Part shown: in pieces, positions 1-64,000 of the stretch
Layout of the letters: every line of letters starts with the position of its first letter
Numbering within the stretch: position 1 is the first letter of the stretch
From: an uncultured Eubacteriales bacterium
GTDB taxonomy: Bacteria > Bacillota > Clostridia > Oscillospirales > Oscillospiraceae
Direction: 5' to 3'
NCBI GenBank assembly: GCA_900317855.1
Contig: ONIG01000001.1
Span: forward strand, 62,001-126,000
Length of the DNA: 64,000 nt
Notes under the pieces: model-generated
The model's database searches: none
What the model saw: the letters and a program-made list of their open reading frames with translations, nothing else
Told to the model about the DNA's origin: nothing
Translations under genes and position numbers: made by a program

Positions 1-2
1 AG

Positions 3-893
3 TCGGTGTCGAAATGGGAGGGCGCGCAGTCCGTGCCCGATCTGCAGAAGGTCGTGCAGATGAGCCGCCTGTTCGGCGTCACGACCGATTACTTATTAAA
101 AGAAGAGCTCGGCGAGCCGGAACCCGCCCCGGCCGAGCCGGACGCGCCGCTGCGCTGCGTGACCATGGAGCAGGCGGCGGACTATCTGGCGCTGCGGCAG
201 GCGGCTGCGCCGAAGCTCGCGGCGGCGACGCTGCTGTGCGTGCTCTCGCCGGTGGCGCTGCTTTTGCTCGCCGCGCTCAGTGACCGGCCGGGCGCGGCCA
301 TTTCGGAACATGCGGCGGCAGGCATCGGCCTGTGCGTGCTGCTGGTGCTGGTGGCGGCCGCGGTGGCGGTGTTCATCACGTGTGCCGCGCAGGTGAAAGC
401 ATACGCTTTTCTGGAGACCGAACCGTTTGCGACGGCTTCCGGCGTGTCCGACATGGTGCGCGAGCGCCGGGCGGCGTTTGCGCCGCGCCACACACGCGGC
501 AAGGTCGCGGGCACGGTGCTGTGCATCCTGTCGGCAGTGCCGCTGTTCATTGCCGTCTGCCTCAATGGGCCGGACCTGCTGTATGTCGGGGCGGTCTGCC
601 TGCTGCTTGTGCTGGCGGGCATCGGCAGCGCGGTGTTTGTCCATGGCGGCGTGTACTGGGCGGCGATGGACCGCCTGCTCGAAGAGGGCGATTATGTCCG
701 GCCGCGCAAGCGGCAAAACGGCGTCGTCGGCGCGGTCAGCGGCATCTACTGGCTCGTGGCCACGGCGGTATATCTGCTCTGGACGTTCGGTCCGTGGTGG
801 GACGCGCAGCCGCAGGACACCTGGATTCTCTGGGCGGTCGCGGGCGTGCTCTACGGCGCGGTCATGGCGCTCGTGCGCGTGCTCCGGAAATGA
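3..893 (+). CDS. XRE-family regulator with C-terminal membrane domain (5' truncated by window edge)
   Basis: The frame is open to the left edge. Its first visible residues (VSKWEGAQSVPDLQKV) are the recognition helix and following turn of a Cro/C1-type helix-turn-helix, so the true start lies upstream. After the HTH comes TDYLLK, the usual end of this domain, then a Glu/Pro-rich linker. At least four hydrophobic segments follow (near residues 70-95, 102-128, 165-185, 190-215 of the visible part), with a further pair near the C-terminus. Membrane-anchored XRE regulators of this form are common in Clostridia and their ligands are mostly unknown. I infer a transcription regulator held at the membrane. 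Confidence 0.8.
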   Translation, partial: SVSKWEGAQSVPDLQKVVQMSRLFGVTTDYLLKEELGEPEPAPAEPDAPLRCVTMEQAADYLALRQAAAPKLAAATLLCVLSPVALLLLAALSDRPGAAISEHAAAGIGLCVLLVLVAAAVAVFITCAAQVKAYAFLETEPFATASGVSDMVRERRAAFAPRHTRGKVAGTVLCILSAVPLFIAVCLNGPDLLYVGAVCLLLVLAGIGSAVFVHGGVYWAAMDRLLEEGDYVRPRKRQNGVVGAVSGIYWLVATAVYLLWTFGPWWDAQPQDTWILWAVAGVLYGAVMALVRVLRK

Positions 894-897
894 ACAT

Positions 898-934
898 CAC
901 ACAGGCCGGCAGCCCAACGGGCTGCCGGCCTGTG
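898..934. terminator. Convergent intergenic hairpin
   Basis: A 15-bp perfect stem (CACAGGCCGGCAGCC with its complement) lies between the convergent ends of the XRE gene and the tocopherol-cyclase-like gene. There is no clear T tract on either side, so it may act as a weak bidirectional terminator. Confidence 0.55.
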
Positions 935-939
935 CCATA

Positions 940-1755
940 TCATCGCCGCTCGTAGGCCGCGCGGTCGCTCTCGCAGACGAGGATCGTGCGGCCTGCCTGC
1001 GTCAGGCGCAGGTGCACATAGGCATCGCAGCTCTCGCGGATGGTCTCGGTCATGCTGCCGCGCTGCGGCGCGCGCAGCGGATGCCCGCCGTCCAGCGGGC
1101 GCATCGTCAGCTCCAGCAGCAGATCCCCCTGCCGGAGGCGGACGGTGTCGTCCGTCAGCGTCAGGATGCGCACGCCGCGGTAGGTGGCGAGGCGGTATTC
1201 GCGCCCCGCGAACATGAGCGCGCAGATGCAGCCGGTGAACGCGCCGCCGAGAAACGGGATGTGCGCGATGGAGAGCATCAGCGCGCACGGCGGGGAGAAA
1301 TCGTTGCACTGCAGCCACAGGTAGGCCTTTGGAAACGAGCGGCCGGCGTCCTTTTCCGCGTAGCCGCTCCCGCCGTCGAACACGTGCGTGCGCCCGTCCA
1401 CGGTCACGCGGCCGTGCACGCTGTGGCGCATGCTCACCACGCCGTGGCGGCACTGCATCGGCAGGTGGGCAAACGGGCCCATGATGTCCGAGCGCAGCGG
1501 CGTCCGGCCGTCATAGCGCAGGTCGCCGGTCACGCCGGGCAGCCGGATGCGCAGCCCGGCGGGGGAGAACACGCACCCGCCGGTGCGCACCGTGTCGCCC
1601 CGGACGTGAAAGTCCGGCATGGCAAAGCGCCGCGTGCCGTTCGAGTCGATCATCTGCACGAACGGGCCGTCGGCGGCGCGGCCGGGGATGAACGCGAGCA
1701 TATAGTCGCCCGTGCGCTGCTTGTAGTACCAGCCCTCGAATCGTCCGTCAGACAT
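940..1755 (-). CDS. Tocopherol cyclase-like family protein
   Basis: A 271-residue protein with the marks of the bacterial tocopherol-cyclase-like family: FEGWYYKQ near the N-terminus, GDYMLAFIPG after it, and a central block with YAEKDAGRSFP and WLQCNDF. No signal peptide is visible. Plant tocopherol cyclase closes the chromanol ring; the bacterial relatives in heterotrophic Firmicutes have no proven substrate and are thought of as lipocalin-like binding or cyclase proteins. Its start overlaps the end of the upstream oxidoreductase gene by 8 bases, so the two are translationally coupled and probably act on the same, possibly quinone or lipid, substrate (inference). Confidence 0.8.
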   Translation of the reverse strand: MSDGRFEGWYYKQRTGDYMLAFIPGRAADGPFVQMIDSNGTRRFAMPDFHVRGDTVRTGGCVFSPAGLRIRLPGVTGDLRYDGRTPLRSDIMGPFAHLPMQCRHGVVSMRHSVHGRVTVDGRTHVFDGGSGYAEKDAGRSFPKAYLWLQCNDFSPPCALMLSIAHIPFLGGAFTGCICALMFAGREYRLATYRGVRILTLTDDTVRLRQGDLLLELTMRPLDGGHPLRAPQRGSMTETIRESCDAYVHLRLTQAGRTILVCESDRAAYERR

Positions 1756-3043
1756 GGGCGTCCCTCATGGCGGGGTTGTCGATCAGTTCCCCGTCCGGGC
1801 CGAAGCGCGAGCCGTGGCACGGGCAGTCCCAGCTGCGCTCGGCGGCGTTCCAGCGCAGCGCGCAGCCGAGGTGCGGGCAGCGCTTTGCCGTCGGGATCAC
1901 GAAGTCCGCGAGCGTCGCGCCGAGGTTGCAAAACAGCTGCGGGTGCAGCATGCGCCGGTCGGGGGCGAACACCGGCGCGCAGGGGTGTTCCCGGCCCATG
2001 ACAGCGTCGCACAGGATGCTGGCCGCCGCCATGGACGTTGTCATGCCCCAGTGGTTAAAGCCGGTCGCCACATATACGTCCGGCAGGGCCGGGCTGTAGC
2101 GGCCGATATAGGGGATGCCGTCGAGCGACATGCAGTCCTGATTCGACCAGCGGTATCGTTCGTGCGTCCCCGGAAACCAGGTGCGCGCAAAGGCCTCCGC
2201 GGCCGCATACCCCTCGCCGCTGCGGCCCGTGCGGTGGTCGCCGCCGCCGATGAGCAGCAGGTCACCATAATTGCGGAAGTAGCAGCCGCTGCCCGCATCC
2301 TCGGCTGTGCAGCCGACCTGCGGCGCGTTGTCGTAGACGATGACGTAGGAGCGCTTCTGGTAGAGCTTCAGAAAATACCCGCCGTGCCGGTTGAGAAACG
2401 GGAAGTGCGTGGCGACGATGATCTTTTTCGCGTGCACGCGGCCGTGCGCGGTGACGGCCGTCGTGCCCTCGAGCGCCGTGACGAACGTGTGCTCGTAAAT
2501 GCGCAGCCCTTTGGCCACCGCGTTGAGAAATCGCAGCGGGTGAAACTGCGCCATGTCCGGGTAGATCACCGCGTCCGCGACCGAAAGCGGCAGCTGTGGG
2601 TCGGTCGTGTACATGGCGTCAAAGCCGAGCGTGTGCAGCAGTTCAGCCTCTTCGCGCAGATGCTCCTGCCCGGTCAGCGAGTACATGACCGACGGGCGCG
2701 TCTCGAGCGCGCAGTCGATGTGCTGCGCCAGCGCGCGGAACTGTGCCAGCGCGTCCAGATTCGCGCGCAGGTATTGCCGCGCACGCTCCATGCCGTACAT
2801 TTTTGCAATGTCGCGGTACAGGGTGTCGTGCTGTGCGGTCAGCACGGCGGTCGTGCCCTTCGTGATGCCTGTGCCGATCTGCCGCGCCTCGAGCAGCACG
2901 TTGTCGATGCCCCGTGCGGTCAGCTGCGCCGCGCACAGAATGCCCGCCATGCCGCCGCCGATCACGCACACCTCGGTGTGCACATCCTCCCGCAGCGGCT
3001 CGCCCGGCGGGGGCGTTGTGCCGTCGGTCCAAAGAAAGTCCAT
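1748..3043 (-). CDS. FAD-dependent oxidoreductase with C-terminal Rieske [2Fe-2S] domain
   Basis: A 431-residue two-domain enzyme. The N-terminal DAO-type FAD domain has the dinucleotide motif VIGGGMAGILCA near residue 25. The C-terminal 60 residues form a Rieske domain with CPHLGC and CPCHGSRF, giving the Cys-His / Cys-His cluster ligands. The start at 3043 (MDFLWTD) follows AAAGGAG at 7-base spacing; an ATG 23 codons upstream lacks such a site. Family members are usually annotated as FAD-dependent oxidoreductases coupling flavin and iron-sulfur electron transfer, with substrate unknown. It is followed, with overlap, by the tocopherol-cyclase-like gene. Confidence 0.88.
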   Translation of the reverse strand: MDFLWTDGTTPPPGEPLREDVHTEVCVIGGGMAGILCAAQLTARGIDNVLLEARQIGTGITKGTTAVLTAQHDTLYRDIAKMYGMERARQYLRANLDALAQFRALAQHIDCALETRPSVMYSLTGQEHLREEAELLHTLGFDAMYTTDPQLPLSVADAVIYPDMAQFHPLRFLNAVAKGLRIYEHTFVTALEGTTAVTAHGRVHAKKIIVATHFPFLNRHGGYFLKLYQKRSYVIVYDNAPQVGCTAEDAGSGCYFRNYGDLLLIGGGDHRTGRSGEGYAAAEAFARTWFPGTHERYRWSNQDCMSLDGIPYIGRYSPALPDVYVATGFNHWGMTTSMAAASILCDAVMGREHPCAPVFAPDRRMLHPQLFCNLGATLADFVIPTAKRCPHLGCALRWNAAERSWDCPCHGSRFGPDGELIDNPAMRDAHV

Positions 3044-3110
3044 AGGCTCTGGCTCCTTTTTCATTTTTCCATAGGATTTGCCGTTTTGGGCGGGATATGT
3101 GTGCGGGGGC

Positions 3111-3141
3111 AAAAATGCCGCAGGCGGCTGCCTGCGGCATT
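3111..3141 (-). terminator. Terminator after the PII-like gene
   Basis: A 12-bp perfect stem (AATGCCGCAGGC and complement, loop of four) is followed on the minus strand by TTTTT, just past the stop of the PII-like gene. It probably ends the DUF1538-PII transcript. Confidence 0.8.
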
Positions 3142-3161
3142 ACGATTGCGATTCAAAAATG

Positions 3162-3890
3162 TTACAGTACGCTCTCGCCGGTCTCAAGGCCGATGACCTC
3201 GTCCACCGGCAGCGAGAGGATGATGCCGTGCGCGTCCGTGCGCAGGCCGCAGGCATCGCTGATCGCGTTCATGACGGCGGCCTTCTTTTCGCGCGGCGTG
3301 ACGATGACGACGAACTCCTCTTCCTCCTGCATGGAGATGCCGAGCTTCTGGCTGATGCGTTCGGAGTTCTGCCGCCGGCCCTTGAGGATCGTTCCGCCCG
3401 TGGCGCCGGCGCTTCTGGCGGCGTCGATCGCGTCGCTGCTGTAGCCGTTGCTCAGCGCGACCCAGATGGCGGCGTAACCGGCGCTGGTCTGCATATCGGA
3501 CATATCGCTATCCACCCTTTCTTTGATCTTCTGTTCTATCGTCTCGCGCACCTGATCGTTCAGCAGCTGGAGCATCGGCCGCTGCAGCCCCGTGATCGGG
3601 ATCGTCAGCACGATGCCGCCGCCGCGTTTGCGCAGCGGGATGCGCTGCTGCAGCGCGTCGAGCAGGTCGCGCACGAGACATTTCGGCAGCAGCCCGATCG
3701 TGAGCAGGCGGCCGCTGCCGCTCAGGCCGAAGATGTCGAGCATCTCCGACGGCGCGGTGCCGTGTCCCTGGCACTGATAATAGATCGGGATGCGGAAATT
3801 CTGAAACGTCTGCTCGAGCCTGCGGCGATATTCGTGGTTGGTAATGATGAGCACCATGCGCGGTGCGAGTCGGTTTTCGGCAGGTATCAT
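3162..3890 (-). CDS. Two-domain PII-like regulatory protein
   Basis: A 242-residue soluble protein that looks like two tandem PII (GlnB-like) folds: one from MVLIITNHEY to about residue 105, and one from about residue 140 with TGGTILKGR, a block like the T-loop region of PII-type proteins, to EFVVIVTPREKKAAVMNAI. Its start codon overlaps the stop of the DUF1538 gene (ATGA), so the two proteins are made together. PII-like proteins commonly sense nucleotides and gate a neighbouring transporter, which is the likely job here (inference). An internal Met at residue 12 is an alternative start. Domain assignment is by eye. Confidence 0.75.
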   Translation of the reverse strand: MIPAENRLAPRMVLIITNHEYRRRLEQTFQNFRIPIYYQCQGHGTAPSEMLDIFGLSGSGRLLTIGLLPKCLVRDLLDALQQRIPLRKRGGGIVLTIPITGLQRPMLQLLNDQVRETIEQKIKERVDSDMSDMQTSAGYAAIWVALSNGYSSDAIDAARSAGATGGTILKGRRQNSERISQKLGISMQEEEEFVVIVTPREKKAAVMNAISDACGLRTDAHGIILSLPVDEVIGLETGESVL

Positions 3891-5407
3891 ATCTCTTCGT
3901 CCTCCAGGTCGATGACGCCGTCATCGGACAGCAGGTCAGCTTTGTTTTGTGCCACGGCTTTGGATCTATGTACGTAAAGAACGCCCATGATCTGGATCGC
4001 CACCGGCGGGGCGAGTGCGACGAGCGCCACGACGCCGAAGGCATCCGTGACGACGCTGCCGCCGAGCGCGGTGCACGCGCCCATGGCCAGCGGCAGCAGG
4101 AAGGTAGAGGTCATGGGCCCGCTTGCGACGCCGCCGGAGTCGAAGGCGATGCCCACGAACACGGACGGCACGAACCGCGCGAGGATGAGCGCGAGCGCGT
4201 AGCCGGGCACGAGGATCCAGTAGATGCTGATGCCGGTCAGCACGCGCACCATGGACAGCATCACCGCGCAGGCGACGCCGATGGACAGCGCCGTGTTCAT
4301 CATGCTCTGCGATACGGTGCCGCCGGTGACGTCCTCGACCTGCTTGTTGAGCACCTGCACGGCGGGCTCTGCCTTGACGATGTAGTAGCCGATGAGCGTG
4401 CCGATCGGGATGAGCACCCAGCGGTACGCGCTGCCGGCCAGACCCGAGCCGAGCAGATTGCCCACGGGCGTGAAGCCGACGTTCACACCGGTCAGAAACA
4501 GGATCAGGCCGATGACCGTGTACAGGAAGCCGACGCCCGTGCGCAGCAGCTGCCGCCGCCGGTAGCAGCGCGTCAGCAGCTGAAACAGCGCGAACACCGC
4601 CGCGATCGGCAGGATGCTCAGCAGCACCTCTTTGGCATAGCCGGGGAAGCCGAGCGCGAACTGCCGCGCCACGTCGCGCGTCGTGATGACCGGCGCGATC
4701 TCCACGGCGGAGTAGGCTGCGTCCGTCGGGTGGTAGAAGATGCCGAGCAGCAGCACCATCAGGATCGGCCCGACGCTGCACAGCGCGACGAGACCGAAGC
4801 TGTCGTCGTCGTGTCCCTGCGTGCTGCGGATGGCCGACACACCGACGCCCAGCGCCATGATAAACGGCACGGTGATGGGCCCGGTCGTGACGCCGCCGGC
4901 GTCGAACGCGACGGCGAGAAATTCCTTCGGGGAAAACAGCGTCAGTACAAACAGCAGCGCATAGGCTGCCAGCAGGCACTTCGCCAGCGAGACGCGGAAC
5001 AAAATGCGCAGCACGGCCAGCGCCAGAAAGACGCCCACGCCGACGGCGACCGTCCAGATCAGCACGCTGTTCGGGATCGACGCGACCTGATTTGCCAGCA
5101 CCTGCAGGTCCGGCTCCGCGATGGTGATGATCGTCCCGAGCGCGAACGCCACGAGCACGATCAGCAGCACCTTTTCGCGCTTTGCCAGCGTCTTGCCGAC
5201 GCCCTCGCCGAGCGGCGTCATGGACATTTCGGCGCCGAGCTGGAAAAACCCCATGCCGACAATCAGCAGCACGGCACCGGTCAGAAACAGCGCCAGCGTG
5301 CCGATCTCCATCGGGACGAGCGTGACGCTCAGCACCAGCACGATCAGGGTGATGGGCAGCACGCTCGAGAGAGATTCCTTGACTTTTTCTTTCAGTTTTT
5401 CATTCAT
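3887..5407 (-). CDS. DUF1538 family membrane transport protein (two fused DUF1538 repeats)
   Basis: A 506-residue polytopic membrane protein with two homologous halves. Each carries a Gly-rich re-entrant-like block: VAFDAGGVTTGPITVPF in the first half and IAFDSGGVASGPMTSTF in the second, which marks DUF1538. Members of this family, as the UmpA/UmpB pair in Halomonas, have been reported as Na+/H+ antiporters; here both halves are in one chain. The C-terminus is acidic and cytoplasmic. AGGAGG lies about 13 bases before the ATG. It is coupled to the PII-like gene and sits 65 bases after ftsH, suggesting one operon for membrane ion or protein homeostasis (inference). Confidence 0.82.
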   Translation of the reverse strand: MNEKLKEKVKESLSSVLPITLIVLVLSVTLVPMEIGTLALFLTGAVLLIVGMGFFQLGAEMSMTPLGEGVGKTLAKREKVLLIVLVAFALGTIITIAEPDLQVLANQVASIPNSVLIWTVAVGVGVFLALAVLRILFRVSLAKCLLAAYALLFVLTLFSPKEFLAVAFDAGGVTTGPITVPFIMALGVGVSAIRSTQGHDDDSFGLVALCSVGPILMVLLLGIFYHPTDAAYSAVEIAPVITTRDVARQFALGFPGYAKEVLLSILPIAAVFALFQLLTRCYRRRQLLRTGVGFLYTVIGLILFLTGVNVGFTPVGNLLGSGLAGSAYRWVLIPIGTLIGYYIVKAEPAVQVLNKQVEDVTGGTVSQSMMNTALSIGVACAVMLSMVRVLTGISIYWILVPGYALALILARFVPSVFVGIAFDSGGVASGPMTSTFLLPLAMGACTALGGSVVTDAFGVVALVALAPPVAIQIMGVLYVHRSKAVAQNKADLLSDDGVIDLEDEEI

Positions 5408-5472
5408 ACGGTTGCGGTGGTCCTCCTTTCGCGTGGGGATTCAGGATCGCTGCACGACCGCATCGCAGTCCG

Positions 5473-7287
5473 TCAGGCGCGGTTGAGAATGGCCATGAAC
5501 TCCTCGCCGGTGATGGTCTCCTTTTCATAAAGGTACTTGGCCAGCTCGTCGAGCTTGGCGCGGTTTTCCGTGAGGATGCCGACGGCCTTGGCGTGCTCCT
5601 TTTTCACGAGCGCGACGACCTGATGGTCGATCTGCGTCTGCGTTTCGGCCGAGCAGGCGAGGGAGGTGTCGCCGCCGAGGTACTGGTTCGTGACCGTCTC
5701 GAGTGCGACCATGTCAAATTCCTCGCTCATGCCGTAGCGCGTGATCATGCCGCGGGCGAGCTTCGTCGCCTGCTCGATGTCATTGGACGCGCCGGTGGAG
5801 ATGACGCCGAAGCGCACCTCCTCGGCCGCGCGGCCGCCGGTGAGCGTGGCGATCTTGTTTTCCAGCTCCTCCTTGGTCATGAGATAGTGGTTGCCCTCTT
5901 CGACCTGCATGGTGTAGCCCAGTGCGCCGGACGTGCGGGGGATGATGGTAATCTTCTGCACGGGGGCGGAGTGTGTCTGCAGCGCGGCGACGAGCGCGTG
6001 GCCGATCTCGTGATAGGCGACCGTCCACTTCTCTTTATCGGTGAGGATGGCATTTTTCTTCTGATAGCCCGCGATGACGACCTCGATACTCTCCTCGAGG
6101 TCGGACTGCGTGGCAAAGCGGCGGCCGTCGCGCACGGCGCGCAGCGCGGCCTCGTTGACGATGTTCGCAAGCTCTGCGCCCGAGGCGCCGGAGGCCATGC
6201 GCGCGATCTTATTGTAGTCCACGTCCTCGGCGACCTTGATCTTGCGGGCGTGCACCTTGAGAATCTCCTCGCGGCCCTTGAGATCGGGCAGCTCCACGGG
6301 CACGCGCCGGTCAAAGCGGCCGGGGCGCGTCAGCGCCGGGTCGAGCGACTCGGGCCGGTTCGTGGCGGCGAGGATGATGACGCCGTTGTTGCCCTCAAAG
6401 CCGTCCATCTCGGTCAGCAGCTGGTTGAGCGTCTGCTCGCGCTCGTCGTTGCCGCCGACCTGCCCGTCGCGCTTTTTGCCGATGGCGTCGATCTCGTCGA
6501 TGAACACGATGCAGGGCGCTTTCTCCTTGGCCTGGCGGAACAGGTCACGCACCTTCGATGCGCCCATGCCGACAAACATCTCCACAAATTCCGAGCCGGA
6601 GATGGAGAAAAACGGCACGTTTGCCTCACCCGCAACGGCTTTGGCCAGCATCGTCTTGCCGGTTCCCGGAGGGCCGACGAGCAGGATGCCCTTGGGCATG
6701 GACGCGCCGATCTCCTGATACTTTGCCGGGTCGTGCAGGTAGTTGACGATCTCAGTCAGGTTTTCCTTGGCCTCGTCCTCACCGGCGACATCGGAGAACT
6801 TGATGCCCTCGGCCGACTTGACGTAGACCTTCGCGTTCGAGCCGCCGAGGCCGAACATCATGGAGTTCGGCCCGCCGGCCTTGTTCGTCATGCGCTTGAG
6901 CATGAACTGGCCGAGGGCGACAAAAAACACGATCGGCAGCAGCCACGTCAGCAGAAACGACAGAAACGGCGACATCTGCTCGACGATCTCGCTCGAGAAC
7001 TCCGCGCCGGAGTCCTTCAGACGGTAGATCAGGTCAGGATCGTCCATCAGGCCGGTCTTATAGACCTGCGTGTCGTCTTTGTTCGTGAAGAGGATCTGGT
7101 TGTTCTGCACCTCCACACGGCCGATCTCCTGATTTTCCGTCATGGTCATAAACGTGCCGTAGTCGACCTCCTTGACTTGCCGCTGGCTCAGCCAGGGCAC
7201 CGCCAGAAAGTTGAGCGCCAGAATCACGAGAATGACGATGGCGTAATAATACATCAACGGCTTTTTGGGGCTTTTCACTTCATTCAT
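5473..7287 (-). CDS. ftsH: ATP-dependent zinc metalloprotease FtsH (first copy)
   Basis: A 604-residue membrane AAA+ protease. Two transmembrane helices near residues 13-30 and 107-126 flank an extracytoplasmic domain. The AAA module has Walker A GPPGTGKT near residue 205, Walker [12 protein letters not shown] and the second region of homology with [20 protein letters not shown]. The peptidase domain has the zinc motif HEIGH. FtsH degrades misassembled membrane proteins and some regulators. The start at 7287 follows AAAGGAAG at suitable spacing; the ATG 12 codons upstream does not. A second, 664-residue FtsH is at 48.1-50.1 kb, so this copy may be specialised, perhaps towards the downstream DUF1538 protein (inference). 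Confidence 0.95.
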
Positions 7288-7349
7288 GTGAACGCTTCCT
7301 TTATCTTGATAAAATGTGTGCACTTTTGGGACTTGTGTAACATAACTTT

Positions 7350-7378
7350 AGTTTACCACAACAGGAAAGAACTGTCCA
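7350..7378 (-). promoter_or_regulatory. Sigma-A type promoter of ftsH
   Basis: Read on the minus strand, TGGACA and TAAACT are separated by 17 bases, with a TG one base before the -10 (extended -10). It points at the first ftsH gene, whose start is 63 bases further on. Confidence 0.6.
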
Positions 7379-7390
7379 GTGAATAAACTA

Positions 7391-7405
7391 TGTACACCGT
7401 GTACA
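7391..7405. promoter_or_regulatory. 15-bp perfect palindrome upstream of ftsH promoter
   Basis: TGTACACCGTGTACA is a perfect palindrome around a single central base, 13 bases upstream of the ftsH -35 box and between ftsH and the divergent LRR gene. It is a plausible operator for one or both; the binding protein is unknown. Confidence 0.5.
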
Positions 7406-7526
7406 AAATTTGCCCAAAGCGCCGGAAAAGAGACAAGGAAACCGCCTTCTGTGCAGCAAAGGTTACAGAAGAAAGGCCCTTGCGCCTGTATGATAGATTA
7501 ATAACAATTTGACGGAGGGCCTCGTG

Positions 7527-8402
7527 ATGGAGATGCTTCTTTACCAGAGCACGCAGTTTCGCGACGTGAAAAAGATCCTGTACCGCGCCCATGGCTTTGC
7601 AGGGCTTTTGACGGCCGGCGGCATCGAGGCCTCGCGGCTGGATGTGCCCTTCGTCTGCGACCAGAAGGTGCTCTCGCGTTATGACGATGCGTGCGCCGAT
7701 ATCCGCCGCATCCTGACCATGCAGCTCGGGCTGGAGCTGCCAAAGGGCTTTTCCATTCCGTTGGAGGCCGAGGATCTGGCGGTCTTTTTTTCGCAGCAGT
7801 GCGGCCTGCAGCAGATGCAGGACTACCTGACGCAAAAGCGAGAGCGCACGCGGGCGGACATTCAGACCTGGCTGCGCGACCGCCCGTGGGACACCCACCC
7901 CGTGACGGCGGCGCAGGCGGCGGCGCAGAACCTCGTCTTTGACGCGGCGACCGGTCGCATCGGCACGGACGGCTGCTTCAACGGCGGCACGGTGCTCGAG
8001 CTGCCGTCGTCGGTCGACGGGGTGCGCGTGCGCGCTCTGGCGTCCTACGCCATGGTCTCCTATACGTATCTGGACACGCTCATCCTCCCGGACAGCATCG
8101 AGACGGTCGAGCCCTATGCATTTTATGATAAGGTGCACCTGCGCAGTACGAATCTGCCGCGCGGTCTCGCCGTCATCCCGGAGGGCATGTTCTCGCGCTG
8201 CATCGGCCTGACGGGCATCGTCATCCCGGACAGCGTGCGCGAGATCCACGACGAGGCATTTTACCAGTGCAGCAATCTGGACACGGTCGTCATCCCCGAC
8301 AGCGTGGAGCGCATCGGCCGCTGCGCGTTTTTGAATGTGCGGCGCGTGATCTACCACGGCGGCGCCAAGGGCTTTCCCTGGGGCGCGACGCGGGGCAACT
8401 GA
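7527..8402 (+). CDS. Leucine-rich-repeat (LRR_5/BspA type) protein
   Basis: A 291-residue protein without signal peptide. The N-terminal half (about 1-140) is unrecognised and mixed alpha. From about residue 150 there are LRR_5-type repeats with the pattern L..ILPDSIE.VEPYAF, IVIPDSVREIHDEAF and VVIPDSVERIGRCAF, the Treponema/Bacteroides BspA-like fold, here apparently cytoplasmic. The ATG at 7527 is preceded by GGAGGG; a TTG further up is less likely. It is 18 bases ahead of the AAA+ gene and opens a three-gene cassette. I infer a substrate-binding or scaffold role for the AAA+/VWA pair; the function is unknown. Confidence 0.75.
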   Translation: MEMLLYQSTQFRDVKKILYRAHGFAGLLTAGGIEASRLDVPFVCDQKVLSRYDDACADIRRILTMQLGLELPKGFSIPLEAEDLAVFFSQQCGLQQMQDYLTQKRERTRADIQTWLRDRPWDTHPVTAAQAAAQNLVFDAATGRIGTDGCFNGGTVLELPSSVDGVRVRALASYAMVSYTYLDTLILPDSIETVEPYAFYDKVHLRSTNLPRGLAVIPEGMFSRCIGLTGIVIPDSVREIHDEAFYQCSNLDTVVIPDSVERIGRCAFLNVRRVIYHGGAKGFPWGATRGN

Positions 8403-8420
8403 GAAAGGCGGGAAGGGAAC

Positions 8421-9743
8421 ATGAACATTGCAAAGACGGAGGCCGTCGTCTGCGGCGGCAGCAACCTGAAAGCACCGATGAAGCTCGACTTCCTGCGCTC
8501 GCTTTGCGCGCAGGACCGCCATGCGTGGCCGGAGGTCGTGCTCTGCCGTGTCGAGGGCGAGCCGCTGCCCGTGTGCTGCCTGTCCGAGGCGGCGGCGGGT
8601 GACCTCTTCTCGCGCGTGGGCATCGTGTCCGCGCCGTCGGAGGCGCTCACGGCGCTGCTGCGCACGGCGCCCGTGCGGGCGCGGGTCACGGCGCTGTGCG
8701 ACGCCACGGGCGAGCCGTGCGATGGCGACGCGCCGGACGTCTGGGGCTTTCTCGCCGAATACCGCTGCGGCGATCCGCTCAGCGGCGCGGTGCGCACGGC
8801 CATCGACGGGGCCGCTGCGCGCGGGTGCGCGTCCCCGGAGGCGCTGACCGCGCGCGCCGAGTACCTGCTCGAGCAGGCGGTGCCGGAGCCGATCATCCTG
8901 CGCGTGTTCGCGGAGATGTTCTCCCTGCCGGAATACCCCGAACTGGTGCCGGACCCGCCGGTGCGCTATGTGCAGGCGGACAGCTTCGGCGCGCTCACGC
9001 GCTGCCTTGCCTACCGGCTCTCGGGCATGCACCTGCGCCTCGTCGGCAGCAAGGGCTGCGGCAAGAACACGCTCATCCAGACGGTGGACTGGCTGCTCAA
9101 CGTGCCGCAGTACCGCATGCAGGGCAATGCCGAGCTCGACAAGCTCGACCTGCTCGGCGGCCCGACGATCGAAAACGGCACCATGCGCTACCGCCTGAGC
9201 GACATGCTGCGCTATCTCGCGGCGGGCGCGGACGTCGTGCTCGACGAGGGCAACACCATCAAGCCCGAGTGTGCCGACGTGCTCCACTCGCTGACCGACG
9301 CCGCGCGCCAGATCCAGGTGCCCGGCTACGGGCTCGTGCAGATGCACCCGCACTCGGCGTTCGCGATCACGATGAACGAGGACTATGCCGGTACGAACTT
9401 CATGAACGAGGCGACGATCGACCGCTTTACGCCCATCCACATCGCGGAGCCGGAGAGCATCGTCGATGTGCTGCACCGCGTCGTGCCGGAGGCGGGCGCC
9501 GCCAGCCTGAATATCTGCGACTATGTCTACTGTGCCATCCGCGACCGCATCCGCAGTGCCGGCGGACTCGAGCCGGACGCCATGACGATCCGCGGCTTCA
9601 TCGACGCCCTGCGCGCAGAGCCGCTGCTGGGCCTGCGCTGGGGCCTGCTCGATAACGTGGCCTCCAAGCCGCAGGACGCCTACACCCGCCTCCAGCTGAC
9701 CGAGCTCATTGAGAGCATGGTGCCGCAGGATGGGCGGATTTGA
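8421..9743 (+). CDS. MoxR/CobS-like AAA+ ATPase
   Basis: A 440-residue protein. The N-terminal 180 residues are unrecognised. The AAA_5-type domain follows, with Walker A GSKGCGKNT near residue 213, Walker B VVLDEGN, and a sensor block FAITMNEDYAG. The residue after the Walker A Lys is Asn, not the usual Ser/Thr, with Thr one place later. MoxR-type ATPases remodel protein complexes or drive metal chelation together with a VWA protein. The next gene, a VWA protein with a CobT-like layout, overlaps this one, supporting such a partnership. GGAAGGGAAC precedes the ATG. Confidence 0.85.
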   Translation: MNIAKTEAVVCGGSNLKAPMKLDFLRSLCAQDRHAWPEVVLCRVEGEPLPVCCLSEAAAGDLFSRVGIVSAPSEALTALLRTAPVRARVTALCDATGEPCDGDAPDVWGFLAEYRCGDPLSGAVRTAIDGAAARGCASPEALTARAEYLLEQAVPEPIILRVFAEMFSLPEYPELVPDPPVRYVQADSFGALTRCLAYRLSGMHLRLVGSKGCGKNTLIQTVDWLLNVPQYRMQGNAELDKLDLLGGPTIENGTMRYRLSDMLRYLAAGADVVLDEGNTIKPECADVLHSLTDAARQIQVPGYGLVQMHPHSAFAITMNEDYAGTNFMNEATIDRFTPIHIAEPESIVDVLHRVVPEAGAASLNICDYVYCAIRDRIRSAGGLEPDAMTIRGFIDALRAEPLLGLRWGLLDNVASKPQDAYTRLQLTELIESMVPQDGRI

Positions 9744-11829
9744 CGCCGCGCTGGCGCGCTACCGGGCGTTTCTCGCGCATGATCCCATCACGCCGCTGCT
9801 CCGGCGCAGCCTTGCGCTGCTCGTCCCGGGGAATATCCGGGTCGATACCGTCACGGCGGATGACAGCCTGCGCTGCACGACGGACGGTACGGCCGTCACC
9901 GTTGGCGGGGCGGAATACCTGCTGCGCGCGGATTTTGACGCCCGCCACTGGACGGCTGCGCTGCGTGTGCTGCTCGCGCGGGAAATTCAGCACGACAGCA
10001 GCTCCGACCGGGACGTCTGCGCGGCGTTCGCAGCAGACGCCGGTGCGTATTTTTACGCGCATTATGCCCTCGCGACCGAGACCGGGGCGCTGCTCGGGCA
10101 TCGGATATTGAATATTCTGGAGCAGGCGCGCACGGATAACATCCTCTGCCGCCGCTTTCCGGGCTACCTGCCGCTGCTGCGCTTCGTGTGCTATGCGCAG
10201 CTCGAGGCGGCCGAACCCGGCAGCGCGCTCGAGGCGCTGCTCTGTGAGCTGGAGGCCTTTGCCCTCACGGGCATCCCGTACCGGGACCCGGCACTCTCCG
10301 CCGTCCGGGCGGAGGTGGAGGCGGCCATTCTCGCGCCGTCGGCCGCCGCGTGTGCGGAGATCGGCCGCCGCATCCTCACGGCGCTCGCGCCGGAGCTGGC
10401 GCGCCTGTGCCGCATCGCGGACGCCGATGCGCTCGCGCGCATCGCATCGCAGCTCGAGGACTATGCCTTCAGCGAGGCGGACCGCGCCGAAGCGCTCGGC
10501 GACGGGTGCGACAGCCGCCTCCGCCTGCGCAGCGAGGCGCAGGACGCGGCGCGTCAGGGCCCCTCTGCCGACGGGGAGGACGCAGACCTCGACAAGGGCG
10601 ACAGTGCGGCCGGCGGCAGCGGCGACAACTCCGAGCGCCAAGGCGACATGAGCGGCAGCCTCGCCAGTCAGGAGGTCAAGCCGAGCGGCTCGGCCGGAAC
10701 CAACGGCAGGGAGGACCGCGGCCGGTCGTCCAGCGTCGGCCGCAGCGGCAATCATGGCCAGAGCGGGGCGACCGCAACCACGTCGGACACGGTGTCCGCC
10801 GCGCAGAAGGCGGCCTCCGGCGAGCCGGAGAGCCTGCGCGAAGTGCTCGGCACGGGCTGGGGCGCGCACCGCGGCTTTGCGCTCAGCGCGGCCGAGACGG
10901 ACGCCATGCTTGCCACGGCGGCGCAGGCGCTCACGCGCGAGCGCGCGCTCGAGCAGCAGCTGCATGTTGCTGGCCCGCGTGCCGCCCGGCTCGACGCCGG
11001 GGAGCGGCAGGGCCTGGCCGAGCGTTACGCCGGTCTGACGTTCACGGAGACGTATATCACGCCGGGCGGCGGACGGCTGCCGCCTGCGTTTGCCGAGCGG
11101 GCAAAGGCGCTGCACCACCGGCTCGACAAGCTCCTGCGCCAGCAGCGCGAACGCAGTGCCAGCCAGCGCACCGGCGCGCTCTCGCAGCGGGAGCTGTGGA
11201 AGGTGCCGCTCGATGCCAAGGACGTTTTCCGCCGCAAGGCGCCGCCGTCCAAGCGTGAGACGGCGTTTTACCTGCTTATCGACCGCAGCGGCAGCATGGG
11301 CGCCGGAATCGGCGACGGGAACTCCAAGCTCTTCACGGCGCTGGCCACGGCGGCCGTGCTCGAGGAGGCGCTCAAGGGCATCGCCTATACGAAGATCGTT
11401 GCCTTTGACGGCGGCACGAACGCCGTGGAGCACTGCGTCATCAAGGATTTTGACCAGAAGGAGATCGGCAGCCGCTGCATCGACGCCATGACGCAGATCG
11501 CCGCCGGCAACGGCAACAAGGACGGCTATTCCATCCGCGCTGCCGCGCTGGATCTGGCCAAGCGCACCGAGCGCCGCAAGATCCTCATGGTGCTCTCCGA
11601 CGGGCTGCCGTCCGGCTATTTCAGCGAGGCGGAGGCAATCGACGATGTGCGCACGGCCGTGCAGGCGGCGCGCCGCCGGGGCCTGCTCGTCATCCCCATC
11701 ATTTACACTGCGCGCACGGACGAGAACGTGGACGCTTACCGCCGTATGTACGAAAAGAGCATGATCTTTGCCGATTCCGTGGGCATGCTCGGCGAGTTTG
11801 AGCGCCTGCTCATGAAGCTGGTGCGCTGA
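9730..11829 (+). CDS. CobT-like VWA domain protein
   Basis: A 699-residue partner of the AAA+ ATPase. Residues 1-280 are helical and unrecognised. About 280-370 is a low-complexity Gly/Ser/Asp/Gln linker rich in charged repeats, as in the CobT subunit of cobaltochelatase. The C-terminal VWA domain begins around residue 510 with the metal-ion-dependent adhesion site DRSGSMG (DxSxS) and has VLSDGLPSGY further on. The chosen ATG overlaps the AAA+ gene by 14 bases; a TTG seven codons upstream is possible. Cobalamin genes are absent nearby, so this is probably not cobaltochelatase but an orphan MoxR-VWA chaperone (inference). Confidence 0.85.
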   Translation: MGGFDAALARYRAFLAHDPITPLLRRSLALLVPGNIRVDTVTADDSLRCTTDGTAVTVGGAEYLLRADFDARHWTAALRVLLAREIQHDSSSDRDVCAAFAADAGAYFYAHYALATETGALLGHRILNILEQARTDNILCRRFPGYLPLLRFVCYAQLEAAEPGSALEALLCELEAFALTGIPYRDPALSAVRAEVEAAILAPSAAACAEIGRRILTALAPELARLCRIADADALARIASQLEDYAFSEADRAEALGDGCDSRLRLRSEAQDAARQGPSADGEDADLDKGDSAAGGSGDNSERQGDMSGSLASQEVKPSGSAGTNGREDRGRSSSVGRSGNHGQSGATATTSDTVSAAQKAASGEPESLREVLGTGWGAHRGFALSAAETDAMLATAAQALTRERALEQQLHVAGPRAARLDAGERQGLAERYAGLTFTETYITPGGGRLPPAFAERAKALHHRLDKLLRQQRERSASQRTGALSQRELWKVPLDAKDVFRRKAPPSKRETAFYLLIDRSGSMGAGIGDGNSKLFTALATAAVLEEALKGIAYTKIVAFDGGTNAVEHCVIKDFDQKEIGSRCIDAMTQIAAGNGNKDGYSIRAAALDLAKRTERRKILMVLSDGLPSGYFSEAEAIDDVRTAVQAARRRGLLVIPIIYTARTDENVDAYRRMYEKSMIFADSVGMLGEFERLLMKLVR

Positions 11830-11852
11830 GCGGCAGCCGGGCGTGGAATCGC

Positions 11853-11881
11853 TTGACAAGCCCGGCGCGGTGTGCTATGAT
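11853..11881 (+). promoter_or_regulatory. Consensus promoter of the riboswitch transcript
   Basis: TTGACA and TATGAT are separated by exactly 17 bases. The start of transcription would fall at about 11888, just ahead of the aptamer. Confidence 0.85.
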
Positions 11882-11889
11882 GCTTTCTC

Positions 11890-11983
11890 GTTAAAAGGGA
11901 GTAGTTGCAAATGCATGGCCAACAATCTCCCGGCACCCGCCGGTGGCCATGCGCCTATTCGATAGGTAATGAGACTTTTAGCA
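11890..11983 (+). promoter_or_regulatory. yybP-ykoY (Mn2+) riboswitch aptamer
   Basis: The 5' strand holds GTTAAAAG followed by GGAGTAG, and the 3' strand holds GAGACTTTTAGC; GTTAAAAG pairs with CTTTTAGC to form an 8-bp P1 with one wobble. An internal GGCCAACA matches the conserved loop of the other leg, enclosed by GCATGGCC/GGCCATGC. These are the marks of the yybP-ykoY family, which binds Mn2+ at the junction of two loops. It is followed by a terminator that uses the P1 3' strand, and by a cation exchanger gene. I infer an ON switch: metal stabilises P1 and prevents termination. Confidence 0.8.
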
Positions 11984-12020
11984 CATCATATTTATGATCG
12001 TGCCGAAAGTCTCTTTTTTT
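11971..12020 (+). terminator. Riboswitch-controlled intrinsic terminator
   Basis: GAGACTTT pairs with AAAGTCTC, with an extended inner stem and a bulge, followed by TTTTTTT. The 5' arm contains the 3' strand of riboswitch P1, so the two structures exclude each other. Confidence 0.85.
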
Positions 12021-12045
12021 GCGCGATCACGAAGGAGAATGCGTT

Positions 12046-13035
12046 ATGAACCTCGATTTTACCGGCAGTACCCTCTTTCTCGTCCTGCTGCTGTTCGCGG
12101 CGGGCCTTGTGTGCATCATCAAGGGCGGCGACTTTTTTGTCGACGCCGCCACGTGGATCGCGGAGGCCTCCGGCATCCCGAAATACATCATCGGCGCGAC
12201 GGTCGTGAGCTTTGCCACGACCATGCCGGAGATGCTCGTGTCCGTGTTTTCGGCCCTCGAGGGCAACGCGGACATTGCCGTGGGCAATGCCATCGGTTCC
12301 GTCACGGCCAATACCGGTCTCATCATGTGCCTGTCGCTGATCTGTATGGAGTGCACCATGCCGCGTCGGCAGTATGCCGTCAAGGCAGTGCTGCTGCTGG
12401 CGGCGATTGCGATCCTGTTCGGCTTCACGCGCGACGGGCAGCTGTCCATCGTCGAGAGCGTTGTGATCCTCGTCATTTTCGTGTGCTTTGTCGTCGAGAG
12501 TCTTGTTGCCGCACGGCGTGAGCAGACGCTCGAGGGGCCGGAGGCCGACGAACGCCCGAAAACGGACGGCCGGACGATCGCGTTCAACATCGGCAAGTTC
12601 GTGCTCGGCGCTGCGGCCATCGTGCTCGGCGCGCAGCTGCTGATCGATAACGGCACCGCGCTCGCGCAGATGGTCGGCGTGCCGGACGCCATCATCGGCG
12701 CGACCATGATCGCCATCGGCACCTCGCTGCCGGAGCTCGTGACAACCATCACGGCCATTCGCAAAAAGCAGTCGTCCCTGTCGGTGGGCAACATCATCGG
12801 TGCGAATATCATGGACCTCACGCTTATCATGCCGCTGTGCGCGCTCATCCTTGGCAAGCCCCTGCCGGTCGAGCGGCAGGGCATGCTGCTGGACATTCCG
12901 GCGTGTCTTGTCGTGTGCGCAGGTGCGCTCATCCCGGCGCTCGTGCAGGGCAGGTTCAAGCGCTGGGTCGGCTTTTTCATCGGCGGACTGTATATCGCGT
13001 ATCTTGTCATCATGTTCACGTGCTTCGGCGCGTAA
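12046..13035 (+). CDS. CaCA-family Na+(H+)/Ca2+ or Mn2+ exchanger (YrbG-like)
   Basis: A 329-residue integral membrane protein with about ten hydrophobic segments and two alpha-repeats: GATVVSFATTMPEML with AVGNAIGSVTANTG in the first half, GATMIAIGTSLPELV with SVGNIIGANIMD in the second. These carry the ion-coordinating Glu and Asn/Ser residues of the calcium/cation antiporter superfamily. GGAG lies 9 bases before the ATG. Position behind a yybP-ykoY riboswitch suggests the physiological cargo is Mn2+, or Mn2+ together with Ca2+, exported when metal is high (inference). A strong terminator follows, so it is a single-gene unit. Confidence 0.9.
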   Translation: MNLDFTGSTLFLVLLLFAAGLVCIIKGGDFFVDAATWIAEASGIPKYIIGATVVSFATTMPEMLVSVFSALEGNADIAVGNAIGSVTANTGLIMCLSLICMECTMPRRQYAVKAVLLLAAIAILFGFTRDGQLSIVESVVILVIFVCFVVESLVAARREQTLEGPEADERPKTDGRTIAFNIGKFVLGAAAIVLGAQLLIDNGTALAQMVGVPDAIIGATMIAIGTSLPELVTTITAIRKKQSSLSVGNIIGANIMDLTLIMPLCALILGKPLPVERQGMLLDIPACLVVCAGALIPALVQGRFKRWVGFFIGGLYIAYLVIMFTCFGA

Positions 13036-13042
13036 AAAACCG

Positions 13043-13076
13043 GCGCCGGTCTCCCACAGGAGACCGGCGCTTTTTT
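13043..13076 (+). terminator. Terminator of the cation exchanger gene
   Basis: A 12-bp perfect GC-rich stem (GCGCCGGTCTCC and complement, loop CACA) is followed by six T. Confidence 0.9.
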
Positions 13077-13085
13077 GCTGCAGAC

Positions 13086-13118
13086 AGAAAAACCCCGGGA
13101 GCCGAAGCTCTCGGGGTT
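13086..13118 (-). terminator. Terminator of tRNA-Leu
   Basis: AACCCCGGGAGC pairs with GCTCTCGGGGTT (one wobble, loop CGAA) and is followed on the minus strand by a T run. It lies directly after the tRNA 3' end. Confidence 0.8.
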
Positions 13119-13119
13119 T

Positions 13120-13207
13120 TGGTGCGCGAGGCGGGACTTGAACCCGCACGTCCGGAGTGGACACTAGAACCTGAATCTAGCGAGTCTGCCAATTCCACCA
13201 CTCGCGC
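13120..13207 (-). tRNA. tRNA-Leu (anticodon CAG)
   Basis: On the minus strand an 88-nt cloverleaf with acceptor GCGCGAG/CTCGCGC, anticodon stem CTAGA/TCTAG around loop TTCAGGT (anticodon CAG), a long variable arm GTCC/GGAC typical of class II tRNA-Leu, T arm GCGGGTTCAAGTCCCGC, discriminator A and an encoded CCA end. It reads CUG codons, frequent in this GC-rich window. Confidence 0.95.
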
Positions 13208-13355
13208 ATAAGCCTTGTCGTTCAAAGCCTGTTTAATATAGCATTTCGCGCGCGGATTGTCAAGCGTATTTTTCGCAACTGCCCGAAAAAATCGCAACGT
13301 GTGTCGAAAACGTGAATTTTTCCCGCGCCGGGTGTTCAAATCCGGCGGTATCTGG

Positions 13356-13361
13356 TATACT
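13356..13361 (+). promoter_or_regulatory. Extended -10 promoter of the DUF975 gene
   Basis: TATACT is preceded by TGG, an extended -10, but there is no convincing -35. Transcription would begin near 13368, which argues against an ATG there and supports the start at 13413. Confidence 0.5.
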
Positions 13362-13412
13362 ATATCAATGAAAATGAGACCCGGCCACGCCGGGAACGGA
13401 GTTGTGATCAAA

Positions 13413-14171
13413 ATGGATTTGAACCGTGCTGCACTCAAAGCAGACGCCCGCCGGCGCGCCGCCGGCTATCACCCGAGCCCGATCCTCGCGGCGCTGATCG
13501 TCTTTGCCCTCGGGCTGCTCATCTCGACGCTCTCGTCGTACCTGATGGGCGCCGACCGCCTGACTACGGCGCTGACGAACGCTGCGCAGTTTGGCCCCGA
13601 CGCGGTCGAGCAGGCATACATTAGCTTCTTTGAGCACTACAGCGTGTCCGGCGTTGCGGTCGTGCTCGTTATCGCGCTCGAGATCATGAGCTATATGGTC
13701 AGCGTCGGCTTCGTGATCTTTTCACTGCACGTCAGCCGGGACGAAACCGCCGAGATCGGCAACCTTTTTGACGGGTTCGGCATCTTCTTCCGTGCGCTGT
13801 GGCTTGCCATTTTGCAGGGGCTGCTTGTGTTCCTGTGGAGCCTGCTGCTGGTCGTGCCGGGCATCATCGCGGCCTACCGCTACCGGCAGGCGCTCTACCT
13901 GCTGCTCGACCACCCGGAGAAGTCCACCTGGCAGTGCCTGCGCGAGAGCGGAGCGCTCATGCGCGGCCACAAGTGGGAGCTGTTCGTGCTGGACCTGAGC
14001 TTCCTCGGCTGGATGCTGCTGAGCGCCATGTTCGCGCCCGTGACGATTTGGCTCGACCCGTACCGTGCCATCACGAACGCAAATTATTATAACCGGCTCG
14101 TCGGCGCACAGGGCGGCCCGCGCATTTACGAGGGCTCGTTCACCGACATCCCGAATGATCCACAGTCCTGA
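13413..14171 (+). CDS. DUF975 family membrane protein
   Basis: A 252-residue protein with about five to six hydrophobic segments. The N-terminus MDLNRAALKADARRRA has the amphipathic, Lys/Arg-rich helix typical of DUF975 proteins, and the centre has LLLVVPGIIAAYRYRQALYLLLD, which matches the family's PGIIA-YRY core. The later DYxPE-like region is replaced by HPEKSTWQCLRESGALMRGHK, also typical. GGAG precedes the ATG by 11 bases. DUF975 is widespread in Firmicutes and of unknown function. A terminator follows, so it is probably monocistronic. Confidence 0.8.
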   Translation: MDLNRAALKADARRRAAGYHPSPILAALIVFALGLLISTLSSYLMGADRLTTALTNAAQFGPDAVEQAYISFFEHYSVSGVAVVLVIALEIMSYMVSVGFVIFSLHVSRDETAEIGNLFDGFGIFFRALWLAILQGLLVFLWSLLLVVPGIIAAYRYRQALYLLLDHPEKSTWQCLRESGALMRGHKWELFVLDLSFLGWMLLSAMFAPVTIWLDPYRAITNANYYNRLVGAQGGPRIYEGSFTDIPNDPQS

Positions 14172-14188
14172 CGCTTTTTTCGCTGCCG

Positions 14189-14221
14189 CACCCCGCCTGC
14201 CGCGCACAGGCGGGGTGTTTT
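14189..14221 (+). terminator. Terminator of the DUF975 gene
   Basis: CACCCCGCCTG pairs with CAGGCGGGGTG over a short loop and is followed by TTTT. Confidence 0.85.
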
Positions 14222-14224
14222 GCG

Positions 14225-14252
14225 TTGACAAGCTGCGGCTGTGCGGTATAAT
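14225..14252 (+). promoter_or_regulatory. Consensus promoter of mnmA
   Basis: TTGACA and TATAAT, both perfect, are separated by 16 bases. They lie immediately after the preceding terminator and 34 bases before mnmA. Confidence 0.85.
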
Positions 14253-14286
14253 CTAAAGAGAATTCCAAGGAAGACGAGGTGCACGG

Positions 14287-15375
14287 ATGCAGACAGCAAA
14301 CGACGGCCGCCCGCAGGCGATGATCGCCATGAGCGGCGGCGTGGATTCGAGCGTGGCGGCATACCTGATGCAGCAGGCGGGTTACGACTGCATGGGCGTG
14401 ACCATGAAGCTGTATGAAAATGAGGACGCCGGCGTGCCGCGCGGCCACACCTGCTGCGCGCTCGACGATGTGGAGGATGCCCGCCGCGTGGCCTATGCGC
14501 TGGGCATGCCGTACTATGTCTTTAATTACAAGGATGCGTTCCGCGAGCAGGTCATGGCGCGCTTTGCCGCGGCCTATCAGCGCGGGGCAACGCCGAACCC
14601 CTGTCTGGACTGCAACCGGTATCTGAAATTCGGCCTGCTCGAGACGCGCGCCCGCGCGCTCGGGTGCGAGGTGCTGGCGACCGGGCACTATGCCCGCATC
14701 GAGCAGCTGCCGGACGGGCGCTACACGCTCAAAAAGGCCGTGGACACGACGAAGGATCAGAGCTACGTGCTCGCCTGGCTCACGCAGGAGCAGCTTGCGC
14801 ACACGCACTTTCCGCTCGGCGGCCTGCACAAGACCGAGGCGCGCGCCATTGCCGAGGCACACGGCTTTTGCAACGCGCACAAGCACGACAGTCAGGACAT
14901 CTGCTTCGTGCCGGACGGCGACTATGCCGCCGCGGTCGAGCGGCTGACGGGCGCGCACAGCGAGCCCGGCCGCTTTGTGGACACGCAGGGCAAGGTGCTC
15001 GGCACGCACCGCGGCATCATCCACTACACAATCGGCCAGCGCCGGGGTCTCGGCATCGCGGCCGAGGCGCCGCTGTACGTCTGCGGCATCGACGTGCCGA
15101 ACAACGAGGTCGTGCTCGGCCGCAATGACGAACTCTTTTCGACCGAACTGGACGCGAGCGGCTGCAACTGGATCTCCGGCGATGTGCCGGGCGCGCCCCT
15201 GCGCGTGACGGCCCGCATCCGCTATCGGCAGCCGGAGCAGCCGTGCACCGTCACGGCCACGGGGCCGGACACGGTGCACGTGTCGTTTGAGACCCCACAG
15301 CGCGCCATCACGCGCGGCCAGGCCGTCGTGTTCTACGACGGGGACACGGTGCTCGGCGGCGGCACGATCGACTGA
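14287..15375 (+). CDS. mnmA: tRNA-specific 2-thiouridylase MnmA
   Basis: A 362-residue enzyme that thiolates U34 of tRNA-Lys, -Glu and -Gln using sulfur from a cysteine desulfurase relay. The PP-loop SGGVDSSVAA binds ATP near residue 15. The two catalytic cysteines are visible in TPNPCLDCNRYLKF (about residue 105) and DSQDICFVPDGDY (about residue 204). Length and order match the family. GAGGTG precedes the ATG and a consensus promoter lies upstream. The GT2 gene follows after 29 bases and may be cotranscribed. Confidence 0.96.
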   Translation: MQTANDGRPQAMIAMSGGVDSSVAAYLMQQAGYDCMGVTMKLYENEDAGVPRGHTCCALDDVEDARRVAYALGMPYYVFNYKDAFREQVMARFAAAYQRGATPNPCLDCNRYLKFGLLETRARALGCEVLATGHYARIEQLPDGRYTLKKAVDTTKDQSYVLAWLTQEQLAHTHFPLGGLHKTEARAIAEAHGFCNAHKHDSQDICFVPDGDYAAAVERLTGAHSEPGRFVDTQGKVLGTHRGIIHYTIGQRRGLGIAAEAPLYVCGIDVPNNEVVLGRNDELFSTELDASGCNWISGDVPGAPLRVTARIRYRQPEQPCTVTATGPDTVHVSFETPQRAITRGQAVVFYDGDTVLGGGTID

Positions 15376-15404
15376 ACTGTGTTTTTTGGAAGGGAGGCGC
15401 GGCC

Positions 15405-16367
15405 ATGTCCGTGACGCTCTATCTTGCGATCCCCTGTTATAACGAGGAGGCGGTCCTGCCGGAGACGGCGCGCCGCCTGCGGGAGAAATTCACCGCCCTG
15501 CGCGCTGCCGGGACGATCGGCCCCATGAGCCGCATCTGCTTCATCGACGACGGCTCGAAGGACGCCACCTGGCAGCTCATTTCCGACCTGCACGCGCACG
15601 ACCCGGTCTTTTCCGGTATCCGCCTGTCGCGCAACCGCGGCCATCAGAACGCGCTGCTGTGCGGCCTGATGACGCTGCGCGATCGCGCCGACTGCGTCAT
15701 CTCCATGGACGCCGATCTGCAGGACGACATTGACGCCATTGACGCCATGCTCGCGGCCTTTCAGGGCGGCAATGACATCGTCTACGGCGTGCGCGCGAGC
15801 CGGAAGCAGGACTCTGCCTTCAAGCGCGCCACCGCGCAGGGGTATTACCGCCTGCTGCGCGCGCTCGGCGCGGACGTGGTGTATAACCACGCCGACTACC
15901 GGCTCATGAGCCGCCGCGCGCTCGACGCACTCGCGGAGTATAAAGAAGTCAATCTGTTCCTGCGCGGGCTCGTGCCGCTCGTGGGCTACCCGAGCACGGT
16001 CGTGTATTACGAGCGCGGCAAGCGCTTTGCGGGCGAAAGCAAGTACCCGCTGCGCAAGATGCTCTCGTTCGCGTGGGAGGGTGTGTCGTCGCTGACGGTC
16101 TCGCCGCTGCGGCTCATCACGCGCATCGGCATCGTGATGTTCCTCGTCAGCATCGCCATGCTCATCTATTTTCTCGTGCGCTATTTCACCGGCCACACCG
16201 TTGCCGGGTGGTCGAGTCTCGCCGTGTCCATCTGGGCCATCGGCGGGCTGCAGCTGCTGGCCATCGGCGTGGTGGGGGAGTACATCGGCAAGATCTATCT
16301 CGAGACGAAGGCGCGCCCGCGCTACCGCATCGAGACGGAGCTTGATGACCGGGAGGCGGAGCTTTGA
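15405..16367 (+). CDS. Family 2 glycosyltransferase, GtrB/DPM1-like
   Basis: A 320-residue membrane glycosyltransferase. The GT-A domain occupies residues 1-230: IPCYNEE at the N-terminus, FIDDGSKD, the metal-binding DADLQDD near residue 103, and YGVRASRKQD. Two transmembrane helices follow (about 235-257 and 270-295). Such enzymes load a sugar onto a polyprenyl phosphate on the inner face of the membrane. GGGAGGC lies before the ATG. Its stop overlaps the start of a GtrA-type flippase gene, so the pair probably makes and flips a lipid-linked sugar for surface glycosylation. Confidence 0.92.
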   Translation: MSVTLYLAIPCYNEEAVLPETARRLREKFTALRAAGTIGPMSRICFIDDGSKDATWQLISDLHAHDPVFSGIRLSRNRGHQNALLCGLMTLRDRADCVISMDADLQDDIDAIDAMLAAFQGGNDIVYGVRASRKQDSAFKRATAQGYYRLLRALGADVVYNHADYRLMSRRALDALAEYKEVNLFLRGLVPLVGYPSTVVYYERGKRFAGESKYPLRKMLSFAWEGVSSLTVSPLRLITRIGIVMFLVSIAMLIYFLVRYFTGHTVAGWSSLAVSIWAIGGLQLLAIGVVGEYIGKIYLETKARPRYRIETELDDREAEL

Positions 16368-16792
16368 AGCGCCTGCGCACGCTCTTTGACGCGAAGCTGT
16401 GGAAGTTTCTGCTCGTCGGCGTCATCAACACGCTTGTCGGCACGGGCATCATGTTTGGATTGTATAACCTTGCCAACTGCTCGTATTGGGTGTCCTCGGC
16501 GGCAAACTACGTGCTCACGAGCATCCTGAGCTTTTTCCTCAACAAGCACTTTACGTTCCAGAGCCGGGAGCGCGGCGCGGGTCAGGTCGTGCGCTTCGCG
16601 GCGAACATCGCCGTGTGCTACCTGATCGCCTACGGCATCGCAAAACCGCTGTGTCTGCGTCTGCTTGCCAACGCTGCGGTGAGTACGCGCGATAATGTGG
16701 CCATGCTCGTCGGTATGGTGCTCTTTACCGGCCTGAATTACCTCGGCCAGCGCTTCTTTGCCTTCCGCAGCCCGAAAACCGAAGAAAGCTGA
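16364..16792 (+). CDS. GtrA family membrane protein
   Basis: A 142-residue protein with four transmembrane helices and the GtrA signature: KFLLVGVINTLVGTG at the N-terminus and YVLTSILSFFLNKHFTF in the second helix-loop. It starts with TTG inside the stop of the glycosyltransferase gene (TTGA overlap), the close coupling seen in GtrA-GtrB pairs. GtrA proteins are thought to flip polyprenyl-phosphate-linked sugars. A strong terminator follows. Confidence 0.92.
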   Translation: MKRLRTLFDAKLWKFLLVGVINTLVGTGIMFGLYNLANCSYWVSSAANYVLTSILSFFLNKHFTFQSRERGAGQVVRFAANIAVCYLIAYGIAKPLCLRLLANAAVSTRDNVAMLVGMVLFTGLNYLGQRFFAFRSPKTEES

Positions 16793-16797
16793 GACCC

Positions 16798-16832
16798 ATT
16801 CCCGGATGTGTGTACATCCGGGAATTCTTTTT
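16798..16832 (+). terminator. Terminator of the GT2-GtrA unit
   Basis: ATTCCCGGATGT pairs with ACATCCGGGAAT over a four-base loop and is followed by TCTTTTT. Confidence 0.9.
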
Positions 16833-16852
16833 GAGAAAATGCAAATATCCTA

Positions 16853-16908
16853 TTGACAAACGGGCAGAGAAGTGGTTATATAAACACATGAACAATCATT
16901 CATATGTT
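16853..16908 (+). promoter_or_regulatory. Promoter and CadC/SmtB-type operator of the metal-efflux operon
   Basis: TTGACA at 16853 and TTATAT at 16876 are separated by 17 bases. Over the start of transcription lies an imperfect inverted repeat at 16883-16908, AACACATGAA and TTCATATGTT spaced by six bases (9 of 10 match). The ATGAA...TTCAT core is the known operator type of ArsR/SmtB/CadC repressors, and such a repressor is the next gene. Confidence 0.8.
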
Positions 16909-16930
16909 AAAATGAAAGCGAGGAGATCCC

Positions 16931-17302
16931 ATGGCAGAACCGAAAACCGACTGCGCACCGGCGTGCGAATATCTCAACGTGCACGAGGACGCGGTGGCGC
17001 AGGTGCTCGCGGCCCTGCCGGACGACGAGACGCTCTACGATCTGTCGGAGCTGTTTCGCGTTTTTGGCGATTCGACGCGCATCAAGATCCTCTATGTGCT
17101 CTTTGAGAGCGAGCTGTGCGTGTGCGACATCGCGCGGCTGCTGAATCTGACGCAGTCGGCGGTCAGCCACCAGCTGCGCATTTTGAAAGCGTCGAACCTC
17201 GTCCGTTTCCGGCGGGAGGGCAAGACCGTGTTTTATTCCCTGGACGACGATCACGTCCGGTCCGTGCTGGCTCTCGGCATGGAGCATGTGCTGGAAAAAT
17301 GA
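16931..17302 (+). CDS. ArsR/SmtB-family metal-sensing repressor (CadC-like)
   Basis: A 123-residue winged-helix repressor. The HTH core is RVFGDSTRIKILYVL with ELCVCDIARLLNLTQSAVSHQLRIL. The CVC pair in the alpha-3 helix together with N-terminal cysteines (DCAPACEYL) corresponds to the alpha3N soft-metal site of CadC, which senses Cd2+, Pb2+ or Zn2+. It lies between its operator and the HMA and P1B-ATPase genes, so it should repress the operon until metal binds. GAGGAG lies 7 bases before the ATG. Confidence 0.92.
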   Translation: MAEPKTDCAPACEYLNVHEDAVAQVLAALPDDETLYDLSELFRVFGDSTRIKILYVLFESELCVCDIARLLNLTQSAVSHQLRILKASNLVRFRREGKTVFYSLDDDHVRSVLALGMEHVLEK

Positions 17303-17359
17303 TGGCCCGGCCATCTTTTCAAATAACATTCAATGACAGATGAAGGAGCGTACATCATC

Positions 17360-17578
17360 ATGGAAAAGACCTATAAGATCGAAGTAGACTGCGCCAACTG
17401 CGCGGCGACCATCGAGCGGCACGTGGCAAAGCTCAAGTGTGTCAAGGAAGTCACCGTGAGCTACGTGGCACAGAAAATGCTGGTCGAATATGCCCCCGGC
17501 GTGGACGAAGCTGAGGCCAAGGCGGAGATCCTCAAGACCGCGCTCAAGGTGGAGCCGGACTTCCGCTTCGAGGACTGA
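17360..17578 (+). CDS. Stand-alone heavy-metal-associated (HMA) domain protein
   Basis: A 72-residue protein consisting of one ferredoxin-like HMA domain with the metal motif DCANCAATIE (CxxC) and a C-terminal acidic FED. In many P1B ATPases this domain is fused to the N-terminus; here it is a separate gene 5 bases ahead of the ATPase. It probably delivers metal to the pump as a chaperone or acts as a detached regulatory domain (inference). AAGGAG lies 11 bases before the ATG. Confidence 0.9.
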   Translation: MEKTYKIEVDCANCAATIERHVAKLKCVKEVTVSYVAQKMLVEYAPGVDEAEAKAEILKTALKVEPDFRFED

Positions 17579-17583
17579 ATATC

Positions 17584-19452
17584 ATGTCGCGCGAACAGAA
17601 AAGGTCGCTGCTGCTCATAGCAGCAGCGGCCGTGCTGCTCATTGGGCTGCACTTTGTGCCGGTTACGGGCTGGCTCAAGCTCGTGCTGTACCTCATTCCA
17701 TATCTGCTCGTCGGCGGCGAGACGCTCGTCGATGCCTGCAAGGGCATTTATAACCGCCAGCCGTTCGATGAGAACCTGCTCATGGCTGTGGCTACCATCG
17801 GCGCGATGGTGCTCGGGGACTATCCCGAGGCCGTGTCCGTCATGCTGTTTTACCAGATCGGCGAGCTGTTTGAGAGCTACGCCGTCGGCCGCAGCCGCAA
17901 AAACATCGGCGACCTGATGGACATCCGCCCGGACTACGCCAATGTCGAGACGGCGGACGGCGTCACGCGGGTGAAGCCCGAGCAGGTCGCGGTCGGCGAT
18001 ACGATCGTCGTCAAGCCAGGCGAGCGTGTCCCGCTCGACGGTACGGTGCTCACGGGCACGTCGGCGCTGAATATGAGCGCCTTGACCGGCGAGAGCGCCC
18101 CTGTGGATGTCACGGAGGGCAGCGCCGTCGTCAGCGGCAGCGTGAACCTGTCGGGTGTGCTGCGCCTGCGCGTGGAGAAGGTGTATGCCGAGTCCACGGT
18201 CGCGCGCATCCTCGAGCTCGTGGAAAATTCCTCGCTCAAGAAGGCGCATACCGAGCGCTTCATCACGAAGTTTGCCCGCGTCTACACGCCGTCCGTGTGC
18301 GGCGCGGCGCTCGCGCTGGCGATCCTGCCGCCGGTCGTGCGGCTCATCATGGGCATCCCGGCCGACTGGGGCGAATGGGTCTATCGCGCGCTGACATTCC
18401 TCGTCATCAGCTGCCCGTGCGCGCTCGTGATCTCGATCCCGCTGTCGTTCTTCGGCGGTATCGGCGGCGCGTCCGCCCGCGGCATCCTCATCAAGGGCTC
18501 CAGCTATCTGGAGATGCTGGCCAAGACCGACCGTGTCGTCTTTGACAAGACCGGCACGCTCACGCGCGGCACGTTCGCCGTCACGGCGGTGCACCCCGCG
18601 CAGCCGGAGCTGTCCGAACAGGCGCTGCTGCGGCTTGCGGCAGCGGCGGAGCAATTCTCCGACCATCCAGTCAGCCAGAGCCTGCGCCGCGCGGCCGGGG
18701 AGCTGCCGGCCGACCTGGTCACGACGGATGCCAAGGAGCTTGCCGGTCACGGTGTGACTGCGCAGGTCGGCGGCCGGGCCGTTGCCGCCGGCAACACGAA
18801 GCTGATGGACACCCTCGGCCTGACGGTGCCTGCGGTCGATGAGACCGGCACGGTCATCCACGTCGCGGCCGATGGTGCGTATCTCGGCTACATCGTCATC
18901 TCCGACGAGCCGAAGACCGGCTCGCGTGAGGCGGTGGCCCGCCTGCGGGCGGACGGCGTGCGCGTCGTCATGCTCACCGGCGACCGCAAGAGCGCGGCCG
19001 ACGCCGTGGCGGAGGAGCTGGGCATCGCGGAGGTGCACAGCGAGCTGCTGCCGGAGGATAAGGTTACGCAGGTCGAGCGGCTGCTCGGCGAGGGCGCACC
19101 CGGGAAATACCTCGCCTTTGTCGGCGACGGCATCAACGATGCGCCGGTGCTCGCGCGCGCCGATCTCGGCGCCGCCATGGGCGGCATCGGCTCGGACGCG
19201 GCCATCGAGGCGGCGGACATCGTGCTCATGGACGACGATCCGCGCAAGCTCTCGCTGGCCATGCGCATCTCGCGCAAGACCATGCGCCTCGTCTGGCAGA
19301 ACATCGTCTTTGCGCTGGCCGTCAAGGCCGTCTGCCTCGTGCTTGGCGCGCTCGGCATTGCGAACATGTGGGTCGCCATCTTCGCCGATGTCGGCGTCAT
19401 GGTCCTGTGCGTGCTCAACGCCGCCCGCGCACTCAATACAAAGCACCTGTAA
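17584..19452 (+). CDS. Heavy-metal P1B-type ATPase (Zn/Cd/Pb exporter, CadA/ZntA-like)
   Basis: A 622-residue metal pump. It has the P1B core: ALTGES (actuator) near residue 163, the transmembrane metal motif SCPCALVIS near residue 277, the phosphorylation motif DKTGTLT near 321, the nucleotide-binding SDHPVSQS and the hinge GDGINDAP near 519. The CPC with a C-terminal transmembrane segment rich in small residues fits the Zn2+/Cd2+/Pb2+ subgroup. It lacks the N-terminal HMA domain, which is encoded just upstream. A bidirectional terminator follows. Together with the CadC-like repressor it makes a three-gene detoxification operon. Confidence 0.95.
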   Translation: MSREQKRSLLLIAAAAVLLIGLHFVPVTGWLKLVLYLIPYLLVGGETLVDACKGIYNRQPFDENLLMAVATIGAMVLGDYPEAVSVMLFYQIGELFESYAVGRSRKNIGDLMDIRPDYANVETADGVTRVKPEQVAVGDTIVVKPGERVPLDGTVLTGTSALNMSALTGESAPVDVTEGSAVVSGSVNLSGVLRLRVEKVYAESTVARILELVENSSLKKAHTERFITKFARVYTPSVCGAALALAILPPVVRLIMGIPADWGEWVYRALTFLVISCPCALVISIPLSFFGGIGGASARGILIKGSSYLEMLAKTDRVVFDKTGTLTRGTFAVTAVHPAQPELSEQALLRLAAAAEQFSDHPVSQSLRRAAGELPADLVTTDAKELAGHGVTAQVGGRAVAAGNTKLMDTLGLTVPAVDETGTVIHVAADGAYLGYIVISDEPKTGSREAVARLRADGVRVVMLTGDRKSAADAVAEELGIAEVHSELLPEDKVTQVERLLGEGAPGKYLAFVGDGINDAPVLARADLGAAMGGIGSDAAIEAADIVLMDDDPRKLSLAMRISRKTMRLVWQNIVFALAVKAVCLVLGALGIANMWVAIFADVGVMVLCVLNAARALNTKHL

Positions 19453-19469
19453 TCCAATATCTCTGCATG

Positions 19470-19499
19470 AAAAAAGACCGCCGATCGGCGGTCTTTTTT
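19470..19499. terminator. Bidirectional terminator between the P1B ATPase and thrE
   Basis: A perfect palindrome: A run, GACCGCCGATCGGCGGTC, T run. It serves convergent transcripts. Confidence 0.9.
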
Positions 19500-19509
19500 C
19501 ATGCCTTTT

Positions 19510-20838
19510 TCATGTGCACCGGCGGAAGCTGCTGTCCGTGAGGATGCGCGCACAGATCAGCCCCAGCGGCAGGGAAATGACGATCAGCAGCGAGGCGACG
19601 AGCCACGATGCGCTGTCGCTCAGGTTCATCGTGCCCAGATCGTACACGGCGCGGTAGAAATACAGCCCCGGCACCATGATGACGATCGACGGCACGGTGA
19701 TCGTGATGCGCGGGTAGCCTGAGCGCTGCTTATACAGCGACGCGAGCAGGCCCGCTGCCAGCGCGCCGAAAAACGCGGCCGCCGCCGGCGGGAAGCCGGC
19801 CAGGCTGACGAGCTCGAGCCGCAGCGTGTTTGACAGCGCGCCGATCACGGCAGCGACGGACGCGAGCTTCACGGGACTGTTGAACATCAGCGAGAAGCCG
19901 AACACGCCGCAGAAGCTCATGGCCAGCCGCAGCAGGATCCGCGCCCAGACGGGCAGCCCCAGCGGCAGGAAATCCATCGGCTGCAGCCGCAGCAGCAGCG
20001 CCATGAGCCAGGCGGTCAAGGTTGCCACGACGACGATCATAATCGCGTAGGCCAGCCGTTCGAGCCCGGAGCGCATGTCCTGCTTGGCCATGTCGATGCC
20101 GCTCGTAATGAACGGGAAGCCCGGGATGATGAACAGCATCGCGCAGATATACCCCGCCTGATGCTGTGCTTCGATGGGGAAGAGCAGCGATGCCAGCCGG
20201 AACAGCCCGGCATAGATCAGACACGCCGCCGCGACGGACAGCGCGATGCAGCCAAACAGCGTCAGGTGCCGCTGCGTCAGCCGCGCGCGGATATACTGCC
20301 CAACGCCTGCGCTCAGAAAGACCAGCAGCATCTCGATCGGCCCGCCGCCGAGCAGAAACGTGAACCCGCCGCAGGCAAGCGCGGCTGCCAGTCCCAACTG
20401 CAGCGGGGTATAGCTGCCGCCCGTCTGCGCGATCTTGTCAAGCTGTGTGTGCAGATCGTCGGCCGTCATATACACGCCGTCGAGCGGGAAGCGCTTGACA
20501 AAGCGCTCGAGCTGGTCGAGCTTTGCGGTGTTGACGCCGGTTGCCGTCAGCGTCAGCGTCTGCGAGAAGCTGTTTTCACCGTCGGAGCAGGTGTACTCGA
20601 TGGACAGCAGCCCGATGTCGGCGGCGCACACGAGGCCGAGCGCCTCGGCAATCTCGTTCATGGAGCTGCGCACACGCCACGCGCCGGTGCCGCACGAGAG
20701 CAGCAGCAGCCCGACCCGGCCGACGACACCGGCCCGGATGGGCAGCGGCGCCTGTGAGACGGGCAGCTCTTTCTGATCCCGGATGGGATCGTGCCACGGG
20801 ATCTGCATATGGTTTGGTTTGATGATCGGATGATGCAA
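19510..20838 (-). CDS. ThrE-type threonine/serine exporter (fused ThrE and ThrE_2 domains)
   Basis: A 442-residue membrane protein. Residues 1-150 form a soluble segment with SCGTGAWRVRSSMNEIA, the start of the ThrE (DUF1212) domain, followed by its five helices with FIIPGFPFITSGIDMAKQD. The last 160 residues form the ThrE_2 (DUF3815) domain ending in TVPSIVIMVPGLYFYRAVY. In many Firmicutes these are two separate genes; here they are joined. The family exports Thr/Ser or small peptides. The start at 20838 has only a weak AAGG site; Met-11 is an alternative. A good promoter lies upstream. Confidence 0.88.
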   Translation of the reverse strand: MHHPIIKPNHMQIPWHDPIRDQKELPVSQAPLPIRAGVVGRVGLLLLSCGTGAWRVRSSMNEIAEALGLVCAADIGLLSIEYTCSDGENSFSQTLTLTATGVNTAKLDQLERFVKRFPLDGVYMTADDLHTQLDKIAQTGGSYTPLQLGLAAALACGGFTFLLGGGPIEMLLVFLSAGVGQYIRARLTQRHLTLFGCIALSVAAACLIYAGLFRLASLLFPIEAQHQAGYICAMLFIIPGFPFITSGIDMAKQDMRSGLERLAYAIMIVVVATLTAWLMALLLRLQPMDFLPLGLPVWARILLRLAMSFCGVFGFSLMFNSPVKLASVAAVIGALSNTLRLELVSLAGFPPAAAAFFGALAAGLLASLYKQRSGYPRITITVPSIVIMVPGLYFYRAVYDLGTMNLSDSASWLVASLLIVISLPLGLICARILTDSSFRRCT

Positions 20839-20872
20839 CGTATCTCACGCCTTTTTTGAAAATTCGGACTGT

Positions 20873-20901
20873 ATTGTAATCTTGTGCGCGCCGGAAGTCA
20901 A
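20873..20901 (-). promoter_or_regulatory. Promoter of the thrE-like gene
   Basis: On the minus strand, TTGACT and TACAAT separated by 17 bases point at the ThrE gene 35 bases away. Confidence 0.75.
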
Positions 20902-20914
20902 GTGCGGACAACAA

Positions 20915-20940
20915 GACGGCCTGTCAAATGACAGGCCGTC
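20915..20940 (-). terminator. Hairpin after the sigma/anti-sigma operon
   Basis: GACGGCCTGTCA pairs with TGACAGGCCGTC over a very short loop and is followed on the minus strand by TTGTTGT, a weak U tract. It sits 13 bases past the anti-sigma stop. Confidence 0.7.
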
Positions 20941-20953
20941 TCACGATATGGAT

Positions 20954-22177
20954 TTAGAAAATATCGCCGTCGTGGGTGTCCACGTAAAACGGATACGGCT
21001 TCCCGTTCGCCGTGAAGGTGATGTGGTAAGCGTCGCGGCCGGAAACCTGCACGCGCCGGACGTCGACATCGCGGATCTCCGGCAGCGAGACACCGAGCTC
21101 CTGCAGCACGCGGTGCAGGGCCTCGGATATGCTGATGTCCGAATCCGTGGTCTCGGCCGGGATCGCCGGAGTGTTCGGCACGCGCGTCTCCGGGGCCTGC
21201 GCGGGCCGTTCCGGGTGCTGCACATCGAGGATCTCGCCGGTGCGCGCGGCGATCGTGTAGCAATATTCCCCGCCGGCCGCCGCAAAGCGGACACGGTAGG
21301 CGAGCTGTCCGCCGTACTGCGTCAGCTCCTGCGTGCAGTCGGCCGGATCGATCGCCGCGTCGAAGCCCACGATCGCGCGCACGTCGTCCTCGCTCCGGTA
21401 TCCGTCGCGGCTGACGGTGCCGTAGAGCTGCGCCGTGTCGAACGTGACATCATACGTCTCTGCCAGCACGAGCAGATCCTGCACCGGCAGGGCACTGAGC
21501 GCCTGCGCCGTGTCGAGCTGCGTCTGCAGGGCGATCGTCTCGGCCAGCGCCGCCTTGCCGGGCGACACCTGCCAGGCATCGGCGTCCGTGCGCGTCTGCT
21601 CGGCGTCCGCTGCCTGTTGGCAGAGCACGGCGGCGGAAAACTGCCGCTGCTGCGCAGACGCCTGCGCCGCGTCATAGACGGCCTTGCCGAGCTTTTGCGC
21701 CCGCGCGGCGGAGGTGCCATCGACCGTCACGAGCAGCGTGTTGTCCGCGTCCGTGAGGTAGTCGGCGTCCGTGAGCGCATCCGCGAGCGTGCCGAGTGCA
21801 TCCTGCGTGCGCTTGCCTGCCAGATCAACGTCCGCGAGCAGGGCGGCGGCGTCCGCGTTGCCGGTATCCACGGCCTTGACGCGGCCGAGGCGGTTGACCG
21901 TCAGCGTGACGCTGGGGTTGATGTCGACGGTGACGGTGCAGACGTTTTTGTCAAGCGCGCGGTAGCCGAAGATGCCGCCGAGCAGCAGCACGAACACGGC
22001 GGCCGCGGCAAGCGGCTTCCACACCGGGCGGCGGGGCGCCGGTACCGGCACTGGCACCGGCTGCGGCGCGGTATCCTGCGGCTGCGCATCGCAGGCGGCC
22101 AGCAGATCCTCCAGCCGGTCGGGTGCGAGGTCGGCCATTTCATCGCGCAGACGTGTTTTGATCTCTTCCGGTTTCAT
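20954..22177 (-). CDS. RsgI-like transmembrane anti-sigma factor with PepSY-type tail
   Basis: A 407-residue protein. The N-terminal 50 cytoplasmic residues (KPEEIKTRLRDEMADLAPDR) probably bind the sigma factor. A Pro/Val-rich linker and one transmembrane helix (about 53-73) follow. Just outside is TVTVDINPSVTLTVNRLGRV, the signature of the RsgI middle domain. The C-terminus has two PepSY-like modules, around YRVRFAAAGGEYCYTIAARTG and around YHITFTANGKPYPFYVD. It overlaps the sigma gene (ATGA), the classical arrangement for a cognate anti-sigma. The signal sensed is unknown. Confidence 0.85.
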   Translation of the reverse strand: MKPEEIKTRLRDEMADLAPDRLEDLLAACDAQPQDTAPQPVPVPVPAPRRPVWKPLAAAAVFVLLLGGIFGYRALDKNVCTVTVDINPSVTLTVNRLGRVKAVDTGNADAAALLADVDLAGKRTQDALGTLADALTDADYLTDADNTLLVTVDGTSAARAQKLGKAVYDAAQASAQQRQFSAAVLCQQAADAEQTRTDADAWQVSPGKAALAETIALQTQLDTAQALSALPVQDLLVLAETYDVTFDTAQLYGTVSRDGYRSEDDVRAIVGFDAAIDPADCTQELTQYGGQLAYRVRFAAAGGEYCYTIAARTGEILDVQHPERPAQAPETRVPNTPAIPAETTDSDISISEALHRVLQELGVSLPEIRDVDVRRVQVSGRDAYHITFTANGKPYPFYVDTHDGDIF

Positions 22178-22719
22178 GACGGCTCTCTCACCAGCCTTTC
22201 CAGCTTTTTCAGGCTGCGGCGGTACTTGCTCAGTACCGTCGGCAGCGGCATTTCCAACAGCTCCGCGATCTCGCGGTGCTTGAGCCCCGTGACGACGTGC
22301 AAAACGACGATCTCGCGCTCGTCCTGCGCAAGCTGCGCGAGCAAGGCCTGCGTCACGATCCGGTTTTCGCAGTCCCGGAACGCATCGCCGGGGTCGGCTT
22401 TCTCTGCGGCATCCTCGAGCGGGACGCCGGCGCGCTGCCCCTCGCGCAGGCGGGCGAGCGCGGTGTATTTTGTGATGCCCAGGATCCAGGTCAGCGCGTT
22501 TTTGCCGCCGGGGCGGTAGGTGGGCGCGCTCTTCCAGACCTGCAGGAATGTCTCCTGCATCACATCCTCGGCGGCGAAACTGTCGCGCAGGATGGACAGG
22601 GCAAAGCAGTAGACGGGATTTTTTGCCTGCACATACAGCTCGGCAAACGCGGCTTTGTCTCCGGCGGCGATGCGCACGAGCAGCTGCTCGCTGACCGCAG
22701 GATGGGTGGTGTTGCTCAT
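22174..22719 (-). CDS. ECF-type RNA polymerase sigma factor
   Basis: A 181-residue sigma-70 family protein. Region 2 has FAELYVQAKNPVYCFALSILRD and the DVMQETFLQVWKS stretch; region 4 has DEREIVVLHVVTGLKHREIAELLEMPLPTVLSKYRRSLKKL, with the helix-turn-helix. The start at 22719 follows AGAGGT at 8 bases. A longer reading 22 codons upstream has no such site. It is coupled to the RsgI-like anti-sigma gene, so its release is presumably controlled from the membrane. Target promoters cannot be read from this window. Confidence 0.93.
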   Translation of the reverse strand: MSNTTHPAVSEQLLVRIAAGDKAAFAELYVQAKNPVYCFALSILRDSFAAEDVMQETFLQVWKSAPTYRPGGKNALTWILGITKYTALARLREGQRAGVPLEDAAEKADPGDAFRDCENRIVTQALLAQLAQDEREIVVLHVVTGLKHREIAELLEMPLPTVLSKYRRSLKKLERLVREPS

Positions 22720-23035
22720 AGCGGGGACCTCTTTTTTTCGCAAGGTAGGCCTATCTGTCACCAGCATAACACACCTGCATACCATATTGCAAATCCGGCG
22801 GCAAAATATTGCACGAAACTGTGGGAAATGGAAATTTTAAGGTCCCGTTTTTAAGCGTTTAAAATTTTTTTCAAATTGCCTGCAATATTTTTTCCATGGA
22901 AACGCAATACAGGGAAAAGAAGTTCTGTTCAGAAGCGGGCACATCGCGAGCTTCTGTTCAAAAAACTCGCGGCGGGGCTTTCGGGCATGCCGCTGCACAT
23001 TCATTGGAGCAGGACTCCAGACAGGGGGTATCAGT
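22720..23035. other. Intergenic region between the sigma operon and the ligase remnant
   Basis: About 316 bases, AT-rich in the first half. On the minus strand a possible promoter (TTGCAA, 18 bases, TATGCT) points to the sigma gene. I see no convincing gene. TTCTGTTCA occurs twice, at roughly 22922 and 22953. Confidence 0.5.
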
Positions 23036-23853
23036 ATGTATGCGCTTTCTTATGACATGCAGGCAAAACCGCGCCCGTCCGAGGCGAAACCGTGGCTGAA
23101 ATATTTCAGCCCGGCGGCGACACGATGAACGCCGGGCTGGAGGACAAGCTCAACGGCTTCCTGCACGGCCGCGGCTGCCGCTATCCGCTCTCGCAGGGCT
23201 ACGGCATGAGCGAGGTCAGCGCCGCCGCGTGCTGCAACTTCAATAATGTGCACAAAAACGGCTCGGTCGGCATCCCGCTGCTGAAAACCACCGTGTCCGT
23301 GTTCCGGCCGGACTCGTTCGAGGAGCTGGGCTACGACGAGATGGGTGAGATCTGCATCACCGGCCCGACGATGATGCTCGGCTATCTCAACAACCCCGAG
23401 GAGACGGCCCGCGTCATGCGCCGCCACCCGGACGGCACGGTCTGGATCCACAGCGGCGACCTCGGCTGCATGGATGCGGACGGCTTCGTCTACATCAAGG
23501 GCCGCATGAAGCGCATCATCATCCGCCACGACGGGCACAAGGTGTTCCCGACGCAGCTCGAGGGCATCATCGGCGGCTGCGGCAAGGTGGAGGCGTGCGC
23601 GGTCGTCGCCGTGCGCGACCGGGAGCGGGCGCAGGGCAAGCTGCCCATGGCGTTTGTGAAGCTCAGAGACACGATCCCGCACGAGCGGTTCCAGGCCGTC
23701 CGGGACGAGATCCTGGCGCTGTGCAACGCACGGCTCCCGCTCAAGGACCGGCTGTATGACCTGGCATTCGTGCCGGAGCTGCCGCACACGGCCGTCGGCA
23801 AGATCGACTACCGCCGGCTGGAGGACGACTACGAACGAGAACACTGTGCCTGA
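23036..23853 (+). pseudogene. Decayed AMP-binding (acyl-CoA ligase) gene with internal deletion and frameshift
   Basis: An ATG at 23036, behind AGGGGG, opens MYALSYDMQAKPRPSEAKPW and LKYFSP, which resembles the N-terminus of Clostridial AMP-dependent ligases; it stops at 23128. A second frame from 23092 gives the C-terminal half of the same family: GGDTMNAGLEDKLNGFL, the A5-type LSQGYGMSEVS, the A8-type GDLGCMDADGFVYIKGR and the terminal GKIDYRRLE. The AMP-binding P-loop and about 230 residues between are missing. This is best explained as an internal deletion joining codon 26 or so to the C-terminal half out of frame. Whether the 253-residue part is translated is unknown. Confidence 0.75.
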
Positions 23854-23874
23854 CATACAGGAAGGAGAAACGAT

Positions 23875-25446
23875 ATGAAACACGTCAGAAAACCCATCGC
23901 CCTGCTGCTCGCGCTCGTGCTTGCGGCGAGCCTGCTGTGCCTGCCGGCGCTGGCGGCGGATGCCGTTCCCGCGCGCTATGCCCGCTACCGCGTCTATACC
24001 TGCCTCGGCGACAGCAACGCCGCCGGCTACGCTGCCGAGGGCTATCAGGACCAGCCGTGCACCGTGACGCCGGGCGCGTACCACTCCATGGTCGCCAGTG
24101 ACCTCGGCGCCAAGCTCAACGCCCGCGGCTGGGGCGGCTTCCGCAGCCACGAGATGCGCCATCTGCTCGACCCCGACTGGGAGATCACCGACTGGGAATA
24201 CGCCGATAACTGCGCAGGCTACGTGCAGTACGATGATCTGGAGTCCCGCCGTGATATGTATATTCAGGCCGTGGAAGAGGCCGACCTCATCACGGTCAAT
24301 ATCGGCTCGAACGACATCCTCGGCAACCCGCTCGGTCAGGCCATGCGCGAGATGTACAACACCGACGGCGTGGACAAGGCCATTCTCGATGCCATCAAGG
24401 CCGAGCTGCAGAAGACCGGCGACTTCGGCACGGCGCTGCTCAAGCTCATCGGCTACGCCGAGTCCATCGGTCAGGGCGCGAAGCTCCTTGCGTCGCTGGC
24501 ACACTACATGAACATCGCCTACCAGCAGTTCACCGAAAACTGGGACGCGATCGTGAAGAACATCTACCGCCTGAACCCGGACGTGACGCTCGTCGCGGTC
24601 GGCATGCACAATGCGTTTGCCAATACCTCTCTCACGGTCGGCAGCGTCATCAAGACCGGCAAGCTCCTGCAGCCGATCATGGACAAGATGAACGCCTGGA
24701 TGAAGACCGGCTCCGCCTACGCCGGGCAGTACATCTACTGCGATGTGCCGGATGTCGAGTGCGGCGAGCTGGCGTTCACGCAGGACGATTTCTGGACGGC
24801 ATATCTCCCGGCCGTGCACCCCACGGCGGCAGGCCATCGCTACATTGCCGACCGTATCCTCTCCGTGCTTCCGGACACGGCGCTGTCGTTTGAAGATGTG
24901 CCGGAGGGCGCGTGGTACTACATGGACGTGGCGGCCTGCTACTACCGCGGCCTTATGGTCGGCGTGACGGATACGCGCTTTGCGCCCGATATGCCGGTGG
25001 ACCGCGCCATGGTCGCGGCCATCGTGCACCGCATCGCCGGAGAACCGGCTGCGGCGGGCGCGGACATGCCCTTCCGCGATGTTCCGGCCGATACTTACTA
25101 TACGCAGTCCGTCCTCTGGGCCTATCATGCCGGCGTAGTCAGCGGCTGCAGCGCCGATACGTTCTGCCCCACGCAGGCGATCAGCCGGCAGGATCTGGCC
25201 GCCATCCTTTACCGCTATGCCTGCCTTGCGGGCGCTGCGGATGAAACGCAGCCGGAGGACGCTCTGAGCGGCTTTGTCGATGCGGGCGCTGTCAGCGAAT
25301 ATGCCCGCGCGGCGCTGGCTTGGGCCGTGGAAAACGGCATTCTCTACGGCAAGGACGGCAACCGTCTCGACCCGAAGGATACGGCGACGCGCGCCGAATG
25401 CGCGGCGCTCCTGTGGCGGTTCGTCAGCCAGTATTCTCTCGCTTAA
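23875..25446 (+). CDS. Secreted SGNH/GDSL hydrolase with three SLH repeats
   Basis: A 523-residue exported protein. A signal peptide (KHVRKPIALLLALVLAAS, cleaved after ALA near residue 28) leads to an SGNH hydrolase domain with block I GDSNAAG, block III GSNDILGNP, and block V VHPTAAGH. The C-terminal 180 residues contain three S-layer homology repeats starting at FEDVPEGAWYYMDVAACYY, FRDVPADTYYTQSVLWAYHAG and FVDAGAVSEYARAALAWAVENG, which anchor it to the cell wall. It is probably a cell-surface esterase or lipase acting on cell-envelope or dietary acyl groups. AGGAGA lies before the ATG, and a terminator follows. Confidence 0.9.
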   Translation: MKHVRKPIALLLALVLAASLLCLPALAADAVPARYARYRVYTCLGDSNAAGYAAEGYQDQPCTVTPGAYHSMVASDLGAKLNARGWGGFRSHEMRHLLDPDWEITDWEYADNCAGYVQYDDLESRRDMYIQAVEEADLITVNIGSNDILGNPLGQAMREMYNTDGVDKAILDAIKAELQKTGDFGTALLKLIGYAESIGQGAKLLASLAHYMNIAYQQFTENWDAIVKNIYRLNPDVTLVAVGMHNAFANTSLTVGSVIKTGKLLQPIMDKMNAWMKTGSAYAGQYIYCDVPDVECGELAFTQDDFWTAYLPAVHPTAAGHRYIADRILSVLPDTALSFEDVPEGAWYYMDVAACYYRGLMVGVTDTRFAPDMPVDRAMVAAIVHRIAGEPAAAGADMPFRDVPADTYYTQSVLWAYHAGVVSGCSADTFCPTQAISRQDLAAILYRYACLAGAADETQPEDALSGFVDAGAVSEYARAALAWAVENGILYGKDGNRLDPKDTATRAECAALLWRFVSQYSLA

Positions 25447-25495
25447 CGCCGCGCTGTCATGTGCGTGCTGCATCCCCCATTCCCGTAATTGCGGG

Positions 25496-25530
25496 ACCGC
25501 CCCGGAGCCAAAGCTCCGGGGCGGTTTTCT
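25496..25530 (+). terminator. Terminator of the SLH hydrolase gene
   Basis: ACCGCCCCGGAGC pairs with GCTCCGGGGCGGT over CAAA and is followed by TTTCT. It runs into the first 121-bp repeat. Confidence 0.8.
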
Positions 25531-25890
25531 CCGGCGAATGCCGGAGAAAACCGCAGAATCCAATTCGAGGTGGGCCTTGCCCCCCTCGAGCACCCCCGCT
25601 GCTCTGTGGATGTTTCCCTGCGCGGAATACGCCGCGCGGCAAAAGCTTTGTCCGGCGCACGCCGGAGAAAACCGCATAATCTGATTTGAGGCGGTCCTCG
25701 CCCCCCCTCGAGCACCCCCGCTGCTCTGTGGATGTTTCCCTGCGCGGAATACGGAGCGCGGCAGAAGCTTTGTCCGGCGCACGCCGGAGAAAACCGCACG
25801 ATCCGATTCGAGGCGGGTCTTGCCCACTCGAGCGCCCCTGCTGCTTTATCGTTGCTTGCATGGAATGGGAAGCGCGGCAAAAGAAACGCC
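25530..25890. repeat. Three tandem copies of a 121-122 bp intergenic repeat
   Basis: Copies start at 25530, 25651 and 25773. Each begins with an inverted repeat (TCCGGCGcacGCCGGAGAAA type, partly overlapping CGGTTTTCTCC in copy 1), then a variable 25-base stretch, then CTCGAGCACCCCCGCTGCTC, then TGGATGTTTCCCTGCGCGGA. Copies 1 and 2 are nearly identical; copy 3 decays after its first 60 bases. The repeats fill the space between two convergent genes. Minus-strand frames through them stay open but show no protein features beyond the repetition. I take it as a GC-rich intergenic repeat family. Confidence 0.85.
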
Positions 25891-25919
25891 CGCCCCAAAG
25901 CCGAGGCTCCGGGGCGGGC
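25888..25919 (-). terminator. Terminator of the 101-residue hypothetical gene
   Basis: GCCCGCCCC pairs with GGGGCGGGC across 14 bases that partly pair too; on the minus strand GTTTCTTTT follows. Confidence 0.7.
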
Positions 25920-25929
25920 ACTGTTTGTC

Positions 25930-26235
25930 TTATCCGGCGCGGAACAGCCGCCGGTACTCGCGCGGGCTGCAGTAGCCCGCCGCGCACTGCGAAAAGGCGT
26001 CGCCGAGAAAGAGCCTGTCCGTGCAGATCTCGATGATGGAAAACCGCTCACCCGGCGCGGCGGCCAGGATGCGGATTTCCGCGTCGAGCAGCGGGCGGTA
26101 CTCCGCCTCGCAGGCGTCTGTGATGCACATGTCCGGCTGCCAGCAGAAGGTCTGCTGCACGTCACAGCCGCTGATGACGGCGTCAAAGTCGGCCCCGTCG
26201 CGGATCGCGTGGTCAATGTACGTTCGCAGGTTCAT
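25930..26235 (-). CDS. Hypothetical protein, 101 residues
   Basis: A soluble protein starting MNLRTYIDHAIRDGADFDAV behind a strong GGAGGAG site 7 bases before the ATG. It holds several Cys (SGCDVQQTFCWQP, MCITDACEAEY) and ends with SQCAAGYCSPREYRRLFRAG. I do not recognise the family. It is a single-gene unit with its own terminator, between the repeat array and endonuclease IV. Confidence 0.65.
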   Translation of the reverse strand: MNLRTYIDHAIRDGADFDAVISGCDVQQTFCWQPDMCITDACEAEYRPLLDAEIRILAAAPGERFSIIEICTDRLFLGDAFSQCAAGYCSPREYRRLFRAG

Positions 26236-26340
26236 GATTCTTCTCCTCCCATGTCCATGTTGTGTTTCTGTTTTCTCCCTTTTATCACAGCATAGCACAT
26301 GCAAAGTCCAATAATCAGGACAGTGGAGGCAAAGATTCCG

Positions 26341-27171
26341 CTATTTTTGTGCCGCGCGCAGCCATGCGATCTCCTGCGCGTACCCGGCGTCGTCGTTCGG
26401 CGTTTCGAGGATGAACGGCAGCTCTGCCAGCGCCGGGTGCCGGGTGACGCGCACGAGCGCTTCCGGCGGGATGCAGCCGTTGAGCAGCTTTGCGTGCCGG
26501 TCCTTGTGGCTGCCGCAGGGGTTGAGACTGTTGTTGAGGTGCACGGCGTGCAGGCGCTCGAGCCCGATCACGCGGTCAAACTCCGCGAGCACGCCGTCGA
26601 GGTCGCCGGCAATGTCATACCCCGCGTCCCAGACGTGGCACGTGTCGAGGCAGACACCGATGTGCTCCCGCAGCTCCACGCGGTCGATGATGGCGCGCAG
26701 CTGCTCGAAGCGGCCGCCGACCTCGCTGCCTTTGCCGGCCATGGTCTCAAGCAGGACGGTCGTGGCCATGTTGGGGAAGAGGACCTCATTGAGCAGCGCG
26801 GCGATCTTCTCGATGCCCACGTCGATGCCCTGCCCGACGTGGCTGCCGGGGTGAAAATTATAGAGCTGTCCGGGCGTGTGCTCCATGCGCTGCAGGTCGT
26901 CGGAAAAGGCCATGCGCGCAAACTCCGCCACGTTCGCCTTGGCCGCGCAGGGGTTGAGCGTGTAAGGCGCGTGCGCGACCAGCTGGTCGATGCCCGCGCG
27001 TGCGCACTCGGCGTGAAAGGCCGCAATGTCTGCGTCCTCAATGGGTTTGGCGCTGCCGCCGCGGGGGTTGCGCGTGAAGAACGCGAACGTGTTTGCGCCC
27101 AGCGCCTCCGCGCGCTTTGCCATGGCGAGATACCCGCCTGCGGAGGAAATGTGACAGCCGATCCGGAACAT
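26341..27171 (-). CDS. nfo: Endonuclease IV (AP endonuclease)
   Basis: A 276-residue TIM-barrel DNA repair enzyme that cuts the backbone at abasic sites. Family signatures: HISSAGG near the N-terminus, HAPYTLNP, FHPGSHVGQG, LLETMAGKGSEVG, GVCLDTCHVWDAGYD and HLNNSLNPCGSHKDRH, which together give the His, Glu and Asp ligands of the trinuclear zinc site. The usual HLNDS reads HLNNS here; that Asp is not one of the standard zinc ligands. GAGGTG precedes the ATG. It is probably monocistronic. Confidence 0.95.
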   Translation of the reverse strand: MFRIGCHISSAGGYLAMAKRAEALGANTFAFFTRNPRGGSAKPIEDADIAAFHAECARAGIDQLVAHAPYTLNPCAAKANVAEFARMAFSDDLQRMEHTPGQLYNFHPGSHVGQGIDVGIEKIAALLNEVLFPNMATTVLLETMAGKGSEVGGRFEQLRAIIDRVELREHIGVCLDTCHVWDAGYDIAGDLDGVLAEFDRVIGLERLHAVHLNNSLNPCGSHKDRHAKLLNGCIPPEALVRVTRHPALAELPFILETPNDDAGYAQEIAWLRAAQK

Positions 27172-27283
27172 ACGATCACCTCAAAGAATGGATGTCCCTA
27201 TCATAGCACACCGCACGGCGGCTGCCAAGCTTGCCACCGCGCCGCGGATGGTGTATGCTATCTGAAAAGGGGGGGGACAGGCC

Positions 27284-27796
27284 ATGCAGCCGTATGAACT
27301 CATTCGCTCCGGCCGCCGCACGCTGGCGCTTGAGCTGCGCGGCGGGCGCGTGATCGTGCGCGCGCCGTACCGGACACCGCAGGCAACGATCGACCGCTTT
27401 GTCGCGTCGCACGCCGAATGGATCGCGCGCGGGGTGGCCAAACAGGAGGCCCGCGCTGCCGCGCACCCGGAGCCGACGGACGCTGAGCGGGCGGCGTACA
27501 TCCGGCAGGCAAAAGCCTATCTGCCGCAGCGCGTGGCGTACTATTCCGAGCAGATGGGCCTTTGCCCGACGCAGGTGCGCATCACGGGCGCACGCACGCG
27601 CTTTGGCAGCTGCAGCTCTCAGGGGCACATCTGCTTTTCGTGGCGGCTGATGCAGTACCCGCCGGAGGCGATCGACTACGTCGTCGTGCACGAGCTGGCG
27701 CACCTGCGCTACATGAACCATGGTGCGGAGTTCTACGCGCTCATCGCGCGCTATCTGCCGGACTGGAAGGCCCGCCGCGCCCTGCTGCAGGCATGA
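27284..27796 (+). CDS. YgjP-like (DUF45) metallopeptidase domain protein
   Basis: A 170-residue cytosolic protein with the zinc motif HELAHLRYMNH (HExxH plus a third His) near residue 130 and RFGSCSSQGHICFSWRLMQ before it, the hallmark of the YgjP/DUF45 family of small metalloproteases related to SprT/WLM proteins. The substrate is unknown. A G-run lies before the ATG at 27284. A hairpin terminator follows. Confidence 0.9.
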   Translation: MQPYELIRSGRRTLALELRGGRVIVRAPYRTPQATIDRFVASHAEWIARGVAKQEARAAAHPEPTDAERAAYIRQAKAYLPQRVAYYSEQMGLCPTQVRITGARTRFGSCSSQGHICFSWRLMQYPPEAIDYVVVHELAHLRYMNHGAEFYALIARYLPDWKARRALLQA

Positions 27797-27802
27797 AAAA
27801 GC

Positions 27803-27831
27803 GCACCGGAGGACAGCCTGTCCTCCGGTGC
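27803..27831 (+). terminator. Terminator of the YgjP-like gene
   Basis: GCACCGGAGGACA pairs with TGTCCTCCGGTGC over a three-base loop; the T tract after it (TTGCTATT) is imperfect. Confidence 0.75.
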
Positions 27832-27844
27832 TTGCTATTCGGAA

Positions 27845-27874
27845 TTGACTTTTTGCACCCGCCGCGTGTAAACT
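27845..27874 (+). promoter_or_regulatory. Promoter of the patatin-like gene
   Basis: TTGACT and TAAACT separated by 18 bases, 30 bases before the gene start. Confidence 0.65.
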
Positions 27875-27904
27875 AAAATGTCAGAAACCAAGGAGGGATG
27901 TACC

Positions 27905-29137
27905 ATGAAGCAGGCGATCGCGCTGGCCGGCGGCGGCACGAAGGGCGCGTATCAGGTCGGCGCGTGGAAGGCAATGCGGGAGCTGGGCATCCCGTTTGAC
28001 ATCGTCACAGGCACGTCCATCGGCTCGGTCACGGCGGCGCTGATGGTGCAGGACGATTTTGACCGTGCGTGGGAGCTCTGGACGCACATCACGGAAGAGC
28101 AGATCATGCTTGAACGTGAGGACGCCACGCCGCGCGAGAAGCGCGAGCTGGCGGCCCTGGCCGAGCATCCGGAGCAGCTCATCGCGCGCGTGAAGGACTG
28201 GGCGGATCTCAACCGCCGCACGGCGGACATCACGCCGTACCGTGCGCTCGTGCACCAATATCTCGACGAGGCGCGCTTTTTCGCCTCGCCGGTGGATTTC
28301 GGACTCATGACGGCGCGCTTCCCGTCGTTCCAGCCGGTCGAGGTGCGCAAGCGGGACATTGCGCCCGGCTACCTGCCGCAGTGGATCCTTGCGTCGTCGG
28401 CGTGCTATCCGATGTTTCCGATGTGCGAGATCGACGGGCAGAACTATCTCGACGGCGCGTACTCGGACAATCTTCCGATCAGCACGGCGTTTCGCCTCGG
28501 GGCCGACCGCGTCATCGCCATCGGCCTCAAGCCGGAGACGCCGGAGAAAAAATACACCAACCACCCGCTCGTGACCTACATCGCCCCGGCAGAGCCGCTG
28601 GGCAAGCTGCTGGAGTTTGACCCAGATGCGCTGCGCTGCAGCATTTCCCTCGGCTATACGGACACACTGCGCGTGCTCGGCAGTTACATCGGCCATACGT
28701 ATACGTTCGAGCCCGACGGGCAGACGCTGCTCGAGGGCGTCGCGCGCGACTATCTGCTCTGGCTGCTGCGCCGGGAGCTGACGCCGCCGGACTCCATGCT
28801 GGACTTTTTCCGCAGCGACACGCCGCTGACCGACCGCATCCTCAGCGATCAGCGCAGCGACCTGACGGCCTGCGCGCTCGCGGGCGTAGAGTGCGTGCTG
28901 GAGGCGTATGCCTACCCGCGCGGGGAGATCTACGACCTCAAGCTCCTGCTGCCGGAGCTGGCCATGCGTCTGGCGGAGGACGAGGACACCCCGGCGCTCG
29001 AGCGTGCGCACGCGCTGTGCGCGTCGCTGGGCAGCGAGCATTTCTTCACGCAGCTGGCCCCGCTCACGCCGCGCTATGACGCCAGGGACATCTTCCTCGC
29101 CACGCTCACGCTCTATCTGCGCGAGCAGACGGCCTGA
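27905..29137 (+). CDS. Patatin-like phospholipase family protein
   Basis: A 410-residue hydrolase. The patatin domain occupies residues 1-230: oxyanion hole GGGTKGAYQ, nucleophile motif GTSIGS (Ser near residue 39) and the catalytic dyad partner DGAYSDN near residue 182. The C-terminal 180 residues are helical and unassigned. No signal peptide, so it acts in the cytoplasm or at the inner membrane face on glycerolipids. AGGAGG lies before the ATG. It has its own promoter. Confidence 0.9.
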   Translation: MKQAIALAGGGTKGAYQVGAWKAMRELGIPFDIVTGTSIGSVTAALMVQDDFDRAWELWTHITEEQIMLEREDATPREKRELAALAEHPEQLIARVKDWADLNRRTADITPYRALVHQYLDEARFFASPVDFGLMTARFPSFQPVEVRKRDIAPGYLPQWILASSACYPMFPMCEIDGQNYLDGAYSDNLPISTAFRLGADRVIAIGLKPETPEKKYTNHPLVTYIAPAEPLGKLLEFDPDALRCSISLGYTDTLRVLGSYIGHTYTFEPDGQTLLEGVARDYLLWLLRRELTPPDSMLDFFRSDTPLTDRILSDQRSDLTACALAGVECVLEAYAYPRGEIYDLKLLLPELAMRLAEDEDTPALERAHALCASLGSEHFFTQLAPLTPRYDARDIFLATLTLYLREQTA

Positions 29138-29151
29138 CGGGCAGGTTTTTG

Positions 29152-29180
29152 TTGCACTCGCGGGAAAAATCGGGTATACT
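29152..29180 (+). promoter_or_regulatory. Promoter of prfC
   Basis: TTGCAC and TATACT separated by 17 bases, 42 bases before the prfC start. Confidence 0.75.
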
Positions 29181-29221
29181 ATCTAGGTTTGATATTCGAA
29201 AGAACAACAGAGGAGCGGACT

Positions 29222-30823
29222 ATGGATCTGAAACAGGAAATCGAGCGCCGCCGGACGTTTGCGATCATCTCGCACCCGGACGCCGGCAAGACGACGCTCA
29301 CGGAAAAGCTGCTGCTGTACGGCGGGGCCATCCAGCTCGCCGGCTCGGTCAAGGGCAAGGCGACCGCGCGCCACGCGGTCTCGGACTGGATGGAGCTCGA
29401 AAAGCAGCGCGGCATCTCCATCACGTCGTCGGTCATGCAGTTTGAATACGAGGGCTATTGCATCAACATCCTCGACACGCCGGGCCACCAGGACTTCTCG
29501 GAGGACACGTACCGCACGCTCATGGCGGCGGACAGCGCCGTCATGGTCATCGACGCGGCCAAGGGCATCGAACCGCAGACGCGCAAGCTCTTCAAGATCT
29601 GCGCCATGCGCCACATCCCGATCTTCACGTTCATCAATAAGCTCGACCGCGAGGCACGTGACCCGTTTGAGCTCATGGAGCAGCTGGAAAACGAGTTCGG
29701 CATCGGCACCTATCCGGTCAACTGGCCCATCGGCTGCGGGCACGACTTCAAGGGCGTGTTCGACCGCGACCGCCGTGAAATTCTGGCGTTTCAGGAGTTT
29801 CACCGCGGGCAGAACAAGATCCGCCCCATCGAGTGCGAGCTCACGGACGTTGACCGGCTCGACGAGCTGATTGGTCCGCGCCAGCGCGAAAAGCTGACCG
29901 AGGACATTGAGCTGCTCGACGGCGCGGGCTACGCCTTCGATCTCGACGAGGTGCGCGCCGGCCGGCTCAGTCCGGTGTTCTTCGGTTCCGCGCTGACGAA
30001 TTTCGGTGTCGAGCCGTTTCTGGAAAACTTCCTGCACATGACGATGCCGCCGCTGCCGCGCACGACGGCCGACGGCGTGGTCGACCCGATGCAGCCGGCG
30101 TTTTCCGCGTTCGTGTTCAAGATCCAGGCGAACATGAACAAGGCCCACCGCGACCGCATTGCCTTCATGCGCATCTGCTCGGGCAAGTTCGAGCGCGACC
30201 ATGAGTACCTGCACGTGCAGGGCGGCAAGACGCTCAAGCTCGCGCAGCCGCAGCAGCTCATGGCGCAGGAGCGCGCGATCATCAACGAGGCCTACGCCGG
30301 CGACATCATCGGCGTGTTCGACCCCGGCATCTTCTCCATCGGCGATACGATCTGCGACCCGAAGCTGCGCGTGCGCTTCGAGGGCATCCCCACGTTCGCG
30401 CCGGAGCACTTTTCCGTCATCTCGCAGGTGGACACCATGAAGCGCAAGCAGTTTGTCAAGGGCGTCACTCAGATCGCGCAGGAGGGCGCCATCCAGATCT
30501 TCCACGAGCCGAACAGCGGCATGGAGGAGGTCATCGTCGGCGCGGTCGGCGTGCTGCAGTTCGAGGTGCTGGAGTACCGGCTCAAGAATGAGTACAACAT
30601 CGACATCCGCCGCCGCGACCTGTCGTATTCCTATATCCGCTGGATCACGAGCGAGGGCACCGACCCCACGGCGCTCAACCTCGCTTCCGACACGAAGTGG
30701 GTGCAGGACTTCCGCGGCCACAACCTGCTCATTTTCAACAATGAGTGGAGCATCCGCTGGGCGGAACAGAAAAATCCCGGCCTGACGCTGGCGGAGTTCA
30801 GCACAAATCAGGACGAGGCATAA
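29222..30823 (+). CDS. prfC: Peptide chain release factor 3
   Basis: A 533-residue translational GTPase that recycles RF1/RF2 after termination. The G domain has G1 SHPDAGKTTL, G2 in KQRGISITSS, G3 DTPGHQDFSED and G4 NKLDREARDP, all as in RF3. The rest matches the domain II-IV layout, with VFFGSALTNFGV and a C-terminus rich in VGAVGVLQFEVLEYRL. The length is typical. The start at 29222 follows GAGGAG; an ATG 11 codons upstream is not preceded by a good site. Has its own promoter and terminator. Confidence 0.96.
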   Translation: MDLKQEIERRRTFAIISHPDAGKTTLTEKLLLYGGAIQLAGSVKGKATARHAVSDWMELEKQRGISITSSVMQFEYEGYCINILDTPGHQDFSEDTYRTLMAADSAVMVIDAAKGIEPQTRKLFKICAMRHIPIFTFINKLDREARDPFELMEQLENEFGIGTYPVNWPIGCGHDFKGVFDRDRREILAFQEFHRGQNKIRPIECELTDVDRLDELIGPRQREKLTEDIELLDGAGYAFDLDEVRAGRLSPVFFGSALTNFGVEPFLENFLHMTMPPLPRTTADGVVDPMQPAFSAFVFKIQANMNKAHRDRIAFMRICSGKFERDHEYLHVQGGKTLKLAQPQQLMAQERAIINEAYAGDIIGVFDPGIFSIGDTICDPKLRVRFEGIPTFAPEHFSVISQVDTMKRKQFVKGVTQIAQEGAIQIFHEPNSGMEEVIVGAVGVLQFEVLEYRLKNEYNIDIRRRDLSYSYIRWITSEGTDPTALNLASDTKWVQDFRGHNLLIFNNEWSIRWAEQKNPGLTLAEFSTNQDEA

Positions 30824-30829
30824 CATCGC

Positions 30830-30862
30830 ACAGGGCTATCCGTTCGGATGGCTCTGTTTTTT
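30830..30862 (+). terminator. Terminator of prfC
   Basis: ACAGGGCTATCC pairs with GGATGGCTCTGT (two wobbles) over GTTC and is followed by TTTTT. Confidence 0.85.
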
Positions 30863-30897
30863 CGCGGTGCATCGCGCTGCCCTGAATGCGTAAAAAT

Positions 30898-30928
30898 CCC
30901 CCGGTGCGGGTTCACTCCGCGCCGGGGG
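30898..30928. other. GC-rich hairpin in intergenic region
   Basis: CCCCCGGTGCGGG pairs with the CTCCGCGCCGGGGG region over TTCA. On the minus strand a T run follows, as in a terminator, but no minus-strand gene precedes it. Role unknown. Confidence 0.45.
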
Positions 30929-31032
30929 CTCCTTGTCTCCGCAAAGTTTTCTGCCCACCGTCAGGATGCGACGGCTTTTTTTGCGGCGGCTGTGTATACT
31001 GGTGTCAAACAAAAGCAAAGGAGGATGGATCC

Positions 31033-31263
31033 GTGAAGAAACTCCGCTTTGTGATCTTTGTCATGCTCATCATGCTGCTGCTGTGCTCGGCTGCGCGTGC
31101 GGTCCGGTCGGTGCCCACCGCGCGGGCCGTACAAATGCAAAAACCTCCTGCACAGCAGGAGGTTTTCCCATATGTATCGGTGCTCAGAACAGATCCTCGA
31201 CCACTTTCTCGGGCGGGACTTCCAGCAGAGCCGGGTTGTGCATATACATCTTCATGTACTTGA
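31033..31263 (+). CDS. Possible small secreted peptide (76 residues)
   Basis: A GTG behind a near-perfect AAAGGAGG site opens KKLRFVIFVMLIMLLLCSAA followed by RA, a convincing signal peptide or single membrane segment. A TATACT lies at about 31002. The rest (VRSVPTARAVQMQKPPAQQ and onward) is not recognisable and its 3' end overlaps, tail to tail, the last 80 bases of the minus-strand E2-like gene and that gene's terminator. Either a short membrane peptide or a gene whose 3' half was replaced. Low certainty. Confidence 0.4.
   Translation: MKKLRFVIFVMLIMLLLCSAARAVRSVPTARAVQMQKPPAQQEVFPYVSVLRTDPRPLSRAGLPAEPGCAYTSSCT
31139..31166 (-). terminator. Terminator of the E2-like acyltransferase gene
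   Basis: AAAACCTCCTGC pairs with GCAGGAGGTTTT over ACA; on the minus strand it ends in TTTTT, 18 bases past the stop. Confidence 0.85.
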
Positions 31264-32059
31264 ACGAAGAGGCGTAATAATACCCATCGCACACGCGCTC
31301 GTCCATGACGGCCATGAAGTCGATGTACTTGCGCTCGACCGCCTTGCCCTCACGGTCGAGCTCGACCGCCTTGCGCTTGGCACCAAAGGCAATGAACATC
31401 GGCAGGGTGCCGAAGTTATACAGGTGATGATAGATCGGCGGGATGCCGAGCGAGCCCATGTCGGTGATGATCATCGAGCCGTGGAAGGGGCTGGCGTCGA
31501 GCAGCTTCTGCGGGATGATGCCGAAGTAATCCATCACGCGCAGGCAGCCGACGGCGAAGCGCAGCAGGAAACGCGGCAGCTTCAGCAGCGCGCCGGCGAC
31601 CTGCTCGGTGTTGTTGTCCTCGCCGCCGAACTTGATCTCGTCGATCTTCTCGTTCATCTTGCGGTAGACGTCAAAGATCGTGTCCGTCGGGGCAAAGACG
31701 GCCTTGATGGTCGTCTCATTCGAGGTGGTGGACATGCTGCGGCGCACGGTCAGCACGACCTCAATGTTGTTGCGTGCATAGATGCGCCGGCCGGCCACGA
31801 AGCGGTTGATGCCGGGGCGGAGGGAGACCATGCGGATGTAGGCCGCGATGAACAGGTGCAGGTAGCCGAGACCCTTGTAGCCCTCGAGGCGCTTCTGCCG
31901 CAGCCAGCGGTCGGTGTTCGTGATCTCGATGCAGTCCTCAAACTGATTGCAGGCGTCGTTTTTCGTGGGCATGATGTAGGGCATGAACTTGTAAAACGGC
32001 GCGAGGGACTGGATCAGGCGGCCGTCCTTGCGGTCGCCGAAACGGCGTTTGCTCTCCAT
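31184..32059 (-). CDS. Stand-alone 2-oxoacid dehydrogenase E2-like acyltransferase domain, catalytic His replaced
   Basis: A 291-residue protein corresponding to the catalytic (chloramphenicol-acetyltransferase fold) domain of E2 enzymes, without lipoyl or subunit-binding domains. It has the ITDMGSLGIPPIYHHLY block and the C-terminal motif region MAVMDERVCDGYYYASSF. Canonical E2 enzymes have DHRxxDG; here the catalytic His is Glu (DERVCDG), while the Asp-Gly is kept. No E1 or E3 genes are near. It may act as a non-catalytic or differently catalytic acyl-binding protein. GGAGGT precedes the ATG and a good promoter lies upstream. Confidence 0.82.
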   Translation of the reverse strand: MESKRRFGDRKDGRLIQSLAPFYKFMPYIMPTKNDACNQFEDCIEITNTDRWLRQKRLEGYKGLGYLHLFIAAYIRMVSLRPGINRFVAGRRIYARNNIEVVLTVRRSMSTTSNETTIKAVFAPTDTIFDVYRKMNEKIDEIKFGGEDNNTEQVAGALLKLPRFLLRFAVGCLRVMDYFGIIPQKLLDASPFHGSMIITDMGSLGIPPIYHHLYNFGTLPMFIAFGAKRKAVELDREGKAVERKYIDFMAVMDERVCDGYYYASSFKYMKMYMHNPALLEVPPEKVVEDLF

Positions 32060-32115
32060 TGAAAGTACCTCCGAACATACGAATATAGTTCAAACTTTTT
32101 AACTTTATCAGAAAC

Positions 32116-32144
32116 ATTATAGGCTATTTCCGGCACAATAGCAA
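32116..32144 (-). promoter_or_regulatory. Promoter of the E2-like gene
   Basis: On the minus strand TTGCTA and a perfect TATAAT are separated by 17 bases, 57 bases before the start codon. Confidence 0.8.
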
Positions 32145-32363
32145 GGGGAAAAACACTTAAAATGTTGAAATCGCGTATTTTCCAACATTTTGTTCATTTT
32201 TATACCGGATTCGTATCAGGAATCCCGAACGATTCCATCGCGAGAAATCATGCAAATCCGATAACGTTTAATTTTCGTCAATGACGTGAAAAAGCTAGCA
32301 GGATCAATAGTTTTTTAACACATAGGTGTTTGAATTTTGACAGACAATTTTGGGCAATTTTAC
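32145..32363. other. AT-rich divergent intergenic region
   Basis: This stretch separates the E2-like gene from the V-ATPase operon and is much more AT-rich than its surroundings. AAAATGTTG at 32159 and CAACATTTT at 32183 form a 9-bp inverted repeat spaced by 15 bases. A second possible promoter start, TTGACA near 32337, lies close to the operon promoter. No gene seen. Confidence 0.55.
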
Positions 32364-32407
32364 TTGATTAACAGCGGTGAATAAGGTAAAATACCTACAT
32401 TATGTAG
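32364..32407 (+). promoter_or_regulatory. Promoter of the V-type ATPase operon with palindrome at the start site
   Basis: TTGATT and TAAAAT are separated by 17 bases. Right after the -10, CTACAT and ATGTAG form a palindrome around one base at 32395-32407, over the expected start of transcription. This is a natural place for a repressor or for a short 5' hairpin. The first gene starts 80 bases after the -10. Confidence 0.7.
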
Positions 32408-32472
32408 AAACAGTTCGTGAAAGCGGGCGTTGCGCGGCATAATACCAGTTTGATTCGTAGGGAGGTGTACGG

Positions 32473-32787
32473 ATGTCATTTGAGGCGATAACAACGATCA
32501 GTGACGCAGAAAACCGGGCCAGGCAGATCAAAGCCGACGCGCAGGCAGCCGCTGCGGCGGCAGTGGAAGCGGCCCAGGCCGAGGGAAAGGCAGCGATAGA
32601 GGCTGCTGTCGGCAAGGCGCAGCAGGAACTGCAGACGCTGCGGGCCAAATCGGATGAAAAGGCGAAGGCGGATGCAGAAACGCTGGCAGCGGAGACCAAG
32701 AACAAGGAAGCTGCCATGCGCATCAAGGCCAAGACCAATCTGGATCGGGCTGCATCACTCATCGTGGAAAGGATTGTGAACGGCTGA
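32473..32787 (+). CDS. V/A-type ATPase peripheral stalk subunit (G/H, NtpF-like)
   Basis: A 104-residue, almost wholly helical Ala/Lys/Glu-rich protein with a heptad-like coiled coil from about residue 8 to 85, matching the G/H subunit that pairs with subunit E in the outer stalk. It opens the operon and its stop overlaps the start of the subunit I gene by one base. GGGAGG lies before the ATG. Confidence 0.85.
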   Translation: MSFEAITTISDAENRARQIKADAQAAAAAAVEAAQAEGKAAIEAAVGKAQQELQTLRAKSDEKAKADAETLAAETKNKEAAMRIKAKTNLDRAASLIVERIVNG

Positions 32788-34769
32788 TGGCCATTGTACA
32801 CATGAAAAAGCTGCGGCTTATGGTCGTTCGCCGGCAGAAAGATGAGCTGCTCCGGGAGCTGATGTTGCTCGGCTGCGTGCAGATCTCGGAACCGGACGCC
32901 TTGCTTGCGGACACGGAAGCTGCCGCGGTCCTGCGTCAGGAGAGCGGCAATGTGACGGAGGTGCGCAGTGAATTCACGCGCCTGACCGCCGCACTTAAGC
33001 TGCTCGACAAGTATGCGCCGGTCAAGTCCAAGCTGCTCAGCTCCCGGCCGGAGGTCACGGAGGCCGACTTCCTGGATGACGGTGCATACCGGAAGGAGCT
33101 CGATGCGGTCGCACAGCTCGAGGAGCTGGAAGCGGCTGTGCGCCGGCTCAACGGCGAGGAAGCCAAGCTCCGCAGCAATATGGAGGCCCTGCGCCCGTGG
33201 CAGACGCTGGACCTGCCGCTGGATCTGGGCGGGACCGTAAGAACCCGCATTTCTCTCGGCATGCTGCCTGCGGCGGTGGATCTTGCCGAGGCCGCCAAAG
33301 CGCTGGCGGACGCTGCGCCCGAGTCGCAGCTGTATGAGGTCTCTTCGGACAAGGAACAGCACTATGTGCTGCTCATTTGCTTGAAAGAGGAGCTGACGGA
33401 AGCCATCACGGCGCTGCGCGCGTCCGGCTTCACGCTGGCAAATCTGAACGGCACGCCGGGCACGGCAAAGCAGAACATCGAGGATGCGCAGCAGCAGATC
33501 GCGGACGTCATCCGCAAGCGCGAGCAGGCGGAGACGGACATCGCCGCCTTTGCCCCGCACCGGGATGCGTTCAAGCTCTGCATCGACCGCGCGAGCGTGA
33601 AGCTCGGCCGCGCGGAGGCGGAAGAGCGTCTCGTCGGCACCGAGAGCGTCGTGTGCATGCGCGGCTGGCTCACGGCGCCGGAGGAGGACGAGCTCACCGC
33701 GGTGCTTGCAAAGTATGACTGCGCCTGGGATCTGGCCGATCCCACGGAGGACGAATACCCCGAGGTGCCGGTCAAACTGAAAAACAACAAATTTACTGAA
33801 CCGCTGAACATGGTCACGAACATGTACAGTCTGCCGGCTTACGGCACGGTGGATCCGAACCCGCTCATGGCGCCGTTTTTCATTTTGTTCTACGGCATCA
33901 TGATGGCGGACATGGGCTACGGCCTTGTGATGATGATCGCGGCGCTCGTTGCGCTCGGCAAGATGAAGCCGAAACGCGGCAGCAAGTATTTCTGCGAGCT
34001 GCTGCTCGCCTGCGGCGTGTCGACGTTCCTGCTCGGCATCGTGACGGGCGGCTTCTTCGGCAACGCCGTGCCGACGATCGTGAACATGTTCGGTCACGAC
34101 GTTAAGCTCGGCATCCTGACGAGCCCGCTGCTCGACCCGCTCAAGGATACGACGACGATCCTCATCGGCGCTATGGTGCTCGGCTTTATCCAGCTCGTGA
34201 CCGGCATGATCGTGAACATGGTCATGGAGTGCCGTCAGGGCAAGGTCGGCGACGCGATCTTCAACGAGGGCACATGGCTGGTCCTGTTTGCGGGACTTGC
34301 GCTGTATGTGCTCAAGATCGGCAACATCGCCGGTGTCCCGGTCGTGCTGTGCATCGGCGGTCTGATGCTGATCTACGGCTCCGGCCGTGAGGCCAAGGGC
34401 TTCGGCAAAGTCACCGCTGTGTTCGGTGCGGTCTATAACGGCCTGACCGGCTGGTTCGGCGACATTCTCTCGTATTCCCGACTCATGGCTCTGATGCTGG
34501 CCGGCAGCGTCATCGCGCAGGTGTTCAACACCCTCGCCGCGATGCCGTCGAGCGGCGGCGTGACGGTCGTGTCGATGTTGATCTTCATCATCATCTTCCT
34601 GTTGGGCCATCTGCTCAACTTTGGCCTGAACCTGCTCGGCTGCTTCGTGCATGACCTGCGTCTGCAGTGCCTGGAGTTCTTCGGCAAGTTCTATGTCGAC
34701 GGCGGCAAACCGTTCCGCCCGCTCGAGATCAACACGCGCTATGTCGACGTGGAAAATCATAATTTCTAA
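32787..34769 (+). CDS. V/A-type ATPase subunit I
   Basis: A 660-residue protein (V-ATPase subunit a homologue). The N-terminal half (1-340) is soluble and partly coiled coil, with KKLRLMVVRRQKDELLREL at the start; the C-terminal half has about seven transmembrane helices, with PNPLMAPFFILFYGIMMADMGYG and DILSYSRLMALMLAGSVIAQ, the latter carrying the conserved Arg of the ion half-channel (YSRLMAL). It forms the stator path for H+ or Na+ next to the K ring. Confidence 0.95.
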   Translation: MAIVHMKKLRLMVVRRQKDELLRELMLLGCVQISEPDALLADTEAAAVLRQESGNVTEVRSEFTRLTAALKLLDKYAPVKSKLLSSRPEVTEADFLDDGAYRKELDAVAQLEELEAAVRRLNGEEAKLRSNMEALRPWQTLDLPLDLGGTVRTRISLGMLPAAVDLAEAAKALADAAPESQLYEVSSDKEQHYVLLICLKEELTEAITALRASGFTLANLNGTPGTAKQNIEDAQQQIADVIRKREQAETDIAAFAPHRDAFKLCIDRASVKLGRAEAEERLVGTESVVCMRGWLTAPEEDELTAVLAKYDCAWDLADPTEDEYPEVPVKLKNNKFTEPLNMVTNMYSLPAYGTVDPNPLMAPFFILFYGIMMADMGYGLVMMIAALVALGKMKPKRGSKYFCELLLACGVSTFLLGIVTGGFFGNAVPTIVNMFGHDVKLGILTSPLLDPLKDTTTILIGAMVLGFIQLVTGMIVNMVMECRQGKVGDAIFNEGTWLVLFAGLALYVLKIGNIAGVPVVLCIGGLMLIYGSGREAKGFGKVTAVFGAVYNGLTGWFGDILSYSRLMALMLAGSVIAQVFNTLAAMPSSGGVTVVSMLIFIIIFLLGHLLNFGLNLLGCFVHDLRLQCLEFFGKFYVDGGKPFRPLEINTRYVDVENHNF

Positions 34770-35297
<528 letters not shown>

Positions 35298-35333
35298 TCC
35301 CCATCCTCTTCCGACAGAAGGGAACAAAGATCT

Positions 35334-35936
35334 ATGAATGGTATTGAAAAAATCACCGGCCGCATCGAGGCGGACGCGCAGGAGCAGGCGAAGGCCATCG
35401 CGGCCGAAGCCGAGGCCAAGTGCGCCGAGATCCGCGCCGATTATGACAAACAGGCGCAGGACCAGTACTGGGCCCGCGTCCGTGACGGTGTGAAAGCGTG
35501 CGAGGACCGCGTGCAGCGCATGGGCCGTCTGGCGGAAATGGAAGCCAGAAAGAGCGTCCTTGCCCTCAAGCAGGAGATGGTCGACGCGGCGTTTGCCGCC
35601 GCACTCGACAAGATCTGCGCCATGCCGCAGGCGGACTACGTGGCGTATCTGGCCAAGCTCGCAGCCCAAGCCGCGACGACCGGCACCGAGACCCTGGTGT
35701 TCAACGCCAAGGATCAGGCTGCGTGCGGTCAGGCGGTCGTGGACGCTGCCAACGCGCTGCTCGCGCAGCAGGGCAAGCCCGGCCGGCTCACCATGAGCCA
35801 GGCCACGCGCGACCTGCGCGCCGGGTTTGTGCTCCAGCAGGGAGATATCGAGGTCAACTGTGCAGTGGAGACGATCGCAGAGCTCTGCCGCAGTGATCTG
35901 GCTGCTCAGGTTGCCGAGGTCTTGTTCGGCGCGTGA
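35334..35936 (+). CDS. V/A-type ATPase subunit E
   Basis: A 200-residue peripheral stalk protein: an N-terminal coiled coil (about 5-90, EKITGRIEADAQEQAKAIAA) and a C-terminal globular domain with DLRAGFVLQQGDIEVNCAVE, the typical end of subunit E. It pairs with the first gene product. GAAGGGAAC lies before the ATG. Confidence 0.9.
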   Translation: MNGIEKITGRIEADAQEQAKAIAAEAEAKCAEIRADYDKQAQDQYWARVRDGVKACEDRVQRMGRLAEMEARKSVLALKQEMVDAAFAAALDKICAMPQADYVAYLAKLAAQAATTGTETLVFNAKDQAACGQAVVDAANALLAQQGKPGRLTMSQATRDLRAGFVLQQGDIEVNCAVETIAELCRSDLAAQVAEVLFGA

Positions 35937-36014
35937 CCTGCCCCGCCCCGCGCGGGGGAATGAATTATCCTATATGGGGCGCAGAGTGCTGCGCCGCATG
36001 AGGGAGGAACCGAA

Positions 36015-37016
36015 TTGTCTAAAGTAAAAGATACGAATTACCTTGCGATTACGGCAATGCTGGCAGCCCGTGAGACAAAAATGCTCTCCGCTGAGCGTAT
36101 GGAGCGTATGATCGATGCGCCTACGAACGACGAAGCGGCCAAGATCCTGGAGGAATGCGGCTACGGCGACCTGAGCGGCCTGTCCGCGAAGGAGGCCGGC
36201 GCTGCGCTCGAGGCGCACATCGCGGCGCTGTTCGATGAGGTCGAGGGCATGGTCCCGGAGGCGCAGCTCGTGCAGCTGTTCCGCCTCAAGTATGACTACC
36301 ACAATGCCAAGGCGCTCATCAAGGCGCAGGCCATGGGCGTGGAGTGCGGCGCGATCCTGTCGCAGCGCGGCACCGTGGCGCCGCAGAAACTGCTCACGGC
36401 GTTTCTCGAGGAGGACTACCGTGACATCCCGCCCGTTCTGGCGCAGGCCATGGTCAGCGCCGCTGCGATCCTGGCGCGCACGACCAATCCGCAGGCAGCG
36501 GACTTCGAGTTCGACCGCGCGTACTTCGCGCAGATGCTCGATCTTGCCGACGGTCTGAGCGACGGCGGCTTTGCCAGGGGCTATGTGCAGCTGCAGATCG
36601 ACAGCGCAAACTTGCGCGCCGCCGTGCGCACGCGCCGCATGGCCAAGGATGCGGACTTTCTCAAGACCGCGCTCATCCCGGGCGGCACGATCGGCACGGA
36701 CCGTGTGCTCGCGGCGTTTGACTCGGCCGAGGCGCTCGCGGCGCTCTACGGCAACACGTGGCTGGGCAATGCGGCGGCTGCCGGTGCAGCTGCCATGAGC
36801 GGCGGCGCGCTGACGGCGTTTGAGCTGCTGTGCGATAACGCGCTCATGGACTATATCCGCGCGGCCAAGCTGCGCAGCTTCGGCGCGGCGCACGTGACCG
36901 CTTATCTCGCCGCCATGGAAAACGAGACCACGGCCGCCAGAATGATCCTGACGGGCAGACTCGCCGGGCTTCAGCCCGCGGTCATCCGGGAAAGGCTGCG
37001 TGAGACTTATGCTTAA
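36015..37016 (+). CDS. V/A-type ATPase subunit C
   Basis: A 333-residue subunit C (d/AC39 family), the socket linking the central stalk to the K ring. It starts with TTG (SKVKDTNYLAITAMLAARE) behind GGGAGG at 8 bases. Typical features include YHNAKALIKAQ, the helical repeats, and a C-terminal AYLAAMENETTAARMI. It overlaps the next gene by 8 bases. Confidence 0.9.
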   Translation: MSKVKDTNYLAITAMLAARETKMLSAERMERMIDAPTNDEAAKILEECGYGDLSGLSAKEAGAALEAHIAALFDEVEGMVPEAQLVQLFRLKYDYHNAKALIKAQAMGVECGAILSQRGTVAPQKLLTAFLEEDYRDIPPVLAQAMVSAAAILARTTNPQAADFEFDRAYFAQMLDLADGLSDGGFARGYVQLQIDSANLRAAVRTRRMAKDADFLKTALIPGGTIGTDRVLAAFDSAEALAALYGNTWLGNAAAAGAAAMSGGALTAFELLCDNALMDYIRAAKLRSFGAAHVTAYLAAMENETTAARMILTGRLAGLQPAVIRERLRETYA

Positions 37017-37323
37017 AATTGCAGTTGTCGGCGGTGCGGAGACCGTCATGGGCTTCAAGGCGCTCGGCCTCGAGGCCTGCCCGGTCGCCAATGCCGAGGA
37101 GGCGCGCGAGACGCTGCGCCGCCTGACGAAAGACTCTGAGGACTACGCCATCATCTATGTCGAAGAGAATCTGGCGCAGGAGCTTCAGCATGAGATCGAC
37201 AAATTCAAAGATGTTCCCAAGCCGGCCATCATCCTGATCCCCGGCAGGGAAGGCCCCCTCGGCCTCGGCCAGACCGCGCTCAAGGCGGCCGTCGAGCGAG
37301 CGGTTGGCTCCGATATCCTTTAA
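37009..37323 (+). CDS. V/A-type ATPase subunit F
   Basis: A 104-residue central stalk subunit with the CheY-like fold: KIAVVGGAETVMGFKALGL at the N-terminus, then DYAIIYVEENLAQEL and PAIILIPGREGPLGLG. It starts inside the end of subunit C. It couples rotation and can regulate ATPase activity. Confidence 0.92.
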   Translation: MLKIAVVGGAETVMGFKALGLEACPVANAEEARETLRRLTKDSEDYAIIYVEENLAQELQHEIDKFKDVPKPAIILIPGREGPLGLGQTALKAAVERAVGSDIL

Positions 37324-37334
37324 GGAAAGGAAGA

Positions 37335-39113
37335 ATGAAATTGAGCGGAACCATTACAAAAGTTTCCGGCCCGCTGGTCGTGGCGAACGGCCTTGCCGAT
37401 GCCAACGTCTCCGACGTTGTGCGTGTCGGCGAGCAGCGCCTGATCGGCGAGATCCTGAATATGACCGGCGACAGTGCGTCCATCCAGGTCTACGAGGAGA
37501 CCTCAGGCCTTGGCCCCGGCGCGAAAGTCGAGACCACCGGTATGCCGCTGTCCGTGGAGCTTGGCCCCGGCATGCTGGAGAATATCTATGACGGCATCCA
37601 GCGCCCGCTGCCTGAGATCCGTGACCTGACCGGCTCCAACATCACCCGCGGCATCGAGGTGCCCGCGCTCAACCGCGAGCGCGTCTGGCACTTTGACCCC
37701 GTTGTGCAGCCCGGCACCGCCGTCACCGGCGGCGACGTGATCGGCACCGTCCAGGAGACGACGGCCATCCTGCACAAGATCATGGTGCCCCCGCAGATGA
37801 AGGGCACGATCAAGAGCATCACCGGCGGCGACTTCACGGTCGACCAGACCGTCGCCGTGCTCACCGATGCCAACGGCGTCGACCATGAGCTGAATATGAT
37901 CCAGCGCTGGCCGGTGCGTATCGCGCGCCCCTATGCGCAGAAGTTTGCCCCGAACAAGCCCATGAACAGCGGCCAGCGTATCATCGACACGCTCTTCCCG
38001 ATCGCCAAGGGCGGCACGGCCGCCGTGCCCGGCCCGTTCGGCAGCGGCAAGACCGTCGTGCAGCACCAGCTCGCCAAGTGGTCGGACGTGGACGTCGTCG
38101 TCTACATCGGCTGCGGCGAACGCGGCAACGAGATGACCGACGTTCTCATGGAGTTCCCGGAACTGACCGACCCGCGCAACGGCGAGCCGCTGATGAAGCG
38201 CACCGTGCTCATCGCCAACACCTCCGATATGCCCGTGGCGGCGCGTGAGGCGTCCATTTACACCGGCATCACCATCGCCGAGTACTTCCGCGACATGGGC
38301 TATGACGTCGCCGTTCTGGCTGACTCCACCTCCCGCTGGGCAGAGGCGCTGCGTGAGATGTCCGGCCGTCTGGAAGAGATGCCCGGCGAAGAAGGTTACC
38401 CGGCCTACCTCGCATCCCGCATTGCGCAGTTCTACGAGCGCGCCGGCTGCATCCGCTGCATCGGCAGCGAGAATGACCGCCGCGGTTCCGTCACCGCCAT
38501 CGGCGCTGTCTCGCCTCCGGGCGGCGACATTTCCGAGCCGGTCTCTCAGGCCACCATGCGTATCGTCAAGGTGTTCTGGGCACTTGACTCGAGCCTGGCC
38601 TACGCCCGTCACTTCCCGGCCATCAACTGGCTGACGTCTTACTCGCTGTATGTCGACTCGCTCAAGCCGTGGTATGAGGCCACGTTCGGCGAGGAATATA
38701 TGGCCAACCGCGACAAGGCCATGAGCATCCTGCAGCAGGAATCCGAACTGCAGGAGATCGTCCGCCTCGTCGGCCAGGACGCGCTGTCCCCGGCTGACCG
38801 CCTGACGATGGAGACTGCCAAGATGATCCGTGAGGACTTCCTGCAGCAGAACGCCTTCGTCGATATCGACAGCTACTCCGAGTACCGCCGGCAGTTCCTG
38901 CTGCTCGGCCTCATCCTGCACTATGACGCCGAGTGCCGCGACGCGCTCGAGAAGAACGCGCCGATGCTCAAGCTCTTTGCCATCCCCGCCCGCGTCGACA
39001 TCGGCCGCGCCAAGAGCGTGCCGAGCGACGAGTACGAGCAGGTCTATGCCAGGATCGCCGCGGACATGACCGCACAGATCAAAGAGATTATCGCCGGAGG
39101 TGAGGAGCAGTGA
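37335..39113 (+). CDS. V/A-type ATPase catalytic subunit A
   Basis: A 592-residue catalytic subunit. It has Walker [14 protein letters not shown] near residue 233, the Glu-containing [14 protein letters not shown] near 258, Walker [18 protein letters not shown] near 325 and the family insert (non-homologous region) between about 110 and 185. AAGGAAAGGAAG precedes the ATG. It alternates with subunit B in the head; overlaps the B gene by 4 bases. Confidence 0.97.
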
Positions 39114-40483
39114 TTAAAGAGTACAAAACAATCCAGGAGATCGCCAGCCCTCTGATGATCGTCAAGAACGTCGAAGGCGTGACCTACGACGAGCTGGCCG
39201 AGATCGAGCTCCCGAACGGTGAAGTCCGCCGCTGCAAGGTCCTCGAGGTCGAGGATGACCACGCGGTCGTGCAGCTCTTTGAGAGCGCGCAGGGCATCAA
39301 CCTTGCGCAGTCGAAGGTCCGCTTCCTCGGCCACCCGCTGCAGCTGGGCGTGAGCGAGGATATGCTCGGCCGCGTCTTCAACGGCATGGGCGAGCCCATC
39401 GACGGCGGCCCGGCGATCCTCGCCGAGGAGCACCGCGACATCAACGGTCTGCCGATGAACCCGGCAGCCCGCGCCTACCCGGCAGAGTTCATCCAGACTG
39501 GTGTTTCCACCATCGACGGCCTGAACACCCTCGTCCGCGGCCAGAAGCTACCGATCTTCTCGGCGTCCGGCCTGCCGCACGCCGCGCTGGCCGCGCAGAT
39601 CGCGCGTCAGGCGAAGGTGCTGGGCGACAACGAGAACTTCGCCGTCGTCTTCGCCGCCATCGGCATCACGTTCGAGGAATCCGAGTACTTCATTCAGGAG
39701 TTCCGCCGCACCGGCGCCATTGACCGCACGGTCGTGTTCTCGAACCTTGCCAACGACCCCGCCGTCGAGCGTATCGCCACTCCGCGTATGGCGCTGACCG
39801 CGGCCGAGTACCTGGCCTTTGAAAAGGACATGCAGGTGCTGGTCATCCTGACCGATATCACCAACTACGCCGAGGCTCTGCGTGAGGTCTCCGCGGCGAA
39901 GAAGGAAGTCCCGGGCCGCCGCGGCTACCCCGGTTACCTGTACACCGACCTGGCCACGCTCTACGAGCGCGCCGGCCGCCGCATCGGCAAGTCCGGCTCG
40001 ATCACCATGATCCCGATCCTGACCATGCCCGAAGACGATAAGACCCACCCGATCCCCGACCTGACCGGCTACATCACCGAGGGCCAGATCATCCTCTCCC
40101 GCGACCTGTACCGCAAGGGCATCATCCCGCCCGTCGACGTGCTGCCCAGCCTGTCGCGTCTGAAGGATAAGGGCATCGGCGAGGGCAAGACCCGCGAGGA
40201 CCATGCCGGCACGATGAACCAGCTGTTCGCGGCGTATGCCCGCGGCAAGGACGCCAAGGAGCTCATGACCATCCTGGGCGAGGCGGCCCTGTCCGACGAC
40301 GACAAGCAGTTTGCAAAGTTCGCCGATGCGTTCGAGCAGCGCTACGTCAACCAGGGCAACAACACCAACCGTTCCATTGAGGACACCCTCAACCTCGGCT
40401 GGGAGCTGCTGAGCCTGCTGCCGCGCACCGAGCTCAAGCGTATCAAGCCCGAACTGATCGAAAAGTATATGCCCGAGACCTGA
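39110..40483 (+). CDS. V/A-type ATPase subunit B
   Basis: A 457-residue non-catalytic nucleotide-binding subunit. It begins with GTG overlapping the A stop (GTGA), with GGAGG-like GTGAGGAG just upstream. Diagnostic blocks: [34 protein letters not shown] in place of a functional Walker [20 protein letters not shown] and the [18 protein letters not shown] block. Contacts A at the interfaces and the outer stalks. Confidence 0.97.
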
Positions 40484-40522
40484 GCGCACCCGTCCCGCAG
40501 ACTTACCAAGTGAGGTGATTTG

Positions 40523-41176
40523 ATGGCAAATACGGCAATTACCCCGACCAGAATGGTGCTCAACCAGCTCAAGGGCCGGCTGAAAACCGCTCGCAGGGGT
40601 CATAAGCTCCTCAAGGATAAGCGTGACGAGCTGATGCGTCAGTTCCTCGACAACGTGCGCCTGAACAAGCAGCTGCGTGCGAAGGTCGAGCAGGGACTCA
40701 CGGAGGCGTTCGGCTCTCTGTCGGTCGCGTCCGCGATCATGTCCCCGGAAATGCTCGAGCAGTCGCTGCTCTACCCGCGGCAGAGCGTCGAGCTGGGCAT
40801 GACCTATCAGAACATCATGAGCGTGAACGTGCCGGTCTACGATTTCCAGACCCGCAACAGCGATCCGTCCGAGATCTTCCCGTACGGCTTCGCGCAGACG
40901 TCCGGCGAGCTGGACGATGCGCTCGAGAAGCTGGCGGAGGTGTTCAAGGACATGCTTGAGCTCGCGCAGGTCGAAAAGACCACGCAGATGCTCGCGCAGG
41001 AGATCGAAAAGACCCGCCGCCGCGTCAACGCGCTCGAATACGTTATGATCCCCGAGCTGGAGCAGAACATTCGTTACATCTCCATGAAGTTGGACGAGAA
41101 CGAAAGTTCGACCAAGGTGCGCCTGATGAAGGTCAAGGAAATGGTCCTCGAGGACGCACACCACTACAAGCAATAA
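40523..41176 (+). CDS. V/A-type ATPase subunit D
   Basis: A 217-residue central shaft subunit: long antiparallel coiled coil with ITPTRMVLNQLKGRLKTARR at the N-terminus and ETRRRVNALEY-like KTRRRVNALEYVMIPELEQN in the C-terminal helix. GAGGTGATTTG precedes the ATG. It ends the operon (order G/H, I, K, E, C, F, A, B, D) and is followed by a strong terminator. Confidence 0.95.
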   Translation: MANTAITPTRMVLNQLKGRLKTARRGHKLLKDKRDELMRQFLDNVRLNKQLRAKVEQGLTEAFGSLSVASAIMSPEMLEQSLLYPRQSVELGMTYQNIMSVNVPVYDFQTRNSDPSEIFPYGFAQTSGELDDALEKLAEVFKDMLELAQVEKTTQMLAQEIEKTRRRVNALEYVMIPELEQNIRYISMKLDENESSTKVRLMKVKEMVLEDAHHYKQ

Positions 41177-41183
41177 ACATCGG

Positions 41184-41216
41184 AAAACCGCCGCATCTTC
41201 GGATGCGGCGGTTTTT
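41184..41216. terminator. Terminator of the V-ATPase operon
   Basis: AAAACCGCCGCATC pairs with GATGCGGCGGTTTT over a short loop with T and A runs on the two sides, so it can serve both the operon and the convergent nucleotidyltransferase gene. Confidence 0.9.
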
Positions 41217-41231
41217 GCGCGCCATTTTGTT

Positions 41232-42239
41232 TTATTGGTTCTCGTCTCGCTCCATGAGCTCGAGCAGATGTGCCGTCTCGGCGGCGGCGTCCGGCGCGTT
41301 TGCCTCGACCTGCAGGGCGGAGGTATTCGCGTCCGGCCGGATGGTCAGCTCCCAGCCGCCGTCGCGCATGCGCAGACCGTCGGTGAAGTCCGCCCCGGCC
41401 TCCATCATCGCCTCCGAGACCGTGCGCATCAGGTGCGCACGGTCTCGGCAGGGGACTGTGCGGCAGTTCGGGTCCGGGCGCGCGATCTGCGGCGGCAGGT
41501 CATCCGGGGCGTCCGGCCGTGCCGGGCTCAGCCGCCCGTCGAGCACGTCGAGGCTGCACTGGTAGTAGGCGCGCGGCGTGCCGATGTCGCACCAGTAGCC
41601 GTCCATCGGCACGCCGAGGATCGGCTCGTGCGCGGCGAGCAGCAGCGGGAAGAGATCTTTGGCAAAATCAAACGGCTGGTCTTCCGGCACATAGGCCATC
41701 GCCCGCGGGGAGACAATATAGACCCCGGTGTTGACAAGATCGGTCACGACGTGCTCCCAATCCGGCTTTTCGATGAAGTGCTGCACAAACCCCTGCCGGT
41801 CCTGCAGCACGAGCCCGTACTGCAGCGGCTCGGCATTCGGGTAGAGCGCGATCGTCACGGCCGCGTCCACCTGCTGATGCCGGCGGTAGAGCCCCAGCAG
41901 GTCGAAGCTGCATGCGGCATCGCCGCTGATGACAAGAAAATCCTCCTTGCCGTAAAAATCGCGGCACGCCCGCACACCGCCGGCCGTGCCGCGCGGCTCG
42001 GACTCAATGCGGTATTTCAGGTGTACGCCATAGTCGCTGCCGTCGCCGCAGTGCTCCTGAATGACCTCCGGCCGGTAGCACAGCGTCATGCACACGTCCG
42101 TGAAGCCGTTGCGCCGCAGCAGATCCAGCAGCCGGTCGAGCACCGGCACGCCGACGAGCGGCACCATGGGTTTCGGGAGGTTTCCGGTGATGCTGCGCAG
42201 CCGCCGGCCCTGACCGCCGGCCAGCAAAATGGCTTTCAT
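41232..42239 (-). CDS. NDP-sugar nucleotidyltransferase fused to a phosphomannomutase C-terminal domain
   Basis: A 335-residue protein. Residues 1-230 are a sugar-1-phosphate nucleotidyltransferase: KAILLAGGQGRRLRSITG with the pyrophosphorylase motif, then LPKPMVPLVGVPVLDRLL, and YWCDIGTPRAYYQCSLD. Instead of a hexapeptide-repeat domain, the last 75 residues (VPCRDRAHLMRTVSEA and GLRMRDGGWELTIRPD) resemble domain IV of phosphomannomutase/phosphoglucomutase. Full bifunctional enzymes of this sort have three mutase domains between, absent here. Probably makes GDP-mannose or a similar nucleotide sugar. The start at 42239 follows AAAGGAG. Confidence 0.85.
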   Translation of the reverse strand: MKAILLAGGQGRRLRSITGNLPKPMVPLVGVPVLDRLLDLLRRNGFTDVCMTLCYRPEVIQEHCGDGSDYGVHLKYRIESEPRGTAGGVRACRDFYGKEDFLVISGDAACSFDLLGLYRRHQQVDAAVTIALYPNAEPLQYGLVLQDRQGFVQHFIEKPDWEHVVTDLVNTGVYIVSPRAMAYVPEDQPFDFAKDLFPLLLAAHEPILGVPMDGYWCDIGTPRAYYQCSLDVLDGRLSPARPDAPDDLPPQIARPDPNCRTVPCRDRAHLMRTVSEAMMEAGADFTDGLRMRDGGWELTIRPDANTSALQVEANAPDAAAETAHLLELMERDENQ

Positions 42240-42271
42240 GCGCATGCTCCTTTCATAAACGGGAAAATGGC

Positions 42272-42300
42272 TTGCGGATACCCGCAAAAGCTGGTATAAT
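42272..42300 (+). promoter_or_regulatory. Promoter of the gdpP operon
   Basis: TTGCGG and a perfect TATAAT separated by 17 bases, with TGG just before the -10 (extended -10). Confidence 0.8.
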
Positions 42301-42357
42301 CATTGATTATCATAGGGGTAATAGCTTTTGCCCCACAGGGTGCAAGGAGGTATGACG

Positions 42358-44385
42358 ATGCGGGACCCCAAAGTCAGCAATGTACCCAATGAATCCAAGC
42401 TGCAGCGGGCGCTGATGCCCAATTCGCGGATGTTTCTGCTGTTTCTGATCGTGTTTGCAGTGCTCACGTTTCTCTTCTCCGACCGGCTCTGGCTGTCGAT
42501 CGGCGAGGGCGTCATTATTCTGCTGCTCATTATCTACTCGGTCATCATGCGCGCGCGCAAGCGCCGCACGCTCGAACGATATATTGAATCCGTCACCTAT
42601 GATACGGAGTCTGCACGAAATAATACCCTGCAGAATTTCCCGCTGCCGATGGCGGTCTTTCGCCCGGCGGATTCGCAGGTCATCTGGGCCAACCAGAACT
42701 TTTTCGATCTCTGCGGCCGACACAAGCCGTCGGTCGATATGCGCATCACGGACGTGATCCCGGAGTTTTCCGGCCGCTGGCTGCTCGAAGGCAACACGCA
42801 GTGCCCGGAGCTGCTGGAGTATCAGGGCCATAAGTACCAGATCCACGGCAACCTTGTGCGCACGAACCCGGACGATGTAGCCAGCTACATGGGCATCACC
42901 TACTGGGTCGATGTCACGGACTATGAAAAGATCCGGCTGGAGTATTACGCGTCCCGCCCGGTCATCGCCGTCATCGTCATTGATAACTATGACGAGCTCA
43001 TCCGCGGCCTGACCGACCGCAAGCGCAACGAGATGCGTGACGCCATTGAGGACAAGCTCCTGCAGTGGTGCGAGGGTAAGGGCGGCTTTTTCCGCCGCTA
43101 CGACCGCGACCGGTATCTGTACGTGTTCGAGGAGCGGCATCTCGACGAGCTGCGCGAGAATAAATTCGCGTCCCTGCTCGACAGCGTGCGCAGCGTGGCA
43201 AGCCCCAGCGGCATCCGCGCGACCGTCAGTGTGGGCATCGGGCGCGACGGCGACAGCCTGGATGAAAATTATAATTTCGCTATTCTCGGCACCGAGATGG
43301 CACTCTCGCGCGGCGGCGATCAGGCCGTGGTGAAAAACCGCGTCACGTTCGAGTTTTTCGGCGGCCGCGGCGGCGAGGTCGAGCGGCGCACGAAGGTCAA
43401 GTCCCGCGTCATGGCCAACGCGCTCAGTCAGCTCATTCAGGACTCGTCCAAGGTCTATGTCATGGGCCATAAATTCTCCGATCTGGACACGCTCGGCGCG
43501 GCCGCCGGTGTCTGCTGCATCGCGCGTAAGCTCGGCACGCCCTGCCGCATCGTCATGGATGCGAACAAGACGGCAGCCGGCCAGCTGCGCGACCGGATGC
43601 TGCGCGTGCCGGAGTATGCCAAAGCGTTTCTGACCCCGCAGGAGGCGTACCTGCACGCCGACAGCCGCACGCTGCTCGTCGTAGTAGACACCAACCGCCC
43701 GGATCAGGTCGAGAACCACAACCTGCTCGAGGCCTGCACCCGCGTGGCGGTCATCGACCACCACCGCCGCGCGGCGACCTATATCACCAACGCGACCATG
43801 AGCTTCCATGAGCCGTATGCGTCGTCGGCCTGCGAGCTGATGACGGAGCTGCTCGAGGAACTGGTCGAGCAGCCGGACATCCTGCGCGTGGAGGCGGAGG
43901 CAATGCTCTCGGGCATCATGCTCGATACGAAGGACTTCACCGTCCGCACCGGCGAGCGCACGTTTGAGGCGGCGGCGTTCCTGCGCCGCGCCGGGGCCGA
44001 CACCTCGGAGGTCAAAAAGCTCCTGCAGACGGACATGGAGCACATGGTCGCCCGCTATAAGATCCTGCAGACGGCGTCCATCTACCGCGCGGACATTGCC
44101 ATTGCCGCGCCCACCGAGCCGCAGGACCGCATCGTCGCAGCGCAGGCGGCGGATGAGCTGCTCAACATCGCCGGGGTCACGGCGTCCATGGTCATTTATC
44201 CGATGGGCGATGGGGATGTGTTCATCTCCGCGCGCTCGATCGGTGAACTGAATGTGCAGCTGGTCATGGAGGCGCTCGGCGGCGGCGGCAGCCGCTCGTC
44301 GGCGGCCGTGCAGCTGCATGACGTGTCGGTCGCGCAGGCGGTGCAGATGGTGCGCAGGGCGATCGACGACAATCTGGAAAATTAA
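42358..44385 (+). CDS. gdpP: Cyclic-di-AMP phosphodiesterase GdpP
   Basis: A 675-residue membrane enzyme. Two transmembrane helices (about 25-41 and 46-64), then a PAS domain (FPLPMAVFRPADSQVIWANQ), a degenerate GGDEF domain (about 160-300) and the DHH/DHHA1 phosphodiesterase with GHKFSDLDTLGAAAGVC, VDTNRPDQ, DHHRRA and GGGGSRSSAAVQL. It splits c-di-AMP, controlling potassium and wall homeostasis. The ATG at 42358 is 7 bases after AGGAGG; two earlier ATGs are too close or have no site. First gene of gdpP-rplI-dnaB, the standard Firmicute order. Confidence 0.94.
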   Translation: MRDPKVSNVPNESKLQRALMPNSRMFLLFLIVFAVLTFLFSDRLWLSIGEGVIILLLIIYSVIMRARKRRTLERYIESVTYDTESARNNTLQNFPLPMAVFRPADSQVIWANQNFFDLCGRHKPSVDMRITDVIPEFSGRWLLEGNTQCPELLEYQGHKYQIHGNLVRTNPDDVASYMGITYWVDVTDYEKIRLEYYASRPVIAVIVIDNYDELIRGLTDRKRNEMRDAIEDKLLQWCEGKGGFFRRYDRDRYLYVFEERHLDELRENKFASLLDSVRSVASPSGIRATVSVGIGRDGDSLDENYNFAILGTEMALSRGGDQAVVKNRVTFEFFGGRGGEVERRTKVKSRVMANALSQLIQDSSKVYVMGHKFSDLDTLGAAAGVCCIARKLGTPCRIVMDANKTAAGQLRDRMLRVPEYAKAFLTPQEAYLHADSRTLLVVVDTNRPDQVENHNLLEACTRVAVIDHHRRAATYITNATMSFHEPYASSACELMTELLEELVEQPDILRVEAEAMLSGIMLDTKDFTVRTGERTFEAAAFLRRAGADTSEVKKLLQTDMEHMVARYKILQTASIYRADIAIAAPTEPQDRIVAAQAADELLNIAGVTASMVIYPMGDGDVFISARSIGELNVQLVMEALGGGGSRSSAAVQLHDVSVAQAVQMVRRAIDDNLEN

Positions 44386-44403
44386 GCAAAGGAGTATCTT
44401 GCT

Positions 44404-44853
44404 ATGAAAGTGATTTTGAATGTAGACGTAAAGGGCCAGGGCAAAAAGGGTGAACTCAAGGAAGTGTCCGACGGTTATGCCCGCAATTATCTCCTGCCGC
44501 GCAAGCTCGCGACGGAGGCCACGGCTGACAATCTCAATGCCTTCCGCCTGAAGGAGAAGGCCAAGGCGGCGCAGATCGCCCGCGAGAAGGCTGAGGCGGA
44601 GGAAAACGCCAAGAAGCTCGGCGCCATTCAGGTGAAGATCGCGGCGAAGGCCGGCAGCAACGGCAAGCTCTTCGGCTCTGTCACCTCGAAGGAGATCAGT
44701 GACGCGCTGCACGAGCAGTTTGACCTCACCATCGAAAAGCAGAAGATCGTGCAGGCCGAGCCCATCAAGAGCTTCGGCGCGTATGAGGTCAAGTGCAAGC
44801 TCGGCTACGAAGTCACCGGCACCATCCACGTGCTGGTCATCGAAGAGAAATAA
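44404..44853 (+). CDS. rplI: Ribosomal protein bL9
   Basis: A 149-residue bL9. The N-terminal RNA-binding domain reads [20 protein letters not shown] with the [14 protein letters not shown] signature; a long connecting helix ([20 protein letters not shown]) leads to the C-terminal domain with [15 protein letters not shown]. Length and motifs are standard. AAAGGAG lies before the ATG. Confidence 0.97.
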
Positions 44854-44882
44854 ACCGCGCGCAGGCGAGGGAGGGACCCGTC

Positions 44883-46232
44883 ATGGAGGAGCTGCTGGGC
44901 AGACAGCCGCCCCATTCCGCTCCGGCGGAGCAGGCAGTCATCGGTGCGATGCTCATCGATCCGAGCTGCATCCCGGACGTGATTGAAAAGGTCAAGTCCG
45001 ACGAATTTTATATTCAGGTCAACCGCGACATTTTTGACACCATCTTCGCCATGTTCTCCTATGGGCAGAGCGTGGATGCCGTCACGGTGCTCGAGCAGAT
45101 GAAGGTCCGCGGCGTGTACAAGGACACGACGCAGCAGTACCTCATGGAGGTCATGCAGGTCACGCCCACGGCGGCGAACGTGCTCAAGTACGCGGCCATC
45201 GTGCGCGATCAGGCGCTGCTGCGCAACCTGCACACGGCGGCCGATGAGATCAACAACATGATCTTTGAGGGTTCTGGTGGGGCGGATGCCATGCTTGAGG
45301 CGGCCGAGCGCAAGATCTATGCGCTCCGGCAGGGGCGCAACGTCGGCGGCCTGCAGCCAATCAGCATGGTCATTCAGCGCGTGTACGCAAACCTCTCCGA
45401 GGCGGCGAGCAGCGGTGGGGGCATCCCCGGTCTTGCCACCGGCCTGCCGGATCTGGACCAGACGATCCTCGGCCTGAACGCGGGCGAGCTCATCCTCATT
45501 GCGGCCCGCCCCGGCATGGGCAAGACGAGTATGGCGCTCAATATTGCACTGCACGTCGGCAAGACGTCCGGCAAGACGGTCGCGGTGTTCTCGCTCGAAA
45601 TGGCGCGCGAGCAGCTCACGACGCGTCTGCTTGCGGGCGAGGGCCTGGTTGACAGCCAGAAGCTCCTCACCGGCAAGCTCTCGGCGGACGAGTGGCGGCG
45701 CGTCGGCGCTGCGGCCACGACCATCAGCGCGACCGATATCCGTATTGACGACAATCCGTCGCTCTCCGTTGCGGACATGAACGCCCAGTGCCGCCGCATC
45801 CCGAACCTCGGCCTCGTCGTCATCGACTACCTGCAGCTCATGCAGTCGGCCGGCAGCGGCCACAGCTGGTCGAACGAGAGCCGCACGCAGGCTGTCTCCG
45901 ACATGAGCCGCATGCTCAAGATCATGGCCAAGGAGCTCAACGTTCCGGTCATCTGCCTGTCGCAGCTGTCGCGTGCCAACGAGTCGCGCCAGAACAAGCG
46001 CCCCATGCTCTCCGATCTGCGTGAGTCCGGCGCCATCGAGCAGGACGCGGACATCGTGCTCGCGCTCTACCGCGACGGGTATTACAACAAGGAGTGCGAG
46101 AATCCGAACTTGGCCGAGGCGATCATCCTCAAAAACCGCCACGGCGAGACCGGCACGCTCGAGCTCATGTGGCTGCCGGAGTACACATCCTTCGCGGCCA
46201 TCGAGAAGAAGTACGACGACGATGACTATTGA
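44883..46232 (+). CDS. dnaB: Replicative DNA helicase DnaB
   Basis: A 449-residue hexameric helicase. The N-terminal domain starts with PPHSAPAEQAVIGAMLIDPS; the RecA-like domain has Walker A ARPGMGKTSMALNIA near residue 214, Walker B VVIDYLQLM and the QLSRANESRQNKRPMLSDLR block with the DnaB signature. The start at 44883 follows GGGAGGGAC. Overlaps tilS by 11 bases. Confidence 0.96.
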   Translation: MEELLGRQPPHSAPAEQAVIGAMLIDPSCIPDVIEKVKSDEFYIQVNRDIFDTIFAMFSYGQSVDAVTVLEQMKVRGVYKDTTQQYLMEVMQVTPTAANVLKYAAIVRDQALLRNLHTAADEINNMIFEGSGGADAMLEAAERKIYALRQGRNVGGLQPISMVIQRVYANLSEAASSGGGIPGLATGLPDLDQTILGLNAGELILIAARPGMGKTSMALNIALHVGKTSGKTVAVFSLEMAREQLTTRLLAGEGLVDSQKLLTGKLSADEWRRVGAAATTISATDIRIDDNPSLSVADMNAQCRRIPNLGLVVIDYLQLMQSAGSGHSWSNESRTQAVSDMSRMLKIMAKELNVPVICLSQLSRANESRQNKRPMLSDLRESGAIEQDADIVLALYRDGYYNKECENPNLAEAIILKNRHGETGTLELMWLPEYTSFAAIEKKYDDDDY

Positions 46233-47553
46233 TGCCATTGTGCCCGGTGCGCGCGTGCTGTGTGCCGTGTCCGGCGGGGTGGACTCCATGTACCTCCTGC
46301 ACCGGATGGCGGAGCTGGGTGCGCAGCGCGGCTTTACCGTCGGCTGTGCGCACTTCAACCACGGCCTGCGCGGCGCGGAGAGCGACCGCGACGAGGCGTT
46401 CGTGCGCGCGCAGTGCGAAAAACTGGGTGTGCCGTTTTACGCCGGCCGCGGCGATGTCTCTTCCGTGCGCGGCATGGGCACCGAGGCTGCCGCGCGTGAG
46501 TTGCGCTATGCGTTTTTGACCCGCTGCGCGGCCGAGCACGGCTATGATTGGATCGCAACGGCGCACACGGCGGACGATAACGCCGAGACGCTGCTGCTCA
46601 ACCTTGCGCGCGGCTGCGGTTTGCGCGGCCTGACAGGCATCCCGCCGCAGCGCGGCAAGCTCCTGCGCCCAATGCTGGATACGACGCGCGCGCAGGCGGA
46701 GGCGTATCTGACTGCCCATGCCATCCCGCACGTGGAGGATAGTACGAACGCAGCCGACGCCTATGCCCGCAACCGCGTGCGGCACCATGCCGTGCCGGCA
46801 CTTGAGAGCGTGAACGCCGCCTTCGTGCAGCACGCGGCCGATACGGCGGCGCTCCTGCGCGAGGATGAGCGGTTTCTCAACGGTCTGGCGGCCGATTTTC
46901 TGGCCGGACAGACGGTTTCGGACGGCATCCCGATCGCAAAGCTGCTGGCGCTGCCGCGCCCGGTGCGCGTGCGCGTGCTGCAGCAGGCAGCCGGATGGGA
47001 GCTGTCGCGCCGGCATCTGCTGGCACTCGAGCGGCTGTGCAATGGAGAAGGACTCGGCTATGCCGACGTCCCCGGTCTGCGCGTGACGCGCGAGCAGGGG
47101 CGGCTGTTTTTCGGCGCGCAGGCGCTGCCGCCGCTCGGGACGCACACTCTGCGTCCCGGCGAGACGACGGAGATCCCGGAGCTGGGGCTGCGCATCACGG
47201 TCGGAGAGCCGGAACCGTTTCGTGAAATTCACAGCGCGTTCACGACTTTTTGCTTTAAATCTGCGATTATCCATGATAAACTATCTGTTACGCCGCGGCG
47301 TCCGGGTGACCGGATCCGTCTGGCGGGGCGCGGCTGCACGAAGCGCGTGAGCGACCTGTTTGCCGAACGGGGGCTGACGCAGAGCGCGCGTGACCGCGTG
47401 CCGATCATCCGCGCAGCGGAGACTCCGGCGGCCATCGCCGGCTTCGGCGCTGCCGAACAATGGGCGGCGGTGCCGGATCAAACCATGATTTGTGTCCGAG
47501 TGGAACAGATCCAGACATATGGGGGAGAATACTATGAGCGATATGAGAGATGA
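46222..47553 (+). CDS. tilS: tRNA(Ile)-lysidine synthetase TilS
   Basis: A 443-residue enzyme that converts C34 of tRNA-Ile(CAU) to lysidine so that it reads AUA. The PP-loop is AVSGGVDSMYLLHRM near residue 14; HFNHGLRGAESDRDEAFV and TAHTADDNAETLLLNLARG follow, all diagnostic. A C-terminal TilS_C domain is present (SVTPRRPGDRIRLAGRGCTK). It starts within the end of dnaB and overlaps hpt by 20 bases, so the three are translationally linked. Confidence 0.95.
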   Translation: MTIDAIVPGARVLCAVSGGVDSMYLLHRMAELGAQRGFTVGCAHFNHGLRGAESDRDEAFVRAQCEKLGVPFYAGRGDVSSVRGMGTEAAARELRYAFLTRCAAEHGYDWIATAHTADDNAETLLLNLARGCGLRGLTGIPPQRGKLLRPMLDTTRAQAEAYLTAHAIPHVEDSTNAADAYARNRVRHHAVPALESVNAAFVQHAADTAALLREDERFLNGLAADFLAGQTVSDGIPIAKLLALPRPVRVRVLQQAAGWELSRRHLLALERLCNGEGLGYADVPGLRVTREQGRLFFGAQALPPLGTHTLRPGETTEIPELGLRITVGEPEPFREIHSAFTTFCFKSAIIHDKLSVTPRRPGDRIRLAGRGCTKRVSDLFAERGLTQSARDRVPIIRAAETPAAIAGFGAAEQWAAVPDQTMICVRVEQIQTYGGEYYERYER

Positions 47554-48082
47554 CATTGCGTCCGTTCTGCTGTCCGCCGAGGAGATCCAGGCGCGCACGG
47601 CGGAGCTGGGTGCCCAGATTTCCAGGGATTTTGACGGCCGTGAGCCGCTGTTCGTCGGCGTGCTCAAGGGCTGCTTTGTGTTCATGGCCGACCTGATGCG
47701 TAGCGTCACCATTCCGTGCTCGGTCGATTTCATGGCCGTGTCGTCCTACGGCAACCAGACCACGACCACCGGCGCCGTGAAGATCAACAAGGACCTGAAT
47801 CAGGACATCGAGGGCCGCGACATCATCCTCGTCGAGGACATTCTCGACAGCGGCGTCACGCTGCACTATCTCAAGGACTATCTCAGTGTCCGCCGTCCTG
47901 CCTCCATCACCATTGCCACCCTGCTCGATAAGCCTGCTCGCCGCAAGGCACCGATCCATGCCGCTTATGCCGGCTTTGAGGTGCCGGATGCGTTCGTCGT
48001 CGGCTACGGGCTCGACTACGCAGAAAAATATCGCAATCTCCCGTATATCGGCGTGCTCAAGCCGGAGGTCTACTCCACCTGA
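47534..48082 (+). CDS. hpt: Hypoxanthine phosphoribosyltransferase
   Basis: A 182-residue purine salvage enzyme. It carries the PRPP-binding motif VEDILDSGVTLHYL near residue 100, VGVLKGCFVFMADL near 38 and the flexible-loop SSYGNQTTTTG. It makes IMP/GMP from hypoxanthine/guanine and PRPP. GGGGGAGA lies before the ATG, inside tilS. The tilS-hpt-ftsH order is typical of Firmicutes. Confidence 0.95.
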   Translation: MSDMRDDIASVLLSAEEIQARTAELGAQISRDFDGREPLFVGVLKGCFVFMADLMRSVTIPCSVDFMAVSSYGNQTTTTGAVKINKDLNQDIEGRDIILVEDILDSGVTLHYLKDYLSVRRPASITIATLLDKPARRKAPIHAAYAGFEVPDAFVVGYGLDYAEKYRNLPYIGVLKPEVYST

Positions 48083-48120
48083 GCGCCCCGGTGCGGATCC
48101 CATAAAGGATGTGATTTGAT

Positions 48121-50115
<1,995 letters not shown>

Positions 50116-50121
50116 TGAACG

Positions 50122-50149
50122 AAAGGGCGGGGGACACACCCCGCCCTTT
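50122..50149 (+). terminator. Hairpin after ftsH
   Basis: AAAGGGCGGGG pairs with CCCCGCCCTTT over six bases. The T run is short, so read-through to the next gene 22 bases on is likely. Confidence 0.6.
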
Positions 50150-50170
50150 ATCTGTGAAAGGAGAAACCCC

Positions 50171-50701
50171 ATGCTCTATACCTTTGGCGGGAAGGACCCG
50201 CAGGTCGACCCCACAGCGTTCGTCAGCGCGAGCGCGGAGCTCATCGGCGATGTGATCGTCGGCCCGCGCTGCTATATCGGCCCCTTTGCCGTTATACGCG
50301 CCGATGCCTCGCGCATCGTGCTTGAGGAGGAGGTCGCGGTCGAGGACGGCGTCATCATCCACACCGGCGGGGAAGACCCCGTCGTGACCATTTCGCGCCG
50401 CGTGACCATCGGCCACGGCGCGATCATCCATGCGCGCGCCATCGGGCCGGAGGCCAGCATCGGCATGGGTGCGGTGCTCAGCCTCTGCAGCGAGATCGGC
50501 GCGGGCAGCGTCGTGACCGAGTCGGCCCTCGTGCCGCAGGGCAAGATTATCCCGCCGGATACCCTGGTCGCGGGCGTGCCTGCAAAGCCGCTGCGCGAGC
50601 TGACCGACAAAGACCGCACCGACTGGCGCGAGACGAAGGACTGGTACGTGCACATGACGGCACAGTACCTCGACCCGGAAAACTATCACCCGGTGAAGTG
50701 A
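50171..50701 (+). CDS. Gamma-carbonic-anhydrase-like hexapeptide-repeat protein
   Basis: A 176-residue left-handed beta-helix protein (YrdA/PaaY/CaiE type) with repeats such as IGDVIVGPRCYIGPFAVIRAD, VEDGVIIHTGG and VTIGHGAIIHARAIG, which include the His residues that bind zinc in gamma-carbonic anhydrases. Residues after 150 form a C-terminal helix. Activity is unproven for most such proteins. AAAGGAG precedes the ATG. It marks the right end of the conserved chromosomal backbone in this window. Confidence 0.88.
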   Translation: MLYTFGGKDPQVDPTAFVSASAELIGDVIVGPRCYIGPFAVIRADASRIVLEEEVAVEDGVIIHTGGEDPVVTISRRVTIGHGAIIHARAIGPEASIGMGAVLSLCSEIGAGSVVTESALVPQGKIIPPDTLVAGVPAKPLRELTDKDRTDWRETKDWYVHMTAQYLDPENYHPVK

Positions 50702-50786
50702 CGGCTTGAAATGGCTGGGCACGGAAGCCTATCGACGCAGCCGACAGACGGCTGCGGCAAAACCGAGTGTATACGAAAATAGAACA

Positions 50787-50823
50787 GGCACACATCCACC
50801 GGCCGCGCCGGTGGATGTGTGCC
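50787..50823. terminator. Long convergent terminator hairpin
   Basis: GGCACACATCCACCGGC pairs perfectly with GCCGGTGGATGTGTGCC over three bases. It lies directly before the stop of the convergent XRE gene and separates backbone from island. Confidence 0.8.
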
Positions 50824-50824
50824 T

Positions 50825-51043
50825 TCATTTGTAGCTCCTTAGCGTGCTGGTCAAACCGATCAGATAGTCGGCCGAAAGGTTATAGAACTTGCATAGCTTG
50901 ATCAGATCGTCAATTTTGAGCTCGGCTCTTCCGGATTCGATATGGCTATAGCCCTGCTGCGACTTGTGCAATACTTCTCCGATCCTTGCCTGGGTATCAT
51001 CTCTGTCCTCGCGAACGCCGCGGATGATATCCCGATAATCCAT
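50825..51043 (-). CDS. Small XRE-family repressor
   Basis: A 72-residue single-domain helix-turn-helix protein: RDIIRGVREDRDDTQARIGE, LHKSQQGYSHIESGRAELKI with the recognition helix, and DLIKLCKFYNLSADYLIGLT. AGGAGCGCAAC leads to the ATG. It is divergent from the Cys-rich mini-operon, with a palindrome between them, and so probably represses itself and that operon. Confidence 0.9.
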   Translation of the reverse strand: MDYRDIIRGVREDRDDTQARIGEVLHKSQQGYSHIESGRAELKIDDLIKLCKFYNLSADYLIGLTSTLRSYK

Positions 51044-51076
51044 GTTGCGCTCCTAAATGGTATTTCAAAAAAGTAC

Positions 51077-51097
51077 TACGCTCAATCTTTGAGTGTA
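51077..51097. promoter_or_regulatory. Putative XRE operator between divergent genes
   Basis: TACGCTCAA and TTGAGTGTA form an inverted repeat (8 of 9) around TCT. On the minus strand its TTGAGC half can act as the -35 of the XRE gene (17 bases before TACCAT), so binding would block its own promoter. Confidence 0.65.
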
Positions 51098-51117
51098 ATG
51101 AAACAGGGGCGATTGCG

Positions 51118-51300
51118 GTGCCGCGATGCCATTATCTTGATTACAGGTCGAGCGGCATATTTTCATCCGCGAATGATAGATATGTTTGCAGATTATGTAA
51201 GCAGGAGTTTGCGCCGGACAGCTCGCAGGTTCGCTTCACCTGCAATTCCGACAGCGGAGATGCCTATCAACGCTGCGAGATCTACAGGAATCATCGGTAA
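51118..51300 (+). CDS. Small Cys-rich protein A (60 residues)
   Basis: Starts with GTG behind AGGGGCG at 8 bases: PRCHYLDYRSSGIFSSANDR, then YVCRLCKQEFAPDSS with a CxxC, and two further Cys (RFTCNSDSGDAYQRCEIY). The spacing resembles small zinc-binding proteins often found beside Clostridial XRE genes. It begins a run of three tiny Cys-rich genes. No known function. Confidence 0.6.
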   Translation: MPRCHYLDYRSSGIFSSANDRYVCRLCKQEFAPDSSQVRFTCNSDSGDAYQRCEIYRNHR

Positions 51301-51323
51301 TTTTTTATTGGGAGGACGTTTTT

Positions 51324-51437
51324 ATGGAGAAAAAGACATGCCCAAAATGCGGCTTTATGGCGCATCCGCTCTGCTCGATCGACGGCGGACACTGGAGGTA
51401 TCAGTGCGAACGATGCGGAATGATTTTTATTTCGTGA
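51324..51437 (+). CDS. Small zinc-ribbon protein B (37 residues)
   Basis: An ATG 8 bases after GGAGG opens MEKKTCPKCGFMAHPLCS, and after a short Asp/Gly/His turn, YQCERCGMIFIS, then stop. CPKCG and CERCG make a complete zinc ribbon. Sits 23 bases after gene A and 16 before gene C. Confidence 0.65.
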   Translation: MEKKTCPKCGFMAHPLCSIDGGHWRYQCERCGMIFIS

Positions 51438-51453
51438 AGGGAGAGAGCAGATC

Positions 51454-51597
51454 ATGTTGAGAAAATACGTATTCGGCGCAAGATTTTACGTCAGCGATAT
51501 GTTCAAGTGCGGTCCGTGCGGCTACGCGACGCGTATCCGCGTGCTGGGGGACACGTGCACGTGCCCGCGGTGCGGCGCCACGATGCGGCGCCTGTGA
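51454..51597 (+). CDS. Small zinc-ribbon protein C (47 residues)
   Basis: ATG after AAGGGAGAG. The protein has a basic N-terminus LRKYVFGARFYVSDM, then KCGPCGYATR and CTCPRCGATMRRL, two CxxC-type pairs. It ends the mini-operon. No function known; proteins of this size may bind nucleic acid or another protein. Confidence 0.6.
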   Translation: MLRKYVFGARFYVSDMFKCGPCGYATRIRVLGDTCTCPRCGATMRRL

Positions 51598-51640
51598 TCC
51601 GGGGGTTTGCATGGCTCGGCGTTTCACCGGAGAATCGTGC

Positions 51641-51669
51641 TTGCACTTTGTGCCGTTGGATGATACAAT
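51641..51669 (+). promoter_or_regulatory. Promoter of a short remnant transcript
   Basis: TTGCAC and TACAAT separated by 17 bases, followed by AAGGAGG and a 25-codon frame. Confidence 0.65.
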
Positions 51670-51702
51670 ACCTTGTTGAAAATAAAAAGGAGGATTTCCT
51701 TT

Positions 51703-51780
51703 ATGAAACTCGGTATCGAAGTGAATCGGCCAATTTCTGTATCTCCATGTATCCCCACAAAAGCCCGCAAAGCCGCATGA
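51703..51780 (+). pseudogene. 25-codon frame with full expression signals, probably a truncated gene
   Basis: An ATG 9 bases after AAAGGAGG opens MKLGIEVNRPISVSPCIPTK, ending with ARKAA and a stop. The signals are those of a well-expressed gene but the peptide resembles nothing and its composition changes after the tenth codon. I take it as the 5' end of a gene cut by recombination; a leader peptide is the alternative. A terminator lies 130 bases downstream. Confidence 0.4.
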
Positions 51781-51913
51781 ATGCTGGACTTTTTCAAAAA
51801 CCAACTTCATGTATTTCCACATAAATCTATGCAGTTTCATACCAAAAGGGCGTATGAATGGGCGTAGAAAAACCTTGCGAAAACAGAGTCCGACGCACAG
51901 AAAGAAATATGAA

Positions 51914-51960
51914 TGCCTGCGCCAGTGGTGGTAGATCCACTATGGCGCAGGCATTTTTAG
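51914..51960 (+). terminator. Strong intrinsic terminator
   Basis: AATGCCTGCGCCA pairs with TGGCGCAGGCATT, with inner pairing TGG/CCA, then TTTTT. It ends the transcript from the 51641 promoter (about 285 nt). Confidence 0.8.
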
Positions 51961-52334
51961 TTGACCGGTACTTGACTATCCGGGCATTACCGGCAGAAAC
52001 AGCCGCTAGTAGCAAGTGTTTTTGAGGATCTTTTTAGTTGATCCATGGTTGATTACAGTATGCAAGCGTGTTGTTTACTGCAAGCAACACCCGTTCATCC
52101 TCGCTCGAAGGTGGACTTCTTTTCTTTCCCAATATGCTACAAATCGGATGCTTGCAAATTGAAAGCATGTGGTTTGAACAGCGCTATCAATTTGCAAGCA
52201 CCGTCAGTAAAGAGGTTCAGGGGAAGTACCGCGTCCCCTGGCCCACGACACTTTGCAGCTCTTCGAGCTGAAAGTGTCATAGTGGGTTACACACTTTGAA
52301 AAAGCTGTGTAACCCACTATGTCCTGTCCGGCTT
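51961..52334. other. Non-coding stretch with three consecutive hairpins
   Basis: No gene seen. At 52218-52240 CAGGGGA pairs with TCCCCTG; at 52247-52278 GACACTTT plus CAGCTC pairs with GAGCTG plus AAAGTGTC with small bulges; at 52278-52321 CATAGTGGGTTACACA pairs perfectly with TGTGTAACCCACTATG over 12 bases. The three adjoin, which suggests a structured RNA or the end of a small mobile element. TTTTTAGTTGA also occurs twice (about 51956 and 52032). Confidence 0.6.
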
Positions 52335-52446
52335 TCAGTTGTTCTCGATCACCTTCTACAGCATCTTCGCATACGCCCGTTTCATCTTAGCCGGGGCGGC
52401 GATGCGGACTTCGCAGTCAAAATCGAAAATCCAGCCGAAGAAGGGC
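52335..52446 (-). pseudogene. Remnant of a WYL-domain transcription regulator (C-terminal end)
   Basis: On the minus strand the frame reads PFFGWIFDFDCEVRIAAPAK and MKRAYAKML, then a stop, then KVIENN and another stop. The FFGWIF...G-VRIAAP pattern followed by a basic helix is the usual C-terminus of WYL-domain regulators. The rest of the gene is missing; the AcrVA2-like gene ends exactly where the fragment begins. An in-frame stop shows that it is decayed. Confidence 0.6.
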
Positions 52447-53568
52447 TTATTTTTTCTTCTTTTTCTTACTTGTGTTGGGATTTCGCTTTCCCTTCAATGG
52501 TTCTTTTGATACTTCATACACAACGGTGGCCTGATCATCACGACTCGCACCAACAAACAGATCGGATTTCCAGCGCAATTCAAGGTTTTTCCGCCCTTCT
52601 CCAGTCCAGTAATGCTGCCAATGTGCTCTGCGTGCGTGAGGGCGTCTTTTTTTCCCAGCTTTTTTAGCGCGTACAGCTGGAGCCTCTTCGGGAATATCAT
52701 CGTCATCTTCATCTGCGTCAACATTGTCGCTAAGGTGGCGGTAAACGATTTCCGCGTATTCGGAACCAACATCGAACTGCTTGACGGCTGGAACAGGGTC
52801 ATCGTTTTGGGAAGGAGACGGCTTATGCTGCTTTTTAGATCGTTTTACGGTTTTGATATCCGCGTTTTTTGCAGAAAGGTAGTAGAGCAAATTGATTGCA
52901 GTATTCAAGGCCCGTTTTTCCGCGGAGATGAGATCTTCTATTCTTTGTTCGTCCAGTTGGTTGAAATACCCCAACGACCGCTTATAAGCAGATAGCCACT
53001 CCAGAAATTGCGGTGTTTCAAAAACTTCCGATATTTTCATACCGTTCGTGATTGGAAACCCCATACCGATTCCAGGCAGCACCTTTGAGCCATACTGCGG
53101 AGCGTGGTCAAGAGTATTAACGACGATCCAAAGGTTTTCGGGATGGCTCTCAATATGAACATACATACCGCGTATTCTCTCATCATTGAGCAGGGGAAGC
53201 CCTTCTTCCGGAAAGAAGAACAGCATATCCTTGAAGGGGAGGCGTTCAAGAAGAGAGACATATATACTGGAATCCGCAGTCTGCGACATAGCCTCAACAA
53301 GCTCTTGTTTGAATGAATATACTGCTTTTGTCCGTTGCCACGCCTTATACGCCAAAAAAGACGGCACATATTCTGTCAAAGCCCTTGAACCGGAAGCACT
53401 TAGCAACCTGCTCCCGATCTCCTTTGGCAGTTCTTTTGCATGCATCAAATCGTCAAGATGCTCTGTGTCGGCTGCTGACCAAAGGATTTTGCGAGATATA
53501 TCTTGATAAACATTTTGTGTTTGAGTCAGTAGGGCGATTAAAGATTCCCTATTATTGTTGTTCATCAT
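52447..53568 (-). CDS. AcrVA2-like protein
   Basis: A 373-residue protein, mostly helical at the N-terminus. The middle has LPFKDMLFFFPEEGLPLLND and a strand-rich block (MYVHIESHPENLWIVVNTLD), then GFPITNGMKISEVFETP. The C-terminus has RRPHARRAHWQHYWTGEG followed by LELRWKSDLFVGAS, which matches the RPHIRRGHWHGYWxGxG...RWxPxxFV signature I know from AcrVA2, the Moraxella anti-CRISPR that lowers Cas12a expression. An acidic DADEDDDDIPEEAP linker and a poly-Lys tail are unusual. Start: ATG at 53568, or the next ATG, behind GGGAGG. Whether this homologue is an anti-CRISPR is unknown. Confidence 0.7.
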   Translation of the reverse strand: MMNNNNRESLIALLTQTQNVYQDISRKILWSAADTEHLDDLMHAKELPKEIGSRLLSASGSRALTEYVPSFLAYKAWQRTKAVYSFKQELVEAMSQTADSSIYVSLLERLPFKDMLFFFPEEGLPLLNDERIRGMYVHIESHPENLWIVVNTLDHAPQYGSKVLPGIGMGFPITNGMKISEVFETPQFLEWLSAYKRSLGYFNQLDEQRIEDLISAEKRALNTAINLLYYLSAKNADIKTVKRSKKQHKPSPSQNDDPVPAVKQFDVGSEYAEIVYRHLSDNVDADEDDDDIPEEAPAVRAKKAGKKRRPHARRAHWQHYWTGEGRKNLELRWKSDLFVGASRDDQATVVYEVSKEPLKGKRNPNTSKKKKKK

Positions 53569-53599
53569 GCGCCTCCCGAAAGTCTTCCAAAAGATTCAC

Positions 53600-53632
53600 T
53601 ATAGGCCATGCCCAGAGTAGGCATGGCCTATA
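53600..53632. terminator. Island hairpin, GGCCATGCC family (copy 1)
   Basis: TATAGGCCATGCC pairs perfectly with GGCATGGCCTATA over seven bases, between the 157-residue gene and the AcrVA2-like gene. Related hairpins lie at 54126 and 57822. Confidence 0.65.
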
Positions 53633-53638
53633 TACTTG

Positions 53639-54112
53639 TTAGTTGCTGGACAATTCCAGGTTGCAGTGCTCTGAGGCTTTCCCTGTCGGGTCAACCAAAC
53701 ACACAGAGACCAAATTACCCTGTTCAGATAGCTCCCATACGATGTTGTTAGAGAGAATGGTTTTGCTGACAGGCAAATCGGAGACGATGATCTTCACAGC
53801 GTTTTGGTAGATTACACAGGAGAAAGTGGAAGTATCAATTTCGCCTGGAACATCCACCAGCAGATCCCCTTTGGTGTACTCTGCCGGAAGTGGATACTCC
53901 TCTGCCACTTGCCGATAATCAGCGCAGATCACAAGCGTAACACGGGAGATAATGTGATCCATCTGATCAAAAGCCAGCTCCAGCAAAGAGGTATCATCTT
54001 TGCGGAAAGAGTAGTAATCTATTGTGTTGCACGCCGTTTCCGCACGCACCTGTACAGGAATATACTCGGTCAAAACGATAGACCTTTGAATAGAAGTGTT
54101 CGTGATAGTCAT
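53639..54112 (-). CDS. Hypothetical protein, 157 residues
   Basis: A soluble, probably beta-rich protein starting MTITNTSIQRSIVLTEYIPV behind AGGAG 9 bases before the ATG. It has TIDYYSFRKDD, VTLVICADYRQVAEEYPLP and a C-terminal VCLVDPTGKASEHCNLELS. I do not recognise it. It lies between two hairpins and is downstream of the toxin-immunity trio on the same strand, so it may belong to the same transcript. Confidence 0.65.
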   Translation of the reverse strand: MTITNTSIQRSIVLTEYIPVQVRAETACNTIDYYSFRKDDTSLLELAFDQMDHIISRVTLVICADYRQVAEEYPLPAEYTKGDLLVDVPGEIDTSTFSCVIYQNAVKIIVSDLPVSKTILSNNIVWELSEQGNLVSVCLVDPTGKASEHCNLELSSN

Positions 54113-54125
54113 AGCTTACTTCTCC

Positions 54126-54162
54126 TGTATAGGCCGTGCCTGCATAGAGCATGGCCTATACA
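54126..54162. terminator. Island hairpin, GGCCATGCC family (copy 2)
   Basis: TGTATAGGCC with GTGC pairs with GCAT and GGCCTATACA (one wobble) between the immunity gene and the 157-residue gene. Confidence 0.65.
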
Positions 54163-54171
54163 ACCCACATT

Positions 54172-54492
54172 TCAGATACCAGCTAAAGCAACATCATCGG
54201 TGAGTGGATATTTCCCTTGGAGTTTTTCTTTTAACTCGGTTGTGGTTAGCGCCCAATCGCGGAGAAAGAGTTCGCGATCCGCATCGTTTTTGAATCCGAC
54301 GTAAGAAAACTCATGGGCATCATTGATGAATAGCGCCTCATACCGAGCTTGAAGATCATCAAACTTTTTGTCCAGGTCAATATCCGATCTCAGCTCTTCC
54401 GGGAGCAGCGTGTCAATTACATCGTCGTTCTCGTCGTAAAGCCATACGGGGTAGCACCCATAGTCTAGCAATAGTCTAATCCTTTTAACCAT
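54172..54492 (-). CDS. Probable immunity protein to the adjacent toxin
   Basis: A 106-residue acidic protein: VKRIRLLLDYGCYPVWLYDE, then DDVIDTLLPEELRSDIDLDK and LQARYEALFINDAHEFSYVG. The DYGCYPVWLYDE...LPEEL...LFI pattern is one I associate with small acidic proteins that follow contact-dependent or polymorphic toxin domains. It lies 14 bases after the toxin gene on the same strand, as an immunity gene should. Assignment is by context and composition. Confidence 0.6.
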   Translation of the reverse strand: MVKRIRLLLDYGCYPVWLYDENDDVIDTLLPEELRSDIDLDKKFDDLQARYEALFINDAHEFSYVGFKNDADRELFLRDWALTTTELKEKLQGKYPLTDDVALAGI

Positions 54493-54506
54493 CTTATTTC
54501 ATCCTT

Positions 54507-54917
54507 TCATGAACACGGATTTGCGCCAACGATATAACCGTTGCTGCCCACTGTAACTGCTATCTTATACTCTTTTCCGTCATAAGTCACCTTATAGATC
54601 GGACGCCCAGTCCCTTTCCCTTGATACCCTATGATTTCGCCCTTTGATACTGCTGTAAGAACAAGATCGGATATGTCAGAAGAAGATACCCCTTTGCGTA
54701 CAAACTGGCCCTCATGGGCATCTAAAATGTGCTTTAGACCACTGGGGTTTTTCCCAAGATGCCCGTTCTCTAGCCATATAATATCTCCGTTTGCTTTCTT
54801 GGTGATACCGATAACCTCTTCGCTGGTGATCTTATCCCCGCGGGATTCTACCTCTGCGATTAGAGATTTTCCTTCACCGCTTGTCCCGGAGAAGTAGCCA
54901 CTATTTCCCTTACTCAT
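54507..54917 (-). CDS. Free-standing polymorphic-toxin domain (probable RNase)
   Basis: A 136-residue protein. The N-terminus KGNSGYFSGTSGEGKSL is the pre-toxin type sequence seen before C-terminal domains of large polymorphic toxins. The rest, with GLKHILDAHEGQF, SSSDISDLVLTAV and PIYKVTYDGKEYKIAVTVG followed by NGYIVGANP, resembles the barnase/EndoU/colicin E5-D/RelE-like nuclease superfamily (conserved His near residue 68, terminal GSNGYIVGANP). It starts in the stop of the DUF4417 gene (ATGA), behind GGAGG, and is followed by an immunity-like gene. No secretion signal or carrier is present. Confidence 0.65.
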   Translation of the reverse strand: MSKGNSGYFSGTSGEGKSLIAEVESRGDKITSEEVIGITKKANGDIIWLENGHLGKNPSGLKHILDAHEGQFVRKGVSSSDISDLVLTAVSKGEIIGYQGKGTGRPIYKVTYDGKEYKIAVTVGSNGYIVGANPCS

Positions 54918-55627
54918 ACCGCTCGCCTCCGTTCAAAGGCTGCGGCAGTTTTACTTGGAAAGGCCACGACCTGGATTCCCTTTGCACGCAGCACATCAAA
55001 ACAGGCGTAACGATCGGAGCCATAAACGAGGATGGTGTGGGGCTGCAAGACGCGCACCATTTCAAACAGCCCGTCCTCAAAACGGCGACGGTCAGCCAAC
55101 CTGCGCGGGCTGCCACCGGCTGTCCCGATTGCTACCATGCTGTTCTTCGGAATGCCGTCCCAGCAATAGCGATAGGATTCCGGAGTTCCCCAACGTACGT
55201 TGTTAGTGACAGGCACACCGTTCCTACCCAACCAATACCCGAACGCACGCATCCGATAAGTATTGTAGATCTTGATCGGTTCAGGGAAATCTTGGTAGGT
55301 AGAGAAGTCCGGGGTGATGACGCCCGCAAAATGACAGAGGACTTTCAACGCATGTGCGCTGTCATGCCAGATCCCGCGGGGGCCGTCAAATTTGTAATCG
55401 TCCTGATAGAAGCAGACAACGGCATCATAGAAGAAATCTCTATCGTTGCGGGCAAGCGCATTTTTGTAGATGTGCTTGGCCTCATCCCACAGAATCATCC
55501 GCTTGGGCAACGTGGATGCGGTTGTGGGGCAGAGGGGAATATCCCTTTCGGAGAAGGATGCGCCTTCGCACATGTAGGCATTCCAAACATCCTTACATCC
55601 TGCCCGGATGCATTTCATATTTGTCAT
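54914..55627 (-). CDS. DUF4417 domain protein
   Basis: A 237-residue protein with the DUF4417 pattern: ILWDEAKHIYKNA, FYQDDYKFDGPRGIWHD, GVITPDFSTYQDFPEPIKIYNTYRMRAFGYWLGRNG, VTNNVRWGTPESYRYCWDGIP, MVAIGTAGGS and QPHTILVYGSDRY (each a family landmark). The function is unknown; the family is common in phages and conjugative elements of Firmicutes. N-terminal Cys (MKCIRAGCKDVWNAYMCEG) may bind metal. The ATG at 55627 follows AAAGGAT; one nine codons upstream is possible. Coupled to the toxin gene. Confidence 0.8.
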   Translation of the reverse strand: MTNMKCIRAGCKDVWNAYMCEGASFSERDIPLCPTTASTLPKRMILWDEAKHIYKNALARNDRDFFYDAVVCFYQDDYKFDGPRGIWHDSAHALKVLCHFAGVITPDFSTYQDFPEPIKIYNTYRMRAFGYWLGRNGVPVTNNVRWGTPESYRYCWDGIPKNSMVAIGTAGGSPRRLADRRRFEDGLFEMVRVLQPHTILVYGSDRYACFDVLRAKGIQVVAFPSKTAAAFERRRAV

Positions 55628-55724
55628 GAGAGGATCCTTTGTGGCACGGGTCAACAGGGCATGGTTGTGCCTTAAAGAAAGATTTGCCCTGAGGCCGCGC
55701 CTCCAAGGATCTCAGATGTAATTT

Positions 55725-55754
55725 ACCAGACTACAGGTAGAAATACTCGGAGAC
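55725..55754 (+). repeat. 30-bp direct repeat, copy 1
   Basis: ACCAGACTACAGGTAGAAAT followed by ACTCGGAGAC. Differs from copy 2 in one base. A weaker hairpin (AAAACCA/TGGTTTT) and T run lie about 35 to 50 bases downstream. Confidence 0.8.
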
Positions 55755-55804
55755 GCGGATTACTGAAAACCAAGAATTTCCTACGGATTTCCAGTGGTTT
55801 TTTC
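55755..55804 (+). other. Possible terminator after repeat copy 1
   Basis: AAAACCA and TGGTTTT flank a poorly paired interior that closes on TCC/GGA; TTTTTTCTT follows. It has the form of a weak intrinsic terminator on the plus strand. Confidence 0.4.
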
Positions 55805-55833
55805 TTGACTTTCGCTCCGAGTTCTTCTACAAT
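55805..55833 (+). promoter_or_regulatory. Promoter pointing into repeat copy 2
   Basis: TTGACT and TACAAT separated by 17 bases; transcription should begin at about 55840, exactly the first base of repeat copy 2. Confidence 0.7.
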
Positions 55834-55839
55834 AAGTAC

Positions 55840-55914
55840 ACCAGACTACGGGTAGAAATACTCGGAGACAAGCATCGTGTTGATTGCGCCAACAGTCAAT
55901 ACGGTGCTTTTCTT
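55840..55914 (+). ncRNA. Candidate 75-nt small RNA (30-nt repeat plus terminator hairpin)
   Basis: From the predicted start at 55840 the RNA would hold the 30-nt repeat (55840-55869), with an internal CTAC/GTAG mini-stem, then a 17-bp stem, AAGCATCGTGTTGATTG with CAGTCAATACGGTGCTT (three wobbles), loop of six, then TTTTCTT. Promoter, repeat and terminator are contiguous and opposite in direction to both flanking genes. No open frame of note. Function unknown. Confidence 0.5.
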
Positions 55915-55962
55915 ATGCAATTGAACACAAGCAATGGCATCACCGCCTTTCAGTATCGTTTC

Positions 55963-57051
55963 TCACTCTCGGAGCAGGTCAAGAAGCGCGTAGTAATAAT
56001 AGGTACGATTGCGCGGCTTGTTGTCCGAGTAGAGAATCTTGTTGTCCACCAGCAGGCCGAGGAAGCGGTTTACGCTCGTCGGAGGTGCCTTAGTGACCTC
56101 GGCCACCTGCTTTGCGTTCGTGATCGGGTTTTTGTAGAGCGCGTCGATAACATCGACCATCCCGGAGGAACGCGCCAACGTACAGGCTCTCGTCATGTGA
56201 TCGTTATAGAGTGCGTTGATCTTTGTGACCAGCTGGATATACTTGTCACATTGCGTCGCTACTGTCTGGAGGAAAAACTTGATCCACTCGTTCCATTCAC
56301 CTTTGAAGCGGATGTTGTTCAGAAGCGTGTAGTATTTGATCTTGTCCCGTTCAAGAGCCTCGCTGATGAAGAAGCAAGGAAGATCAATCTGCTTTTTCGC
56401 ATACAGATACATGGGGATCAGCATTCTGCCCACACGCCCGTTGCCATCCATAAAGGGGTGGATGGACTCGAATTGCGCATGGATGATGGCTGTGCGGACG
56501 AGGGGCCGGAAATTGTCGTTGGGCGTGTTGATATAGGCAATGAGGTTGTCCATCAGACCAGGCACATCTTCCGGCACAGGGGGAATGAAGGTGATGGCAT
56601 GGGACTTGTCCTTCTTGCCAATATAGTTTTGCGAAATACGATAGGCGCCCACGATATCCGGCTTTTCCACGTTGCCGCGCATCAGCGCGGAGTGCATGGT
56701 GTAGAAAAACTCGTGAGAAAAATCGTGATAGTGAAGAAGGTCATATCCGGTTACTGTGGCCAGATAGTAATTCATGACCTTGTTTACATCCTGGTCTTTT
56801 TCATTGGGGGTAAGCTGGCTAATCAGTACGCCGTCCAATGTCGCCTGTGTTCCCTCAATTGCAGAGGAAGCAACTGCCTCTTTTTGCTGGAGTGTAGGCA
56901 TAAACCAAGACGAGTCCAGCTTACTGTCACGCAGTTTCTCCTTGTAAACCTCCAGCTTGGACGTGGCGTCGATCAGCTCTTCAAAGAATACAGATTGATC
57001 AATGACCCCGCTTTGCAGAGGAAGCTTACTTGCTTGATAAGACCCAGTCAT
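55963..57051 (-). CDS. Fic family protein (AMPylase-type) with C-terminal winged helix
   Basis: A 362-residue protein. The Fic core has HAQFESIHPFMDGNGRVGR (HPFxDGNGRxGR) near residue 190, with the catalytic His. Upstream, SSAIEGTQATLDG contains the inhibitory motif SxxxEG, so the enzyme is of the self-inhibited class with N-terminal helix. After residue 290 a winged-helix domain follows (VIDALYKNPITNAKQVAEV), which could bind DNA. Fic proteins transfer AMP or other nucleotides to protein targets. An inverted repeat overlaps its promoter. The start at 57051 (MTGSYQ) is preceded by AAAGGGG. Confidence 0.92.
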   Translation of the reverse strand: MTGSYQASKLPLQSGVIDQSVFFEELIDATSKLEVYKEKLRDSKLDSSWFMPTLQQKEAVASSAIEGTQATLDGVLISQLTPNEKDQDVNKVMNYYLATVTGYDLLHYHDFSHEFFYTMHSALMRGNVEKPDIVGAYRISQNYIGKKDKSHAITFIPPVPEDVPGLMDNLIAYINTPNDNFRPLVRTAIIHAQFESIHPFMDGNGRVGRMLIPMYLYAKKQIDLPCFFISEALERDKIKYYTLLNNIRFKGEWNEWIKFFLQTVATQCDKYIQLVTKINALYNDHMTRACTLARSSGMVDVIDALYKNPITNAKQVAEVTKAPPTSVNRFLGLLVDNKILYSDNKPRNRTYYYYALLDLLRE

Positions 57052-57078
57052 GGTTGCAACAACCCCTTTCCGCTGTAT

Positions 57079-57120
57079 ATTATAACAGCTTAAAACCAAA
57101 AGTCAAGCGATTTGGTTTTA
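57079..57120 (-). promoter_or_regulatory. Promoter of the fic gene with overlapping inverted repeat
   Basis: On the minus strand TTGACT (57101-57106) and TATAAT (57079-57084) are 16 bases apart. A perfect 10-bp inverted repeat, TAAAACCAAA (57091-57100) and TTTGGTTTTA (57111-57120) spaced by 10 bases, encloses the -35 box. A further TTTGGTTT half-site lies at 57161. Confidence 0.75.
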
Positions 57121-57169
57121 TATAAATTCTTTGAAGCAACTTGACACAAATTTTTGAGAATTTGGTTTC

Positions 57170-57202
57170 AAGGCCGCGCCCGTAATGGGCGCGGCCTTTT
57201 TT
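57170..57202. terminator. GC-rich terminator hairpin
   Basis: AAGGCCGCGCCC pairs with GGGCGCGGCCTT over GTAAT, with TTTTTT on the plus strand. It lies directly after the stop of the minus-strand 105-residue gene. Confidence 0.75.
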
Positions 57203-57203
57203 G

Positions 57204-57521
57204 CTATTTAACCTCCGAAACATACGCTGCCCATGAGACAAAACAGCCCTGCTCTGGCAGCACCAGCACGCCGTCTGTGCGGCCTCGCTGTTGCACCAGC
57301 AGGCAGTCCCATACATCACCGGCCTTGCATCGTTTCCCGTAGTCCTCTATGAATTGCCGATCTGCCAGCATGTCGGTAATGAAGTTTTCAAAGTCGATTT
57401 GCGGAAGCTGCACAGCGGTCACGATACTGTATGGCCGTTCCCGTTCTATCAGATGTGGCCGCTGTAGATCTTCCAATCTTCTGGGGCGCTCCACGAAATA
57501 GGCATAGCCGTGTAGATCCAT
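57204..57521 (-). CDS. Hypothetical protein, 105 residues
   Basis: A soluble protein, MDLHGYAYFVERPRRLEDLQ then ERPYSIVTAVQLPQIDFENF and CKAGDVWDCLLVQQRGRTDG, ending in CFVSWAAYVSEVK. It looks like the small accessory proteins of Clostridial conjugative elements, but I cannot name a family. Its upstream region is shared with the RHH gene and carries GTACTT repeats. RBS is AGGGAGAG. Confidence 0.65.
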   Translation of the reverse strand: MDLHGYAYFVERPRRLEDLQRPHLIERERPYSIVTAVQLPQIDFENFITDMLADRQFIEDYGKRCKAGDVWDCLLVQQRGRTDGVLVLPEQGCFVSWAAYVSEVK

Positions 57522-57546
57522 CTCTATCTCTCCCTACAAGTATTCT

Positions 57547-57620
57547 GTACTTAAAATAAGTACACATTGCACATTCTAACATGTACTTGAAATAAACTCA
57601 AATTATCTTCTATCAAGTAC
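57547..57620. promoter_or_regulatory. GTACTT inverted repeats between divergent genes
   Basis: GTACTTA-aaa-TAAGTAC at 57547-57563 is a perfect 7-bp inverted repeat. GTACTTGA at 57583-57590 and TCAAGTAC at 57613-57620 form a second perfect 8-bp inverted repeat spaced by 22 bases. These four half-sites lie between the 105-residue gene and the RHH gene and are likely operators of the RHH protein. Confidence 0.7.
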
Positions 57621-57635
57621 AAAGAGGTTAGATAT

Positions 57636-57818
57636 ATGGATATACCGAAAAGGGAAAAGGACAAGCACCTTGGCTTGCGTATTGACAGCGAATTACATTA
57701 TAAGCTGCATTATATATCGCAGTATGAGGGACGGTCTGCCAACGGAGAAGTGATTTATCTGATTCGCAAGGCCATTGAAGAATTTGAGAAGCAGTACGGC
57801 AAGATCGAAATGCCGTAA
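57636..57818 (+). CDS. Ribbon-helix-helix (Arc-type) regulator
   Basis: A 60-residue protein: KREKDKHLGLRIDSELHYKL (the beta-ribbon LGLRID), then HYISQYEGRSANGEVIYLIR and KAIEEFEKQYGK, the two helices of an Arc/MetJ fold. AGAGG lies before the ATG. It is the only plus-strand protein gene in this part of the island and is divergent from the 105-residue gene across GTACTT repeats, so it is likely an autoregulator. Confidence 0.85.
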   Translation: MDIPKREKDKHLGLRIDSELHYKLHYISQYEGRSANGEVIYLIRKAIEEFEKQYGKIEMP

Positions 57819-57821
57819 AAA

Positions 57822-57848
57822 AGGCCATGCCCGCAATGGACATGGCCT
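57822..57848. terminator. Island hairpin, GGCCATG family (copy 3)
   Basis: AGGCCATG pairs with CATGGCCT, with two more pairs past one mismatch, just after the RHH stop; no T run. Confidence 0.6.
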
Positions 57849-57894
57849 CCGCTGATTTATTGGCTTGTCGCCAGATCAGCGGTAGGAAAAAAGC

Positions 57895-58320
57895 TTATTC
57901 CTCGGAATCTCCGGGGTTCTTCCGAAACTCGGAAACCTCTGCTTCGGCCATGACAAAATACATGGTCTTTCCATCGGGATCATAGTGGCCAGTCACCTTG
58001 TACCGCTTCCTGCGGTCATAGTTGGGGATCATCTTTGTCACAACATCCTTCAAATTCTTGTTGCCCGTGCTGTAGGTCGTGGTCTGCTCCGCGCGGGGCT
58101 TGCAGAACGCCGTGGCCTTGGCCTCGTTGCTCTTGCAGGCGCGGACAGCAAAAATGCCGTGCGCCGGATCGGTGCAATACTGCACATTCTGCGGATAATT
58201 CATATCCTCCAGGACGCGCTTGCTGAACGTAAGCCCGTTAATGTTGACGTACAGATCGGGATCTGCGTTGGTGTTAATGTCGATGACCTCAAGGGTGATG
58301 GAAGAAAAATCGAATGCCAT
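57895..58320 (-). CDS. Hypothetical protein downstream of the recombinase, 141 residues
   Basis: A soluble protein beginning MAFDFSSITLEVIDINTNAD, with DLYVNINGLTFSKRVLEDM, AHGIFAVRACKSNEAKATAF and RYKVTGHYDPDGKTMYFVMA, and an acidic end. AAAGGAG lies 9 bases before the ATG and the gene begins 6 bases after the recombinase, so the two are cotranscribed. I do not recognise a family; it could be a recombination directionality factor or accessory protein, by position only. Confidence 0.7.
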   Translation of the reverse strand: MAFDFSSITLEVIDINTNADPDLYVNINGLTFSKRVLEDMNYPQNVQYCTDPAHGIFAVRACKSNEAKATAFCKPRAEQTTTYSTGNKNLKDVVTKMIPNYDRRKRYKVTGHYDPDGKTMYFVMAEAEVSEFRKNPGDSEE

Positions 58321-58326
58321 TGTAAT

Positions 58327-59559
58327 TTACTCCTTTTCATGATATTGGCCTTCAATGAGGCTGTTTTCTTGAATTTCATCCATAAGAGCGAGAAACTTCT
58401 CCCGCGCCTCTTTATCCCATTCCGGGTCGATGAGGTAATATCCGGCCAGACGACCAGATTTGATACGGGAGAAGATGATTCGCTGGGCAATGGATTTTAT
58501 GGTGTGAGCGCCAGAGCGCCCTTTGCGCGTGCGTAGAAGCTCTTGCGCTTCCAACCATCGGCTTTTTTCGATGATTGCGGGATGGTCGTTTTCCCACCTG
58601 TATTGCCGAAGGACACCGTTATTCTTGGCCGATTTGTGGGTGATATAGCTGGTCGTATAGGTTTTCTGATAGAGCACATCCCCGCAGTATTTCTCATTGG
58701 AAAGGATGCTGCGGATCGTGCTTTCACGCCAGCTACTAAGCCGTTTCGGGGAAGTGATGCCGCTTTTCGTGAGTGCATCCGCGATCTCTCTGGGCGAGGC
58801 ACCGTCCAGAAACTCGTTATAGATGTACTTCACGATTTCGGCCTCATTTTCCTCGATCTGCACCCGACCGGCATAGTCACGGTAATAGCCCAGCGTATTG
58901 CGCACCGCGTATTTGTATACGCCGTTTGCCATGCGCCACGCGATACCGGCTTTGATCGCCTCACTTTTGAGCTGAGACTCCAGTTCTGACAGGGCAGACA
59001 TGATGGAGATAAGGATTTTATTCTTGCCGTCTGCCGTGTCGATGTGATCGGTCTCAAAGATAACAGGGACAGGGGGACTGAGCGAGTCCAGGATTTGCAG
59101 GGAGTTGAGGATATCTGCCGCATTCCGGCCAAACCGGGTGATGCTCTTGGTGTAAATAAGGTCAATTTTCCCGGCTTTGGCATCCTCCAGCATTTCCAGA
59201 AAGCCTTTCCGTTTGGCAACCTGGGTGCCGGAGATCCCTTCATCCTCATAGATTTTCACCAGCTCATACTGCGGATTGCTTGTGATAAGATCCGTAAAAT
59301 GCGTGATCTGCATTTGGAAACTGCCCTGCTGGGCTTCTTCCTGCGTGCTTACGCGCACATACGCACAGACTTTCAGTTTCTTGGCTGGCGCTGCTCTTTC
59401 AGACGGCGGGGTAGGCTCAATGACCGTAAGGCGGCTGTTCTCGCTCCGATGCAGCTCCAAATCCTGTTGGAGCTGCTGCCGGTTGCTGCCCTGCTGTTCA
59501 TCCTCGGCTCGCCTGGTACGGGATTTTTCGATACGTTCAGCGTCTAATTTCCGTGCCAT
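58327..59559 (-). CDS. Large serine recombinase (resolvase plus Recombinase domain) without zinc ribbon
   Basis: A 410-residue site-specific recombinase. A 60-residue charged N-terminal extension precedes the resolvase domain with the catalytic Ser in VCAYVRVSTQEEAQQGSF and the Arg-containing YTKSITRFGRNAADIL. The Recombinase domain follows (NTLGYYRDYAGRVQIEENEA, SPREIADALTKSGITSPKRL, SNEKYCGDVLYQKTY). The zinc-ribbon and long coiled coil of integrases such as TndX or phiC31 are absent: after residue 340 there is no Cys pair. It may be a compact variant or a shortened protein. GGGAGG precedes the ATG. Confidence 0.9.
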   Translation of the reverse strand: MARKLDAERIEKSRTRRAEDEQQGSNRQQLQQDLELHRSENSRLTVIEPTPPSERAAPAKKLKVCAYVRVSTQEEAQQGSFQMQITHFTDLITSNPQYELVKIYEDEGISGTQVAKRKGFLEMLEDAKAGKIDLIYTKSITRFGRNAADILNSLQILDSLSPPVPVIFETDHIDTADGKNKILISIMSALSELESQLKSEAIKAGIAWRMANGVYKYAVRNTLGYYRDYAGRVQIEENEAEIVKYIYNEFLDGASPREIADALTKSGITSPKRLSSWRESTIRSILSNEKYCGDVLYQKTYTTSYITHKSAKNNGVLRQYRWENDHPAIIEKSRWLEAQELLRTRKGRSGAHTIKSIAQRIIFSRIKSGRLAGYYLIDPEWDKEAREKFLALMDEIQENSLIEGQYHEKE

Positions 59560-59593
59560 AGAACGACCTCCCGGCTACTCTGTGTGTTGGCAT
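59537..59593 (-). CDS. Possible 18-codon leader peptide overlapping the recombinase start
   Basis: An ATG at 59593 behind AAAGGAGCGG opens MPTHRVAGRSFYGTEIRR and stops 23 bases inside the recombinase gene. The overlap would couple or tune translation of the recombinase. Low certainty. Confidence 0.3.
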   Translation of the reverse strand: MPTHRVAGRSFYGTEIRR

Positions 59594-59711
59594 AGCGTCC
59601 GCTCCTTTCTTCGATATTTGAGTTGTTGTTCACGGTTTCACCTCCAATCTGGCAAGGATTTATGCAATCACCGCACCCGTGAGATAGCGCGGTAAGTACA
59701 TACACTGGAAC

Positions 59712-59749
59712 AAAAAAAGGGGGCGGCAGATGTTTGATCTGTCGCCCCC
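59712..59749 (-). terminator. Terminator of the restriction gene
   Basis: GGGGGCGGCAGAT pairs with ATCTGTCGCCCCC (one wobble) over five bases; on the minus strand a run of seven T follows. It ends the methylase-helicase transcript. Confidence 0.9.
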
Positions 59750-59764
59750 CGCTGTATGCTTGTC

Positions 59765-62602
59765 TTAATCTTCAAAGATCCCGTCTGTCTGGAAAATATG
59801 GCTCAGCTCGTCGTTGCTCTGCGCGGCAAGCACCTTGTTACGGATCGCGCCCTTGGACATATCCAGGCGCCGGAAGCTGCTTTTCCCGGAAGCGTTCTTC
59901 CCCTTATGGATAAGCTGGATGCGTCCAATTCCCGGATTCTCGGCTGCGTACTTAGCAAAGCCCTTCGCCTTGCCGAGATTGTCTGCGAAATCGGGGCTGT
60001 GCGGCTCCAGAATGTCGATTGCGTACCCATCGGGCATCAGCGGGTCTCTTCGGATAACCAGGAAGTCCGGATAGGTGGAGCGCGTTTCCCCGTTCTTTTC
60101 ATAGGGGATGCAGAGGGCCCATTTTTCCTGTGACGGATTACGCAGCCAGCATACGAAATCGGGCTTCTTGCTTTCCTGCTTAATCAGATCGGCTTCCCAA
60201 TCGTTGAGCTTGATCCGCGCCGTGCCGGTCTTTTCGTCTACAAACAGGTGATCGCTATATTCCTTGCCGTCCTTATCGAAGCGGACGCGGATGGTCTCCG
60301 GCAGCCGGAAGCTGTGACGGCTGACCAGCTCGCCGTCCGTGATGATGGCGTCATACTGCGTCCGGTACTGCTCAGACTGCTTGATGACATACTTTCTGTA
60401 TGTATCGTCCATCTCATGGAACGCGTCCTCTGCATATTTCCGCAGCGCGGCCATGCAGGCATCATCGGCGGCAAAAAGGATAATGTCGATCTTATAGCTA
60501 TTGGGATTCTCGGGATCGAAATAGTGGTGGCCGTACCGGTTAGATGCCCCGAAGTCTCCAAGCTGCTTGTCCGCAATACGTACTTGTCTGTCCAAGTCCG
60601 TATCGGTGGACGTGATTAGATTCAGCACCGCATGATTGTTGATGCTCTCCCCGAATACGTCATAGATCTGTGTGGAGAGCTTGTATTCAAGGACTTTCTG
60701 CGAATAGGACTCATACAGGCCCTTTGCCATAAGGCCCTCAATGTAATCGCGGATCATTTTCACGATCTGGACTTCCACCATGTTGCTTGCGCTGCGGGCG
60801 ATATTGGTCATGGAGAGCAGCCGCGCCAGCTTCAGCAGCGACGGCAGATACTCCCGGATGCGCACGCTCTTTACAACGTAGGTCAGCAATCCAAAATCAT
60901 TGATCGCCTTTACCACAGCATCCCGGTCAATCGGCTCTTCAAAAAGGCTCTCCTGGTGTCCGCTGGGGCCGGGATCAAAGGCCGGAGCCGGTGTTTCCGG
61001 CTCTTCGGGCGCAGGAACAAATACAGGAACAGGCGTTGGCTCCTGCTGGGGATGGGGCTGTTTGACCGGCTCTGCGTCTCCAGAGACGAGTTTTACCGGC
61101 TCTTGGCCTGCTGTATACGGCGCTGCAGGCTCGGCCACGGTCAGCGTATTGTCCGGCTGGATAAACAATGACTGCTGGCCTTCGACCTGCTGTTCCGGCT
61201 TCTTATGACGCTCCGGGCGCGTGGTCAGCGTGACATAGTTGCTGTCATCCAGGTATTCCCCCTCAATAACCGTGGGGATCTCGCCGCCCTCGGCGCTTTG
61301 CAGCTCATTGATGACCTCGGTAACGGTGGCCTCGTTGAAATACGGCAGATACAGGTGAACGTCGTTTAGCGATTCGTCTACAAGAATATGGGATTGCAGC
61401 GGCGTTCTGACCATGCGGCCAAGGAGCTGCGCAATATAGGTGGCGTCCTCGGCACGCCGGAAGGACATCATGGTTTCCGCGCGGGGGCAGTCCCAGCCGG
61501 TGGACAGGTTTTCCTTGAAGAACACGATGCGGATGCGCCGATCCTCGGCAATGGTCTCCGGCTCCACATGATGCACGGGCAGCCCGTTCAACGTCAGATC
61601 GCCGGTCTCACCAAAGGTGTGTACGACCTCATGCTCCGAAAAGCGCCAGCCCGTGCGGGCCTCGATCTTGGCAAGGCAATCGTCCAGATCGGTATTGGAA
61701 ATGGCCTTGCCCGTGCCGCTCTGCACCTGGATCACAAACACGGGATTGACCTGGGCGTAGTGCTGCTCCGTGCAGTACTGATTCCAATGGAGGCACTTAT
61801 CCTTCCATTCATCGGCGGCAGCCTGCAGCACGGCCATATCGTTCCGTCCCGAAGCATCCTCCGGGTAAGTGATAATGATGCGGTCTTTCAAAAGACCGGA
61901 AGAGCGCACCTCAGGCGCGGTAACGATCGTCTTGTGGATCGTCGAAGTTGTCCCCTCAACCAGCGCATTGAACCGCTGCGTCGTGGCGGACATGCCGATG
62001 ACCACAGGGATCGGAGGGAGCTTATCGGCGGGGCTTCCCTTAATGAATTTCTGCATGATGGACATGGCACGTCCGGCGTCCTTGCCGTGCATCCCGCGGT
62101 GGGCCTCGTCGATGATGAAATACAGCCGGTCTGATTTCTCCCGGACAGTATTGGCAAGCGTGTCCCAAATGGTATACTGCCGCCCGTCGCTGTAGCGGGT
62201 GAGATTGCCCTTCTTGCCCAGCTTTTGGGTGTTCAGAAAATAGATATGCCCATCATCCAGGTATTCCTGGTTGAAGGATTCGTCGTCGATGGTGACGCAC
62301 TGATCGAAGCGGACTTTATCCGCTTTCAGATCAATCTTCTGCCGGGACTGCGCGTTCAGCGCCGGGGAGTCCGAGAGCCACACGAAAATCGCGTCCGGCT
62401 GCTCCACGTATTTCCCCTCGTCTCCGTACAGGATATTTTCGATCAGCGCGGACATGATGATCGTCTTGCCGGAACCGGTGGGCGCAGTGAAGGAAACAAC
62501 CTGGGGCGTATGGGTGAGGCGATAGACATTCAGCGCAGCAGCGGCCTTGTCTCGCAAATCGGCAACCGCTCTCCGCTGGAACGGAAATAATTCTGCTCTC
62601 AT
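59765..62602 (-). CDS. Type III-like restriction enzyme Res subunit (DEAD/DEAH helicase)
   Basis: A 945-residue helicase-nuclease. Helicase motif I FTAPTGSGKTIIM near residue 40, motif II IIDEAHRGMHGK, motif III GMSATTQRF, and motif VI QLLGRMVRTP are present. Residues about 470-590 are a Pro/Glu-rich linker. The C-terminus has KPDFVCWLRNP and YPDFLVIRRDP followed by YAIDILEPHSPD, where a PD-(D/E)xK nuclease would sit; the usual ExK reads LEPH here. The ATG follows GGAGGTGAGG, 5 bases after the methylase stop. It should cut DNA lacking the partner's methylation. Confidence 0.88.
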   Translation of the reverse strand: MRAELFPFQRRAVADLRDKAAAALNVYRLTHTPQVVSFTAPTGSGKTIIMSALIENILYGDEGKYVEQPDAIFVWLSDSPALNAQSRQKIDLKADKVRFDQCVTIDDESFNQEYLDDGHIYFLNTQKLGKKGNLTRYSDGRQYTIWDTLANTVREKSDRLYFIIDEAHRGMHGKDAGRAMSIMQKFIKGSPADKLPPIPVVIGMSATTQRFNALVEGTTSTIHKTIVTAPEVRSSGLLKDRIIITYPEDASGRNDMAVLQAAADEWKDKCLHWNQYCTEQHYAQVNPVFVIQVQSGTGKAISNTDLDDCLAKIEARTGWRFSEHEVVHTFGETGDLTLNGLPVHHVEPETIAEDRRIRIVFFKENLSTGWDCPRAETMMSFRRAEDATYIAQLLGRMVRTPLQSHILVDESLNDVHLYLPYFNEATVTEVINELQSAEGGEIPTVIEGEYLDDSNYVTLTTRPERHKKPEQQVEGQQSLFIQPDNTLTVAEPAAPYTAGQEPVKLVSGDAEPVKQPHPQQEPTPVPVFVPAPEEPETPAPAFDPGPSGHQESLFEEPIDRDAVVKAINDFGLLTYVVKSVRIREYLPSLLKLARLLSMTNIARSASNMVEVQIVKMIRDYIEGLMAKGLYESYSQKVLEYKLSTQIYDVFGESINNHAVLNLITSTDTDLDRQVRIADKQLGDFGASNRYGHHYFDPENPNSYKIDIILFAADDACMAALRKYAEDAFHEMDDTYRKYVIKQSEQYRTQYDAIITDGELVSRHSFRLPETIRVRFDKDGKEYSDHLFVDEKTGTARIKLNDWEADLIKQESKKPDFVCWLRNPSQEKWALCIPYEKNGETRSTYPDFLVIRRDPLMPDGYAIDILEPHSPDFADNLGKAKGFAKYAAENPGIGRIQLIHKGKNASGKSSFRRLDMSKGAIRNKVLAAQSNDELSHIFQTDGIFED

Positions 62603-62606
62603 GTCC

Positions 62607-64000
62607 TCACCTCCCGATATTGATACGGAAATTGTCCAGGTACTCCCGGTAAAGCTGATAGGTCTCCTTGCCGTCCAGATGGGCGATCATTTCCCTGTAG
62701 CCGTCGCTGGAGTCCGTGATCAGGAAAATGGTCTGGATCTCCGGCACGTCCTGCACCAGCGGCAGGAAATCCGAAAAAGCGCTCTCGTCCAGCAGCACGG
62801 CGAATTTGTTTTCCGGCAGCACCAGCATGTCCGGCAGCTCGTCCGCTGTCAGAGAGGGGCAGGGGCCGTGTGCCCCGGCTTTCATCCAGAGCACCGGCAG
62901 CAGTTCCCGGAACTGGCGGCCGAGGGCCACCATCGTCTTGTTCAGAAAGCTGAGCTGGAAGAATGCAGCGTTGGCCTTGAAACCATCCGCCATGGGAAGA
63001 TCGCTGCCAAGATAATTGCCCTTCAAAGGCTGGCCGTTTACGTCGTGCCCCTCAATGGAACAGACCGTGCGCGGCCATGTGACATAGCGGGCAATGCCCA
63101 GCTTGTTCCACTCCTCGTCGCCGGGCTGGTAGCCCTTCTCAGTCAGAGCTTTCGCCTCATCAACCGAAACTTCATTATTAGTGACCATGATGCAGCGCCG
63201 ATGGCCACCATCTTCTGCGTTTAAAAGATTGACTGCATGGAGGGTCGTTCCAGATCCAGCGAAGAAATCTACAATAAGGGCATTGGGCTTGTTTGCCACA
63301 AAGAAGCGAATTGTGTCTTTAACCGCATAAACCGATTTGGGAAAGCTGAACCGTCCACTACCAATAATGCTATTTAAAAATGCTGTACCGTACTCACTCG
63401 CGGAATGTTCTTTCCTGTGCCAGATGGTTAGCGGACGAACATCCTTTGCTGCAGTATCTTTAAGCTGAATCTGATATGCACCGTCATCATCAACGCCAAC
63501 TATTTCGTACATTCCTTTTTTGAAGTTTTCTTCTTGCCCGGCAGAAAGGTAGTATCCCGTTCTTTGTTTCCCATCCCACTTGCCAAAACTCAGAAAATGC
63601 TGAGTATGCTTGCTCATCAAAGTTTCGGGTTGTAAATTCCATGTGAGTTCTGTCCCGTTTGAGCCTATCGGCCACATAGCAACTGCATTTTCGGGAGGAT
63701 TATATGAATCTCTGCTCTCTGACAGCGGTAAAACAGGACCATGACCCAAGAATTTACCGCTTTCTTTGTCAAAGAGCAGGGGATAAAAAAGATTAGGCCG
63801 ATCTGTTCTTTTGCCATGGTTGCTGGCTTGGCGAAGAAGTCCCCTAAGCCGAATGCTTTTATCTTCTTCATCGGATGAATCCTTATCAATCTGGCGCAAC
63901 ATATCTGTACCGTTTGATGTAATTGCAGCATCACCGATGTAAACGAAAAAGATATATTCCTCGCATCGGGAAAACTGATTGTCTCGCCGGTTTCCCTTGG
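62607..64000 (-). CDS. Type III-like DNA methyltransferase Mod subunit (5' part beyond window)
   Basis: The minus-strand frame is open to the right edge; the visible part is about 464 residues. It starts mid-protein (EEYIFFVYIGDAAITSNGTD), then has KSVYAVKDTIRFFVANKPNA and the SAM-binding motif LIVDFFAGSGTTLHAVNLLN, an order (catalytic motif first, FxGxG later) typical of beta-class adenine methylases; the DPPY motif must lie beyond the edge. The C-terminal 200 residues probably contain Res-binding parts. It is paired with the helicase gene downstream. Confidence 0.87.
   Translation of the reverse strand, partial: KGNRRDNQFSRCEEYIFFVYIGDAAITSNGTDMLRQIDKDSSDEEDKSIRLRGLLRQASNHGKRTDRPNLFYPLLFDKESGKFLGHGPVLPLSESRDSYNPPENAVAMWPIGSNGTELTWNLQPETLMSKHTQHFLSFGKWDGKQRTGYYLSAGQEENFKKGMYEIVGVDDDGAYQIQLKDTAAKDVRPLTIWHRKEHSASEYGTAFLNSIIGSGRFSFPKSVYAVKDTIRFFVANKPNALIVDFFAGSGTTLHAVNLLNAEDGGHRRCIMVTNNEVSVDEAKALTEKGYQPGDEEWNKLGIARYVTWPRTVCSIEGHDVNGQPLKGNYLGSDLPMADGFKANAAFFQLSFLNKTMVALGRQFRELLPVLWMKAGAHGPCPSLTADELPDMLVLPENKFAVLLDESAFSDFLPLVQDVPEIQTIFLITDSSDGYREMIAHLDGKETYQLYREYLDNFRINIGR

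Follow-up and report, generated by a model that had tools for sequence, protein, structure and literature searches.

Three adjacent genes, coding for a leucine-rich-repeat (LRR) protein, a MoxR-clade AAA+ ATPase and a VWA protein, lie together in a 64,000-nucleotide stretch of DNA (the window) from an uncultured Eubacteriales bacterium, and in the genomes searched the LRR protein and the full-length ATPase are strict partners. The VWA protein shares its N-terminal domain with AAA/VWA pairs borne on megaplasmids and carries a degenerate HExxH site. We propose tentatively, with a little less than even confidence, that the three products would act as one cytoplasmic machine, in which the LRR protein guides a MoxR/VWA remodelling pair derived from a pair on mobile replicons.

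Organization of the cassette

The first-pass annotation spoke of three tightly packed genes, and rightly so: all three are on one strand, the gap between the LRR and ATPase genes is 18 nt, and the ATPase and VWA genes overlap by 14 nt. The genes are as follows:

7527..8402, + strand: LRR protein gene, 291 aa (LRR_5, 73.4 bits against a cut-off of 27.7; orthologues in 4 further genomes)
8421..9743, + strand: MoxR-clade AAA+ ATPase gene, 440 aa (AAA_5, 56.5 bits against a cut-off of 22)
9730..11829, + strand: VWA protein gene, 699 aa (CobT_C, 36 bits against a cut-off of 21)

The reading of the last two as a MoxR-like ATPase with a VWA partner was also borne out, by the AAA_5 and CobT_C scores, by a DRSGS motif in the VWA protein, and by the best Foldseek matches of the ATPase model, which are NorQ and CbbQ; the model of the ATPase core is poor (mean pLDDT 55) and was used solely to note these matches. 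Against the nearest relative, the cassette genes are under purifying selection, dN/dS being 0.26 in the LRR gene, 0.03 in codons 106-440 of the ATPase and 0.12 in codons 188-699 of the VWA protein. Among the parts compared, the highest value was that of the LRR repeats, 0.52, a figure based on very few changes (dS 0.047); the N-terminal domain of the same protein had 0.18 and the ATPase 0.03. The neighbours of the cassette in the window code for a divergent FtsH, a DUF1538 protein and an Na/Ca exchanger. By eye, the leader of the exchanger gene downstream suggested a manganese or other riboswitch, which found no support in Rfam.

The LRR protein accompanies the ATPase

The LRR protein has two parts:

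7527..7895, + strand: N-terminal domain, approximately residues 1-123 (AlphaFold2 pLDDT of about 90; strands, then helices)
7893..8402, + strand: BspA-type LRR region with a C-terminal YHG.A.GFPWGA motif (VIA-align to TpLRR 6mlx_B)

The LRR region aligned with Treponema pallidum TpLRR (6mlx_B) with a VIA-align Z of 18.7 over 160 residues (rmsd 2.2). The N-terminal domain, modelled only within the full-length protein, fell outside all of the PDB matches. The protein had been described as a cytoplasmic BspA-type LRR protein; the LRR_5 score supports the type, and a cytoplasmic location fits because no hydrophobic segment is of membrane length (the highest 19-residue Kyte-Doolittle mean is 1.42).

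Whether the LRR gene always accompanies the ATPase was surveyed as the first-pass annotation had suggested. The same 5 of 400 family genomes carry the LRR-protein N-terminal domain and the full-length ATPase, the other 395 being without that domain, and in 5/5 the LRR gene is directly upstream of the ATPase gene. The class-level search found the N-terminal domain in one of 391 genomes, which is the window's own; thus, in the 400 family and 391 class genomes searched, the domain occurs in this cassette only. In one of the five genomes there is a second ATPase locus, which has no LRR gene and whose ATPase also lacks the N-terminal extension. The cassette, which comes from gut bacteria, is therefore rare and patchy (5/400 family genomes). 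A lack of the LRR gene beside this ATPase in related genomes, which the first-pass annotation had named as refuting, was thus not seen. Since the adjacency holds in all five genomes although the outer flanks differ, we reject the idea that the LRR gene is a chance neighbour.

This bears on the possibility that the LRR protein happens to adjoin the pair, as a passenger or as a cell-surface adhesin. In its favour, the titles of several BspA-type LRR structures among the best matches name cell-surface proteins. That reading is nevertheless highly improbable in view of the missing membrane-length segment, the conserved adjacency with different outer flanks, and the confinement of the N-terminal domain to the cassette.

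The ATPase and its N-terminal extension

Two features of the ATPase bear on its relationships:

8433..8784, + strand: N-terminal extension, HIRAN-like by predicted fold only (pLDDT of about 82 over residues 20-110)
9045..9071, + strand: Walker A, GSKGCGKNT (read from the sequence; GKN also in related AAA proteins)

Most P-loops have Ser or Thr where the GKN Walker A, found throughout the clade, has Asn. In the extension, C11, C52, C93 and C100 are invariant in the four orthologues aligned. Its predicted fold matched 3k2y_B with a VIA-align Z of 7.6 over 95 aligned residues (rmsd 4.0), and a Z below 8 can reflect a common arrangement; a 58-residue part of 3k2y scores 42.2 bits with HIRAN. A Pfam scan of the extension gave no HIRAN match. 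Profile-profile comparison with the first and second N-terminal domains of the megaplasmid proteins gave P values of 0.8 and 0.017, respectively, no HIRAN chain emerged when PDB chains were searched with the profile of the extension, and the same profile scored megaplasmid N-termini no better than shuffles. After these three negative sequence tests, a HIRAN identity by sequence was rejected, and the extension is only tentatively HIRAN-like, because the predicted fold alone points that way. The open-licence literature yielded nothing on 3K2Y, or on Lactobacillus plantarum, in connection with HIRAN.

The VWA protein

The VWA protein is made up of the following:

9730..10503, + strand: metallopeptidase-like N-terminal domain, approximately residues 1-258 (four-triad profile against megaplasmid VWA proteins)
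9979..9993, + strand: degenerate HExxH (REIQH) of the window copy (alignment and sequence)
10507..10839, + strand: polar linker from the N-terminal domain to the VWA domain, about 110 aa (residues ~260-370)
11242..11829, + strand: VWA domain, with DxSxS (DRSGS) at 11281-11295, residues 518-522

A profile of the N-terminal domain from four LRR/ATPase/VWA triads scored 71-99 bits on all six megaplasmid VWA proteins and below zero on all ten short clostridial VWA proteins; the best score among 1,017 scored shuffles (1,800 made) was 4.7. Across the four triads, the HExxH site reads REIQH in the window, QEVQH in the orthologue P0015 and HEVQH in two, so that the intact HExxH of an active metallopeptidase is absent from the window copy. 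The linker, previously called long and of low complexity, is indeed a polar segment of some 110 residues, but it is not simply low-complexity, being well conserved in 3/4 orthologues. It is missing from P0015, and therefore a long linker cannot be essential.

Relatives on megaplasmids and in phages

The nearest AAA/VWA relatives found are pairs on Bacillales megaplasmids, six of which were examined (pSC2 of Paenibacillus polymyxa, and those of Jeotgalibacillus, Geobacillus, Brevibacillus, Aneurinibacillus and P. thiaminolyticus). In the ATPase core, identity to the megaplasmid ATPases is 32-39%, with 68-75% of the length covered (E 1e-53 to 1e-36), as against 27-34% for the short clostridial pairs. 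These pairs share with the triads the order of the AAA and VWA genes, the GKN Walker A, a region before the AAA core and a metallopeptidase-like N-terminal domain fused to the VWA domain. They differ in that no LRR gene is annotated beside them, HExxH is intact in 6/6, and they are embedded in replication genes: SSB and CHC2 primase genes are directly upstream in five of the six, and a DNA polymerase III alpha gene is no more than 5 kb downstream in four. Also, Pfam HIRAN was found at the N-terminus of three of the five megaplasmid ATPases scanned (one above the cut-off), whereas the triad ATPase has none. Within the flanks seen, replication genes stand beside no triad, and the window copy has no SSB, primase or DNA polymerase genes around it.

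In the tree, the triads form a clade of their own (99/100) outside the short clostridial clade (95/94), with no sister group resolved. An origin from the common clostridial pairs of a 300-aa AAA and a 570-aa VWA protein was rejected on this position and on the 0/10 matches of the VWA N-terminal domain. The viral contigs searched contained no relative of the triad ATPase; on one IMG/VR contig, an AAA/VWA pair precedes by about 0.75 kb a gene that we read, from its translation, as one for a replicative helicase/primase, and a gene read in the same way as one for an SNF2-like helicase comes next. Group 2.2 jumbo phages carry a MoxR/metallopeptidase-vWA pair for which a role in virion assembly has been proposed (Iyer et al., 2021, PMC7824862). 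That pair likewise joins a MoxR AAA+ to a VWA protein with an N-terminal metallopeptidase domain, but its genes belong to phages and the available part of that account does not mention an LRR partner.

Relation to other MoxR/VWA systems

The affiliation with CobT suggested at first did not hold. The VWA domain exceeds the Pfam cut-off for CobT_C, but the cobaltochelatase equivalog models score far below theirs (CobS, TIGR01650, 10.8 bits against 558.55; CobT, TIGR01651, 20.2 bits against 759.05), and the N-terminal half of the protein is the metallopeptidase-like domain of the megaplasmid-borne pairs. Cobaltochelatase was therefore discarded, as were the gas-vesicle protein GvpN (TIGR02640, 36.6 bits against 266.8) and the known defence families, PADLOC giving no match for the cassette.

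The pair could still be a chaperone that opens an enzyme for a metal or a metal cofactor, as CobST, NorQD and CoxDE do, with the LRR protein docking on the enzyme. The NorQ/CbbQ fold, the CobT_C relationship and the four invariant cysteines of the ATPase extension agree with this, and so does the RUG10603 genome, in which larB, a larE-like gene and larC (nickel-pincer cofactor genes) begin 259 nt downstream of the cassette. However, the flanks read around the other triads show no lar genes, the window has no linked gene for a target enzyme, and both the equivalog scores and the replication clusters of the nearest relatives speak against it. We regard metal insertion as quite unlikely. For RUG10603 itself, the lar genes fit a metal-cofactor role equally well.

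NorQ-NorD and CbbQ-CbbO resemble the cassette in combining an AAA_5-type ring ATPase with a C-terminal VWA domain bearing DxSxS (PMC13036017; PMC9976466, as far as these sources were available); they differ in that their clients are known and, as far as compared, in unrelated N-terminal domains. In the NorQD mechanism, a twisting ring remodels a linker (PMC13036017, available part). The reports on MoxR-vWA ternary conflict systems describe a third component that is VMAP, iSTAND, FtsH or a beta-propeller (Kaur et al., 2020, PMC7159879); such systems, like ours, tie a third protein to the pair, but in the part of the paper available, the main text mentions LRR a single time and not as a defining third component. 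A Pfam scan of the three cassette proteins found none of the four. The divergent FtsH gene that adjoins the cassette in the window recurs in CAG:103; the flanks of RUG10603 do not contain it, and the sequences of L046 and L048 stop too close to the cassette to count. An FtsH-type ternary system was rejected. The open-licence literature, including the available part of PMC11090510, holds no recognisable description of a system made up of an LRR gene and a MoxR/VWA pair; subscription papers were outside the search.

A ternary anti-invader system, in which the LRR protein would be the third component and the sensor, would accord with the layout, which is of a published kind (PMC7159879, available part), with the patchy distribution and with the higher dN/dS of the LRR repeats. 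We nevertheless consider it unlikely: the cassette has none of the four third components that have been published, the FtsH gene nearby is divergent and is not retained beside the cassette in RUG10603, neither a PADLOC match nor a linked effector gene was recognised, and the dN/dS value reflects those very few changes. A role of the cassette in stress or phage defence is possible.

To our knowledge, neither NorQ-NorD nor CbbQ-CbbO has an LRR subunit.

A model for the cassette

On our preferred reading, that of an LRR-guided remodelling machine, the AAA+ protein would form a ring, and the third protein would dock on it by its VWA domain, as in NorQD and CbbQO. ATP-driven force might then pass through the linker to the N-terminal domain of the VWA protein, a putative (pseudo)metallopeptidase-like domain that would handle the client, and the LRR protein could be a dedicated adaptor choosing the client or the place of action. 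The AAA/VWA pair itself would be a chromosomal branch of the pairs in Bacillota megaplasmid replication clusters. Complex formation, the adaptor role and the kind of client are what we infer. Because the related pairs live in megaplasmid replication clusters, the most likely client would be a nucleoprotein or mobile-element complex, not a metal cofactor enzyme.

Against the reading as a remodelling machine we counted that the window neighbours are FtsH and an Na/Ca exchanger, with no replication genes, and that the tree leaves the triads without a resolved sister. Also counted was the HIRAN-likeness, one structural match with Z below 8 beside three failed sequence tests.

A more specific idea, rather unlikely as a whole, is that the cassette adds a fifth kind to the MoxR-vWA ternary systems, a replication pair of a megaplasmid or phage having been domesticated as a chromosomal machine. 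In it, a dedicated LRR adaptor, whose N-terminal domain was found in no other setting searched, would steer a GKN-type AAA+ ring onto nucleoprotein complexes, perhaps those of the source mobile elements; the ring would carry a HIRAN-like tether for DNA ends and a VWA arm of the pseudo-metallopeptidase type.

MoxR/VWA pairs are widespread and their clients mostly unknown; a pair with an LRR adaptor of its own would offer a direct route to the client. The GKN Walker A of the whole clade raises a testable question, namely how these ATPases bind magnesium. The relatives among megaplasmid DNA-replication genes give a testable idea of the role of the cassette; the link to pairs in replication clusters, on megaplasmids and in phages, suggests remodelling of nucleoproteins rather than insertion of a metal.

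Organization of the cassette

The first-pass annotation described three tightly packed genes coding for an LRR protein, an AAA+ ATPase and a VWA protein. This was confirmed: all three lie on the plus strand, with an 18-nt gap between the LRR and ATPase genes followed by a 14-nt overlap between the ATPase and VWA genes.

Features of the cassette and its flanks
5473-7323, minus strand, ftsH, divergent, flanking the cassette
7527-8402, plus strand, LRR protein gene (291 aa; Pfam LRR_5, 73.4 bits)
8421-9743, plus strand, AAA+ ATPase gene (440 aa; Pfam AAA_5, 56.5 bits)
9730-11829, plus strand, VWA protein gene (699 aa; Pfam CobT_C, 36 bits)
12046-13035, Na/Ca exchanger gene, on the other flank

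Each of the three Pfam scores exceeds the curated cut-off. The earlier naming of the VWA protein after CobT fails, as neither the NCBIfam CobT equivalog (20.2 against a cut-off of 759.05 bits) nor, for the ATPase, the CobS equivalog (10.8 against 558.55 bits) was approached. PADLOC gave no match on the cassette. Ahead of the exchanger gene, a strong sigma-70-like promoter (11/12, extended -10) was noted within 11853-12045; the leader, of about 165 nt, carries an apparent hairpin and then a T run near 11970-12020, and an Rfam search of it returned no family match.

Conservation of the LRR-ATPase partnership

The proposal of an LRR partner had been staked on the LRR gene being conserved beside this ATPase in related genomes, and it is: the triad was found in all five genomes with a full-length ATPase, the window's own (49 contigs, 1.96 Mb) included. 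A scan with the full-length ATPase alignment against one genome per species recovered, beyond the window, five loci in four genomes, CAG:103 (L045), RUG10603 (L047), JAKOSQ (L046 and L049) and JAUMWD (L048). LRR relatives lie directly upstream of the ATPase in RUG10603, JAKOSQ and JAUMWD (50, 54 and 37% identity, respectively), and the VWA protein directly downstream. Firmicutes bacterium CAG:103 is the nearest relative found (94% DNA identity over the cassette); there, a contig end within the ATPase gene splits the cassette, leaving the LRR gene and the start of the ATPase gene on one contig and the remainder on another. Its VWA gene loses frame at a short tandem duplication (L045:1550-1600), which may reflect misassembly or gene decay. 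At the second JAKOSQ locus, L049, the ATPase core is 69% identical and has no N-terminal extension; no LRR relative was found in the 6 kb upstream, and the contig ends inside the ATPase gene.

Of 400 family genomes, 5 matched a profile of the LRR N-terminal domain, and by contig coordinates these were the five triad genomes; at class level, among 391 genomes, only the window's own did. Clear matches to an ATPase-extension profile were restricted to 4 of 370 family genomes, all of them triad genomes, with one further marginal match (44 positions, E 0.0017). The ftsH and exchanger flanks were recovered only in CAG:103, and a TetR gene and others flank the cassette in JAUMWD. Because the genes stay together while the outer flanks change, we conclude that the triad is a functional unit; it is probably mobile or often lost. 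The patchy distribution, together with faster change in the LRR repeats (dN/dS 0.52, on few changes), suggests a role for the cassette in conflict.

In RUG10603, larB, a larE-like gene and larC, nickel-pincer cofactor genes, lie 259 nt downstream of the cassette (L047:8207-10924; AIRC 58 bits, Ni_insertion 464 bits). The presence of lar genes by the cassette in this one genome suggests metal-cofactor enzymes as clients.

Relatives on plasmids and phages

Some genomes of the same order carry short pairs, consisting of an ATPase of about 300 aa and a 570-aa VWA protein, with no relative of the window LRR protein alongside; in one of them (G084, locus L024) a large protein of LRR_5 type is encoded a few kb away. 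These were considered as the closest relatives of the window pair and rejected, since among the pairs found those in plasmid records are closer. ATPases from plasmid records of Jeotgalibacillus, Paenibacillus, Geobacillus, Brevibacillus and Aneurinibacillus matched the query at 32-39% identity, covering 68-75% of it (E 1e-53 to 1e-36). Six of the seven records were examined, H30 being omitted as the same as pSC2 in length and match. SSB and CHC2 primase genes lie directly upstream of the ATPase in five of the six, and a DNA polymerase III alpha gene at most 5 kb downstream in four. On these Bacillales megaplasmids (L062-L066, L068) the AAA/metallopeptidase-VWA pair thus sits within a replication cluster, with SSB and CHC2 primase ahead of it and DNA polymerase III alpha after it, and some of the ATPases begin with a HIRAN domain.

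With a profile built from the first 265 residues of the four triad VWA proteins, the six plasmid VWA proteins all reached 71-99 bits (best shuffle 4.7 bits among 1,017 scored of 1,800 made), and scores below zero came from all 10 short clostridial VWA proteins and from the IMG/VR and Gordonia phage proteins. The plasmid proteins all carry HExxH in this domain, and the IMG/VR and Gordonia phage proteins have it at a similar position. The triad proteins read HEVQH, HEVQH, REIQH (window) and QEVQH. For jumbo phages, a MoxR pair with a metallopeptidase-vWA fusion as the partner protein has been described, and a role in virion assembly proposed for it (PMC7824862). From the shared domain, the HExxH pattern and the jumbo-phage pair, we therefore take the window pair to be, most plausibly, a cellular offshoot of a type found on mobile elements, with the peptidase motif decayed in the window VWA copy. 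The IMG/VR contig (L067:6881-14123) encodes a GKN ATPase and a HEAAH VWA protein; downstream, an apparent replicative helicase/primase and an SNF2-like helicase were read from the sequence.

In a tree of 29 ATPase cores, the triad ATPases formed one clade (support 99/100), five of the six plasmid ATPases a second (99/97), and the short-pair ATPases a third (95/94) that also takes in two unverified phage records and a Butyrivibrio plasmid; the tree singled out no sister group for the triad clade. The two records inside the short-pair clade, 'Bacteriophage sp.' L069 and L070 (MT836279, MT838859), may be bacterial contigs.

Walker A motif and N-terminal extension of the ATPase

Ser or Thr usually follows the Walker A lysine. 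An Asn (GKN; window 9045-9071) takes this position in every triad, plasmid and short-group ATPase, a tally that leaves out the Alkalihalophilus and Cytobacillus plasmid proteins, whereas GKT is found in CbbQ and in the protein of the Gordonia phage.

The extension, in which four cysteines are invariant across four aligned orthologues, was modeled with a pLDDT of about 82 over residues 20-110; the core prediction was not confident. The model aligned with 3k2y_B over 95 of 103 residues (rmsd 4.0) with a Z of 7.6, a value below 8 that may reflect a common arrangement. By Pfam, 3k2y is HIRAN (42.2 bits on a 58-residue part). In a separate search, 3k2y was also the top PDB match of the plasmid ATPase first-domain profile (E 0.013), and the Brevibacillus first domain exceeds the Pfam HIRAN cut-off. 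Because the triad extension was no more similar in sequence to HIRAN or the plasmid N-termini than shuffles were, and given the caveat on Z, we use the term HIRAN-like solely on the basis of its predicted fold. The HIRAN domain of HLTF is reportedly tied to replication-fork remodeling.

Possible mechanism and clients

In NorQD, as two sources describe it (PMC13036017; PMC9976466), a finger of the VWA domain enters the ring, and the active ring remodels a linker of the VWA partner. The ATPase ring and its VWA protein may work in an analogous way, acting on a client via the VWA N-terminal domain. The VWA linker, conserved in three orthologues, would suit remodeling of this type; the fourth orthologue has no linker. 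The LRR protein, soluble and one-to-one with the ATPase, is likely to be the adaptor. The system fits best as a variant of MoxR/VWA machines with an LRR partner, and no published description of such a partner turned up in the literature searched. The replicon origin of the pair suggests that its clients are nucleoproteins, the reading to which we give most weight, yet which we hold somewhat short of probable.
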